From positions 169,693-233,692 of the forward strand of contig MU130016.1 of the NCBI GenBank assembly GCA_015039465.1: DNA of 64,000 nt, written 5' to 3'. Every line of letters starts with the position of its first letter. Position 1 is the first letter of the stretch. Source of the stretch: Phlegmacium glaucopus (taxonomy: Eukaryota; Basidiomycota; Agaricomycetes; Agaricales; Cortinariaceae). Below, one piece after another: positions 1-64,000 of this stretch. A program made the translations under genes and the position numbers. Under the pieces are notes generated by a model. The model saw only the letters and a list, made by a program, of their open reading frames with translations. It was not told where the DNA came from and searched no databases.

Positions 1-1180
1 GGAGGATGAAAAGGAACACACACATACTAAGTATTTCTTTGCAGCCAATGACAAGATGAAATATAAACTTCAAAGTGATGATCTACAGCTTGTGACAGTC
101 ATCAAAACCATTTGCACAGATGGAACTGCTGAAATAGGACCTGGCTTTGTGTTCCCTGGAACAAAAAAGCACTATGAATGGTTTGAACAGTGGGATGTAA
201 CTTATATGTGAGTTGTATAAATGTTCAAAAAGCAGAAATATCACCTGGTATGATTAGAATTGGGACATCAGAGAATGGATGGATGGATGACAAGATAGGC
301 TTTGAATGGTTCAAAGAAGTCTTCGTGGCACAAGCCACAGAGCACAATTGCCACACAACTGAACAAAAACAAGCCAAGGAGAAACAGAGTGCTTAACAAC
401 CAGATATCCACCCTGAAGAGGAACAGGCAGCTGAAGATGAAGAGCTGAAGTTACCACCAATTCTGCTTATCAATGATGGTCACGGTTCACATACCACTCT
501 TGACTGGATCACACTTGCCCAGGCAAACAACATCATCCTATATTGTCTCCCTCCTCACACAACCCATTGGCTACAACCTCTGGATGTAGGCTGCTTTGGC
601 CCCCTTCAAACTGCATGGTTCAACCGATGTGATGACATCCTAGATGAGACAGGAGAGCCGATGGAAATGAAAGATGTGGTTGGAGCATATTTTGTGGCAA
701 GGAGAAAAGTATTAGGGCAACTGCGGTACTGACTTAGTCAGACTAGCAGGGGATCCAAAGTTAATAATATTATAAGTAAACATGTTACATCAACTCACCT
801 AGCAGGGGATCCAAAGAGGAAAGGATAAGGATCCCTGCTAGGATGGTGGGGTATTTAAGTACTAATATGGACATAATGGAGATATGTAAATAAATAAATA
901 AATGGTACAATAATAAAGATAATAAAAATGGTGTCATGTAAAGATAAAATAAAATAATAAAATAAGAAGTTGAATCAGGATCAGGAGTTGGGTTGGGACC
1001 AATTGAGATTTGGGAGTTGAATTGGTCGGTTCAGGTTTGGGTCACTTTCATCAGTGAGGTGGAGTGTACTGAGCCACAGTCAGGTGTAGATTCAGGAGTG
1101 GAATCAGGAGTTGGTTTGGACTGAGGCAGGGTTCAGGCCCAATTGGGAAGTTGGTAGTTTGGTCGAAAGTTGGGCGTTGA

Positions 1181-1754
1181 TAGTGCTTGAAAGTCCGGTT
1201 AGGTCCGGTTATTTGGTGCCCAGGGGCTCTAACCGAGACCGAGACCGGTTAGGCTTCATTCCCAAACCCAAAATAACCTAACCGGACCAAAAATCACTGA
1301 CCAAAACCGGTTAGTTGCAGTTACTAACCAGTTAGGACCGAAAAAATGAAAAACCGGTTATAGCCGGGCAAGACCATACATATTTCTCTCAATAAACATT
1401 ATTTACACGCATCGTAGCTTTAAAATGAGCCCAAGAACGCTAAATTTGATGAAGAATTGACAAAGCTATGATAATATTCTTGAAAGTCTACTTTTGGCCG
1501 ATATTTTAAAGATTTGACCATAACTCAGTCAGATTTTTAGTGTTTCTCACGTTTTTGGGTGCGTTTTAAAGGGGTATAATAAGGTCGTTTATAACCGGTT
1601 ATAACCGGTTTTTTAACGGTTAGTTAACCGCAAAATAACCGGTTATTTCATTTTCAGAATCAACTAACCACTAACTGCAGTCCAGTCTTTTTGCGGTTAG
1701 GTCTGGTCCAGTCTTGGTTATTTTCTGGTTAATTAACCGGACTTTCAAGCACTA
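1181..1754. mobile_element. hAT-type MITE, TIR TAGTGCTTGAAAGTCCGG
   Basis: Terminal inverted repeats TAGTGCTTGAAAGTCCGGTT and its reverse complement bound a 574-bp non-coding element full of ACCGGTTA-type motifs. Flanks are GGCGTTGA and GGCATTAA, an 8-bp duplication matching at 6 of 8 positions. TIRs starting TAGTG plus 8-bp target duplication indicate mobilisation by a hAT transposase. No ORF. Confidence 0.75.
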
Positions 1755-2269
1755 GGCATTAATTTACCTGCAGTGGGGACAGACCGCAAGTAGTTACGTA
1801 GTTTGTGGGGTTGATGTAGTGCTCTTCAATAGGTGAAAGTTAGGCTTTATGAGGTGCAAAGGTTTGCTTTAAAGTGCGAGATAATGCACAGAAAAAGCGA
1901 AGTGTGCAGGATGATTTTAAAGGAGTGCAAGAGTAGCTTAGTACGACATTCCAAAAGTGGGATCAAAACTGTGGTAGTTTTGTCCATTCTCCTCTATGCT
2001 TTACCTTACTTGCTACTGCTAATAATATAGTAACTAGCAAATAGCTAAGTGCGGAAAGGTGAAACAGAAATGTAAAATGTGGGTTAAAGCAGAGTCACAT
2101 GGGTCCAGTAATTTGGTAATGAAACATAGGAGATAAGAGCCAAATAAAGGAGACAAGATAAAAATAAAGATGAGTAATAAAGTCACCTGAGTGACCTTTG
2201 TTGGAAGTGTGTTTAAAGATTGCGAGAACTGCTGGTAACTGTGAATGATAATGTGAATGTTGGTGATGA

Positions 2270-2440
2270 CTGCAAGTATCTGCAATGATGTGCGAGTATT
2301 CTGCAATGATGTGCAATGATGTGCAATAATCTGCAATAATCTGCAATGACCTGCAATGACCTGCAATGACCTGCAATGATCTGCAAGTATCTGTGAGCAT
2401 CTGCAAGTATCTGTGAACATCTGCAAGTATACTGCGAAGG
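2270..2440. repeat. Minisatellite of CTGCAATGAC / CTGCAAGTAT units
   Basis: Degenerate tandem array with a unit of about 10-12 bp inside the LTR-like element. It produces long spurious minus-strand ORFs rich in Cys, His and Ser, which are not genes. Confidence 0.8.
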
Positions 2441-2830
2441 TTGTGAAACCGCGAAAATGGTGCGTTTACATCCCTAGACATCTCCTGGGTGCTATCAGCG
2501 TCCCCTAACAAAAAGCCTTCAAAAGCAAGAACATCTTCCAAGCCTGGAAGAAATCTGGCCTGCATCCCCTAAACCCCAACATGATACATCTTTACAGCAT
2601 TAGATTTTGCACCCAGTCACTCTTCATACCCCAACTGCCATGCACCTCAATCATTCCCATCAAGAATGCCTCATGCTCCTGATGCCTCCTCAGATGATGG
2701 TTTCTTTGATCCTGCACATTTTTGACATGTTGGGGACAGTGATATCCCCAGGTCTAAAGAATTCCTAAACACAGGAGTTCAACTTGCTCTGCCAAAAATG
2801 GCCATAAAAAAAGCAACAGGTTACATCTAG

Positions 2831-3573
2831 ATTATCAGATTTGTCAGAACCTATGCAGTTGCAGTGCTTACCCATCCTACAGGTCTATATAAGACTAATC
2901 ACTGAACATTTATTTACATCTATGTGAAACTGAGTTTCTACATGAGCAGAATTGCTTTCAGTGGACCACACTGGTTGCAGGGAAAGATATTCCTAAGAAG
3001 GTATGATATCAGTATTTCAAAAGCATTCCTAAGAATTTTGTTCTATTTTATGAGAACAAAGAACCAAACTGACAATCTGCTGGAACCAGAACTGGAAGTT
3101 GGAAACAAATGAGCAAACTGTTCTGTTTAGTTTTGCCACTGGATCAGGTTAGGATATGAATTCACCAAGTCAAATTTAGTAAATTTAATGAGAGGATTGA
3201 TTCCTAGTGACCAAGTTAATTGAAAAGTTGTCATTCTAAAACAATAACCACCACCTTATATACCTGAATGACACTTGAGGTAACTAGCATCATGGTAACT
3301 ATCAATGAAAAGCCAAATATACACAATAAATGGGTAACTGTGGATTGAAGATGTGTAAACCAAAGAAGAGGGGTAGTAAATGTGTACACTAAGAAGGTAA
3401 GTAAGTGATCTATTTACTTTAAGGCATTCTCTGACAATTCACCAGTTCTAATACAAAACTTTGCCATCAACTAAAAATACCAAGAAAATGGAAGTATATG
3501 TAAGAATATACTGGCAGATCACAGAAAAATAATTGAGAAATGGCAGACAAGAAGAATGGTCTTGTGGTAAAAA
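2831..3573. other. Gene-free stretch
   Basis: AT-rich sequence between the dead transposase and the 3' end of the minus-strand NACHT-WD40 gene. Only a 62-codon ORF without recognisable features is present. I see no repeat or RNA gene. Confidence 0.5.
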
Positions 3574-6500
3574 TCAGTCAGGTTTGCCACCTGATGAGAA
3601 GGTTACAATGTTAATCCAGAAACTATATTTGAGAACAAACATTGAGTAATAAGTAAAAATGCTGAGTAAAAATCTAAGAATCATGCATACCTCTAAAACC
3701 AAAACTTCTCCTGATGTATATCCAAGGCATATCTTAGACAGATGTTGACTAATAATTTGGGGTTTGCAGAAAAGAGGTGGAATCCAGATTTTCTGAAGGT
3801 TTTTGGTGTGGAATATGGTGTTTTCAGATATTACAAGGAAAGATGGCTGGGCTGAAAGATGAATATTGCCATAAGAATCTTTCCAGATAAAAACACCATC
3901 AGGAAGTGGTGATACAACATGTAATTGAGTATTATCAGATGAAGATGGAACAGAAGTATGTCCTTTCCACTCTGCTTCACACTGCCCTGTCACTGTATTC
4001 CAGATCCATACAGTGTGATCATCAGATACAGAGACAATGTGCATACCATCAGAAGAGAAGAGAGCAGAATTGATCCTGGATGAATGTCCTCTCAGCTTTG
4101 CTTCACACTCTCCTGTGGCTGTATTCCATATCCGTGCAGTGTGATCATAAGATGCAGACACAACATGCATACCATCAGGAGAGAAGACAGCAGAATTGAC
4201 CCTGGATAAATGTCCTTTGAGCTCTGCTTCACATTCACCTGTGGCTGTATTCCATATCCTTGCAGTATAATCAAAAGATGCAGACACAACATGCATACCA
4301 TCAGGAGAGAAGACAGCAGAATGGACAATACTTGAATGTCCTCTCAGCTCTGCTTCACATTCTACTGTGGCTGTATTCCAGATCCGTGCAGTGTGATCAG
4401 ATGATGCAGACACAACATGCATACCATCAGGAGATAGGACAGCAGAATTGACCCAGTCTGAATGTCCTATCAGCTCTGCTTCACACTCTCCTGTGACTGT
4501 ATTCCAGATCCGTGCAGTGTAATCAGAAGATGCAGACACAAAATGTATACCATCTGGAGAGAAGACACCAGACCTGACAATCTTTGAATGTCCTCTCAGC
4601 TCTGAATCACACTCTCCTGTGGCTATATTCCAGATCTGTGCAGTGCAATCAGAAGATGCAGGACACAATATGCATACCATCAGGGGAGAAGACAGCAGAA
4701 TTGACCCAGCCCGAATGTCCTGTCAGCTCTATTTTGCACTCTCCTGTGGCTGTATTCCAGATCAGTGCAGTGTGATCATCAGATGCAGACACAATATGTG
4801 TACCATCAGGAGAGAAGACAGCAGAATTGACCCTGGATGAATGTCCTTTGAGCTCTGCTTCACACTCTCCTGTGGCTGTATTCCATATCCGTGCTGTGTG
4901 ATCATATGATGCAGATACAATATGTGTACCATTAGGGGAGAAGACAGCAGAATTAACCCAGGATGAATGGCCTTTTAGCTCTGATTCACATTCACCTGTG
5001 GCTGTATTCCAGATCCGTGCAGTGTGATCATCAGATACAGACACAATATGCATACCATCAGGAGAGAAGACAGCAGAATTGACCTTGGATGAATGTCCTT
5101 TGAGCTCTGCTTCACACTCTCCTGTGGTTGTATTCCAGATCCTTGCAGTGTGATCAGAAGATGCAGACACAACATGCATACCATCAGGAGAGAAGACAGC
5201 AGAATTGACCCTGGATAAATGTCCTTTGAGCTCTGCTTCACATTCACCTGTGGCTGTATTCCATATCCTTGCAGTATAATCAAAAGATGCAGACACAACA
5301 TGCATACCATCAGGAGAGAAGACAGCAGAATGGACAATACTTGAATGTCCTCTCAGCTCTGCTTCACATTCTACTGTGGCTGTATTCCAGATCTGTAGAG
5401 TGCAATCATCAGATGCAGACACAATATGCATGCCATCAGGAGAGAAGACAGCAGAATTGACTGTGGATGAATGTCCTTTCAGCTCTGCTCCACACTCTCC
5501 TGTGGCTGTATTCCAGATCCTGACAATGTGATCATAACATACAGACACAATATGTCTACCATCAGGAGAGAAGACAACAGACTCGACATCCGTTGAATGT
5601 CTCAGAACTGCTTCAGACAGGCTCCATGCCTTTCTCCTTCCCACACAGAGCCTCCATTGACAGTCCATTCTACTTCCATATGTTTTCCAGATGTCTGATG
5701 TTTCTGGCAGCCAGGCTAATGCTGATGGACATCCCTCTAGGCTGTTTCTTTTGATGAAATCAAAATTCTCTTTCAAAAACCGTTCACCATCAATCACCAT
5801 TATGGCCAAGTGTTTTTGGGTCTGGTTCTGTTCTAAGTGCAATTCATTTGCAGCAACAAGATCACCCCCATTTACCCAATTTTCTAGCCTATGTAGTGCA
5901 TGCATTGCAGCTCCCAACTTTCCTAGAATACTCAAACAATCCATCCATCGCAGAAGATGTGTTTGAAAAAAATGTTTTAACTGATCAGATCCATTATTAT
6001 TGTCTGTATAGGTGAAGTGAAAGGCCCAGCTATCACAAGCATATGCAAGTGATTCAGAAATCTCTTCACATTTCCTTTCTGCCAAGTAAGAAACATCTTT
6101 CTTACCTGACCACTCTGTATCCATTAATGATAGACACTGAAGTGCTAGGGATTTATGTGAAACACAAGGGTCAAGATAGTGCTTTGAGGAAAGCATCTGA
6201 TTACTGATGAATTCATAGAAAGAGGCATGGAATGTTGAGATGGGTACATCAGGGTCTTGAGATGGAATATATATCAAGGAATGAAGAGAAGAAAGAGCAG
6301 CCTCAGTGTGCTCTATGGGCATTTGCATCAGAGCACTGATGGCAGTCATAGAGAGAGGATTATAGACATATACCACAGCTATGAGAACCTTGTCTATATT
6401 TAGTCTCTCCTTTTCATATGTAAAGGCATAGGCAGCATCCAAAATTCTTTCATAAAGAATATTCAGTGGATGGGTTACACCAGATGTTGGTTTCAATGTC

Positions 6501-8105
6501 ATATTGACCACATCTGAAAGACGATGAGGCATGCTAGAACTACCCTTCTGAGCAATATATTTGCAGACAGTTGCTGCATAAATGAACAAAGTACCAGACA
6601 TGCTCACAAGGCTCTCAAGTTCAGCCTGAGGAGGCCAATTATGCCTATTGTGCCTCACTTGGCTACCAAGCAAGCAAGCTTTAATATAAAGCTCAATATC
6701 AGCCTTGACAATCTCTTTTTCAACCTCATGAAGGATGAAATTGGAAGAATGATCCCAAGATTGATCAAAAGTCTCCTTGAGCACTATCTCTGGACGACTA
6801 GTGATGAAGAACTTGACTGGAAGAGATTTACTATGCTTTAAGATCACAGAAAGCAACTCAGCCACAAGAGACTGGCTGGAGCACTCATCCAGAGCATCAA
6901 GAACAATGACTGGGACATCTACTACTTGTCTGGTATCCCTGTAAGCATCATTGAGTGGTTTAACAATGAAATTCAGGAATTGATTCCTAATCCTCCAAGA
7001 CGAGCAGTCAGGATTGGCTTCCACTACATCCAGGATAAGTTGTGAAAGGGAAGGAAAATACTTGGCCAACTGAAGGGCAACGGTGGGGATGATGCAACGA
7101 ACATCACTAGTATCAACCCGAAGGTGAGAAGCGAAGAAGGTACCACCAAGGGAATCCTTTTCATGGAGGATTTCACTGAATGAGTAAGCAATTGTCGTTT
7201 TGCCGGTTCCAGCCATCCCATTGAGCCAGTATACCTTTGTGGTTGTATTATCATTTACCCACACTTGCAGCGCGTCAAGGATTGCCTTGCGAGTGTTCTC
7301 CGTACATGGGTTACGTGGGGCAGGAGATTCTGCATCATATTCAGCAAATTGAGCGCGTGGCAGGAGTTTCTCAAATAGTGCAGTCTATGAAGTTAGATTT
7401 TAGCGAAGATCATTACACTCCGAAGATTATACACTCACTAAGATTCGAGAGCTCGATTGTTCATGTCCATCAGGTTTGGACACATGCTGGATCTGGCGAG
7501 ATGATTAAATTCTCAGCACATCGATTGGCTCCTACGCAGATAGAATGATGCTTACACTGTTGGCCATGTTGATTGTCGGCTGGTGCAGGTATACATTGTG
7601 AGCGCCTTGGAAGAGAGACATTGGACCGTGGGTGTTTGGTGATGTGTGCTACATGAACAGTAATTAGTGACGACGATGGTGAGCGCAGCATAGACGCTGA
7701 CCATGGGTGGAATCTCTGGTCCTTGGCTACTAGCAGCACCAAGTTGCCCAGGCAGAGCAGGTCTGGTTACTGAAGTGGGTACGGAGATTGGAGTGGACGC
7801 CGTGTATGCTTCCGTACTCGCAACCGCCGTGGCAAGTACGTGATCGACGTTGACAACAGGGACTATTTCGGGCAGCAAATTACTTGAAAGCATGAGGATG
7901 TTAAGTAATAATCAATGAATATCAGACAACAGAATGTAGTTACCCACCTTGTTCCTGCATCCACCGCCGCCATATGATTACCAGAGCTTGAATCCACCTC
8001 GATCGATGATGGTGTAGGTGGGCGCTTCGAATGAAAAAGAGAAGATAAGTGCTTTTTGAAAGATCGAGCTACGCGATTGTTGCTAGAGGGACTTTCACTC
8101 GACAT
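3574..8105 (-). CDS. NACHT-WD40 NLR-like protein (one 1-nt frameshift)
   Basis: STAND NTPase of the fungal NWD type, the class that includes HET-E/HET-D allorecognition proteins. A first exon from ATG at 8105 (Ser- and Lys-rich, to about 7948) splices with AG|GTGGGT to a second near 7882; the middle exons are unresolved. The NACHT exon opens near 7387. It holds Walker A GMAGTGKTTIA and Walker B VIVLDALDECSS. From about 5620 down to 3960 follow about 13 WD40 repeats of 42 residues, nearly identical to one another. An extra G near 4657, absent from the equivalent position of every other repeat, shifts the frame in repeat 8; the WD40 frame resumes at once. Either the allele is broken or this is a sequencing error in a repeat. 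In the family WD40 repeats form the ligand-sensing propeller and NACHT drives oligomerisation. The effector domain at the N-terminus is not recognisable. Confidence 0.85.
3960..5620 (-). repeat. Tandem 126-bp WD40 repeat array with identical blocks
   Basis: About 13 units of 126 bp, each encoding one WD40 blade with SGHS-type start, FSPDG and RIWN motifs. The stretches 4159-4392 and 5164-5400 are the same at the nucleotide level over more than 230 bp, silent sites included, while neighbouring units differ. The two blocks sit eight units apart. That pattern points to recent unequal exchange or gene conversion. Confidence 0.85.
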
Positions 8106-8157
8106 GATGGTGGATAGTCACAATGAAGAGAACGTCGTCACAAATGTGCAGGGGATC

Positions 8158-8880
8158 AAACCGTGGTAAAGTGTATATGTAATAAATTTCCCATTTTGAT
8201 CCTCTAATAATCTCTTCACAAACATTTGACCAACGTAGACTTGTTGGAGTACAGCCAGACCGTGTCACCAACGTATATAATACAGAACATCCACATTATC
8301 CACATAAGGATCATTCGAATCTGCCAAAATTGTAAAGGTGCGTCCTTATGCCAGGAATTTTTGTTGTCGAATAAACCCTAGAAATTGAATGTAAAAGTCG
8401 AGCGTCTTTCCAATTGGTCCTTAGAAAGCTGTTGGAGTGGATGCATCGATAGCGAATGTGTTTAAACGTATAATGATTGCCGAGGTTTTGCTATATGTCC
8501 CTTGACTGGACCTTTGTTTTCGTATTTGATCGGTACCGCTGCATGCATCGAAATGTTTATGTCTCGCGGCCTGAGATAGAATACGACCGTTATCGCAGAC
8601 GACGTCTTGTCATAGACTGAGCCTCGTACCACTCAATGTGGATCCTACGTTGATGATTATGAAGAAGATTATGTCGGTCCCTTTTTCAGTATATCTTATC
8701 TTCATCTCAAATTATTTTTTCAGCCCCCAAGCAGTCGTGCTCCAAATTTATTTCACTTGCGAGTGAAACTCAGACTCACCTAAAGAATCTACGAAGGATC
8801 ATGAGTTCTATATCACCCATGAACTTATTCCTTCTCATCTCGTATGGGTGCCCGCAGTATTCGCGGGAGAAATCGTTTAA
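8158..8880 (+). pseudogene. Partial RPC40 copy (5' end to exon 4)
   Basis: Aligns with 15582-16335 of the intact RPC40 gene, including upstream sequence and the first three introns. The start codon position reads ATCTCT rather than ATGCCT, exon 1 contains an in-frame stop, and the similarity ends abruptly in exon 4 at the GGGTGCCCGCAG sequence. There it is joined to a NACHT fragment. Introns are retained, so this is a DNA-level duplicate, not a retrocopy. Confidence 0.85.
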
Positions 8881-9075
8881 ACAATAGCTGATTTAACAGC
8901 TCCTGTGCCGTGCGTGCCTAAAACATCCTCTGATTCCACTACGTCTTCTATCCACTGCATAATTTATGGTCAAACGGCTACATGGGTATTTGGATGGCAT
9001 TTGGGTGGATCAAAGCGTTCTCTGGAGTCATGAAAAACGCACCTGTTGCGTTAATTCCATGGTGAATCTTGACGT
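8881..9075 (-). pseudogene. NACHT N-terminal/P-loop fragment, decayed
   Basis: On the minus strand a short stretch reads FHDSRERFDPPKCHPNTH, matching the sequence just upstream of the P-loop in the intact NACHT gene at 32.2 kb. It then hits stops, and the P-loop is barely recognisable. It abuts an RPC40 fragment, an arrangement repeated at 11620-11987. Confidence 0.7.
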
Positions 9076-9946
9076 CTGTTCAGCGGTCGCTGAATTTCCA
9101 CGTCTCGGGCTGGATAACCTAATATTCCAATATAGTCAACTTGAATGGAAGCTTTTCCGTTGTATGCAGACATTGGAGTTCAAGCTCAAGGTGGATACCG
9201 CCGTGACGGCTATATACAACCTCATACAACCTGCTCTCATGCTCCGCATACACAGTGTCACGATTCACGGTCCTCCGTGTGGAGTGGGATATTGTTCGGG
9301 GTATCAGTAATAAAAATAACACCGCTCTCCTTGAATTTAACTCTCCACCTTAATATTTGATATATGATAGCCTACTACTGATCACTGCTGCATCATGATT
9401 TCGTTAATTCCAAGCATGATCCTCCTGGTTTCGGCGCAATGCCTCCGGAAGACAATTTTTGAACCAAAGACTCTTGAGACGTCCTGAGTATTCGTCGTTA
9501 AGGGTAGGCATAATGCTGTGGTGTGTGAAGGACATTTAGGAATCAATTCAAACCGCCGTTGTCCGTGCCATGATATGGGAAAAAAGAACTTGACCTAATC
9601 ACACATCAGTGCGGCCTCCACGAACGTCGAAGGCAGTACTAATCAGAAAGATGGCGTTTTAGTTTCCAGGTTTTTGCGGTTTTTGGACGCTTTTAGGTTT
9701 CCGAAAACCTCAAAATTTTTATTCTAACCAAACATCTTTAACTTTGTACTACGTAGCCAACAGAATGATATCGGTCACAAATGAAACAATGACATGTAAC
9801 TTAGGCAACGTCTACGTGAGATAAGTTTCCATGGATGTTTTTAGGCGTTTTTTCAGAGAAACCTTTGGAAACTAAGGTTAAAAACACCTTCTTCCTGATG
9901 CTAAGGTTTAAGCACTGCAATCCCCAACGGTTCTCTTCCTAGTCCA
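9076..9946. other. Duplicated non-coding segment
   Basis: Bases near 9105-9225 are similar to 13650-13765 and, in part, to 12830-12860, sharing AAGGTGGATACCGCCGTGAC. This belongs to the local duplication that also copied the DUF6593-like gene. I see no gene of its own; the short ORFs here overlap pseudogene debris. Confidence 0.55.
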
Positions 9947-10615
9947 ATGGAGGCTATATTCGACAACCACGCGAATTTGCTGAACACTCGATTACAGTCA
10001 TCGCATGACAATTCAATTATCTATGCCATATCCACAAGTCAGACACTTTGGGGACGAAAGTATACGTATCTCAGAGATGCAAATCCTGCCCTAGGAGAAG
10101 CACCCACAACGGTAGGAACGATTGATTGGAAAAAAAAGACATTCGAGATTCAAGGCCAACGCAAGTCAATAAAAAATATAAAACGGATACCAAAGGGTTC
10201 TTCCAAGGGGTATTTCGCTCAGATTAGGGGGATCCATGGCACGAAACTAATATATTTCTGTCAGATCGAGATTCTGGAGGTGGTCTGACGATAGAGAGGA
10301 GTACGAGATCGTCTACAAAAAAAGGATGTGGAAGGTAAACAGGCGATACTCGTACGATAGTTGGAAGTTAACAAATAGTTACACAGGGACTTTTAAGCGC
10401 GAAGAATAATGATGCAGAAGCTACTCTTTCTGTGCCGTTTCGGTCGCAGCTGTTTGGAAAGACGAAGCCTATGGTACTGAATCTCTCGCGAACGGCCCTA
10501 GCGAAAGACGAAGTATTTCTGATACTTGTCTTGATTTATTCCCAAACGAAGAGGCGGGACAGGAAGGTAAGTCAAGATTCCCCCCCAGCTCAGTTTCTAG
10601 GATTCGAACTCATAG
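9947..10615 (+). CDS. DUF6593-like protein, copy 1 (175 aa, four exons)
   Basis: The uninterrupted ORF stops early, but placing introns at 10210-10264, 10335-10386 and 10567-10600 (GT...AG, each about 34-55 nt) gives an in-frame 528-nt CDS. The product has the layout of basidiomycete DUF6593 proteins: FDN near the start, TVGTIDW, SRFWRWSDDREEYE in the middle, and a hydrophobic C-terminal strand KDEVFLILVLIYSQTKRRDR. The paralogue at 13976 supports the same introns at the same places, which is good evidence for the model. Function of the family is unknown. It sits in a block duplicated with the downstream copy. Confidence 0.7.
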
Positions 10616-10859
10616 AGGATATAGAAGGCGCTGCGCGCATACCTGGTTTTAATCCAACCCAAGCCAACATCAACCAGCGACTCAGTACTGTCCCTCTTGG
10701 ATATGCGTACTCGTATCATTGGCACTACGAAGAACAGTTGACGCCTCAGATTTGGCAGCTTACGGTCTGAAAACTGTATAATATATGCTATTATTATTAT
10801 CATTGCACGGTGATTTTGGTACCCTCAAAAACCCCTTTGTTCGGATCGCATAGACGCCC

Positions 10860-11424
10860 ACATTGGCTATGTTGGTTGTCAGCTGATGCAGGTATACATT
10901 GTGGACACCTTGGAAGAGTGATATTGGGTTATGGGTGTTTGGAGATGTGTGCTGCATGAGCAGGAATTAGTGACGATGATGGTGAGCGCAGCATAGACGC
11001 TGACCATGGGTGGAATCTCTAGTCCTTGGCTACTAGCGGAACCAAGTTGCCCGGGCATAGCAGGTCCGGATGCTGAAATGGGTACGGAGATTGGAGAGGG
11101 CGCCGTGTATGCTTCCGTACTCGCAACCGCTGTGGTAAGTGGGGGCTCGACGGTGACCATAGGGACTATTTCGAGCGACGAACTACTTGAAAGTATAAGG
11201 ATAATAAGTAATATCAGACAACAGGGCTTAGTTGCCCACCTTATTCCTGCATCCACGACCGCCATATGATTACCAGAGCTCGAACCCACATCGATTGATG
11301 GTGATGTAGGTGGGCGCTTCAAATGCAAAAGGGAAGATAACTGCTTTTTGAAAGATCGAGCAACCTTTACTACGCGATTGTTCCTAGATGGCCTTTCACT
11401 CGAGATGATGATGATGGACTCCAT
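10860..11424 (-). pseudogene. Truncated second copy of the NACHT-WD40 5' exons
   Basis: Closely matches the first two exons of the gene at 3574-8105: Ser-rich start, VARSFKKQLSSLLHLKRPP, and after an intron the segment AVASTEAYTAPSPISVP then MVSVYAALTII. No P-loop or WD40 region follows; similarity ends where DUF6593 copy 1 downstream sequence begins. It could still be transcribed as a short protein, but as an NLR it is a fragment. Confidence 0.7.
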
Positions 11425-11619
11425 GAAGAGAGCGTGTGCAGTGGCTGTACCGGTTTGCCACGCTGAAGCGTGAAGTGAGTCAAGGTCTATAATTCGAATA
11501 AAAGTAATACAGGTACCAAAAACCTCATCCTAACCGGCAGTCGTATGTGATGGTTCATACAAACATCCTTGACACTCTTGCGCTGGCCCACTTCTTGCTA
11601 CTTCCTATACTCTTATCTT

Positions 11620-11760
11620 GCGCAACCGTCGTGTTCCAAATTGATCTCACTTGCAAGTGAAACCCGAATGCACATAAAGGATCTACGAAGGACCATGAGC
11701 TTTGTATAAACCCTGAGCTTTCTTCTCATCTCGTCTGGGAGCCCGCAGGAGAGCAAGAAG
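11620..11760 (+). pseudogene. RPC40 exon 4 fragment
   Basis: About 140 bp similar to the start of RPC40 exon 4 (from GTCGTGTTCCAAATTGATCT to GGGAGCCCGCAGGAGAGCAAG). It contains an in-frame TAA in place of the NHELL codons and stops at nearly the same RPC40 position as the fragment at 8158-8880. Confidence 0.75.
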
Positions 11761-11987
11761 TAAGCAATCGTTTGAACAGCAGCTGACTTACCAGTTCCTG
11801 CGCCGTGCGTGCCCAAAACATCCACCGATTCTACTACGTCTTCTATCACTGCACAATTTCTGATCAGACGGCTATGTGGGCATTTGTACGGATTAAAGCG
11901 TTCTCGGGAGTCATGAAAAATCACCAGTTGCGTTAATTCCATGGAGGATCCCGAAGCCTGGTCAGCATCAGATACGGTTTGCATCAC
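11761..11987 (-). pseudogene. NACHT P-loop fragment joined to RPC40 debris
   Basis: The minus strand reads FHDSRERFNPYKCPHSR and then GTHGAGTGKSAAVQTIA, a recognisable Walker A box with AxTIA context like that of the intact NACHT gene at 32.3 kb. It runs directly into antisense RPC40 sequence and cannot encode a full NACHT domain. Confidence 0.7.
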
Positions 11988-13975
11988 GAACTGACCCGGG
12001 GTATGACGTGGGTGATGTACTGGTGTGTACTAATGTGCAGCCACGCATGATGGTGTTTCTGAGCCCAATCAGCATGGTAGGTGTCGTGAAGAGCTTAGAG
12101 TACTGGTACTTGTTTGGATAGAAGGGTTTCTGGTGGGGACAACTCCTGCAGCTCGTTTTCTAGTCCTGTGTGCTGAGCAGAAAAACGAAAAAGATCAGGA
12201 ATTCATTTAGATATCGATATGAGGCCATCCACAGAGAATGAGTTTGTTGACTTTTGTTGACTAAGCTCGTATTATAGACCGGTGACCGTTCCCTCTATGA
12301 GGAAGAGAACAAGGTTTCCTTGTTGACGCTGTAAGCCGTCTCTCCGGCTGGTCACGAGTCTACTCGTATTACTAACAACCACAATATCACAATTGATTTG
12401 ATTGTGAGACGAAAAAAAGACCCTACCTCGTAATTTGAACGTCCATGCATCACCTAACGGTCATATTTTAGATATATCACGTCTTGTTCCTACTTCAACT
12501 GCCAGAGCTCTCTGTCCGCCGCAATTTTGCTCATGAGTAATTTTTATACAGGAGTGGTTTGTTTTGTTTCCGAGTCGGCCATAATTTCAATAATTTAGAC
12601 AAGGAAGGTGTCAGTGCAATGAGGTCAAGACTACATGCTGAATGGATGGGTGGTACGAAGGAAGGTTACAGGGTCTTACACAGCAGCGTTTGATGTGACT
12701 GACAGTCACATTTCCACAGCCAAGACCTGAGTCACTGACCGTCTAGCATCATATTCATCTCCCACATTACAGTGTATACCACGGCCTAGATTACCGTCCA
12801 TATATCAGGCCAATACATACCGGGCTGGACAACATAATATCTCAATGGAGTCAACTTGAATGTAAGCTTTTAGGAGAATATTCCTATAATCAACAAGGCT
12901 TCTGTATGTCCGCCATTCAGTAAAGTCTGTTAAACACTGATTAGTTTTTCGATTAGTTTCAGGCTCCTGATGAACCTTTGCCACCTGCTCTTATGAGGAG
13001 CCTGAGCAGCACTTAAAATACAATGGTACATATTGTCATTTACTTTTTATTTTCACAATTAACAAGTATCCATTCTATCGAGACGTCTTCTACAGAGTCT
13101 CTCAACCCTAAGGCCGCCTCCTCTGCGCCTCACGTTCCCGTCAGACCAGAGTTCAAGTACTAGTTCGCACTATTGTTATTCACCTCCCTCTCCGCCGAGA
13201 CCGGACCTAAGCGCCATTATGCATGCGCCCTCTCCGATGAGGAAAGATTTGAGCGCTAGCATTCATGCTCCTAGTTCGCCGCCAGCGCAGGAATTGAGCG
13301 ATCGCTATCGTTGTGGCGTTTACCGGCGTGTGTAGTTGGCGTTGGATTCTGTGTTTCAGGACAACATGATGACTAGAATGCTGTTACATCAGCAAAACGG
13401 CAAATTAATTTCCGGTCTGGCATCATTGATCTCTCACATTACAGTGTACACCACGGCCTAAATTACCGTCCATAGGTCAGGCCAACACAGATCAGTGCGA
13501 AATATTTACGCCAGGGTGAGTTAGACTGTAGTCTGCCTGGTCGATTCAAATTCCAGCTAGGCGTCTAATGATGGTACGGAATCAGATGATCTGTGTTATG
13601 GCCGATGTCAGTCAGTGTCAGTCGCTGGCTGAATGTCCACATACCACGCTGGATCACATAATATCTCAGTGGAGTCAGCTTGAATGGAAGCATTTCCATT
13701 GTATGCAGACATATTGGAGTTCGGGCTCAAGGTGGATACCGCCGTGACGCCTATACAACCTTATACCTTGGACTCCGGAAGACATATTTTGGACCACAAA
13801 CCTTTGAGATGTCCTAATCATTCGGCGCTATGGATAAGCATGATGCCTTGATGTGTGGAGGACCAAAGTACACTGCCGTCGTCCATGTGATATGGAAAAA
13901 GAACTTAAATGAATCGGTGCTGCTCCACGAAGGTCAATAAGCACCGTAATCCCCAACGATTCTCTTCCTAGTCCA
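11988..13975. repeat. Gene-free stretch with direct repeats
   Basis: Bases near 12740-12860 and 13410-13490 share CACATTACAGTGTA(T/C)ACCACGGCCTA and its surroundings. The block at 13650-13765 repeats 9105-9225. No coding potential beyond ORFs of 72 codons. The region looks like fragments left from repeated local duplication. Confidence 0.5.
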
Positions 13976-14648
13976 ATGGAGGCTACATTCGACAATGATT
14001 CGAATGTGCTGAACGCTCGATTACACGCATCGCATGACAATTCCATTATTTATTCCATATCGACGACGAGCCACACACTTTGGGGACCACAGTATACGTA
14101 TCTCAGAGATACAAATCCTGTCCTAGGAGGAGAACCCATAACAGTAGGAACGATTGATTGGAGAGAAAAGACATTCGAGATTCGAGGGGAACGCAAGTCA
14201 ATAGAAAATATAAAACGGATACCAAATGGACTTTTAAACGAGTATTTCGCTCAGATTAGGGGGATCCATGGCATGCAACTAATATTTCGTTGTCAGATCG
14301 AGATTCTGGAGATGGTCCGATGACAGAGAGGAGTACGAGATCATCCATGAAGGTAACTTTATAAAAAAGTGGAAGGTAAAACAGACGATACTCGTACGAC
14401 GTTGGAAGCTAACAAAGAGTTATGTAGGCAATTTTGAATGGTGATGCAGAAGCTACTCTTTCTGCGCCGTTTCGGCAGCAGCTGTTTGGAAAGATGAAGC
14501 CTATGACACTGAACCTCTCGAGAGCGGCCCTAGCGAAAGACGAAGTATTCCTGATACTTGTTTTTATTTATTCCCAAACAAAGAGACAGGAGAAGATGGT
14601 ATGTCAAGATTTCCCCCTCAGCTCAGTTTCTAGGATTCGAACTCATAG
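13976..14648 (+). CDS. DUF6593-like protein, copy 2 (176 aa, four exons)
   Basis: Same structure as copy 1: introns at 14242-14296, 14376-14427 and 14599-14633 give an in-frame 531-nt CDS. Landmarks are FDNDSNVLN, TVGTIDWREKTFEIRGE, SRFWRWSDDREEYEI and KDEVFLILVFIYSQTKR. Flanking sequence on both sides is also shared with copy 1 (for example TGGCACTACGAAGAACA downstream), so the gene was copied as part of a larger block. Both copies remain open, suggesting either recent duplication or maintained function. Confidence 0.7.
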
Positions 14649-15636
14649 AGGATATATAACTTAGACCTATGTATTTAGTGCTGGGGTTTGGTGATCAACA
14701 GAATCATGTGAACATTCATGGAAAAACATATGAGTCCAAGTTCATTAGTACAACATCACAATATCTATGGGTGAACCGTTTACAGCATTGTACGTGTATG
14801 ACAGTCACGTCTTCGTGATGTCCTGACTGAGTATTGTGGAGGTGCATATCTGGTTGTAATCCAACCCAACCAACGATTCAGTACTGTCCTCTCCATGGAC
14901 CTCCGAGCCAATTTCCCCAAGATATGTGTGCTACCATAATTGGCACTACGAAGAACATTTGACTCCTTGGAAAATTGCAGATTTGGCAGGATGCAGTCTG
15001 AGAACCATCTATCATTTCACCGCGATTTTGGTGCCTTCGAAAACCTCTTTGTTTGCAGATCGTATGGACATAGCCGTGCTCTGAACAAAGGCGACATGAA
15101 TTACATGGTATCCCTTAGATGCCTGTCCAAAAATCTACCTAAACGAGCTACAGGAAGAGCTGATCGCCAGGGGTGTTGATGTATCCACCTGCTACCCCCT
15201 CCGTCGTTTGGCGCTCACACAAAGGAGTTTTAAATGCGGAATTAGAAAGGAACGAGTTTCGAGTCCATCGTCAATGATGTTCCGTTTAATTTGCGTAGTC
15301 CAAATTCAATGGTAGGCCTCGAGAAGAGAATAGCAAGGGAAAAACTTGCTGAGCCAATCGTCGCACTAGCAAGTTAGCATTGTATGGAAAAAGGTCTCAG
15401 TCTAGTCTCCATGCATCTGCTGTATTTTCGCTCTCAGAGAATATGAACCTGCATAAGATGGGTACAGAGATGACAGGAAAGAGCGCCATTAGCATTGTCG
15501 AGGATGGGCCAGTGGTCGTGTAACTGGTGTCACATCACAATACGCACAAACAACGGCTGTGGATGAGTCAGCATTAAATAAAACCGTGGTAAAGTTTATA
15601 ATAATTTTTTTCATTTCGATCTTAAACTGCTATCTA
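14649..15636. other. Gene-free stretch upstream of RPC40
   Basis: The left part repeats sequence downstream of DUF6593 copy 1 (10640-10850). The right part contains the RPC40 upstream region, which is partly duplicated at 8158-8220. A 79-codon ORF at 14940 overlaps the repeat and is probably not a gene. Confidence 0.5.
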
Positions 15637-16989
15637 ATGCCTTCACAATCATTTGACCAACGTAGACTTGTTGGAGTACAGCCAGAGCGTGTCACCAACG
15701 TATCTAATACAGAATATCCAGGACATTATCCACATGAGGACCATTCTTGGAACCTGCCAAAATTCAAAAAGGTGCGTCCTTCTCGAAAGCTCTGCCAACA
15801 ATTCTTGTTGAATAAAACCTGTTCGCAAGGGTAGAAATTGAAGGTAAAAGTCCAGCGTCTTTCCAATCGCTCCATAGAATTCGACGTCGTTGGAGTGGAT
15901 GCATCGATAGCGAATGCATTCCGACGGATAATGATTGCCGAGGTCTTTGCCAAATGACCCTCGTTGCCCTCTTGACTTGACATTTTTTAATAGGTACCTA
16001 CTGTGTGCATCGAAAATGTTTATGTCTGGGATAACACGACCGTTATCGTAGACGAAGTCTTGTCACATAGGCTGGGCCTCGTACCACTCAACGTGGATCC
16101 GACGTTGATGGTTATGAAGAAAAGTGTGTCGGTCCTTTTTTCAATGTATCATATCTTCATCTCTACCCTCTTTTCAGGCCCAACTGATCAAGCCATGGAT
16201 CGTAACACCGTCGTGTTCCAAATTGATCTTACTTGCCAGCGAAACCCAAATGCACCTAAAGGATCTACGAAGGACCATGAGCTTTATATCAACCATGAGC
16301 TTCTTTCTTCTCATTTCGTATGGGTGCCCGCAGGAGAGCAAGAGGAAGTGTTCGCAGGAAATCCTCCAGCGCCTACAAATCCTAACATTGTGTTGGCAAA
16401 ATTGAGACCAGGTCAACGGGTCAACATGGAATTGCATGCAGTCAAGGGCGTTGGGAAGGATCATGCTAAATTCTGTCCCGTTGGTACGTTTGATCTCATC
16501 TCTCTACCATTCGAATTATTGAACGACGTTTGATTAGCAACGGCTTCGTATCGTCTACTACCTCATATCATCATCAAAAAACCAATACCACCCCGCCTCA
16601 CTGAAAAATTCCAGAAATGTTTTTCTCCCGGAGTAATCAAAATTGATCCTCGAACTCAAGAAGCTAGCGTGGATGAACAAAACGTCCGGAAGGACACAGT
16701 AAGTCGGGAGGTATTCCGATATCCGGAATTCGCAGACTCGGTCGATTTGAGTCGTGTGCGAGATTATTTTCTATGTATGTCCCTATGTATTATCATCCCT
16801 GTCATCGTTAAATTTTGACCGGGTCTTGTAGTTTGCGTCGAATCGGAAGGGCCGTATGCTCCGGAAAGGTTGCTACCCGAAGCAATCAAGGTCATGCGAG
16901 AGAAGTTGGCTATTATCACTGAGGCAGCTGTGGCGTTACGGGAAGAATACGCAAGTGGCGATAACGATATTTCAATGGCCGATGCGTGA
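15637..16989 (+). CDS. RPC40: RNA polymerases I and III subunit RPAC1/AC40
   Basis: Six exons (15637-15771, 15835-15942, 15994-16123, 16178-16483, 16538-16774, 16832-16989) give an in-frame 1,074-nt CDS for 357 aa, the usual length. AC40 heterodimerises with AC19, the counterpart of the bacterial alpha dimer, and starts assembly of Pol I and Pol III in the nucleus. Diagnostic stretches are [57 protein letters not shown] and [11 protein letters not shown]. The ATG at 15637 is chosen because it begins the conserved N-terminus; an upstream in-frame ATG at 15559 would add an atypical hydrophobic stretch. All introns are GT-AG; the second donor (GTCTTT) is weak. It appears intact and is the source of the two fragments at 8.2 and 11.6 kb. 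Confidence 0.93.
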
Positions 16990-17377
16990 TTCAATCATGT
17001 CCATGTTCGGATTTACGTTTCCAATAGATTCGCATATGCTTTTACCGGCTTGGCTTTTGTAATTGCTGCTTCACTGCTCTGTGTTTTATCCTCCTCAGAT
17101 TCCGGTGAATTGAAATTGCGAAGCATTGACGCTAACCTAAGTCTGACCAAGTCAGGTTGGGAGTAAACGTTGTTTGAAAAACACACGAGATTTTGCATCT
17201 GGAGAGTTTCAAGCTGCTCGAATATTAGGTGAGTTCTCTTGTCGGCTTCGCTGCCTTGTGCTAATCTATTAATACGTTATAAGTTTTAATCAGGGGCAAG
17301 GCTCAAGGCTGTTGTGATTTCATTCAGCGGTAGCGGTTGCGTTCCCTCTAGGTCCGCCATCAGTTACTCAAACCACC
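16990..17377. other. Short intergenic stretch
   Basis: No supported gene. It may contain the lost N-lobe of the kinase-like gene that follows, but no glycine loop can be read in any frame. Confidence 0.4.
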
Positions 17378-18891
17378 ATTGAAGTCTGGAAGGCTTTACA
17401 ATCACACCCGGGAAGGAATCCACTCCTACACGTAATGATTGAATTTATAGTCATCTCGGCGCAGCCTTCATACTATGCTCCCTAAATGCTCGCCTTACTA
17501 ACCTTTCTTGACCAGCCTTCGGGGCCTCGGCTTCTCTCCTTCATCTGACAAAGAGGCTTTAATCGAAGCAAAGGGAGAAGATGGCATTTCCAGGTAACGA
17601 AAAGCCGCGAGATACATCGTCCCTTGAACTCATACCGCCATACTCCTTTCCCTCCCTCTTACAGATGCATCGGACGCAAAAAATGATTATCGCCAAACTG
17701 AAATCTCTCATGTGTTTTATGCGAATATCTTTACCTAGAAGGAAAGTCAACGTCTATCACATATCAAACCCTTGCACAGCTACCCAGCATCATGTTCAAC
17801 CTTGTCCTAGGGAGGTGTATCTTCCTGGTCACCTTTGGGATGCGCTTAATCCTACTGAACGATTTGCGTCCGTTGCCGATTTATGTGCTCACATCGGCGA
17901 CCAGCTACCCATACAAGTCGTAAAGCTTATTGCGAGAGATGTCATTCGAGGGCTGGAGGACTTCCATGGCACACATGGGATTGCGTATAATGGTAAATTT
18001 CTTGATAACGTTGTAATGCAACCTCGAAAGTGGGACTACTTACTGACTCTACCCCCCAACGGCTAGATATCAGCCCCAACAATATTCTATTGTCGCCGAC
18101 TGACCTGAAATCCTTGATTTCTCAATTACGCGCTGAAACCCAGACATCCTTACGTCCTTCAGAGCTGTCAGTGGGAAATTTATTTGATGGAGATGGTTTT
18201 GTCTTGCCAGATGCAACATCTGTATTCCGTCTTTCCAGCACAGATAATCGGGGTCAGTCTCGCCGGAACCCAAGTTGTTCTCCTGCTCATGTAACAGAGT
18301 GTAGAAAGTCATCGACGACCAGACTACATTGGTGGCCAAGCATTGCGGGGTCCTGAGGCACTTCTTGGAGCCCACTGTGGAACAAGTGCCGATATGTGGT
18401 CCCTTGGATGTGTTGTACGTTGCACTTTCACCATTGAAACAGCCTTCAACTGATTGATAGATTTCTATAGCTTTTCGAACTACTCACCGGGGACGCTCTA
18501 TTTGATCCCACATTCCAAACCTCAGAACTTCACATTACAAACGAAGAATCTCATCTTATCCAAATGATTGAATTATTCGGAGAAATTCCCCACGACCTAA
18601 TTCACGTTGGGAAATATAGTAGTCGGTGGTTTACCGCAGAAGGTACGATTTTTTTATCTTTCGATCCAGGCTATTGAATTCGCCAATTAATAAGTCGCGT
18701 ATAAATTTGTAGGAAATATGCATCTTAACACAACATATTACCCAATATCTCTTCGGTCTGTCCTGGAAAGGCATATCGAGAAGAGCGATGTAGTCGGAAC
18801 GACTGCCTTTTTGAATACGTTATTGAACCTTCGACCGGATAATCGAGCACGCCCCCACGATATTATTGATCACCAATGGTTCAGCGAATGA
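17378..18891 (+). pseudogene. SRPK-like protein kinase, degenerate or partial
   Basis: Recognisable pieces in order: IEVWKALQSHPGRNPLLH near 17378-17431, then DLCAHIGDQLPIQVVKLIAR leading to an intron (about 18000-18066) and DISPNNILL, then GGQALRGPEALLGAHCG, DMWSLGCVLFELLTGDALFD across an intron at about 18414-18471, and a final exon ending DHQWFSE. This is the C-lobe of CMGC kinases of the SR-protein-kinase type. The catalytic loop reads YNDISPNN: the Asp is kept, but the His of the HxD motif and the usual Lys are replaced. The ATP-binding N-lobe is not found and the region 17440-17760 does not join in frame. It is a pseudogene or a pseudokinase with unresolved 5' exons. Confidence 0.6.
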
Positions 18892-19140
18892 AGTAAAAAT
18901 TAAGTCGGCCACAACTTTCGCATCCGCTTGCTTCCGAATACGATTCATTCCAAGTGTACTTCTTGTGTACTTCTTGAACGTAATCGATTAAATCTTTGGA
19001 CGGTTTTTTTCAAAGTTTAACAGAGGGACTAAGTCTGAATTATGTTATTCTGTATCTGGCTATGACCCGCTCATTACAATAGTGTACATTAAGGCGGCAG
19101 TTTTGTTCTGCACACCACGGTGACGAACCCATTGTCCATT
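18892..19140. other. Short intergenic stretch after the kinase-like gene
   Basis: No gene or repeat seen. Confidence 0.4.
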
Positions 19141-19164
19141 TGACATATGATCGACCGCAATAGC

Positions 19165-19725
19165 TACTTGTGAAACTCAGCCGCGCGCACCGGGACGGAA
19201 GAGATTAGAAGAAGGTGTCAAAGCCCCAATTTCTGGTCGAGGTCGCAAGCTGCAGCCTCATGCATATTCGCGGGAGAAATGTCGAGGGGAAATGGGTTCA
19301 ACCTATTGTTCATAGCCTAATAGCCTATGCTTTCACTGACTACCACTCTCAAAGGCAAACTCTACCTTATGTCCTCGTCGATATTGCGTCCTCTCTGTTT
19401 GGGAGCCTGAATTTCTTTAACCCTCTATCACGGAGTATCCGAGGCTTTGATCCATAGTTATCGTACTACATAAATCTGATAGTGGAAACTTACCTACGAT
19501 ACTCAGCCGTACGCGCGCATCGAGACTGGAGGGATTAGAAGAAGTGGTCATCCCAATTTCCGGTGAGGATTACAAGCTGCAGCATGTATGTTCGCGGGAG
19601 AAACACTACCTTATGTCCAACTTATGTCCTCGTTGATATTGCGGAACCCTGAATCTCTTTAACCTCTATCACGAAGTTCCCGAGGCTTTGATCCATAGTT
19701 ATCGAATCTGATGGTGGAAGATGAC
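19165..19725. repeat. Two imperfect direct repeats of 230-310 bp
   Basis: Bases 19175-19485 and 19500-19725 share ACTCAGCCG, GAGATTAGAAG-like, TATTCGCGGGAGAAA, CTACCTTATGTCC and CGAGGCTTTGATCCATAGTT in the same order, the second copy being internally shorter. Short ORFs here are not conserved between the copies. Probably non-coding duplication debris. Confidence 0.65.
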
Positions 19726-19987
19726 AGGCTAGTCGAACTGAATAGATTGACGGCGGTATGGTGGTACGGGACGTGACATTAGATACCAGGAAAGTAGGTA
19801 GATTCTAACAAAATGAAATGACCAGTTTTGTAACGTATGAAGATTAATGATGGAGAAGGATGTAAACGGAATGTATCCAAAAAAACAACAAGTATCACAA
19901 AAAATAATGAGGGGGTTTGTAACCAAGGTAATACATACATATATGTTATGGATAGCCACTAGCAAGTAACAGGTGATGAAATCATTT

Positions 19988-22900
19988 TTAGATATCATTA
20001 AACAGACCTGTCGCATCCCAATACTTCACCCATTGTTCAATATCTTTAGAAACCAATGGTTTCAAGTCTCTCATAGCTTTACTGATATCTTGCGTCTTGG
20101 AAGTAGAAAAATTGGTCAACCCTCCTGCTTCGGCATTCAATCGGCCATCTGACGTTACTTGCAAATCGCCAACTGACATTTGTCGGAAGAAATCAAGAAG
20201 TTTGACAGCAGGCTGTGCAAAGGATTAAAAAAAAGTGAGAATTTATATTTTTAAAAGGATAAGGGACCAAAGAAGAATTAGACGTACTATCCTTAGCTCA
20301 TTAGCCGATTGCGCGTGGGCCTCCAAAATAGAAAACCATTTTTGGAAAGAAACAAAAGCAAGAGGTGATTCAAGCTTTTTTTGTGCAACAAGAGCGTCGC
20401 CGATGAGTTTGATGACAGTGTTCCATTCCGTCGGCCTGGGATGGACAACGTTCAACACGGGCGGGAGGCGCTCATTGTGAAAGGTCAGCTCCGTGATGCA
20501 ATTCGAGACGGCATCCACCGGGGCCCAGGACACAACCTTTGAAGAACGTTAATAATGATATCGATAAGTCTTTTAGACAAAGTAAATCACCCCATTAGCC
20601 AACGGCAGCACACCCAAAGCCAAACTCGATTTTACCAAGATTGGTACCCAATCCGTTATAGCCCAAGCGCCATTTGAATACCCACCACTAATCTGCCCGA
20701 TCCTCAGGGAGCATGCGTCAATGCCAGATGTAACAAGGAGCTAGAGGGAGAGAGGGTCAAAGGTCAACAGACTGAACAACACAACGCAAAGGAAAAAAGA
20801 AAAATACCCGTTCTGACACATATTTGCTCTCGCCGTAACCATTGCCAATGGCGAAACGTGCATCGTTGATGGTTTCTTCGGGATATGGTCTTCGCGATGA
20901 GCCCCAGGAAAAGGCAGAAGCAATAGAAGAAGTGAAGACAAATTTGAGCCTCGACACATTAATGCAATCGTGAGCAAAGTCGATCAAGTTTCGCGTACCC
21001 CGCATGCTCGAGTCAAACGATGAAAGAGACAAGTTGAAATTGAGTCTCCAAGCAGAATGAATGATGACATCGACGGAGTTCCGGAGCTGAGATACATAGT
21101 GTCAGTTACGCTCGTTACTGGAAGTGGCCAGGGAGAGTATATACCTCGTTATATACTGACAATGGAACCCCTAAGTTATCATGCGACGTATCTCCCTCTA
21201 TGAATGTAAGTTTCTGAGAGGTCAACAATGCTTTATTAAAGCCCTTGTCGTCGAATCGTTCTTTGTGACGGTGTAGGAGTGAGACCGTACGAGATGAAGG
21301 TCGGTTGAAAGCATAGATCCGTAAGATTCTTGGGTCTCGTAACAATGCCTCAAGAATGTGAGAGCCGAGATTTCCGGTTGAGCCTGTCAGTAAGACGACC
21401 GTACCAGGCTGGGCATTCCCTCTGATTGTTCGCCAAGGGTTTGAGTATTGATCAATCATCGTCTCGATTTGGTCCACGTGGCTTTGGCATTTGACGTTTT
21501 CAGTCATGTTAGGATCAGCGACCAAATTGACGAGATAATCCGTCAATCGATCAATTGAAGGATAAGCGTAAACGATATTCTGGCTGATATGTGCGACTGC
21601 AGCCTTTGCTTTCTTGGACGTCGTTGATTGCAGTGCACGCGTAATTCGAGATCGTAGAATTGTAGCACTCAAACTGTAGATATATACTTGAGTAAGCTTT
21701 CTCTTGGATGCCTGAAGGATATTAATTACCTATCAAATCCGTGCTCGAAGATGTCCACGCAAGGCGAGATAGCTTTTCCAGAGTTTAATTCTCGGACGTG
21801 GTCCACAAGCCATTTTATAACAGGAGTTGCGTCCCATGAAGCAGGAGGCGCAATCCACTCAGTCTTGTGTGCACTCTCTACACTTGCATACCTAATGTGA
21901 TATGTGTCAATCGAGTGTTTTAGAACGAGGCAGGAAAAGGACCGACAGTGTCTCTATCTCGGTACGGTATTCCTTCAAAGCTGCTTTTCTCATCAACGTG
22001 CCTTTTCCAGTACGAGGCAGCGGCTTGTCTTTGTGTGTGACCAAGATCATTTCCTTGAAGATTCTACTGAACGAAGGGGCCACTTTATTGGCTTCGTCTA
22101 TAGTCGGCCTACAAAAGGATGCGTTCAGTTTTATAAACAATGTTCCAGTTAATGGACTAACCAGAGAAGACTTCTGAACTTATCCAATTGACCTTCATCC
22201 TCGATATCGATTGCGTACTCCGCCTTGGGCTCGATGAGTATACCAGCCCGATCATGCGCTTGACCGAACACGATAACTCCCATGACGCTTAGTGAAATCC
22301 CTTAGTCTCGACAAGAACGGTTCAGAGAGTCGACTCACTAGGGACTGCTCATAACGACGTCCTCGATTGGAGCAGGTACAGTTTTCTCTCCAGAAGAATG
22401 AATAACAACATCATCGATACGACCGACGCTAATAATACATAATAAGCCTTCTTACAGTCATCGAGGTAGGAAGAGGACTTACATCTTCCAAAGGTAGTCT
22501 TTAGTTGGATGTTTAACAAACAGATCCGATGTTGCATATCCTCGGATGTCAGGTAAGTTTTCGATTGACAATACATGTGTATTGCATGTCTAATCCATCT
22601 GTGAGTTATTTAAATGCAAGGTCGAGGAAGTTGCTGACCCGAAATTGGCATTCGTACGTTCCATCGCCCTGAGGCATCCACCTAATATTTTTATTTTCAC
22701 CGAACTCGATATAAGCCCAGGCGGCTTCGTCTTCCTTTCTTCGTTTGAAAGGATGAGTAGTAGAGCCTGTCTCTGTTGTTCCATAGGAGGTATACAACTT
22801 GACTCCAGCAGAATATAATGATTCGCCGATTTTTGGGGAGATTCCTCCTCCAGAATAAACCTGTGAACAAAAAAATATTTTAAAAATAAAACCCAACTTC

Positions 22901-24040
22901 CGAAAAGCGAGAAAAGTCCGCTTACCACAAATTCTAAACTCTTCAATATCTCAACAGATTTAGGATCTTGAGACCAGACCTGGATAATAGAAGGAATCGC
23001 GATAATCCCATTTGATTTCGTTCTTCGCGTATGATCAAGGATATTTTCAGGTGTTGGCATGATAGGCAATAGATGGGGCTTTTTCGCCACGGGAGGAAAA
23101 AGACCGATAGTCGTGCAGCTGCGCAGAGCATACAGGACTTGAACCATGAATCCTAGGGTATGGAAAGGCGGAAGATGCATTCCGGCAATTCTGGCACGTG
23201 GTGTGAAGTCGCGAAAGCCAGTACCGCATGCTGGAATAGTTAGGGTGTCGTTAGAAAGGGAAGGAATATGGTAACTTTATATCAACTTACGGTAATCGGC
23301 CCAATTGATCAATGCTTTGTGAGTCTGGGGAATAAGCTTTGGTAGACCGGTGCTTCCAGAAGAATGAAGGTACATGCAGACTTCTGAAAGATCCGGTCTT
23401 CTTTCTATAGCAGGATAGGGAGAAAATGGGTCCTCTTTCCTTTCAACGCCCAACCGGGGGAAAATAACATCGAGAGAAGGTAACTCCTCGATCGACAGTC
23501 CATATGTCGGGTCCTTGGCGAATATCTCTTTTTTCACAGCTTTGATAAGATCACTAAGCGTTTCACAAGTCGCAATCAGACGATGAGAAGACGATTGCAT
23601 GAGAAGATTAGCGATTGCAGCTGGAGTGTTCCGTGGCGAAATGGGAAATGGCTATCGTTCACATACCCTTCGCATCAGTGATGAAAATAAAAATGTCAAA
23701 AAATAAAATCACTTACCACAAGATTAGCTCGCATCATTCCAACAACTATCGCTTGGTATTGTAGGACATCTGTCAGAGCGATGAATCCTACCGTTGGTCG
23801 AGTTGTTGTGTCGCATCCTGGTCTGAGTGCATGAGCTGCACGATGACAAGCTCTTCCAAACTCAAGGTTTGATATCTCTGTTATATGATCAGTGTCGTCG
23901 TAGGCAAAGGCAGGGTAGTCGGCGTTATGTTTCCAGTTGAACTCGATGGTTTCGGGGATGTTAACAGTACCATCAAGGGGAGCATAGACTGGGTTTCGAG
24001 TGTAAAGCATGGTGTTCCAAGAACTTGTGAAGCTTGACAA
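19988..24040 (-). CDS. A-T-R adenylate-forming reductase (NRPS-like), 1,096 aa
   Basis: Fourteen exons with clean junctions (24040-23717, 23651-23291, 23230-22926, 22860-22639, 22589-22483, 22428-22339, 22287-22162, 22108-21947, 21891-21730, 21673-21145, 21086-20808, 20740-20591, 20536-20288, 20212-19988) sum to 3,291 nt in frame. The adenylation domain has HSSGSTGLPKLIP (A3), SYGTTETGS (A5) and PLPRTGKGTLMRKAALKEY (A10, catalytic Lys). A carrier domain follows with FEHGFDSLSATILR, the Ser being the phosphopantetheine site, split by an intron. The thioester reductase has LLTGSTGNLGS (NADPH loop) and YGESKYVSER (YxxxK). There is no condensation domain. Such enzymes activate a carboxylic acid, load it on the carrier and release it as an aldehyde. 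Substrate cannot be read from the sequence. All motifs look intact. Confidence 0.92.
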
Positions 24041-24845
24041 AAAGTCGCGGCACTAAAACCTCGTTATTAATATAGTACTCCATAGCGTGTGTGCGAAAAT
24101 GGGTCCTTCAGCCCACCAAGTATTTTTGACATCGATATCTGGTGATATTTGTCCGTGTTGAATTCTAAAATGCGAGGTCGGGTCTGGTCGAGTTCGTACG
24201 ATGTTCGGGTTTGTTGGCCATGATACCCGCGAGCGTTGCGGGAATCGGAGGCTTAACAAAACTTCGGAGATATTGAATAGATAGCACTCTATCATAGGCT
24301 TGAACTCGGACATATAATACATCGATGTACAACACCTTCAGTACCAAATGGAGGGGGGTGAGTATAAAATTCAAAATGTTATACTTTACAAGCCTAACGA
24401 TGGGATATCATTCCTGCATCATTATTTGCCAATATTTGCTTCACAGGCCACGCCTATCCCCGTCGATGCTATATTCAAGCGCCACTGCTTCCTTGTAAAA
24501 AAGTTAATAATTAGTACATTACATCATTCTCGTCATGAAGAGCTTACGCACATTGCGTTGTTGTGTAATTTATGTGTTCCTTGGTTGATAGTTTCTGGGC
24601 CGAATGGGGGACCAATGGGGGACAAGTTGTCTTTACAGCCATTCAATCATGTGACACCCCACGGGAGCGCGGCTCCGTATTACAGCCGTATTATATTGAC
24701 CCGATTCAGTTTAAAAAACCCAGAATCGGTACTTAATTTTATTTATTAAAGTAAATTTGCAGCGAAGCTTACTTCTACTTAATTAATATCGGAGTATGAA
24801 CGTTTAACTTTTATAAGGGTGCAGACTTCTTATATCCTAGGCAGG
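24041..24845. other. Intergenic region between the A-T-R and PL14-like genes
   Basis: Contains the A-T-R promoter on one side and the PL14-like 3' flank on the other. ORFs up to 133 codons lack recognisable features and overlap in several frames. No gene called. Confidence 0.4.
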
Positions 24846-25988
24846 TTAACAAATAATGGTCCCTGTGATATCGGCAAACCAAGCTCTTTGATCTTTGGGT
24901 GAGGCCCAATCCTGTCCATGGCCTGCAAAAAGTTTAAATGTTGGGAACCATGTGAATGATAAGTAAGATACCTCCGAAAAATGTTTGAAAGTGCATTCCT
25001 TTGATATTGCCAGCTTCAGTCTCCTGCAGAGAAAGGCCATCAATATTTATAACCGAGTTCCCATCTATCCATAGCTGGATCTGTCCTTTATGAGAATAAG
25101 TCTACGTTAGTTACTATTTTTTGTTTCGCGTTGATGAAAATATGAACAACCATTAGTAGAACCCACGTCATTTAGCTTTGTCCGCAATGCAATGGCCACC
25201 CATTGACCAACAGCAGCGTCAAGGTGGAAGGCACCTCGCCCGACTGAGAATCCATAATCGTTGTTTTCTACGGAACGCGGTGGTACAGATTTTAGACGCT
25301 CTGCATTCTCTGGCGTCAGAGGCAGATAAGTGTAAAGTTCTGCCACAGATTCTGGTCTAGACGGCCGTACGTAGACTCAATAAAAAATCTTTCAGAAACA
25401 TGAAATGCACATGGCAGTCACCTCCACATGGGTCGTAGATTAAAACATTGACAACGATGTTCCTTTCTACCCCCGCTGCATCCATATGATAATTCGCCAA
25501 CACCGCCGACTAGAAAGTGACTAAGGGCTGGAGAAATCCCCGAGTTGAATATGATACTTACAGACGCCAGGAAGCTTACCGCCTTTCTTCCATTCCCACC
25601 CATCCTGTAGCATCATCCGATAGCTCATCACCACTTCGGATGCCGTTTCCAACCTGTCAGCGAAATCCTGTGGTCCCGACAAATACAAACTGAAACCACC
25701 TGGAATATCTGCAGTTGGATTGATACTTCCTTCTGGGTAAAAGGCTTCCCAAGCTGTATCTGGAGGGGGAGGATCTCCTTTGGTCAATGTTGGGTTTGGA
25801 GGCTGAACGACTTTATGAGTCGTTTTCGACGAGACTTTGTGCACTCCCAATTGGCGATCATTGAGTCTGATTAATCGGATTTTAGGATGTTGTAAGTGAT
25901 TGCATGTCGTAAATCCAAACTCAAAGTCTTGAATGGGAATCAGAGGAACGACCTGCATCGTCTTCTGGGAAACGTTACGAAGAGTCAC
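24846..25988 (-). CDS. Polysaccharide lyase family 14-like protein, 303 aa
   Basis: Five exons (25988-25562, 25509-25422, 25356-25151, 25085-24972, 24922-24846) sum to 912 nt in frame. The sequence follows the fungal PL14-type jelly-roll pattern: WEWKKGGKLPG, GGVGELSYGCSGGRKEH, CFNLRPMWR, ELYTYLPLTPEN, YGFSVGRGAFH, IKGMHFQTFFGG and DWASPKDQRAWFADI. Characterised members cleave uronate-containing polysaccharides by beta-elimination. The first ATG gives no signal peptide, unusual for the family, so a secretory 5' exon may have been missed or lost. Its substrate cannot be predicted. Confidence 0.8.
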
Positions 25989-27427
25989 TCAAATTGTCAG
26001 CGGACCGTGGCAATGCCGTAGTCTGAGTCATGCCGTTCCACATTTGGGTCGAGGCGGCATGACAACGGCGTTGACACGGCTTCATGACTCTCAAGTCTGA
26101 CTCAAGATGCCGCTGTTGTACGAACCTTTACAGTCTCGCATAACCGTTTGCACACTTACTTCGTAAATTCGCATTTGTACTTATATATCTGTGACAAGAC
26201 AAATTGGGCAATCAGGGTTGAACCTGAAGCGCATCGACACTTTTAGAGCACGATCTCAGCTTACCAATGCGTGACAGTCCATAACAGCCAAATAGATTAT
26301 TAGATACAAACCGAATATCCAAAGCCAGTGTGAATCTGTGATTATTGAAATAGTACAACTCAGTCTCGAATAAATGGACTTGTATTCATATAAGTTGTAC
26401 CTATTGAAATAGTACAACTACTGGTTTGTTAATAAGATGTTTGATAGTAAAGTAAAAAGAGTACTAACCTCAGTCTCGAATAAATGGACTGAGGTACTAA
26501 CTACGAAGTAGAGAGAAATATATATATACTCGAGGATACGAGTGAGTATCCGAGAGTAACGGCTTCATGTGATATATCAAAAAATGGTTAGTTACAATCA
26601 TCGGTAAAAGACAAAAGAATATAAGGAAATAAACGCGGAAGAAATGTAGAGAATTTGAAATATCGGAACGGCGTACGGTTTGTATTATTTCCTACAGTGA
26701 TTACGCGTAACAATTATCCAAAATTTGCAGGGGCGCAATGGACCCACATAAAACTTGTTACTAATCACTGTTAATTAGTACTTTTGTCAAGGTTCTGTCA
26801 GTCTAAACTTCCGTTCCATTACTTTGTGTCACCGCCGGTAAATGGCAGCCGACTGCCGTGGACCCTCAGTGACTTATTTTTCGCTATTTTTCGTATCGTG
26901 TAGCAACGCGTGACTACTTTAACATTTAATCTCCGAGATACTTTGAACACTGTTACCACAGATGCTGAAGGTCATCCTGGAGCTCTGATAAGCCTTGCTG
27001 GTTTTTTTAAGTGAAGGAAGGCTAAGCAAAATATCCAAAGCAAATTCGAATTCTTTCCTAGTGAGTGTCCAGTTTCGTCTTTTTCTTTTCTTTTCATCGT
27101 GACATTCTTCTGAAATTCTTAATGTCATTTATCTTCTTGCCATAATTGGTTTTATTTGAGGTCCGAAGTGCGCTTTATCTAAGGACGCCACCTCGGAATT
27201 TACGCACCGTTATTTTTTTTAAAACAACAACACGAAATATTTGATCATGTCTAATTTAAATTTGATTTAATAGAATTCGGGAATAACTTCGGGGATTGGA
27301 TAATTTATTCAAAAGGTCATGGGCCTAATAAACATGTCAAATCTGGCACTAATGTACAGCCAAGGTAAATCAATTCACTACAACGGAATACCCACGTGCC
27401 ATATAAATCCGAAATAAGATAGAGGTA
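25989..27427. other. Gene-free, AT-rich stretch
   Basis: No ORF above 69 codons. Holds the inverted and direct repeats listed at 26340-26500. No RNA gene recognised. Confidence 0.45.
26340..26500. repeat. Direct repeats and a hairpin around AGTCTCGAATAAATGGACT
   Basis: The 19-mer AGTCTCGAATAAATGGACT occurs twice, about 110 bp apart, and ATTGAAATAGTACAACT also occurs twice. At the second site CCTCAGTC and GACTGAGG form a perfect 8-bp stem around an 11-nt loop. Could be a MITE remnant. Confidence 0.6.
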
Positions 27428-28023
27428 GGACCCCCGTCTATAGCGCAAACGGCTAGATCCCGAAGATGGGTGTTTTGTCCGGACGCCATTTGGCAGTTTT
27501 TGTCCGGATTGTACCCGGCCTGACCTCAAATTTTGGAATTTTGTCCGGGCTGCTGGATTTGGGTAATTTTCAGCGAAAATCCGGCCGGATAGGCGGATCT
27601 GGCTTGTCCAGGGGCTGGAAAATGCTCCAGGCCACTGATGACAATTCAATGGAAGACGCCCCCGACTGTGCAGGAGATAACTTGGCGTCAATGAGGCAAA
27701 GAAACTGGAGCGACCATGGCATAAAATAAAATAAAAACAAATATATATCGTGCACACGGTGCACTATAGGAGATTTGAACTTTTGACTACTGAAAAGCTG
27801 CACAAAGCGTTATACACAATAGACTACTTCACCATGGGATTTTATGTCCGGACTGCAGCCTGAGGGTATATAGACCTTTGGGGGATCTTGTCCGGTCCCA
27901 GGGTCTGGCTAGTTTCGGGTTTTGACCACTTTCTGTCCGGATTGGCACCCGGCCGTTTTGCAAAAATTCAGAAAATTTGTCCGGATTGGGATCTAACCGT
28001 TTGCACAATAGACGGGGGTCCTA
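27428..28023. mobile_element. Non-autonomous TIR element with 8-bp target duplication
   Basis: Ends GGACCCCCGTCTATAGCGCA and its imperfect reverse complement near 27988-28021 are flanked by TAGAGGTA on both sides (27420-27427, 28024-28031). The inside carries at least six copies of TGTCCGG(A/G/T), a subterminal motif array of the kind bound by transposases. No transposase ORF. An 8-bp duplication suggests a hAT-type driver, though a 6-bp reading with ends TAGGACCC is also possible. Confidence 0.75.
27720..27830 (-). mobile_element. Possible tRNA-derived SINE inside the TIR element
   Basis: A 111-bp insert flanked by the direct repeat ACCATGG (27713-27719 and 27831-27837). Read on the minus strand it has a B-box-like GTTCAAATC and ends in a T- and A-rich TTTTATTTTATTTTATG tail. 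The T-stem does not pair, so it is not a working tRNA. Confidence 0.4.
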
Positions 28024-28031
28024 TAGAGGTA

Positions 28032-30130
28032 CTGTAGAAAAGTATCATGTGGCTGGTATTTACATTAAAATAAGCCCGCGTCGAAGCCGTGCCTTAGTAA
28101 TTTGGTACACCGAAGTTGCTCCTAGTTGCTCCATCGATAAACGGAAGGATCTAAGTCCTCCCGGAGCGAAATCTGGGGAAAGGCGTTTTGATCTTCCTTT
28201 CCCGTAAACCGGTGGAGGGGAACGTTGCTCTTCCAGCTTATTCCTTCGCCACTGGCCATTCATGGCTTTATCTACGGCATGGGTCGTATGAACTTCCAAG
28301 TCAATCTCGTCAATGAACTGCCATCACAAGTTGTTAATACAGTAATAATGCCATTGACTGAGGACTCGGAGAGTCAGAGTTACCGACAGACAGCTGACAG
28401 CTGAAAAAATAGATCAGTATGTCCTTCTTTTCTCCTTCGAAAATTTATACATAACTACAGTCGTAAGCCATGCTCGTGTCTACCCACAACCTGTGATAAC
28501 CCATGGGTTACCTCGGCAGTGTCGGCACGGTAGACACGACGTTGAGAAAACATCATTCAAGTTCGCGTTATGGGAAGTCAGCCAATGTCATAAATCCCGC
28601 GTCTACGGTTGAAGCTTGAAGAGCAGAACATTATTTTGTTATCGTCATCAAGAAGCAGTTAGGTTTCAAGTCGGAACGATGACCGAACGATGACACGTGC
28701 AGACATAAATAAGTCAGCGGCAGATAGGCCGAGCAGGCGCTCATCTATTCAAAACTGGTTACATAGTGTCATCAGGAAGCACAAGATCCGAAGCTTTTGT
28801 TTCCTGTTGTAAGTAGTTGCAAGTTTGATGATCCATGTTTCTCCAGAAAGGGCCGAGCCTGAGGGTAGCATGGCAGTGGAGTAGTCCAGATGAACCGCTG
28901 ACTGAACTCGGCGTCGTGGTTACAAGGTAAAAGGCTCGGTTTGTCACCTGCACGCCCAGCTTTTGGGTTTGTCGTCCCGAGTTCGGCCGAGTCTGTAGTC
29001 TAATAATTAATCTGTGATCTAATCTATTATCCGAGATGTCTGTTTGCACTGCCACAGCAGGAGAGCCATATGGTAGAATGATGGTGCGCAGTATTTTTGG
29101 GCTGCTCCTGACGAACATATTGACGACAAACGTTGCAGTCATGACGACGCCGCGGCGATTCAGCAGCGGTCGTCGTAAGAGGGGGGTTCCGTAGGAGACT
29201 TCCTGACCTTGAATTTGTCCGAGTCTCTCCTTTTATCCATCATCCAAAACATATTAGAAACTTTCGCATTCCGCACCTTCTGCGCAGGCGTGGTTCTCTT
29301 CCATAAGATGTAAACTTTTGGGCTATGCTACAACAAGAATTTAAGAACAACCATCTCGAACTCAAACTAAAGCTGAATCCATATTCCTCTTTTCAACCCG
29401 TCGAAGTTTCATCCCAGAATACTATCTATGGCAACTTACACTCTGACTGTGGCCAAGCCAGGAGCTATATCGAATCGGTAAGTCTTCCAAAGTAGCGTAA
29501 TGTAATTGAAATGTGCCAGCTTCAGCTGAGCTACAGGTCCTGCCAGTCCCCTTTCCTGCAAAATTATTGACCCAAACATTGCCAGGCGCCAGGTGCAATG
29601 CTACCTATAAACGTCGTGGCCATAGGACTTCTGGAGTAATAAATCTTACCACATTATCAATTCTTTAACGACTATAGTATCGATAGATGTTTCTCCAGCA
29701 ATCGATTCAAAACACTCTTCCGAAAGTCGTTTATGTGAGGCTATCCCACCCCTCAAACCCACCGTGACTTCTCAAGTGGCTATTACTAACGCCAGCGTTC
29801 ACCGACAGTGTGTCAGACCGTAGGCTACCCTGTTCATACGACGCCTTTCTACTTTTGTTTTATTTGTGGTCTCAAAGGGTTGATTAATTTCTAATTATCT
29901 GTGATATTATATGTGAAGCGAGGTATCATGATGGTCACATGGTGCGGTGCCGACAACTTGACAATGATATTCGCCAAATTCACACTCTGCTCCGCAAGCA
30001 CCGCTTTCAAGGTGCCGCCATTGGCAGCTCAATGCGCAGTTGAATTCAGCAGACATCCGCAGTCGTTCAAAGAGTGCCAGTGCCAGCGGGCCGCATCTCC
30101 ATTTTCGAGTCATTCTTCAATTAGCCCGTC
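28032..30130. other. Gene-free stretch
   Basis: The longest ORF (127 codons, minus, 28759-29142) has no recognisable features. A short ATG-led exon-like piece near 29429 ends in a GTAAGT donor but no continuation was found. No repeats noted. Confidence 0.4.
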
Positions 30131-31449
30131 ATGATCATTGAAAAGCAACCTCTTCCAGAAGACCCGACACCAACCGAATCACCACCATCGTACGAAACGT
30201 TGAGCGCAATCAATAGAGACTATCCACGTTCAAAGAGATCCGAATTGACTTTGGTCGATCTGCCATCATCATCTTCATCACCACGTTCACCACCATTCTC
30301 ACCAAACTCATCTCCTTCAATTATAAGTTCAACTAGTGGTTCGTCTTCAAGTAACAAATGCAAGGGACGCACAGTCAATTGGTTCAACTTCGCTGCATCA
30401 CGCACCACACGAGAGGTTCGAAATACAGTCCTAGGTCTGATTCGTGATTTGGTTCAAGAACAAGACTCCAGCTTTCCAGCGGCGACGGGTATACTTCAAA
30501 GCTGCGCAGATGCATGTACAACTCATTCTCTCTCGTTATCATCCATTCTTCAAGAAAAATCTATCGAGAACCATACACCTCTATACTGGGCGATCGTAAA
30601 ACGGTTGCCAGATGAACATCACCAAGTCGAAGACTCATCAGGGCCCGACCTGCTATCAGCCTTGCTCTCATATTCAGCACCCCTCTCCCCAGCAACAATA
30701 ACAGACGTCCGCCGGGCCTGTCTGGCCACTTGCGATCAACACCTCTTCCAACGGTTACGACTTTCCCCAGAATTTGCACCTGTATCCGGCGTCGATCAGA
30801 TGTTGTTGGGCGGTACTATACCCCCTGATAATATCGAAGTAGAAAATGTTCCTGGAGATGGAGGCGCGTTCGTGGTGACTTTTGAGATTCTACATTTTCA
30901 CAAAAGAATGGTAGTATCGAAGAATATTGGTCTGGAGTTTATAGCTCGAAGTAAGTATTTGTATTTCTTCTTGTTTGAAGGAAGTTCATCAAATTCAATT
31001 ACAAAGATCGAATGTGGAGGCTGGAATTTTCAATCGCTCCTGAGAATGGATATGACGGCTGTCGTCCCGGTTCTTGGTGTATTTCACTATCTCTCCTAGA
31101 GACGAGTCCACCAACTTGGATAGATTCTCGTATCATAATCCCCGAGGCGACACCTCCATCAGCTGATCACAGCTCAGACCACCTAAACCCTCCACTCTCT
31201 GCGTCATCACGCTTCAAACTCCCTTCCAACGCATCGAAACCTAAACCAGCAATTGAGTTGAAGTTAGAGTCAAGTGAACAGTTGGAAGCTCCAAGAAAAG
31301 GACAATCTCCTAAACGTATCATCGTCACGCTACAGGACAGCCTGTCAGGCGCTAGCCTTCAATATGGGTAAGTAATTTGATGTCAGAGGCGGTACCATAT
31401 TTTTGATACATCCATCCGCTACAGGGAAAGTCCTTATGTTTTTGGATGA
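30131..31449 (+). CDS. Conserved hypothetical protein, 401 aa, three exons
   Basis: Exons 30131-30950, 31007-31367 and 31425-31449 join in frame (1,206 nt). The N-terminal 90 residues are Ser/Pro-rich and probably disordered. A helical middle follows (REVRNTVLGLIRDLVQEQ, then HTPLYWAIVKRLPDEH, an ankyrin-like look), and then a beta-rich part ending near RKGQSPKRIIVTLQDSL. I do not recognise a named domain. A decayed duplicate lies at 34215-35345, on the other side of the NACHT gene, which supports the exon boundaries. Confidence 0.7.
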
Positions 31450-31959
31450 GACCTTGAGAGGTCGTTTAGAGGCTAGACTCGGGAAACCAGGTCCCGAATG
31501 TATAATTTGTTGATTTCATAGACTTCGGCTGCTAATACTGCCCTTGTTCCTAGTATTATTCTGCAGAAGACCGATACAGTACCCAACTACCCAACAATAC
31601 CCTATTGATTACCCCCTCCCGCTTGTATCGCGAGTCCATTTCAATCAATATCAGTCGAAGGGGTTATTTATTATCAAACACCCTTAGACAAAAACATCAC
31701 GATCCGAGCTCGACGCAACTTGGGGAGGGGGTTGTCTAATTTCAATGTGATGATTGATTATATTCGAGTTTGACAGAGTGACTAAAGAGCAATGGGCTGT
31801 GCCTTGCCGAGTACAATCGATTTCTCAGGCCTTTATGTTTTCCGAGTCTAGACAGCTGGCTCGGGACCCAGGTAGTTCATCGATAAAGGTCTCCCTTTTT
31901 CACTGATTCCCCCTCCGCGCTAGACTTGCTCTCTAGTATCACTCTCTACACTCTTCACA
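31450..31959. other. Intergenic stretch before the NACHT gene
   Basis: The first 120 bp are also present after the decayed duplicate (35200-35345). Otherwise no features. Confidence 0.4.
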
Positions 31960-33711
31960 ATGCCTGATATGTTTAAGAACGCCCGAGACCTCGCCTTCTA
32001 CGGCGGCACATTCAACAACGCAAATAACGTTAATTATTACACAAGTACACCCGCACCCGCATCCACATCAGAAGGTCAGTTCGAATGCCCATTCGTTCAA
32101 CCCTTAGGTGACGCTGCTAATCGTATCTGACGCTGAACAGGTATCAGGATTCTCCACAGAAATATCGAAAGTGGCGCTTTTCATGACTCTGGAGAACGCT
32201 TCGATGCACCCAAATGCCATCCAAACACCCGTAAGGCCGTCATAGAGAGAATTATGCGGTGGGTGCGAGACGCGAACCCAGAGGATGTTTTGTGGCTCTA
32301 TGGGTCCGCAGGAGTTGGAAAATCAGCTCTTGGTCAAAAAATTGCAGAGATGTGCGCTGACCCGAAACTTGGCCTCCTCGTCGCCAGTTTTTTCTTCGCC
32401 AGGACAATCCCATCCCGAAATAACGAGAAACGCCTGATTTCTTCAATCGCATATCAGCTCGCACAGAACATACCAGAGACTCAAACGTACATTGAATCCG
32501 CGGTCCGGGGAGACCCTGAAATCATAAACAAGTCTTTGGAGGCTCAAATAAAAACGCTCATCATCCAGCCTTTGGAGAACGCGTGCGCCACTGTCCGTCG
32601 TAGTGTTGCGAGAGAATGGCCACGACTCATCATTATAGACGGCCTTGACGAATGTCGTGGTCCTGCGATTCAATGCTCCATTATCCGTCTACTCTCAAAA
32701 GCTCTTCATGACATCCAATTCCCACTCATCCTTCTTATCGCTAGCCGTCCAGAGCCACATATCCGAAGTGCCTTTAACCTTTTGGACAACTGTCTTGATA
32801 TTCACTTGGATGACTCACATGAATCAGACGCCGATATCAAGGCATTTTTCATTAGTCGTTTCGAGGAAATCAAACAGAAACACCCGCTTGCAAAGTTTAT
32901 TCCTAGTTCCTGGCCATCTGCAGAAATCATTGATCGACTAGTCCGAAAGTCTTCAGGGCAGTTCATCTACGCTTCAACGGTTATGAAGAATCTGGAATCC
33001 CCTCATGATCACCCCAGGAGGCTGTTGGACGATATGATGGGATCTGCCGACGCTGACATACCCTACAAAGAGGTAGATACTCTGTATAGCCAAATCTTCT
33101 CCCGAGTTCGAGCCCAACATTTAGCCACTACTCTCAAGATATTTGGATTCCTGTTCTTTCGGTGTCCGGATGCCACTGCTGAACCAGTCACTCCCGAATT
33201 TATGGCACATCTAATTGGTTTGAAAGAGGAAGATGTCCACCTCTGTTTATCCGAACTCCACTCGATCCTTTACGTCCCTCCACCCGGACATCAATCAAGT
33301 GGATTGGGCTCAGAGATCAAAATCATCCACGCTTCCCTAGAGGATTACCTTGTCGATAAACTACGATCTGAAAAATATTATCTCGACGAAAGGGCATTCC
33401 ACACAGATATAGCCGGGCAAGGCGCGTGTCAAATCCGTACATTGTCCATGAATACTATGGGACAAAATCATCAAGGATTGGAAGGACTTTCCCGTCTCCA
33501 AAAGTACTTGACGTCTAGTTTTATATATCACTGTAAACGTGCTTCAACGGTCTCTTCTGGTCTCAAAAACGATCTGATGCATGTCCGTGACCTCCGGCCA
33601 TGGTTTAAAATCTGTCCTGCCGTCATCAAGCAATTCGTGTCGTTATGTACATGGTTGTCCAAGGTCCGTTATGTTATTATGGACATTCTTCGCTTCGAAA
33701 TTAATCCATAA
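31960..33711 (+). CDS. NACHT-domain protein, 561 aa
   Basis: Exon 1 (31960-32074) has a short N-terminus with FYGGTFNNANNVNYY, common at the start of Agaricomycete NACHT proteins. The 66-nt intron (32075-32140) ends CTGAACAG, and exon 2 begins at 32141. Upstream of the P-loop is FHDSGERFDAPKCHPNTRKA. Walker A is GSAGVGKSALGQKIAE, Walker B is LIIIDGLDECRG, and ASRPEPHI is the sensor region. No WD40, TPR or ankyrin repeats follow. The ORF stops at 33711, but splicing TCCAAG|GTCCGT to TCTCAG near 33714 would extend the protein to 33808. Probably a STAND ATPase with signalling or self-recognition role; its effector is unknown. It appears intact. Confidence 0.85.
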
Positions 33712-33809
33712 GTCTCAGGTTGATACGGAGGGTGACGAACTCTCGAGCCACATGGAACTTCTCTGGAATGAATACTGCGACTCAGGGACTACGACATTCA
33801 CTGTATGAG

Positions 33810-34214
33810 TTATATTAATTAGCCTGAATCGCAGCATTCCTCAATGATAATTTTATCAAGTGACAATATTTAATCCTTTCAGGCTTCAAATGTGGATAGA
33901 TTAGGGAATTTGTCATCGCCCTCAGGTAGATAGTTTCGGGCTTTCAATTTCGGTGGGGCATCGCACTCCTAACCATATGATCGTGAACGCGATACTTGTG
34001 AATTTGACTCGGGTTGTAATACTAGACCTAAAATGACTTCATATCCAGACACGCACAACGGGTGTACCTCAATTAAGCAACCCTCCCACGTCCACAACTG
34101 GAAGATATTTGGAACGAGACTCCGAATTCGAATGGCCCGAATCAATTTTTTTTAGCGTTGGCTACCAACAAAGGGCGCTTCAGAGTAGCTGCCGTCACGT
34201 TTTCGTCACACCAC
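33810..34214. other. Intergenic stretch after the NACHT gene
   Basis: No gene or clear repeat. Confidence 0.4.
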
Positions 34215-35345
34215 CATTCTTGCCAGTCTCCTTCAATTATAAGTTCTACTAGTGGTTTGTCTTCAAGTAACAAATTCAAGGGACGCACAGCCAATTGATT
34301 CAACTTCGCTGCATCACGCACTATACGAGAGGTTCGAAATACAGTCCTAGGTCTGATTCATGATTTGGTTCAAGAACAAGACTCCAGCTTTCCAGCGGCG
34401 ACGGGTATACTTCAGAGCTGCGCAGCTGCCTGTACAACCAATTCTCTGTCGTTATCATCCGATTTTCAAGAAAATTCTGTCGAGAATCATACACCTCTAT
34501 ACGGGCAATCGTAAAACGGTTACCAGATGAACATCACCAAGTTGAAAACTCATCAGGGCCTGACCTTCTATCGGCCTTGCTTTCATATTCAACACCACTC
34601 TCCCCAGAAAGGAGGCGCGTTTATGGTGACTTTTGAGATGCTACATTTTCACAAAAGAATGGTGGTATCGAAACAGATTGGTCTGGAGTTTCATAGCTCG
34701 AAGTAAGTATTTGCATTTTTTCTTGTTTGAAGTTCATCATCAAATTCATTTGTAAAGATCGAATGTGGAGGCTGGAATTTCCAATCGCTCCTGAGAATGG
34801 ATATGACGGCTGTCGTCTCGGTTCTCGGTTTATTTCACTATCTCTCCTAGAGACGAGTCCACCTAGATTCTCGTCTTATAATCCCCGAGGCGACACCACC
34901 ACCAGCTGATCACAGCTCAGACCACCTAAACCCTCCACTCTCTGCGTCATCACGCTTCAAGCTGCCTTCCAATGCATCAAAACCTAAACCAGCAATTGAG
35001 TTGAAGTTAGAGTCAAGTGAACAGCTAGAAGCTCCGAGGAAAGGACAATCTCCTAAACGTATCATCGTCATGCTACAGGACAGCCTGTTAGGCGCTAGCC
35101 TTCAATATTGGCAAGTAATTTAATTTCCGAGACGGTACCATATTTTTGATACATCTATCCGCTACAGGAAAAGCCCTTATGTTGGTTTGGATGAGACCTT
35201 GAGGGGTCGTTTAGAGGCTAGACTCGGGAAACCAGGTCCCGAATGTATGCTTTGTTGATTTCATAGACTTCGGCACTAATACTGCCCTTGTTCCTAGTAT
35301 TATTCTGCAGAAGACCGATACAGTGCTCAACTACCCAACATACCC
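34215..35345 (+). pseudogene. Decayed duplicate of the 30131-31449 gene
   Basis: Closely similar to 30310-31585 over its whole length, introns included, but it has early stops, frameshifts and an internal deletion of roughly 190 bp (joining sequence equivalent to 30680 and 30860). The GTAAGT donor of the last intron is changed to GCAAGT. It ends near the left LTR of the Gypsy element. Confidence 0.85.
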
Positions 35346-35365
35346 TATTGATTAACTCCTCCCAC

Positions 35366-35560
35366 TGTGGCAGTGCCATCTGTACTCAGGAGTCAATGGA
35401 TTAGATCGATTAGATACCAAACAAGATAACTAGACGTAGAATACGGCCTTCAACGGTGTAAATGCCGAAGGGGCCAAACCGGATGCGCGGACACAATACA
35501 AGCCAAGCAACACCTTGCGTCTAACCCTCGTGATAACCAGAGTCCAGTTACACTATCCCA
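35366..35560 (+). repeat. Gypsy 5' LTR
   Basis: Starts TGTGGCAGTGCC, ends CACTATCCCA. It differs from the 3' LTR at about five positions, most of them C/T. A primer-binding-site candidate TGGTGACAAC begins 3 nt after it at 35563. Confidence 0.9.
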
Positions 35561-35564
35561 TCTG

Positions 35565-37205
35565 GTGACAACAGAGCGTTCTTTCGAACACCGCAAATCC
35601 ATCGATAACGAGCAGAAATCACAGATAAACAGAATATTCAACACGAGACAAATCAGTTCCCCAAACCAGCACCACCGTGACCACCAGAATCTGAACCCTC
35701 GAGAACGTGTCCTCCCCCCAACTCCCACAATTCAACTATCAGCTTCTGAACCCTGGACGAGGCTAGCCCCGCGCCAGTCCATAGCCACCCTCGAACGCGA
35801 CGCACAAGACCGTTATTTGCCCCCAACACGCAGTGCATCACCCACTTCGAACTTTGACTCTGACGAGTCACAATCCACTCTCACAGACCTCTCCCCGCCA
35901 TCCTCACAGTTTACCTTCTCCCCAGCCACGTGGACACCACAAGAGCTAACTCCCAGCATCTCACGAGCTTCCCCAGTGACCCAGACACCCAGCCCCAACC
36001 TGAATCTTGACGACTCGGACATGGCAGACATTGCAAACTCCTCATTTACAGGAAAACCTGAGGACCAGGACCCCCAGGATTTTTTAAATCGACTTGAGCG
36101 CATCATTCTCATGAAAACAGGACTAACAGAACCTGAGAAAGTGCGGTTCTTCGAACTCTCCCTGAAAGCAAAATCTCCTGCTGCTGCCTGGCTTGCAACC
36201 CTTGCTGCCAGCAACAAAGTGTCCTTTGCAACAATACGGACAGCCTTCGAACTTCGCTGGCCCATAAAACCCATCACTGAGAAGACAACCGCTGAGAAAC
36301 AAGCACTTCTCGACGGAACCACACTGAAAATGACAGACCTGGGAAGGAGAGTGTCTGCGGGATTAGGAGCGGAGGAGGAGTTATCACACATTGTGTGGGC
36401 CGACAAGGTAGAATGGCTGGCTGGAGAGATACCGGACACCAACAACCTCCTGGTGGCATCAACACGCAAACGGCTCCCCAAGCCCCTCCTGAAGCTCATT
36501 GGTCTAAAACCAATGACGTGGAAGGAGCTCGCTGACGCTGTCCGAGCCATCACGCTCGAGGAACTCATGGAGAAAGTGGAAGAGGAACGAGACTTCATGC
36601 GTTACACACCCACGGCACCAAACACACCCTCAAAGGCACTAGGAGCGGCATTCCAAAACATTAACCTTACGCCACAACCACACCGTAGCCACACTGCAAG
36701 CCAGTATCCTCCGCAACGTGCACAAATGGCACCTTGTACTGCCTTCAGCACCTTTATTGACAGGCCCGCTCACGAACGGCTCGCAGACGTCCTCCACAAA
36801 GCACTTCCTATCCAGCCAAACAACACTGAAGGTATTGCACGCTACAATATCCAAATATCAGTCTGGCATTCGTCATATGGTCAGAATGGAAAAGGCCCTA
36901 GCGAGTCACGGCCTTACCCTCTTACCCCGGGTTCTGCCCCCGTTGCATCTGGTGAATGCTGGACATGCGGACAACGGTCTCATCACCCAGCACCCTGTTC
37001 TTCCCCAGCAGTGCCAACTTTCAAAACCAAGTGGCGGTCTATTGCACAGACCATCAGGAAACGGGCTGAAGCTGCAGCAGCCCCAGCCATCAATGTCAAC
37101 ATGATGACCGCGGAATCAGACGAGGCCCAAGCATATGATGCAGATGAACTCGAGCATCTCCAGCAATTAGTGGACCAGGGAAAAGCGGATGGGTCGTCAA
37201 TGTAA
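35565..37205 (+). CDS. Gypsy Gag
   Basis: 546-codon open frame. The first 150 codons lack an ATG (it opens with GTG), and the first in-frame ATG is at 36021 just before the capsid-like retrotransposon gag domain (FTGKPEDQDPQDFLNRLER). Start therefore uncertain. Near 36958-37000 a zinc knuckle reads CWTCGQRSHHPAPC, a perfect CX2CX4HX4C, followed by a basic, Ala-rich tail. Gag packages the element RNA into virus-like particles. The frame ends at TAA 37203-37205 inside the loop of the predicted frameshift hairpin. Confidence 0.85.
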   Translation: MTTERSFEHRKSIDNEQKSQINRIFNTRQISSPNQHHRDHQNLNPRERVLPPTPTIQLSASEPWTRLAPRQSIATLERDAQDRYLPPTRSASPTSNFDSDESQSTLTDLSPPSSQFTFSPATWTPQELTPSISRASPVTQTPSPNLNLDDSDMADIANSSFTGKPEDQDPQDFLNRLERIILMKTGLTEPEKVRFFELSLKAKSPAAAWLATLAASNKVSFATIRTAFELRWPIKPITEKTTAEKQALLDGTTLKMTDLGRRVSAGLGAEEELSHIVWADKVEWLAGEIPDTNNLLVASTRKRLPKPLLKLIGLKPMTWKELADAVRAITLEELMEKVEEERDFMRYTPTAPNTPSKALGAAFQNINLTPQPHRSHTASQYPPQRAQMAPCTAFSTFIDRPAHERLADVLHKALPIQPNNTEGIARYNIQISVWHSSYGQNGKGPSESRPYPLTPGSAPVASGECWTCGQRSHHPAPCSSPAVPTFKTKWRSIAQTIRKRAEAAAAPAINVNMMTAESDEAQAYDADELEHLQQLVDQGKADGSSM

Positions 37206-37229
37206 AGCAAGACGCTTCTTCGACGACCC
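37178..37229 (+). promoter_or_regulatory. -1 ribosomal frameshift signal between gag and pol
   Basis: Slippery heptamer G GGA AAA at 37178-37184 is in the correct zero frame of gag. A 6-nt spacer follows, then an 8-bp stem GGGTCGTC (37191-37198) with GACGACCC (37222-37229). Slipping back one base puts the ribosome in the pol frame, which is open from there. All spacings are canonical. Confidence 0.75.
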
Positions 37230-40200
37230 CAGAGCAACAAAAGAAACGGGTAGCAGTCCCTAAGCATGACGAGCCACTGCTTGGGGACAAGACTGGGCCT
37301 GCCAATGGACTGTATACCCCAACGTATGGGGAGGGAGCTTTACCAGCAGATGTAGTGGTTATCCCAGATACAAGCACCTTGTACAACGTCACAGAAAATG
37401 ATAACATTTTAGACTTGTATGGTATTGGCAGCCTACAGAGAGAGAAAGGAGAGAAAGTAAGCATACCGTTTGTGCATGGAGTGGAACTGGCAGGACCGCG
37501 GGGAGAAACAGTGAGATTTCGGAGTGTATTTGACGACGGTGCCATGACAAGCGCCATTGACGAAAACATGTACCTAGCATCACAGGGCCGTCTATCAGCA
37601 CTGGAACCCTCAGCAAAGGTCCTCCGAATGGCGGATGGGAGACTTGTAGCATCCGCAGGTGTGTGGAGGGGATGGGTAACAGTTAAAGGGGCCAGCCGCA
37701 AAGCTGTCTTTGAGGTGTTCAACAGCAATAACGCATGGGCCTTGCTTGTCGGAAAACCACTCCTGGAAGCATTCAGCGCTGTCCATGACTACTCAGACGA
37801 CATTATACGCATACCTCAGGAGGCGCAATGGATAGTTCTGGAGAATCAATTTGCAGACACACGGGGCATTGCCGCAAATCTACCTGCAAACCTCACAGTT
37901 GACATCAAACAGCTCATTAATGTTTCCAGGGGTATGACATCGCCCTCCCAGACCATAGCAAAGGCACCTAGAACCAAATTTGCAAAAGTCATCAATACGA
38001 TGGACTCAGGAGATAATATGAACACGCACGAACATCTAGGGGCATTTGCGATCCCCCTTGAGGGAAGTCCTTCAAGCCAATTGAACCCAGACCATTGCCC
38101 TGCTAACAAAGACGCAGATATCAGTTCAGTTGATCCAGAACAAAATAGGTCAGGAACAGACGAGAACTGGAGCGCAATATGGCTCCTGGATACCATAGCA
38201 GGAAACAGCCCTATACACCCCGGCATAGCCCAGCCCAAAATTGTTAGGACCTTTGAGCCCAACCTTTTGACGAGGAAAATGGACCCGCACAACCAGGCAC
38301 GTGTGGCAGCAATCCTCGCAGAAATCACTATTGGCCACGACCTAACCCAGGCCCAGCGAGAAGCAGTCTGCAAACTGATATCAGAATATGCAGAATGTTT
38401 CGCCTTGTCAATGAGCGAAGTCTTACCTGTCAAAGGAGCATCTCATCGTCTCGACATCCCTCGGGATAGACAATTTCGAACACGAATCAACCAAAGACCA
38501 CAGAGCCCACCCCAAAAGGAGTTCTTCAACGGGGTGATAGACAAAATGTTAGAGGCAGACATAATAAGACCGATTGCGCACCAGGACGTCAAATGCTGTG
38601 GAGCCACTACCTTAGCAAAGAAAGCTCATGAAGGCAATGGCCTCACGCTCAACATGCTGAAGCACCGCGTGAATGATGAATGCATAGCAGCCGGCTTTCC
38701 TTCTGCATTCGAAAACCTACCACCAAAAGATGAAGTAAACACCGACTCCTGCCCTCCCCAGGCACAGAACAAGTGGTGCGTCTGCCAAGACTTCACTGAG
38801 CTAAACGAGGTCACCAAGGTGCCACCAATTGTTAGGGCAACTGCAACGCTGACTTAGTCAAGCTAGCAGGGGATCCAAAGTTAATAATATTTCAGAAAAG
38901 ATATCTACAAGTGACTTACCTAGCAGGGGATCCAAAGAGGAAAGGATGGGGATCCCTGCTAGGCTGGGGGGAGTTAAGTACTAATATGGACATAACGGAG
39001 ATATAAAATAAATAAAGGAATGATACAATAATAATTAATTAATTAAATAAGAAGTGGTGCGATATGAAAAATAGAAATAAAAGACGGAGTGAATCGGAGG
39101 ACCGGAGTCGGAGCGGAACTACGGGATTCCGGAGTCAACCGGTGACGGAAGCGGAGTTGGACGGAAGGTCGGAGGTCGTCGGAAAGGTGGGGTGTATGAT
39201 TCTAGAGTTGAGGTTTGGGTTAAAGTCGGGTGTCCCCTAACACCAATGCCCCAGGGCGACATCCGCCTAAAGCAACAGAACTTGAGTGGCCATCGTTGGG
39301 TAACGGTCTTCGATTTTGCAAATGGATTTTACGCCTGCGAAATTGACCCAGTAGATCAGCCCTATGTATGCTTTTACGTGGAGGGACGAGGATACTTTGC
39401 TTATAAACGCATGCCATTTGGTCTCACAGGCGCACCATCCACATTTGTGGAAATGACAGCAAGTGCATTGGGTGATCTGATAGGAACGCTGATTGAGCTG
39501 TTTGTCGATGATGGTGGCCTTGCAGGAGATGAATTTGAAACCATGCTTACGAACACACGTCGACTACTTCACCGAGTAAGTGAAACAGGACTCTCTCTAT
39601 CAGCAACAAAGTCCAGGTTTTTCATGACCGAAGCAACATTTGCTGGCGGAAGGGTTGGCCCAGACGGTATTAAACCTGACTTGACAAAGTTAACAGCTGT
39701 GGCTGACTGGAAGACGCCAACTGACCTGCAAAACCTAGGCTCCTTCCTGGGTTTGACAGGCTATTTTCGGCCTCTCATTAAAGGGTATGCAACGATAGCA
39801 CAGCCACTTACCGACCTTGCACGTAAACTGGAGCTACCCAAGCTCAAGGGAAAGGCTGCCTACACCCGTGCCATGAAAGGATGCTCGCTCATCGACCTGT
39901 GGAAACAGGAGCATGACCAAGCCTTCCTACATCTAAAAGTTGCGCTTACCTGTGAGCCTGTGCTCAAAGGGCCAAAATATGATGGCACGCCGTTCATTGT
40001 GACCACAGACGGCTGCAAATATGGGTTTGCAGGAATGTTAACACAAAAGTTTACAACGATCCTCCCTAACGGGACAGAGAAGACAACAATTCATCCAATC
40101 GGCTTCGCATCGAAACAAACATCAACAACAGAGGAGAAGTACAAGCCGTTCATTCTTGAATTCGGTGCATTGAAGCACAGTCTAGACAAATTCAGTGACA

Positions 40201-42068
40201 TGATATGGGGATACCCAATCGAGCTGGAGACCGACTGCCAGGCTCTCCGAGACCACCTCCTCAATACAACACTCAACTCGACCCACACCAGATGGCGAGA
40301 CGCTGTCCTGGCACACAACATCATTGACGTCCGACACAGGCCTGGACACCTCAATGTTGTTGCAGACGGTCTCAGTCAGAAGTTCGTAAATCTGCCTAGG
40401 GAGCAGGGAGACGGTCATGAATGGACAGTTAGCGAGGACTGGGAAGCACGTACCAGATTGGCCAATGATGTCTTCCACATCCAAACAGCCCAGTTGGAAT
40501 CAACCTACAGTGCATTACGAACACGATTCGCGAAGGAGAAGGTCTTCCTGGAAATCATAGACTCTATACTGGAGCTTGACCTTGGAAGGAGTCTTCGCGT
40601 GCGGAAAAGAGCACGACACAAAGCAAAGGGGTATATGATTGACGAGGGCAGGTTGTGGAAAGTAGGAGACAGATCAGCGAGGGCTAGGGCAAGATTAGAG
40701 TGTGTCACACAAGAGGAGACAGTCGCTCTTGCCTGGGAAGAACATCGCAACCATGGACACTTCCACCAAGATAACATCAAAGTGAAACTCCTAGACAGGA
40801 TCACGAGCCCAAAGATGGACCAATCTATCGTGAAGGCCATCATGGACTGCGGGAAATGCAAGAGTTTCAGATCAACACACCTCCATTCCCTCCTCGAGCC
40901 CATAACTAGGCGCCATCCCTTCAAACTCATGGTAGCAGACACGTTGTCAATGCCTAAGGGGAAAGGCGGCTTCACGAAACTTGGGCTTTGGATGGACGTA
41001 TACGCACAGCAGGTATGGATAACAAAACTGAAGTCAGCTGCCACAGGCAAGTCTTCGCAAAGGAGCTACAGCGACATCTGCGACCTCTTCACAGCATCCG
41101 AGACGCTAATGGTTGACGGAGGACCTGAGTTTGATAACAAAGAGTTACGGGAGGAATGCGCTAACCGTGGAACCAAACTAGAGATTTGCCCAGCATACTC
41201 GCCATGGGTCAATGGGCTGATCGAAGGCACCAATGCAATATTATTGAATCGCCTAAAAAGAATGTGCGCACCAGATCTGGGAGAGGACGAATATACGAAG
41301 ATGGAGATACCTGCCAACTGGCCAGATCATCTTGATGCAGCCGTTCGTTGCATCAATGACCGCATCCTTCCAAACCTGAAATATTCGCCAAATGAACTCC
41401 TGTTAAGTCTCGCCATCAACACAAAGCCGACACCTCTCACCGGAATATCATCCACACCAGATGCCGAGGAGGTAGAGACGCAAATGGCATACGTGAACCA
41501 ACAACGGTTTGATGGTTATGCACAAATCGTCGATCATGCCCATCGCCACAAGGCAGCCTTTGATAAGCAGGTATTGGCACACCCCCCACGAGAGGTTATC
41601 TTCAAGGCCGGTGACCTGGTACAGGTGTACCGCAGTGACTTAGATTACACCTTCGCAACAGAACGGAAGCTACTACCAAAATTCTCAGCTCCACAACGAG
41701 TCACAGGTCAAAACCATCACTCTTACCAGCTTGAAACTCTAGAGGGCCTACCAATTGCAGGGAAATTCAGCTCACAACGGCTACAATTGTTCATACCGAG
41801 GGAAGGGACAGAGTTGGAAAGGACGCAAGCAGCAATAGAGAAGGAATGGCGTAGACGAGAGGAAAGAGATGACGAGGTCGAAGAGGGAGTTGACAGGGAG
41901 ATTGAACAGGATCCGAACTTAACGTCCACAAGGGAAGGCATTGGTGAGAATACAACGGCACTTCCATACGGAGAAGAGGTGGACAAACCAGAAGACTGGG
42001 CCGAAATAACACCATCTCGTAAGCACAACGAGGCACCCTACAGAGCACGTTCGCTGGGAGACAGTTAG
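37184..42068 (+). CDS. Gypsy Pol (protease, RT, RNase H, integrase), interrupted
   Basis: Expected to be made as a Gag-Pol fusion by -1 frameshifting. The protease active site reads VFDDGAM (DDG in place of DTG, seen in related fungal elements). RT begins with CVCQDFTELNEVTKVPP and is cut at 38829 by an LTR-like insertion; it resumes at 39248 with MPQGDIRLKQQ and has the catalytic box LFVDDGG. RNase H starts near TTDGCKYGFAG. Integrase has the HHCC zinc site and the DDE core (VADTLSMPKGK, VDGGPEFDN, NGLIEGTN). The C-terminal GPY-like part ends near 41800. Apart from the insertion the frame is open. Confidence 0.88.
38830..39242 (+). mobile_element. LTR-like element (solo LTR), 413 bp, inserted in Gypsy RT
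   Basis: Starts TGTTAGGGCAACTGC, ends TGTCCCCTAACA, flanked by CCAAT on both sides (38825-38829, 39243-39247). Removing it and one CCAAT restores the RT frame as KVPPMPQGD. Same family as 710-2510. No coding capacity. Confidence 0.85.
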
Positions 42069-42106
42069 AGGTGTACGCAACGAGGGCGTTGCTTAAGTGT
42101 AGGGGG

Positions 42107-42491
42107 TAGTGTTACCAAAGTTCGGTTCAGTTCGGTTCTTCAACTATTTTTGGAGAACCGAGAACCGAACTGAAAGGTTCCTGGATGAACTGAACCAGAA
42201 CCAGAACCGGAACCGAAAGAACCGGTTCTGTCGGTTCTGTTCGGTTCTAGAACTGGTTCAAACCGTCGAACCAATGAAAAAAAACCCCATTGCCAATGGT
42301 AATTTATTCATTATTACATTATTACTAGTAACCTGATAAACTAAACTAAGTGGGTCCCAACTAGTGGTTAGTGTCTAAATGAGTGAGTTGTTCATCCATT
42401 GTAGCTTGGTATTAGAAATAAAATGACTGCCAGGTTGCTGCCTTTGCTGCCACTCATTCGTCGCCAAAAAAAAAAAAAAAAAAAAAAAAAA
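42107..42491 (+). mobile_element. 385-bp insert ending in A26
   Basis: Begins TAGTGTTACCAAAGTTCGG, is rich in GAACCGGTTC-type motifs like hAT MITEs, and ends with 26 consecutive A residues directly before the second Gypsy pol copy. It sits between the two tandem pol segments. It could be a truncated MITE, a retroposed sequence or an assembly joint. Confidence 0.45.
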
Positions 42492-44984
42492 GTAAGTGAA
42501 ACAGGACTCTCTCTATCAGCAACAAAGTCCAGGTTTTTCATGACCGAAGCAACATTTGCTGGCGGAAGGGTTGGCCCAGACGGTATTAAACCTGACTTGA
42601 CAAAGTTAACAGCTGTGGCTGACTGGAAGACGCCAACTGACCTGCAAAACCTAGGCTCCTTCCTGGGTTTGGCAGGCTATTTTTGGCCTCTCATTAAAGG
42701 GTATGCAACGATAGCACAGCCACTTACCGACCTTGCACGTAAACTGGAGCTACCCAAGCTCAAGGGAAAGGCTGCCTACACCCGTGCCATGAAAGGATGC
42801 TCGCTCATCGACCTGTGGAAACAGGAGCATGACCAAGCCTTCCTACATCTAAAAGTTGCGCTTACCTGTGAGCCTGTGCTCAAAGGGCCAAAATATGATG
42901 GCACGCCGTTCATTGTGACCACAGACGGCTGCAAATATGGGTTTGCAGGAATGTTAACACAAAAGTTTACAACGATCCTCCCTAACGGGACAGAGAAGAC
43001 AACAATTCATCCAATTGGCTTCGCATCGAAACAAACATCAACAACAGAGGAGAAGTACAAGCCGTTCATTCTTGAATTCGGTGCATTGAAGCACAGTCTA
43101 GACAAATTCAGTGACATGATATGGGGATACCCAATCGAGCTGGAGACCGACTGCCAGGCTCTCCGAGACCACCTCCTCAATACAACACTCAACTCGACCC
43201 ACACCAGATGGCGAGACGCTGTCCTGGCACACAACATCATTGACGTCCGACACAGGCCTGGACACCTCAATGTTGTTGCAGACGGTCTCAGTCAGAAGTT
43301 CGTAAATCTGCCTAGGGAGCAGGGAGACGGTCATGAATGGACAGTTAGCGAGGACTGGGAAGCACGTACCAGATTGGCCAATGATGTCTTCCACATCCAA
43401 ACAGCCCAGTTGGAATCGACCTACAGTGCATTACGAACACGATTCGTGAAGGAGAAGGTCTTCCTGGAAATCATAGACTCTATACTGGAGCTTGACCTTG
43501 GAAGGAGTCTTTGCGTGCGGAAAAGAGCACGACACAAAGCAAAGGGGTATATGATTGACGAGGGCAGGTTGTGGAAAGTAGGAGACAGATCAGCGAGGGC
43601 TAGGGCAAGATTAGAGTGTGTCACACAAGAGGAGACAGTCGCTCTTGCCTGGGAAGAACATCGCAACCATGGACACTTCCACCAAGATAACATCAAAGTG
43701 AAACTCCTAGACAGGATCACGAGCCCAAAGATGGACCAATCTATCGTGAAGGCCATCATGGACTGCGGGAAATGCAAGAGTTTCAGATCAACACACCTCC
43801 ATTCCCTCCTCGAGCCCATAACTAGGCGCCATCCCTTCAAACTCATGGTAGCAGACACGTTGTCAATGCCTAAGGGGAAAGGCGGCTTCACGAAACTTGG
43901 GCTTTGGATGGACGTATACGCACAGCAGGTATGGATAACAAAACTGAAGTCAGCTGCCACAGGCAAGTCTTCGCAAAGGAGCTACAGCGACATCTGCGAC
44001 CTCTTCACAGCATCCGAGACGCTAATGGTTGACGGAGGACCTGAGTTTGATAACAAAGAGTTATGGGAGGAATGCGCTAACCGTGGAACCAAACTAGAGA
44101 TTTGCCCAGCATACTCGCCATGGGTCAATGGGCTGATCGAAGGCACCAATGCAATATTATTGAATTGCCTAAAAAGAATGTGCGCACCAGATCTGGGAGA
44201 GGACGAATATACGAAGATGGAGATACCTGCCAACTGGCCAGATCATCTTGATGCAGCCGTTCGTTGCATCAATGACCGCATCCTTCCAAACCTGAAATAT
44301 TCGCCAAATGAACTCCTGTTAAGTCTCGCCATCAACACAAAGCCGACACCTCTCACCGGAATATCATCCACACCAGATGCCGAGGAGGTAGAGACGCAAA
44401 TGGCATACGTGAACCAACAACGGTTTGATGGTTATGCACAAATCGTCGATCATGCCCATCGCCACAAGGCAGCCTTTGATAAGCAGGTATTGGCACACCC
44501 CCCACGAGAGGTTATCTTCAAGGCCGGTGACCTGGTACAGGTGTACCGCAGTGACTTAGATTACACCTTCGCAACAGAACGGAAGCTACTACCAAAATTC
44601 TCAGCTCCACAACGAGTCACGGGTCAAAACCATCACTCTTATCAGCTTGAAACTCTAGAGGGCCTACCAATTGCAGGGAAATTCAGCTCACAACGGCTAC
44701 AATTGTTCATACCGAGGGAAGGGACAGAGTTGGAAAGGACGCAAGCAGCAATAGAGAAGGAATGGCGTAGACGAGAGGAAAGAGATGACGAGGTCGAAGA
44801 GGGAGTTGACAGGGAGATTGAACAGGATCCGAACTTAACGTCCACAAGGGAAGGCATTGGTGAGAATACAACGGCACTTCCATACGGAGAAGAGGTGGAC
44901 AAACCAGAAGACTGGGCCGAAATAACACCATCTCGTAAGCACAACGAGGCACCCTACAGAGCACGTTTGCTGGGAGACAGTTAG
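42492..44984 (+). CDS. Second, partial Gypsy Pol copy (end of RT, RNase H, integrase)
   Basis: Duplicate of pol from 39576 onward, offset 2,916 bp, and lacking the RT catalytic box. The frame is open and by chance reads through the A26 tract as Lys codons. It differs from the first copy at about eleven sites, including Arg-to-Trp and Arg-to-Cys changes near the integrase core. It could not support transposition alone. Confidence 0.85.
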   Translation, partial: VSETGLSLSATKSRFFMTEATFAGGRVGPDGIKPDLTKLTAVADWKTPTDLQNLGSFLGLAGYFWPLIKGYATIAQPLTDLARKLELPKLKGKAAYTRAMKGCSLIDLWKQEHDQAFLHLKVALTCEPVLKGPKYDGTPFIVTTDGCKYGFAGMLTQKFTTILPNGTEKTTIHPIGFASKQTSTTEEKYKPFILEFGALKHSLDKFSDMIWGYPIELETDCQALRDHLLNTTLNSTHTRWRDAVLAHNIIDVRHRPGHLNVVADGLSQKFVNLPREQGDGHEWTVSEDWEARTRLANDVFHIQTAQLESTYSALRTRFVKEKVFLEIIDSILELDLGRSLCVRKRARHKAKGYMIDEGRLWKVGDRSARARARLECVTQEETVALAWEEHRNHGHFHQDNIKVKLLDRITSPKMDQSIVKAIMDCGKCKSFRSTHLHSLLEPITRRHPFKLMVADTLSMPKGKGGFTKLGLWMDVYAQQVWITKLKSAATGKSSQRSYSDICDLFTASETLMVDGGPEFDNKELWEECANRGTKLEICPAYSPWVNGLIEGTNAILLNCLKRMCAPDLGEDEYTKMEIPANWPDHLDAAVRCINDRILPNLKYSPNELLLSLAINTKPTPLTGISSTPDAEEVETQMAYVNQQRFDGYAQIVDHAHRHKAAFDKQVLAHPPREVIFKAGDLVQVYRSDLDYTFATERKLLPKFSAPQRVTGQNHHSYQLETLEGLPIAGKFSSQRLQLFIPREGTELERTQAAIEKEWRRREERDDEVEEGVDREIEQDPNLTSTREGIGENTTALPYGEEVDKPEDWAEITPSRKHNEAPYRARLLGDS

Positions 44985-45027
44985 AGGTGTACGCAACGAG
45001 GGCGTTGCTTAAGTGTAGGGGGGCACA

Positions 45028-45222
45028 TGTGGCAGTGCCATCTGTACTCAGGAGTCAATGGATTAGATCGATTAGATACCAAACAAGATAACTAGACGTA
45101 GAATACGGCCTTCAACGGTGTAAATGCTGAAGGGGCCAAACCGGATGCGCGGATACAATACAAGCCAAGTCACACCTTGTGTCTAACCCTCGTGATAACC
45201 AGAGTCCAGTTACACTATCCCA
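45028..45222 (+). repeat. Gypsy 3' LTR
   Basis: Preceded by the purine-rich tract GTAGGGGGG. 195 bp, same ends as the 5' LTR. Confidence 0.9.
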
Positions 45223-48200
45223 CCAGGCATAAGGATCCAGATTGTTGGTCAAAGGGTGGTGGCAAAGAAGGTCAAGGTCTGCATCAAAAGAAATCTAAGA
45301 AAATGGAGTCAGCCATTGTAGCTGTTGATGACAAAGAAGACAAATTATTTGCCTTTACCTGCAGCTCTGACTATGTCAACATTGTAAATGCAGTACCTGC
45401 CTTGAAATCCCAATTAACCGGATGCGTCAACAGTGGAGCCACCCGAGACTACTCTCCTGATCGCTCAATCTTCACTAACTATCAACAAATCAATCACAAT
45501 ATTACAACAGCCAACAGTCAAACGGTAAAGGCCATTGGCATGGGAGATATGCATTTAGACCTGCCAAATGGGTCATCAAAAACCAGGACAATGTTTAAAG
45601 GCGCAATACATGCACTGGGCCTGGCTTTTACACTGATTTTGATCAGCAGACTCAAAAAGGCCAGATACCTAGTAACATTCCATAAAGGTCAATGCAAGAT
45701 AAAACAGGCAAACAGACATACAATTGCGACTATCCCTCGTGTTGATAATCTGTATTGAATCCCCATATCGAGACAGGTCCAAAAAGGGCATTACACTAAT
45801 GTAGCAGTTGAGAAAATGAACATAAATGAGGCTCATCAAAAACTCGGCCACATTTCTTTCTCTGCTATCAAACATGCTGTCTCTAAGGGTTATATCACCA
45901 GAATTGACTTGGATAATGAATCCAAGATCGAGTTTTGCAAAGCCTGTGCTAAAGCTAAATCAATAAGGCAACCATACCCACAATGATCAGAAACTCGAGC
46001 CACGAAATATGGTGAAAGAGTCCATTGGGATCTATGGGGTCCTGCGTCAGTCAAAAGCTTAAATGGTCATCACTATGTAGCAGCTCATATTGACAACATG
46101 ACTTGCGAGACCAAGCTTTACTTCCAAGAGAAGAAAAGTGAAATGTTTAAATCCTATAAACAGGACAAAGTGTTCATAGAAACTCAAACCGGCAACCACA
46201 TAAAGATGGTACGGTCTGATCAAAGGGGAGAGTTTCTGTCAAAGCAAATGATTCAGCACCAAGACAAAAGAGGCACGAAACATGAACTCACAGTTCACAA
46301 TTCACCACCCCAAAACGGAACTGCTGAAAGAGGAATGCAAACACAAGCTGAACGAGCTCGCGCCTTACTTCTCGCATCTGGTTTACCTCGTTTCTTGTGG
46401 GAAGAGGCCATAAAACATACAACCTGGCTTCAAAATAGAACTCCTGCTCATTCATTAGATGGAAAGACTCCATACAAAATGATTAACAAAAAGAAACTGT
46501 ACTTTGGTGGTATCAAGGAGTTTGGTTGCAGCCGCCTATGTCAAGGATCTACAAGCCGGAAAACTAGATGCTCAAGCCAAACGTGGACAGTTTGTGGGTT
46601 ACAACCCTGAATTGAAAGGATATTGCATCTACTGGCCTGAAAAATGCTCAATCACTGTTGAGAGAAATGTTATTTTCAACGACAATGATGTACATTCCAA
46701 CATAAATTTTGACATACCTAGAGACTCACTGTCTGAGGGGGAGAAACATAAAGTCATCCACCAGTCTTCAAATATTGTTGAAAACATTGAAGAAACTGAG
46801 AAATCTCGTATAGAAACTATCAGTGAAACCCAATTTGAACATAATCCAGACAATACGCACGAAGACCCAGTAGAAATTCCTGTAGTCGAGCCCGCAACCG
46901 AACCAACCCTTGAATCTGCAGACAATCCAAATGTTCAACAGTATGGATGTGGTCATTGCGCACGTAAACCGCAAGGAGCATACAAGGCCATGAATAATGG
47001 TCTAATGGCAAATATAGCCCATTATGAGGATGTAACTGCTGAAATCAACTCGTCAGATCAATTTATCAATGAGGATAACAAACTTAGCTCATTGCCCCCG
47101 GATTTTGCCCTCGTAAGCTCTCATCCATCCGACCCTTGATTGCTTGATGAAGTGTTACGTGGCCCTAATGTGGAGGAATGGCAAGCAGCTCTGGAATACG
47201 AAATAAATCAGCTTGAAAAGTTTGGAACTTGGGTAGTTGAAGACTTACCTAAGGGTCAAGTAGCGATACCATGTGGTGAAGTTCTCCGTGTAAAATGAGG
47301 GCCAAGTGGAGAAGTACAAAGCTACAGATTACAAATTGTAGCAGGTGGCCACAGGCAAGTTGAAGGAGTCAATTACACCGAAACTTTTTCATCTGCTGCG
47401 AAAATGCCAACTGTTCGTGCAGTTCTTGCAAACGCTGCAGAACAAGATTGGGAGATAGAACATGTTGACATGAAAAGCGCCTACCTAAATGCGCCTCTCA
47501 AAGAGACTGTTTATATGAAAGCACCGCGTGGAGTTTTAAAACCAGGACAGGAAGGGAAGGTGTTGAGGCTGTTGAAGGGGTTATACGGCCTAAAACAAGC
47601 AGGGAGAGGATGGTATAAGGAAATGAGCAAGGTTTCATGGACAATCTAGGCTTCAAGTGATCTGTGGCTGATCATTTGGTCTTCTATTGACATTCTGGTG
47701 ATGAACATACAATTGTTGCAGTGGCAACCGATGACATGGCTGTAACATCAAAACAAATGATCGACGCTGAAAGGTTTAAAGCAGAAATCAAAAGACATTG
47801 GGACATTACTGATAACGGACCTATTGGGTGGTTCTTGGGCTTTGAAATTCAACGAAACAGGACTGCTAGAATGATATCCATTAATCAACAAGCGTATATT
47901 GAAAGTATAGTTGCAAAATTTCAACTTACCAACGCCAAACCGGTAAGCACCCCCATGGAACCGGGTGCCCAATATTCGGTTGACCAATGTCCATCATCCA
48001 CAAACCAAGTATTGAGAATGCAAGGCATACCATACAATGAAGCCATTGAAAGTGTTCTATGGCTGGTTGTCATATCGCAGCCTGATGTGGCGTATGCGGT
48101 TGGGATTTTATCCCAGTTTATCCAAAATCCGGGACCAGCACACTGGGAAGGGCTAAAACAAGTCATTACATACTTGGGGAATACAAAAGGATATTGGCTC

Positions 48201-49126
48201 ACATTCGGAGGTTGATCAGACGCTCTTGTGGAGGGGTATTGCAATGCAGATTGGGCAAGCCAAAAGCATCGGCACTCAATATCCGGGTATTCTTTTCATT
48301 TTGGGAGAGGGGCGATATCCTGGAGTTTGAAGAAACAACACATTATCGTGTTGTCAAGCGTGGAAGCAGAGTATATTGCACTTACTCATGCAGCCAAAGA
48401 GGCATTGTGGATGAGGAGCTTTGTAGATGAGATGCGAGGATCAAAATCAGGACCTATCCAAGTCAACTGCAACAACCAAGGAGCACTAGCGCTCGCGAAG
48501 GATAACAAATTTCATTCCAGGACCAAGCATATTGACCTTCAGTATCATTTCATTAGGGAAATCATCCAAGACAACAAGATGGAAATAAGCTACATACCAA
48601 CCGACGAAAATGTTTCGGACATCTTCACCAAAGCGTTAGTGAGACCAAAATTTGTGCGATTCATCAAGAGACTAGGATTGGGGGAGTTGAAGAAGTAGTG
48701 GATTTAAACTCAGTTCAAGAAGCAAGAACAATAACCATCGATAATGCAATCAGCACACTTATCATCACCTGACGATCATGTGCACAATAACGGAAATCAA
48801 CAGTGTTTCACTTGAGGGGGAGTGTTGGAGTATACGAGTTTCATCTCATTAATCTCCTATTAAGTATTTATATATTTCATATCTTATCACTCTTTTTATT
48901 TTTATGTCACAATAACCATCACATTCTTTAGTCATGATTTTTACTGTAGCAAGTCTCAACTTTATACTAAAGTTGAGACTGAGTTCATTCATTTATTCAC
49001 TTAATATTACATCTAACAATTACCTAGTTACAATTCTCTGTTCTAGGTATAATAATTAATACACACAACTTTATACTGAAGTTGAGACTCACAATTCTCT
49101 GTTCTAGCTGCGAATTTATCCCAACA
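45223..49126 (+). pseudogene. Decayed Copia retrotransposon (5' end missing)
   Basis: Starts inside the Gag zinc knuckle (GHKDPDCW) directly at the Gypsy LTR. Protease region near 45420; integrase HHCC (HQKLGHISFSAIKH) near 45840 and core with VHWDLWGP and NSPPQNGTAERGMQ; RT with HVDMKSAYLNAPL near 47460, GLYGLKQAGRGWY and the catalytic region VATDDMAVTSK near 47730; RNase H with NADWASQKHRHSISGY and LSSVEAEYIAL to 48698. Order integrase before RT is Copia-type. At least six TGA codons (45984, 47137, 47296, 47658, 47688, 48213) and frameshifts near 46505 and 47632 make it dead. Ends with its 3' LTR. Confidence 0.9.
48823..49126 (+). repeat. Copia 3' LTR
   Basis: Preceded by the polypurine tract CTTGAGGGGGAG. 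Runs from TGTTGGAG to CCCAACA, with 6-bp terminal inversions TGTTGG/CCAACA. Contains a perfect hairpin GTCTCAACTTTA/TAAAGTTGAGAC and two copies of ACAATTCTCTGTTCTAG. No 5' LTR is present in the window. Confidence 0.85.
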
Positions 49127-50085
49127 GTCAGCCTGTAAAAGGTGTTGCCAAAGTGAACTCTTTGGAATCTGCCAACCCAAATTGTTGGAACCCAGATATT
49201 ACATCAAACAACTCCTGGGCAGCTCTCCAGAGCATTGTTGAGATAGCTAAAGGCTATGTTGTTTAGTAATGTAAGTTTTACCATATATTTACCTGCTGTA
49301 CTTTTACATTGTGTAATCCATCCCCAATTCTGAGATTCAACCTTTGAGTTCTGCACAAAGCATTCACTGACAAACTCATCAATTTTGTACTGCCCTGTAT
49401 CTCATTGATCAAGTGTCCATTTTTCCAGACAGAAATTACCTCCAAGGTAAGTTCTTCAAACCCTCACACTATTCAGGTCATCCTGGAAATTTGATGACTC
49501 TCAGACTCAGTTCCAGAGCTTATGTAATTGAGTTTAAATGAATGTTTACTCAAGTTCAATGAAGAATGATGAGGCCAAGATAAACTCATCCTAAAATGGT
49601 GAACTGTGCACTAGTATCACTAGAGTAGCATTACCTCAATTTTGAAAATTTTTATTCAAGGCCATGAAGTTAACCTGATATCACCTCATGTGCCCCACTC
49701 CTCCTATCCAAGTTAAAGGAACTTGGCAACAATCTCAAGCCCACCTTCATTGGATTCAAATAAACAGCAGTCTCCCACTTCTGCAATGATTTAGCCTTAC
49801 TGATGCATGCCCATTGCATGCTCAATTCTTGACCAGAGAGTAATCCAATTGGTTATAATGCTGCCAGCCATCTCTACATAGAGTCTAGACACATGTCTTG
49901 ATATGGTCATTGAAGTTAGATCTGGAATATGATTGCAAAAATTATGCCATGGATTAATTGAATGTTGGGCCACATGTAATATTGTGAGTACTGACCTCTG
50001 TGGTAGTCATGGACTCAGACTGTTGCAGTAGTGGGGGTAGGAAGAGGTTTACGCCAAAACATCCATACATGTAGCATGTCCTGTG
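49127..50085. other. Gene-free stretch
   Basis: A 45-codon open stretch just after the Copia LTR (from QPVKGVAKVNSLESANPN) may be an exon remnant of an interrupted host gene, but nothing else supports it. Bases after 49780 begin the unit repeated upstream of 54070 and 57080. Confidence 0.35.
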
Positions 50086-51355
50086 TCAAATTGAGCATAA
50101 TTTTGGAACTTGGTGCGGAGGTTCTGAAGAAGATAGTGCAGATGAAATGCTCACGCCTTGGCTACCAAAAATTATTCCTACCGCCACGGGGACTGTAAAA
50201 AAGGTGATTCCTGGGTACAATATTTGGGATTTAAAAAGGCCTCGACTCACGCATTGCCGAAGAAATAGAAAAAACTTTGTTCCATTCGAAAATTTCAATT
50301 ATTCCCAACCTGTCAATATAATAGATTAATCCACTAGGACACTTTGATCATTTAAGCTGGAAAACAACCCAATTGACAGAATCGAACAGAGGCCAAAGAC
50401 GCCAAGACGCAGAACGAGGCCGAACGGGGTATTATTACGAATCAAAAGTATTTCGCATGCCATCCAGTGACTGCGACATTTACGTCCGATGCGCACTTAG
50501 TAATCAGTGTAATGAATATATAGTATCAATCAACTATTGGCAAGTGATCAGCAAAAAAAAATCGGTACTACCTCCCAAGATTAGGCATGCAACCACGGAA
50601 CAAATAACAATGATCGATGTGATAAGTAGCCTGCAAAACTCAGTAGTGGATAGAATGAGACTTTTCACAACGACGAGACCTACGGTACCCGGATCGATAT
50701 AGAACAAAAATATCCATTGGGTTCCCTGAGAACGGCATTTGGATGGAGGAGGGCCGAGCTTGGAAGAAATCTTTAGGTTTCGCAAGATTTATGAAGTTTT
50801 CATACTTACAATCAAAACTTCGATAAGGATACCAGTGAAGACGCCATATGGTACGAAACATAACTACAAGTCGATCAGAGACCAGCAGAATACTCAAACG
50901 AGGACAGACCACTCACGATCATCATCATAGTAGTCCTGGATCTACGGCATAGATGCGATAACGAAAGAAAGACCTTTAGTTACTGGGGTCAGTATACATT
51001 ATCCAGATTTTGGGTAATGATACTCGCGTCTAACGTGAGTACCACAAAAGAAAGTGCGTTTCTGTGTGCAAAGTTCGGTCATGCAAAGTTGATAGCAAAA
51101 AAGCCAAACGAACAAAGCGGGAAGTGCGAAAACCAGCGTGGCTTGAAAAAGACAGTGAATATGACCCGGTAAGGGGCCCGTTTGGTGCCCAGGGATAAGG
51201 AGGGAGCCAATGCATGACAAGAGCCATGCAAAATTGAACGAATACCAGGTAGTTGATCGTCGAATGGAGGAAGAAAACCACGCAGTACATAAAATGGCAC
51301 TAATAATTATTAGCGCGAAAATCTGGAGCACATCATATGCGATAATAAAACGCAT
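50086..51355 (-). CDS. Multi-TM membrane protein, copy A (spliced)
   Basis: Exon 1 from ATG 51355 encodes a TM helix (DVLQIFALIIISAILCTAW) followed by FNFAWLLSC, then PGHIHCLFQATLVFALPALF and FVWLFCYQLC. Further short exons carry a TM-like stretch, LCFVPYGVFTGILIEVLI, then NAVLREPNGYFCS, and IIVICSVVACLILG. The last exon has FTVPVAVGIIFGSQ before the stop at 50086. The layout (about seven hydrophobic segments, CxxQA and PYG motifs, IFGSQ near the end) matches a GPCR-like family of unknown function common in Agaricomycetes. Exon 1 is open here but broken in copies B and C. Exact junctions are approximate. Confidence 0.55.
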
Positions 51356-54300
51356 GTTGGGCTTGATTGTGCTTTCGTCTACCTTCCATGTATAGACAAC
51401 GGACGTTAGATATCGGACTATCGGATTCTTTGAATGACATACGTGCTTCGCAAGATATCGAGTGATTGATCTCGTATGTCCTTTGCAAAATCGAAATGAC
51501 TATCAGGCATGAGTGTGACTGGTAGCGAGAGGGGAGAGAATCGAGCTTGGGTAGAATTTGGAGATCGTGGCTCCATTAAAACGTAGGAAAACATTAGTCT
51601 CCCGAAGGCAGCCCTATAAATGATGGGAAAGCATCTAGATATGATATATCAGCGTCGAGGAGAGTACGGTTGATATCTCATGTACGCGAACTCACAAATT
51701 GACTGATACAATCACTTTGCATTTTCTCTACCCTAGTATTCCGCGACATCGAGGTTTTGAATTCGAATTGAAAAAATAAAAATAGGCTAACCACCAGGTT
51801 CTTGGAGCGTAACTGAGGGGGAAGGTTTTGGTTGAGCATGTTCCAAGAACAACAACTCTAATTTGTTGATCCGCGAGTGGCTGATGGAAGATGGCTGATG
51901 GATGATGGAGAGTCAGAGTCGGGACCACGGGGATAGCGCAACTCTAGAGATATAGGAATCGTACGGCGAGTCTATGCCAGCAACGACCAACGGATAAGCG
52001 CAAGAGGAAGACAACCCAAACTTCAATGGCTACTGAGCCTAATACTACGGGTAGATAGGCTTGGGGCGAGAAGAAAATTCTCTCTCTTCCTGATCCGTTC
52101 AGCACTGCGTGGTTGTTGATATGACCTAGACGGGATAGTGCGTGCGTATGTAGGCTGTAGCCTTACAATGCCTTGCATATGAATCTGCCAAAAACCTTTC
52201 TACTGCGTGATCTTCTCATGCTAGCATCAAATGAATTTGACAGAGCCCAAATGAGGGTGGAATGGGCATCGCAGATGCAAGGACGAACATTCAACTTCTC
52301 CAAGCCGAGAGCCGCCAGGTCTCATCACATTGGTCAGCATGTTCAAGAAATCCGGTTGGCAGTTTCATATGCAAGGCACTGTAGTTTCAGGGAATCATGA
52401 ATGCAAATATATATGGATATCAAATGTTTCATTCTAAGAGAACACGAGAATCGAGTGTGACCATAGAATATTGTCTAGCCTTACACCTGTTACGGTTGCG
52501 ATACTGGAAGCCCAAAATGTTCATTCTCCGAAAGGTTGCCGGTGGACGGCTTTACATGAGCTACGCATCAAGCGATCAACAAACATTAATTTTAAATTTT
52601 ACATGCTCGCGCTTGCTCTTCTTCTGTGCGAGCATGCTGGAGTCATTTGTACTATGAATGGGATGGGATAGCAAGGTTGAAAAGCGGGTGTATGTATGTC
52701 ATTATACCCAACTTCTAGGGGGTTTTGGGTTGGTGTTTGTGGTGTTTCTTGTATAGCTGATGTGTTAACAGATATTTCTGACTCTTCCTGAGTATGTTCT
52801 TCCATTGCTAGGATATAATGAATAAATCATATATTATTCTTCGCTATGTTAGAGGTAAAGGGGAGTCACATGCGACGAGAAATGGCAGCTCAGGGACCGG
52901 CATTGTTTCGGAGTCCGAAATTTTTGATAGTGGAGGGCTTCCAGTATGGTAACCGTAACAGGTACCAGGCGTTATGGTGAACGTCGTTCTTCACTGATCA
53001 TGTGACGACTGGCTGGCGAGGCTGTCTATGCGTCGTTTTAGGTTGTAACGTGACAGCATCCTTTCTTGGCTGTCACCACTACAACCTCAAACTCAGTTCT
53101 CCCTGCTCGACATTCGAGCAGCTCCTTATTTCTTTCTCCCACCCTCCGCTCCCTTATCTCGCAGCATGTCTCGTCACTTCCAAATAAGATAAAATTTCCC
53201 CGCTTTGTCTGTCCAAAAACTTTCCTGACTCGACGCGATTCGTTCTCGACCTTACTTGAGTTAGTCTTAGATATCCCTGCTGCTCGGGCCCTCCCTCCCA
53301 CACAGCTCATCTTAGACCTCCTTTTCATAGGTCAGGGCCATCGTTTCAACCAAAAAAGCCCCTTTGGGTTTTTTGCCCAAAATAGCGACTACCGAATATT
53401 AGCTCACATGTCAGATCACTCATTGTTTACACAATCAACTTCCCCTCGTAATATACATAACCGTTTCGGCCCCATAGAGATATAGATAGATATAATGTTG
53501 GGTTGGGACGCGAACGATCACATGAGTGAACAAGGTTTCGGTCCTGCCGGTTTCTGAACGTTTGAACGCTCAGCGCTCAGCCTTGATCGGCGGAGATTTC
53601 TAATTTGAAAAGTTTTGATCAATCAAGAAGGGAGCCAGCGTCGGAGTCCCCAAGTTATTCGCAGCAAGATAACTTGTCCATCACCTGGTCCTCATCACCT
53701 CACTCATTCCCATCTTTATGCAATACGTAATGACGCCAGAACTCCGGTCGAAGGATAAAAGATAACCCCCATCAGTGAACCACCGAGAAAACTCAATTGA
53801 AAACCGATGAAGTCGTTCGGTTATCGGTCGATTTTGTTCCTTGTAAATTGGCATTCCGACGATGCGAACAAAACAAACCGGTACAAAGAACAAAGTATTT
53901 TATACAACATACCACATTGGGTACTCGATTTTTGTCACTGACATCGGCCACTCATAGCATGTCATCACTGCACCTGTCTAATACCCTAACCAAGAATTCT
54001 AATAGACGTGGTATAAACTTGTTCTACTCAAAATGTAATCTGCCACTTGCATTGTAATTTAATCTTTCAATAATATCGCATGCTCAACCCCTTGACAGGA
54101 GAATAATCTCATTGGTTACAATATTTTATTTTTAAAATGGAAGATAGCAGGAGGTCATTACGAGTTCCCTTTAGAGGCTCGTCCTTATAAGCGGATGCAG
54201 CTTTCAAGCAAGACTTGCCGGTAACTTCCGTGATTGCACGTGTTGATGTTGATGGCCTTGTTTGCCGCGCGAAAACAATTTACTCACTGTTTTGTATGTC

Positions 54301-54639
54301 AATCCCTGGCGTCTTTAAGAAACTCAACGCTCACGAAGACGCTATAAAAATACCAGTATAATTTGATTTGAAGGGACTCGTATATGCCATGCAGAGCAAT
54401 GGCCCTCACCCACAAGTCTGTATGGATACCATATGACACTCTGTACAGTTATAAATACATCGCCGCGGTCCTTGAAGTTAGAGCTGGAATGCGATTGCGA
54501 AAACATGTCACTACTAATCGAATGTTGGTAAATTGGGCCACATACAGTATTTTAAGGTTGAGTTTGTGATAGCCATCGACTCAGACTGTTGCAGTAGTGA
54601 GGGTAGGAAGAGGTTTGCGCCAAAACATCCATACTCGTA
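51356..54639. other. Mostly gene-free stretch between membrane-protein copies A and B
   Basis: 51400-51930 is the upstream part of unit A, repeated at 55920-56440 and 58680-59090. The rest holds only the possible ORF at 53066. 53990-54640 belongs to unit B. Confidence 0.4.
53066..53485 (+). CDS. Hypothetical ORF, 139 aa
   Basis: ATG-led open frame with a Ser/Thr-rich start and two helical stretches (LFLSPTLRSLISQHVSSL, LILDLLFIGQG). Not recognised. Could be the first exon of a longer gene or chance. Confidence 0.25.
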   Translation: MAVTTTTSNSVLPARHSSSSLFLSPTLRSLISQHVSSLPNKIKFPRFVCPKTFLTRRDSFSTLLELVLDIPAARALPPTQLILDLLFIGQGHRFNQKSPFGFFAQNSDYRILAHMSDHSLFTQSTSPRNIHNRFGPIEI

Positions 54640-56133
54640 GCATGTCCTGCGTCAAAATGAGCACAATTTTGGAACTTGATGGGAAGGTTTTGAAGAACAG
54701 ACTGCAAGTGAAGTACTCACGTCTTGGCTGCCAAACATTATTCCTACGACCACAGGGACTGTAAAAAAAGTGATCCCTGAGTACATTATTTTGAATCTAA
54801 ACAGACCCTTACTCACACGCGGCCAAAGAAAGCGAAACAACATTGACCCAGTTCAATATTTCACTCACTATTGCCAACCTGTCAATATAATAAATTAATC
54901 CGCCGGGATACTTTGATTATTTAAGCTTGAAAACAACCCAATTGACAGAATGAAACAAAGACCAACGACGCCGAAACGAAGAATGAAGCCGAACGAAGTA
55001 TTGCCACGAATCAGAAATGTGTTGCATGCCTTCCAATGGTTGCGACATTTGAGGATGATGCGAACTAGTCAATGCAATGAATATATATCAATCAACTATT
55101 GGCAAGCGATCGGCAAAAAAGTCGGTACTATCTCACCTCCCAAGATTAGGCATGCAATCAAGGAACAAATGACAATAGCCGATGTGATACGTACACTGTG
55201 AAATCCAGTAATGGATAAAATGAGACTTTTCACAACGGCGAGACGCACGGTAACCAGATCGCAAAATAACAAAAATATCCATGGGGTTCCCTCAGAACAG
55301 CCGTTGGATGGAGGATGCCGAGCTAGGAAGAAAAGTTAAGTTCCGCAATATTTATGAAGCTTTCTTGCTCACAATTAAATTTTCAATAAGGATACCAGTG
55401 AAGACACCATATGGTACGAAATAAAACTGCCAGTCGATCAGAGATCAGCAGACTACTCAAACGAGAACAGATCATTCACGATTATCATTGTGGTTCGAAA
55501 AATGGTAGATAGACCAGATATCGTGAGCAAGATCTTAGTTGCAGGAATCAATATAATTTATCCTGGCATTTTGGGGAGTTGTACTCACCTCTAGCATAAA
55601 TGTCACAAAGGTAAGTGCGTTTCTGTGTGCAATTTCAGTCCTGCAAAGTTCACAGCAAAAAGTCAAACGAACAAGGCGGGAAGTGAATTTATTAGCATGG
55701 CTTGAAACAGGCAGTGAATATGACCCGGTAAGGGACCCGTTTGGTGGCCAAGGATAAGGAGGTAGCCGATGCATGACAAGACCCATGCACAATTGAGCGA
55801 ATACCAGCCAGTTGATCGTCGAATGGAGGAAGAAAACCAGGCAGTGAGTAAAATGGCCAAAATGAACATTAGCCCGAAAATATGAAGGACATCATATGCG
55901 ATAATAAGACGAATATTATTGGGCTTGATTACACTTTCTTCTACCCGCCATGTATAGATAAGAGACGTCAGATATCGAATTATTGGATTCGTTGAATGAC
56001 ATACGTGCTTCGCAACGATGAGATATCGAGTGATTGGATCCTTTGAATCCCGTATTTCCCTTGCAAGAATTGAAATGACTGTCAGGCATGGGTGTAACTC
56101 GTAGCAAGAGGGGGGATAAGTGGTGAGGATCAA
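54640..56133 (-). pseudogene. Multi-TM membrane protein, copy B, decayed
   Basis: Same exon pieces as copy A in the same order: DVLHIFGLMFILAILLTAW, LLILGHQTGPLPGHIHCLFQ, FYFVPYGVFTGILIE, HGYFCYFAIW, FTVPVVVGIMFGSQ. The initiator ATG is ATT here, and the Trp codon after LPALFV is TGA, followed by a 1-nt shift. Confidence 0.7.
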
Positions 56134-56149
56134 ATTTTGGAGGTCATGG

Positions 56150-57380
56150 ATCCATTAAAAGGTAGGAAAGCATCTAGATATGATATATCAGCGTTGACAA
56201 GAGTACGGTTGATATCATGTCAGCGAACTCGCAAATCGCTGATATGATCATCCCGGACTGTCTCAGCCCAAGTATTCAGCGAAATCGAAGTTTTGAATGT
56301 GAATTACTAGTTGAAATAGTAAAACACCAGGTTCTCGGAGCGTTACTGAGGGGAAAAAACATCGGTTGAGCGTATTCCAAGAATAACAACACTAATTTGT
56401 TGAGCTGCGAGCGATTGATGGAAGACGGATGATGGCAGTCGAAGCCGGGACGACGCGAATAATCAGCACATAAATCTCTAAATTGACGTAACGGCATCAC
56501 ATCCATTGCATGATGACAGCAAACATTTTCGGACTGAGCCACTCACCTACCTTATACCCCAACCTTGAACCAAGAATTCGGTAAATAGAATGTGATCTAG
56601 TGGACAAACTGAAACTCTATGACACGCTTGGACTACCGAGGAAAAGTCGTACAACGCACATATATCAACATTTCGTTCGGCTCAGTGAAGGAAGGAAACT
56701 CTTCATCAAATACCAGAGTATGCCCAGTGATCTGGTTCTCCAGGACAAGACGTTGAGGCAACCTCAGGACATATATGATAACAGAAGGTGTATGATTTTT
56801 CGCTATCTAGAGTTAATATTGTGATGACTGATGTAGCTATTAGAGCGCCTGCACGACTTGCCACTGACTGCCAGGGGACTATCATTTTCAGACAAGAGGA
56901 ATCTCCAATGCAAATAACCATGCCAGTCATTCGTAATGCAATCGTCAGAATAGCGGTCCAAGAACCAACTGGTTACATACACAAGCATATATTCCAACAA
57001 TCGAGGAGCTGGGGCCCGAGTGTGTTTGCCGTTGCGGGTGCTTGAAGGTGTGCAGCAAAAAATAAACGGTTCTATTCAGAATGTTATCTTCCACTTGTGT
57101 TGTAATTTAGTCTTTATTATCGCATGCCAATTTGCAGGCTCAACCCCTTCACAGGAGAATAAATATAATTTGAAAGATGATACCCAGATCCATCTGTGTC
57201 AATGTAGGTACCACGACACTCGGTACCTTTGTAAATATGCGGTCATTCGAAGCTAGGTCTGGAATACGACTGCGAAAACATGTCACTATTTATGGAATGC
57301 TGGTAAATTAGGCCGTATACAGCATTCTAAGGTAGAGTCTGTGATAGTCATCGACTCAGACTGTTGCAGTAGTGGGGGTA
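56150..57380. other. Spacer between copies B and C
   Basis: The outer parts repeat other units (56150-56440 and 57040-57380). The centre (56590-57040) is unique; a hydrophobic minus-strand stretch is present but no gene can be assembled. Confidence 0.35.
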
Positions 57381-57419
57381 GGAAGAGGTGTGCGCCAAAA
57401 CATCCATACTCGTAGCATG

Positions 57420-58873
57420 TCAAGAAGAGCGTGCAGGTGAAATACTCACGCCTTGGCTGGCAAAAACTATTCCTACCGCCACAGGGACTGTAAAAAAAGT
57501 GGTACCTGAGTACATTATTTTGAATTCAAACAGACGCTTACTTACGCGCGGCCAAAGAAAACGCAAGAAGATTGACCCGGTTCAACATTTCATCCACTAT
57601 TGCCAACCTGTCAATATAATAAATTAATCCGCCGGGACAGTTTGATTATTTAAGCTTGAAAACAACCCAATTGACAGAATCGAACAGAGACCAACGACGC
57701 CGAGACGAAGAATGAGGCTGAATGAAGTATTGTTACGAATCAGAAGTGTGTTGCATGCGCTCCAATGGTTGCGACATCTGAGGATGATGCGCACTAGTCA
57801 ATGCAATGAATATATATCAATCAACTATTGGCAAGTGATCGGCAAAATAAATCGGTACTATAAGGTACCACCTCACCTCCCAAGATTAGGCCTGCAACCA
57901 GGGAACAAATGACAATAGCCGCTGTGATACGTCCACTGTGAAATCCAGTAATGGATAAAATGAGACTTTTCACAACGACGAGACGCACGGTAACCAGATC
58001 GTCAAATAACAAAAATATCCATTGGGTTCCCTCAGAATAGCCGTTGGATGGAGGAGGCCAAACTAGGAAGAGGAGTTAAGATCCACAATATTTATGAAGG
58101 TTTCATACTCACACTTAGAACTTCAATAAGGATACCAGTGAAGACACCATATGGTACGAAATAAAACTGCCAGTCGATCAGAGACCAGCAGAATACTCAA
58201 ACGAGAACAGATCATTCACGATTATCATTGTGGTTCGAAAGATGGTAGATAGACCGGATGTCGTGAGAAAGATCTTAGTTGCAGGAATCAGTATAATTCA
58301 TCCAGACTTTTTGGGGGGTTGTACTCACCTCTAGTATAAACGACACAAAGGCAAGTGAGTTTCTGTGTGCGAATTTCAGTCATGCAAAGTTCATAGCCAA
58401 AAAGTCAAACGAACAAGGCGGGAAGTGAATTTATTAGCATGGCTTGAAACAGGCAGTGAATATGACCCGGTAAGGGACCCGTTTGGTGGCCAAGGATAAG
58501 GAGGTAGCCGATGCATGACAAGACCCATGCAAAATTGAACGAATACCAGCCAGTTGATCGTCGAATGGAGGAAGAAAACCAAGCGGTGCATATTATGGCA
58601 GAAAGGAGTATCAGCCCGAAAATATGAAGGACATCATATGCGATAATAAAATGCATATTGGGCTTGATTACACTTTCTTCTAGCCGCCATGTATAGATAA
58701 GAGACCTCGGATATCGAATTATTGGATTCTTTGAATGACATACGTGGTTCGCAAGGATGAGGTATCGAGAGATTGGATCCTTTGAATCCTGTATGTCCCT
58801 TGCAAGAATCGACATTACTGTCATGCATGGGTGTGACTCGTAGCGAGAGGGGGGGATGAGTGGCGAGGATCAA
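57420..58873 (-). pseudogene. Multi-TM membrane protein, copy C, decayed
   Basis: Very similar to copy B. Exon 1 from MHFIIAYDVLHIFGL keeps its ATG but has the same Trp-to-TGA change after LPALFV. Downstream exons (FVPYGVFTGILIE, NGYFCYLTI, ITAAIVICSLVAGLILG, and an FTVPVAVGIVFASQ end) are recognisable. The shared stop suggests B and C derive from one another after the gene had died. Confidence 0.7.
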
Positions 58874-59185
58874 ATTTTGGAGGTCATGGATCCATTAAAA
58901 GGTAGAAAAGCATCTAGATATAATTTGTCAGCGTTGACAAGAGTCATGTCAGCGAACTCGCATATTGCTGATATGATCATCCCGGACTGTCTCAGCCCAA
59001 GTATTCAGCGAAATCGAAGTTTTGTATGTGAATTACTAGTTGAAATAAAACGCCAGGTTCTCGCCGCTCGGAGCGTAACTGAGGAGAAAAGATTGGTTTA
59101 GTAATAGCATGTTCTAAGAATAACAATTCTAATTTCTTGAGTGGCGGGCGATTGATGGAAGATGGATGATGGGGAGTCGCATAGT

Positions 59186-59646
59186 CCTGTTTTTACCGCG
59201 CCCCCAAACCCGTGCTAGAAAATCATTATGTAATCTTCGGACTTTGAATTATCGTCGCGTCGAGCTCACGCGACGACAGAGGTCTTTTGCTACTTTTTAG
59301 GATGAAAGTTGTTTTATTTAGCTTAGGCATCATATAAATTAAAATTTGGGGCTCAGAGGATGGGTGTTTATGTGACTTCCTCGTCGGTAGGAAATGAGAC
59401 CAAAAGTGGTGCACGTGATTTGGAGCTCAACTTGACATGCACCTAAATTTCGCGAAAGCATCCACATCGCATCAGATACTCCTAACTATATATATAATAC
59501 ATTTAAGGATAATATAAATACTTTCTCTCTAAAACGGCTGAAAAAACCCTTCAATTATCGCGTTCAGAGGAGATGAAGATGATTTCGAAGTCCGAAGATT
59601 ACATAAACATTTTCTAGCACGGGTTTGGGGGCGCGGTAAACAACAG
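59186..59646. mobile_element. TIR element with ~60-bp inverted repeats
   Basis: TTTACCGCGCCCCCAAACCC at 59192 and its reverse complement ending 59640 begin inverted repeats that continue, with a few mismatches, through GTAATCTTCGGACTT for about 60 bp. Total near 450 bp, no ORF. Target duplication not clear, so superfamily unassigned. Confidence 0.75.
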
Positions 59647-59789
59647 ACTTCATATATCGTGATCCATAACTCATGTCACATCACATATATCGAAGCTGTC
59701 TACGAGAGACTAGGAGTCGCAGTTTTGGGACCATTGCGGATAATCAGAACATACAGTTGATTATTTCGTAACACCTAACGCTCAGGAAA

Positions 59790-60167
59790 AACGAATGTCA
59801 GGTCAAAGTCAGGTCAACGTCACACGGAGTCGTGCGAAGTCATGTTGCTTTACTAAACTCTGACTAAATTACAAAATTTTTGACTAGTACTTGACAATGT
59901 AAGTCAATCAATAGTCAATCACCACCTCATACAATTTGGAATGTATAGTCATGTAAATGTACACCAAACATCATATAATAGTCACAAGTAGTCCAATGGT
60001 CAACGTCAGCATGTAGTCGTGCTCCATTGACTTGTAGTCAGGTAATGGTCAAGACACGTAACATTTCAGTCATTTAATAGTCGTTTAAAAGTCATTTAAT
60101 AGTCATTTAATAGTCATTTAAAGTCATTTAAAAGTCATTTAAAAGTTGTTTAAAAGTTGTTCAAAAG
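59790..60167. repeat. GTCA-rich region and AGTCATTTAA tandem array
   Basis: From 60066 a tandem run of AGTCATTTAA(A/T)-type 10-12-bp units; before it, scattered AGTCA/GGTCA motifs at high density. No gene. Confidence 0.8.
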
Positions 60168-60713
60168 TAGTGATGGTCAAGGGTAACCCCGGGGTGGAAT
60201 TAGGCTGACCCTTACCCTTACCCTCCAAAAACCCTTACCCTTGGCTGAGGGTAAGGGTTTTGGAGGGTAAGGGTAAGGGTTTCTGAGGGGTTGGAGGGTA
60301 AGAAACCCCAGCAGGGTTTAGTGCAAGGGTTTGGTCCAAATCCTTCCTCAAGCTTTGTAATCCAAAGGAGCCTTCAAAGTAGCTATTATTTAAAACATGT
60401 TCAGGGTGTTAAAGGTGTTTAGCAATAGATTTTAAATGAAATAGAGAGGGTTTGACTAGTATTTTAAGCTACTGATTGTTGTGAAAGCAGTGAGGCCTCT
60501 TTAGATTGCTTTTTCTCTGATTTAAAGTCAATTTTATAGATACACAACAGTTAGATCACTCTGATATCAGAGAAATAAAAATTCCCAAAAATACCCTGAC
60601 CCCTCCAGAAGGGTAAGGGTTTTTCAAGGGTCAAAAAATCTGTACCCTGACCCTGACCCTCCTTACCCTTACCCTTGTACCCCAGGGGTTTCTCAAACCC
60701 CTGCCCATCACTA
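60168..60713. mobile_element. hAT-type MITE built of CCCTTACCC/GGGTAAGGG motifs
   Basis: Ends TAGTGATGGTCAAGGG and CCCATCACTA, flanked by a perfect 8-bp duplication TTCAAAAG (60160-60167, 60714-60721). The interior arms are strings of CCCTTACCC and GGGTAAGGG. 546 bp, no ORF. Confidence 0.88.
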
Positions 60714-60865
60714 TTCAAAAGTCATTTGATTATCAACATAAAATATAAATCTAGGTGCAGGGGCAACGGCTACCAATAATCAGGATTCAAAATTAAGACT
60801 GCGGGGCCTCCAGGATATGGACTTTGTGGCCAAGGGATGTTAAGGAATAGCCAAAGCAGTCGTGG

Positions 60866-62665
60866 TCAACTTGGATGACCAGGACCGCCATCCGCGACGT
60901 TGACGACCTTCGAGTTACCAGCCTTCTGTGCCGCCTTTCTAGCCTTGCGCTGGTGTAAACCTGTTAATGTGTACTTCCGTATAGTGATGAACGCATCGTA
61001 CCTCTGCAATGATAGCGTCAACTTGGTCTTCCGTAGGTTGTTGGTCTGGCGGGGCATTCCTTATGAACTTGATCAAATCTGCATAAATTCAATTGGGGAA
61101 GAAAATCAGATTGTGATTCAATATTATTAATGGGGCTACTTACCGTCTTTTGATTTCTGCTTGTTGCCCAAGGCAATAACTATACTCCTGCTCTGGATCC
61201 ATCCTCTAAGTTCATCTTTGGTGAGCACCTAGCGATAAAAATCAATAAGTTAGCAGCTAGCCCATCATGTAAACCTCAAAACAATTGATTAATCACATGC
61301 AGCCCTGTGTTTGGTTTTACGCCTGCCACCAAACCCTTGCTTATTACACCTCCATGAGCCAAACCTCCATTGCGACTTCGTAGACCTGGACCTGTGTCTC
61401 CGGAGTCTCCCATCGTTACTCCAACCATATTTTCACCTGTTAGTGACGGAGCTGAATGTGCTGATGTACTTAGTGATGTTCCGGCCCGGCTTGGCCCAAA
61501 AGCCGCGGCTTTGGCCTGGCTTCAGCCGGCTCCGGCCTCACGAAAACCTGGGCCAAGCCAAAGCCCCCAAAGCCGGCTCGGCCTTGGCTTGGCCCGGCCC
61601 AGGCCACGGCTTTTGACAGTAATTCTACTATCAAGGTCATGTAGATTCAAAAAAATAATATTTTGGATGGTCTGCCATGGATAGCTGCTCTCTCACCTCA
61701 AAATTTGGTCTGTAGGTACTCAGACATATAATATACTGATATTTCAAATTTTATTTTGGAAAGGGTAAAGGTGAAGACCAGCGGAGCAATTCCGCGTCTG
61801 AGAGCCCCAAAATCAAGGAGATTCAAACGGTTCGTCATGACATGTCACATTGCCATTTCAATCCCCGCACGGCATTTGTGTCGTTTCCGTTTTCATTTGG
61901 TTTCCGTTTGCAAGATGAAGGTCATCCACGAAAATCAAGTACTATAATTGATGTAGGTATGGCATATGAGACACTATGTGTGTTGAAATATGTACAGAAG
62001 AGATATAAAGGTGATATGTAGAATGTTTAGCTAAGGATTCAATAATATAGTATAGTACATGAAAGGGCATAAGTTGTCGTCATTTAACCTGTAGGATACG
62101 AGGGGTGCGTATAGTAAGGATAAGGGTAGGAGTATGGTACATTAGCATTAACAGCAAAAGGGCCAATATTTCTGGTGCTAAAGCCACGGCCTGAGCCGCT
62201 GGCTTTGGCTTTGAGCTATCCTGGGCCAGGCCAAAGCCATTCCTGGGCCGTCACTTATGGCCCAGCCTGGCCCGGCCTAAAAGGGCTTGGCTTGGCCTGG
62301 CTTCCGGCTTTGAGCCGGGCCCGGCACATCACTAGATGTACTACTAGTACCTATAAATATTGAGGGCTGTGGTGACGATAAGGGCACAGTCGGTGACGAT
62401 GGAGGTGTTTGATGGCCTGAGCCAGGGTCCATTGGGGTTGCCCTAGTACTAGGTTGAGCCGCCAATGTCGATGATGACGGTGTTTGATGGCCTGAGCCAG
62501 GGTCAAGGTCCATTGCTATAGTACTAGTCTGAGCCATCGACATGGGCTTCGCAACCATGGTCATTAGCATGGTGGTAAAAATGGACAGATTAAACTTACT
62601 CCGCCTGCTTTGACCCACATGTCACAAAGTTCATCAACCAGATTAGAAAGATATGCCGCTGGGAG
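60866..62665 (-). pseudogene. 3' part of a spliced gene, exon split by a MITE
   Basis: Minus-strand exons: to 62600 (LPAAYLSNLVDELCDMWV, then donor GTAAGT), 62546-61297 (two copies of DPGSGHQTP), 61228-61144 (LTKDELRGWIQS, a SAP/Ish1-like helix pair, ending KQKSKD), and from 61078 (LIKFIRNAPPDQQP). The intron after 61297 has a CTAAC branch site. A MITE at 61471-62334 interrupts the second exon; removing it and one target copy keeps the frame. The 5' portion lies in the string-reversed block 62666-64000. The 3' end below 61000 is unresolved between two frames. Function unknown. Confidence 0.6.
61471..62334. mobile_element. hAT-type MITE, GC-rich, inserted in an exon
   Basis: Ends TAGTGATGTTCCGGCCCGGC and GCCGGGCCCGGCACATCACTA, flanked by a perfect 8-bp duplication GATGTACT (61463-61470, 62335-62342). 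Arms are rich in GGCTTGGCC/AAAGCC motifs; the centre is AT-rich. 864 bp, no transposase. Its TAGTGATG start is shared with the MITE at 60168. Confidence 0.92.
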
Positions 62666-64000
62666 AGTTATGGGAAAACTCCAGGAGACCGAAGATCTTC
62701 TGACGGCTGTTCTACGTCTACAGTTATAGGTTCTCAGCTTGTTCAGCGCCGGTTCGTACCTGTCTCGGTAGGCAGTGGGGCTACCGTGGTACTAATCGCT
62801 ATCACTTACCAGGCGGTAGTTCCGTAGTCGAGCCTCCTAGTGTTTACTTGACAGTCGCGAAGGTCTAGTATATGTACCCAGTAGAGCGGTTCGTTCCTAC
62901 GCTTTCTGTTTTTACATGATAGTCTGAGTGATACGGTTCCTAACCCGCTCGCGAGATAACTCTGATCTCCGACTCGTTGGAAATGACTTTAATACACGAA
63001 GATTGACCTTTCGTCTAGTACAGGAGCCGTTAAGTTAAGTTCGTTATCGAAGGTTCCTGAGTTCAAGCTGAAATTTCGTTTTTGTGTTCTTCTTCTTCGT
63101 CCTCTTCCCTTTTCTCTTCCCTTTCCTCTTCCTCTTCCAGTCCCTGCTGTGACTGTTAATACTCCACAACTCATTGTTCTTGCGGTCATACAAAAGACTA
63201 AGAGATATAGTAATGTAACGAATGAAAGAAAAGTCCGCTAAGGAGAGAAGTTTCACGGCGAGACGAGCTTCTGTGGCGACTGTAAAGGTACCCTAGTGGG
63301 TGTTGCTCATCCTACTCGTCATACTTCGCCGGACCGGGTAGATTAGTTGTACTCGTTTTTGGCCGGTTCTTTGTAGCTGTCGTCCTATCACCTGCCGGTC
63401 GTAGACCCAAGTTAACCTACTGGGGGAATTGTCACAACTAAGGATCACGTTTCCGGTAACACTGTAGATGTGGATGCTGATGGGGTGGGCCGTACAACCG
63501 CAAATGTAAATAGGTACAACTTAGGAGCACATTACATAAGAGGAATTACTTTACATTTCCATGATTGAAGTTGTATTCTACGTCGGGACTTTTCATGTAC
63601 GCGTAGAATATGGGTCGGAACCACGATTTTTTGATGTAGTCTACACGAATACGTTCTCAAGGGAAGGGAAACAGCGCCATAACTGGAGTACTTACGTTAC
63701 CTCCGTTTAGGATTGAAACCTCATCCTTATTGAGGTAGGGAATGCAGACTAAAGGAGAGGTCCTAGTTTTTACGCCTGGGATGATTAGGATCGGAGAGGC
63801 TCCTACTATGGCCTGGGAGGACCCCTGTAGTAGTTAAGTGATCACCTTCATACTGGTAATTTAGACAGTAAGTTAGGACCCTGACGCAGCCTTGGTTGTA
63901 TTAACGTACGTTTGAATAACGGCGACGGTAGTTCTGGACGTTTCAACGAGTAGTATAGACAAAACTCGTCTTGTAGGTGTGGTGAAGTAAGGATCGGCTA
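62666..64000. other. String-reversed block: coding only when complemented without reversal
   Basis: Neither real strand has credible coding. The complement read left to right is open from the left edge to 63186 (QYPFEVLWLLEDC, DADVNIQESNKSRPSMDRA, RLEAEQPLLKLCASNWKADH, then a Lys-rich run). A 45-nt GT-AG intron with a TTTTCAG acceptor follows (63187-63231). A second exon runs from 63232 to about 63554 (SMKRPGPSNQHEQKPAKKH), and a third to the window end (SLTSDFLSRIKNADP, TSFLAD). Its last codon (63998-64000) then joins in frame to the minus-strand codon at 62665 (FLAD|LPAAYLSN). The block therefore looks like the 5' part of the neighbouring minus-strand gene written backwards. Left boundary uncertain by about 10 nt. 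Confidence 0.85.

Follow-up and report, generated by a model that had tools for sequence, protein, structure and literature searches.

Several described systems offer a comparison for a stretch of DNA that stands back to front in a record. A biological DNA inversion likewise reverses the order of a segment in place, and it yields the reverse complement; to our knowledge, no cell process writes DNA back to front without complementing it. The 'swinger' literature reportedly includes a 2012 title on an 'invertase'. 'Swinger' sequences are proposed polymerase products, and the exchange A<->T plus C<->G is a class named in the excerpted text of PMC7027195; the minus strand of the record studied here is formally the normal sequence so exchanged. 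A strand error made during the patching of an assembly would likewise give mirror strings in place, with correct bases, both at tails and in contig interiors, and a literature search covering titles and the beginnings of abstracts found no published report of such a strand-handling fault. The locus described below resembles an inversion in its order, but differs from it in that the bases are not complemented.

The window, i.e. the whole stretch of 64,000 nucleotides that was analysed, corresponds to G000:C16:169693-233692, where G000 is the whole assembly, and its position 64000 is also the terminus of contig C16 (233,692 bases). A block at this terminus was found to be reversed without being complemented, as the initial annotation had proposed for 62666..64000. 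The right end at 64000 stood, and the left edge was shifted 9 bases further left, to 62657, by comparison with contigs C157 and C222:

62657-64000, no strand assigned: reversed block of 1,344 bases at the end of contig C16
62656..62657, no strand assigned: joint between normal order and reversed block, placed by comparison with C157 and C222

When window 62601-64000 was read as a reversed string, it matched C157 over 1344/1344 positions (L015:5004-6347, 98.66% identity), with 18 substitutions and zero indels, and C222 over 1341 positions without gaps (L014:4633-3293, 97.6%). These matches begin where the matches of the record as given stop (L015:5003 in C157 and L014:4637 in C222), no base is gained or lost at the joint relative to either contig, and the restored order reads as C157 does. 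Matches elsewhere in G000 to 62400-64000 as given end at about 62656, in a search that skips simple repeats. Across the genome, the reversed block was found at two other places only, those in C157 and C222, and the block as given, with both strands searched in G000, matched only itself; its paralogues are thus found by the reversed string and not by the given one, which is not the pattern of a biological inversion. These results showed that the block is a good-quality copy of a repeat from the same genome, in the correct place and in reversed order. The block is present in the whole assembly G000, beyond the window extract, and its exact in-place replacement is established for C16 only. C16 and C157 were also observed to terminate within the same repeat, C157 (L015:5004-6398) running 51 bases past the restored C16 end.

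The restored order has coding content. The three long open stretches and the GT...TTTTCAG intron that had been noticed in the complement read left to right were recovered, together with the exon portion that continues them in normal order:

62658..63278, left-to-right complement: open stretch 1, 207 aa, with 41 public homologues
63172..63681, left-to-right complement: open stretch 2, 170 aa
63187..63235, left-to-right complement: candidate intron of 49 bases, GTATGT...TTTTCAG, recognised by its ends only
63629..64000, left-to-right complement: open stretch 3, 124 aa, continuing in frame into the minus strand at 62656
62567..62656, minus strand: remainder of this exon, which stands in normal order and is joined to open stretch 3 in C157 (L015:4914-5375, minus)

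Across the joint, the reading stays in frame into the minus strand below 62656 and matches the unbroken frame of C157, in line with the earlier claim that restoration yields one continuous minus-strand gene. In a protein database search, the first stretch gave 41 homologues at E<=1e-3, the best of them being a partial Phlegmacium glaucopus protein, P0001, with 128/129 residues identical. Among 281 proteins (collected with the reversed readings and a single window gene as queries), those that matched the block did so in the reversed reading only; homologues on a true strand of the block, which the initial annotation had named as contrary to a reversal if none existed for the reversed string, were not seen in this set. 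A Pfam search with the three restored open stretches returned 0 families, and hence neither Plavaka nor Transposase_21; the three longest frames in the given order of the block (82 aa each) reached no Pfam cut-off, and Rfam gave no match in window 58000-64000. The gene is repeat-borne, two other copies having been found in the assembly, and is not a single-copy host gene. As for the Plavaka (PF18759) and Transposase_21 (PF02992) transposons of basidiomycetes, a PF18759 stretch in C222 is separated by about 3.5 kb from that contig's copy of the repeat gene, and PF02992 occurs in the reversed block of C222, unlike the three stretches of the window block, which have no Pfam family. Our guess would be that the window gene belongs to an element of the PF18759 or PF02992 type.

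The public data appear to hold the same locus. The window gene at 30131-31368 is identical to P. glaucopus protein P0042 over residues 1-273 and again over 275-394, out of 411, and P0001 and P0042 are both reported on a public contig of 237,701 bases, which would be the counterpart of C16. Once the block is restored, the start of P0001 falls on its first complete codon, as would fit a public contig that ends at the same base and carries the block in normal order. Since they differ at 1/129 residues and by 4,009 bases in length, G000 and the public contig are not the same file. Downstream of the P0042 gene (30311-31620 in this comparison), a second, decayed copy with stops was observed at 34227-35363 (91-92% identical).

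Methylated CpG decays to TpG, and the order in which the DNA of the block aged can be read from this process. The state common to C157 and C222 was taken as the older one, and a change was counted as private where the block differs from both. The C16 block has 13 private changes, 10 of them transitions of the C>T/G>A kind. In restored order, 9/10 of these fall at CpG (p 9e-7), and in the given order 3/10 do (p 0.44, chance level), 2 of the CpG changes counting for both orders; the test rests on 634 C/G sites in the block, of which 110 are CpG in restored order and 151 in the given order. Because 9/10 changes lie at CpG in restored order, the DNA of the C16 block aged in normal order. Judged by these substitutions, the test shows that the mutations of the block were laid down in restored order, although a very recent reversal would escape it. 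In a comparable block in contig C19, described below, 26 private changes include 4 C>T/G>A, at CpG in 0/4 cases when restored and 2/4 as given, which lends the restored order no support at that place.

Reversed composition was also sought by a k-mer scan of 293,311 bases whose training left out the block; it marked window 62658-63997 with a score of 37.9, the next best score in the window being 11.6 (1150-2218). The single higher score in the whole scan, 57.9, was obtained blind in the interior of C222:

C222:300506 to about 301678, complement: interior reversed transposase gene, 391-aa frame, PF02992

The open frame of 391 aa carries PF02992 Transposase_21 (1.4e-12), and the block aligns with P0162 (98.5% identity, 263 aa) in the reversed reading only. 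These two top scores, in C222 and C16, are the only ones of the scan backed by proteins. C10:4675-5686 (score 16.4) was rejected as a reversed stretch, since searching showed a normal high-copy repeat, and moderate scan scores are therefore unreliable alone. C10:7968-8986 (14.4) is of low complexity by eye, and the further marks (window 1150-2218, C9:1726-2389 with a score of 10.6, and a short stretch each in C7 and at the end of C18) are candidates by composition. The starts of C15 and C12 looked reversed by k-mer composition and were discarded, as they have many normal copies as given.

Reversed stretches were also found in repeats elsewhere in the assembly. The contig C19 (10,046 bases) ends like C16 in a mirror string:

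C19:9267-10046: reversed tail

Read as a reversed string, C19:9267-10000 matches C181, C150, C60, C41, C122, C5, C67 and C86, the match to C181 reaching C19:10017; as given, it matched, besides itself, only C94:6002-6731. The k-mer composition of this repeat agrees, with a reversed score of +11.8 in C19 and -8.3 in C181. The idea that two C19 elements meet exactly at the reversal joint was dropped, because the apparent boundary is a limit of the query, and C181 and C150 are alike beyond the joint. Since the majority of copies match the C19 tail reversed, C94:6002-6731 would also be reversed. In C94, three matches of the reversed type are clustered (3783-3853, 4027-4101 and 6002-6731), and C94:3783-6731 may be a reversed block of about 3 kb.

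Three repeat probes gave 89 forward and 4 reversed, 189 forward and 15 reversed, and 599 forward and 22 reversed first-look candidates, respectively, the forward counts including the probe's own place. Pooled, 41/918 candidate places (4.5%) match the reversed string only, a rough share because 40 candidates were scored per forward search and all candidates in the reversed ones. Reversed matches of at least 100 bits made up 3/4, 8/16 and 15/27 of the rows for the three probes and 4/4 for the 366-base stretch C19:8901-9266, giving a total of 30, on 26 contigs and in repeats of different age. As a control, a reversed all-against-all comparison, the C16 and C19 tail pairs aside, gave three matches, of 23, 31 and 49 bases. 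The inspection covered 20 contig starts (C1-C20, 10 kb each, with C3 and C18 wholly and C13 partly left out) and 21 contig ends (18 of 1 kb plus C16, C19 and C157); reversed tails were found at 2/21 ends, C16 and C19, in a survey that would miss short reversed ends.

Individual copies were also compared. Against the C19 probe, C106:134932-135254 (reversed) equals C245:57144-57466 (forward) in score, identity and length, as C144:182733-182828 (reversed) equals C161:15042-15137 (forward); the C106 and C144 copies look as if they were mirrors of the near-identical forward copies in C245 and C161. In C147, one end of a repeat is normal (337266-337423) and the other reversed (337760-337924), which hints at an interior in-place reversal within C147:337266-337924.

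The initial annotation had attributed the block to a data-processing fault or to an alteration of the record, and the in-place reversal, the CpG changes and the public protein P0001 all favour an origin of that kind. An error in the record is the most likely cause because the same fault recurs elsewhere in the assembly, and we consider that the block is very probably an artefact of the sequence record, produced by an assembly-wide processing fault. If the preparer of the record had instead reversed chosen stretches deliberately, for example as a planted test, one would expect a change as exact as this one, stopping at the contig end, and a public counterpart that, as the start of P0001 suggests, seems to have the block in normal order. 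This is nevertheless unlikely, given that the block stands in the whole of G000 and that 30 reversed rows are spread over 26 contigs in repeats of different age; so many reversed stretches point to a fault that arose systematically in processing more than to a single deliberate change.

Real mirror DNA, made in the cell by parallel-strand copying of the kind claimed for 'swinger' sequences or for nucleic acids polymerised from 3' to 5', would account for reversed copies scattered across many contigs, and would bring the record under the exchange class mentioned above (PMC7027195, in excerpt). Unlike such polymerase products, the DNA of the window block aged in normal order, an argument that a very recent event would escape; the exact in-place replacement at a contig end, the existence of a public protein in the normal reading and polymerase chemistry as generally known also speak against this origin, which we hold to be extremely improbable. 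There is an equally faint chance that some of the reversed stretches are physical and very recent, made after the CpG changes by parallel-strand copying mostly on repeats. Chance or low-complexity mirror symmetry does produce short matches, such as those of 23, 31 and 49 bases in the control, but it is refuted by the reversed-string alignment of 1,344 positions at 98.7%, with which open frames, homologues and joint all concur, and is virtually impossible.

The processing fault probably arose in a gap-patching or contig-end-extension step that takes a piece on the minus strand. If a minus-strand piece were complemented without being reversed, in-place reversal would follow; a plus-strand piece might equally be reversed without being complemented. 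Part of the patched pieces would then emerge as mirror strings, in contig interiors as well as at tails and chiefly in repeats. A reverse-complement routine that skips lower-case bases was rejected by reasoning, as it gives an in-place complement and not the observed in-place reversal. We take Cortinarius glaucopus to be the same fungus as Phlegmacium glaucopus, under which strain AT 2004 276 is listed in the taxonomy. The former name occurs in the excerpted text on the JGI mycorrhizal set, in which hybrids were assembled with ALLPATHS-LG and PBJelly patching (PacBio reads) and non-hybrid assemblies with Falcon or Celera (PMC7550596); for another JGI set, finisherSC and Quiver appear in the excerpt of PMC8480192. 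No program is named here as the cause, because these two excerpts (PMC7550596, PMC8480192) give no route for this genome.

As biology, the block is most likely no finding, and no real feature of the fungus. Of the copies of the probed repeats, roughly one in twenty is unreadable mirror text in this assembly. If the same holds in a public file, the annotation derived from it is wrong at those places, and so are repeat libraries and tallies of orphan sequence. Such strings could pass for novel DNA or for 'swinger' sequences. Self-search with reversed strings and k-mer asymmetry under reversal, two cheap tests that revealed the fault here, could be used to screen other assemblies; the k-mer test also gives false positives.

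Two further features were observed in the window. The stretches 39575-42106 and 42491-45022, of 2.5 kb each, lie side by side, are 99.6% identical and contain long polyprotein-like frames, presumably of reverse-transcriptase nature; the pair reflects either a recent tandem duplication or a further artefact of assembly. At 3574-7264, frames of many near-identical repeats, which we take to be of WD40 type, are encoded by DNA units that are mostly 84-90% alike.
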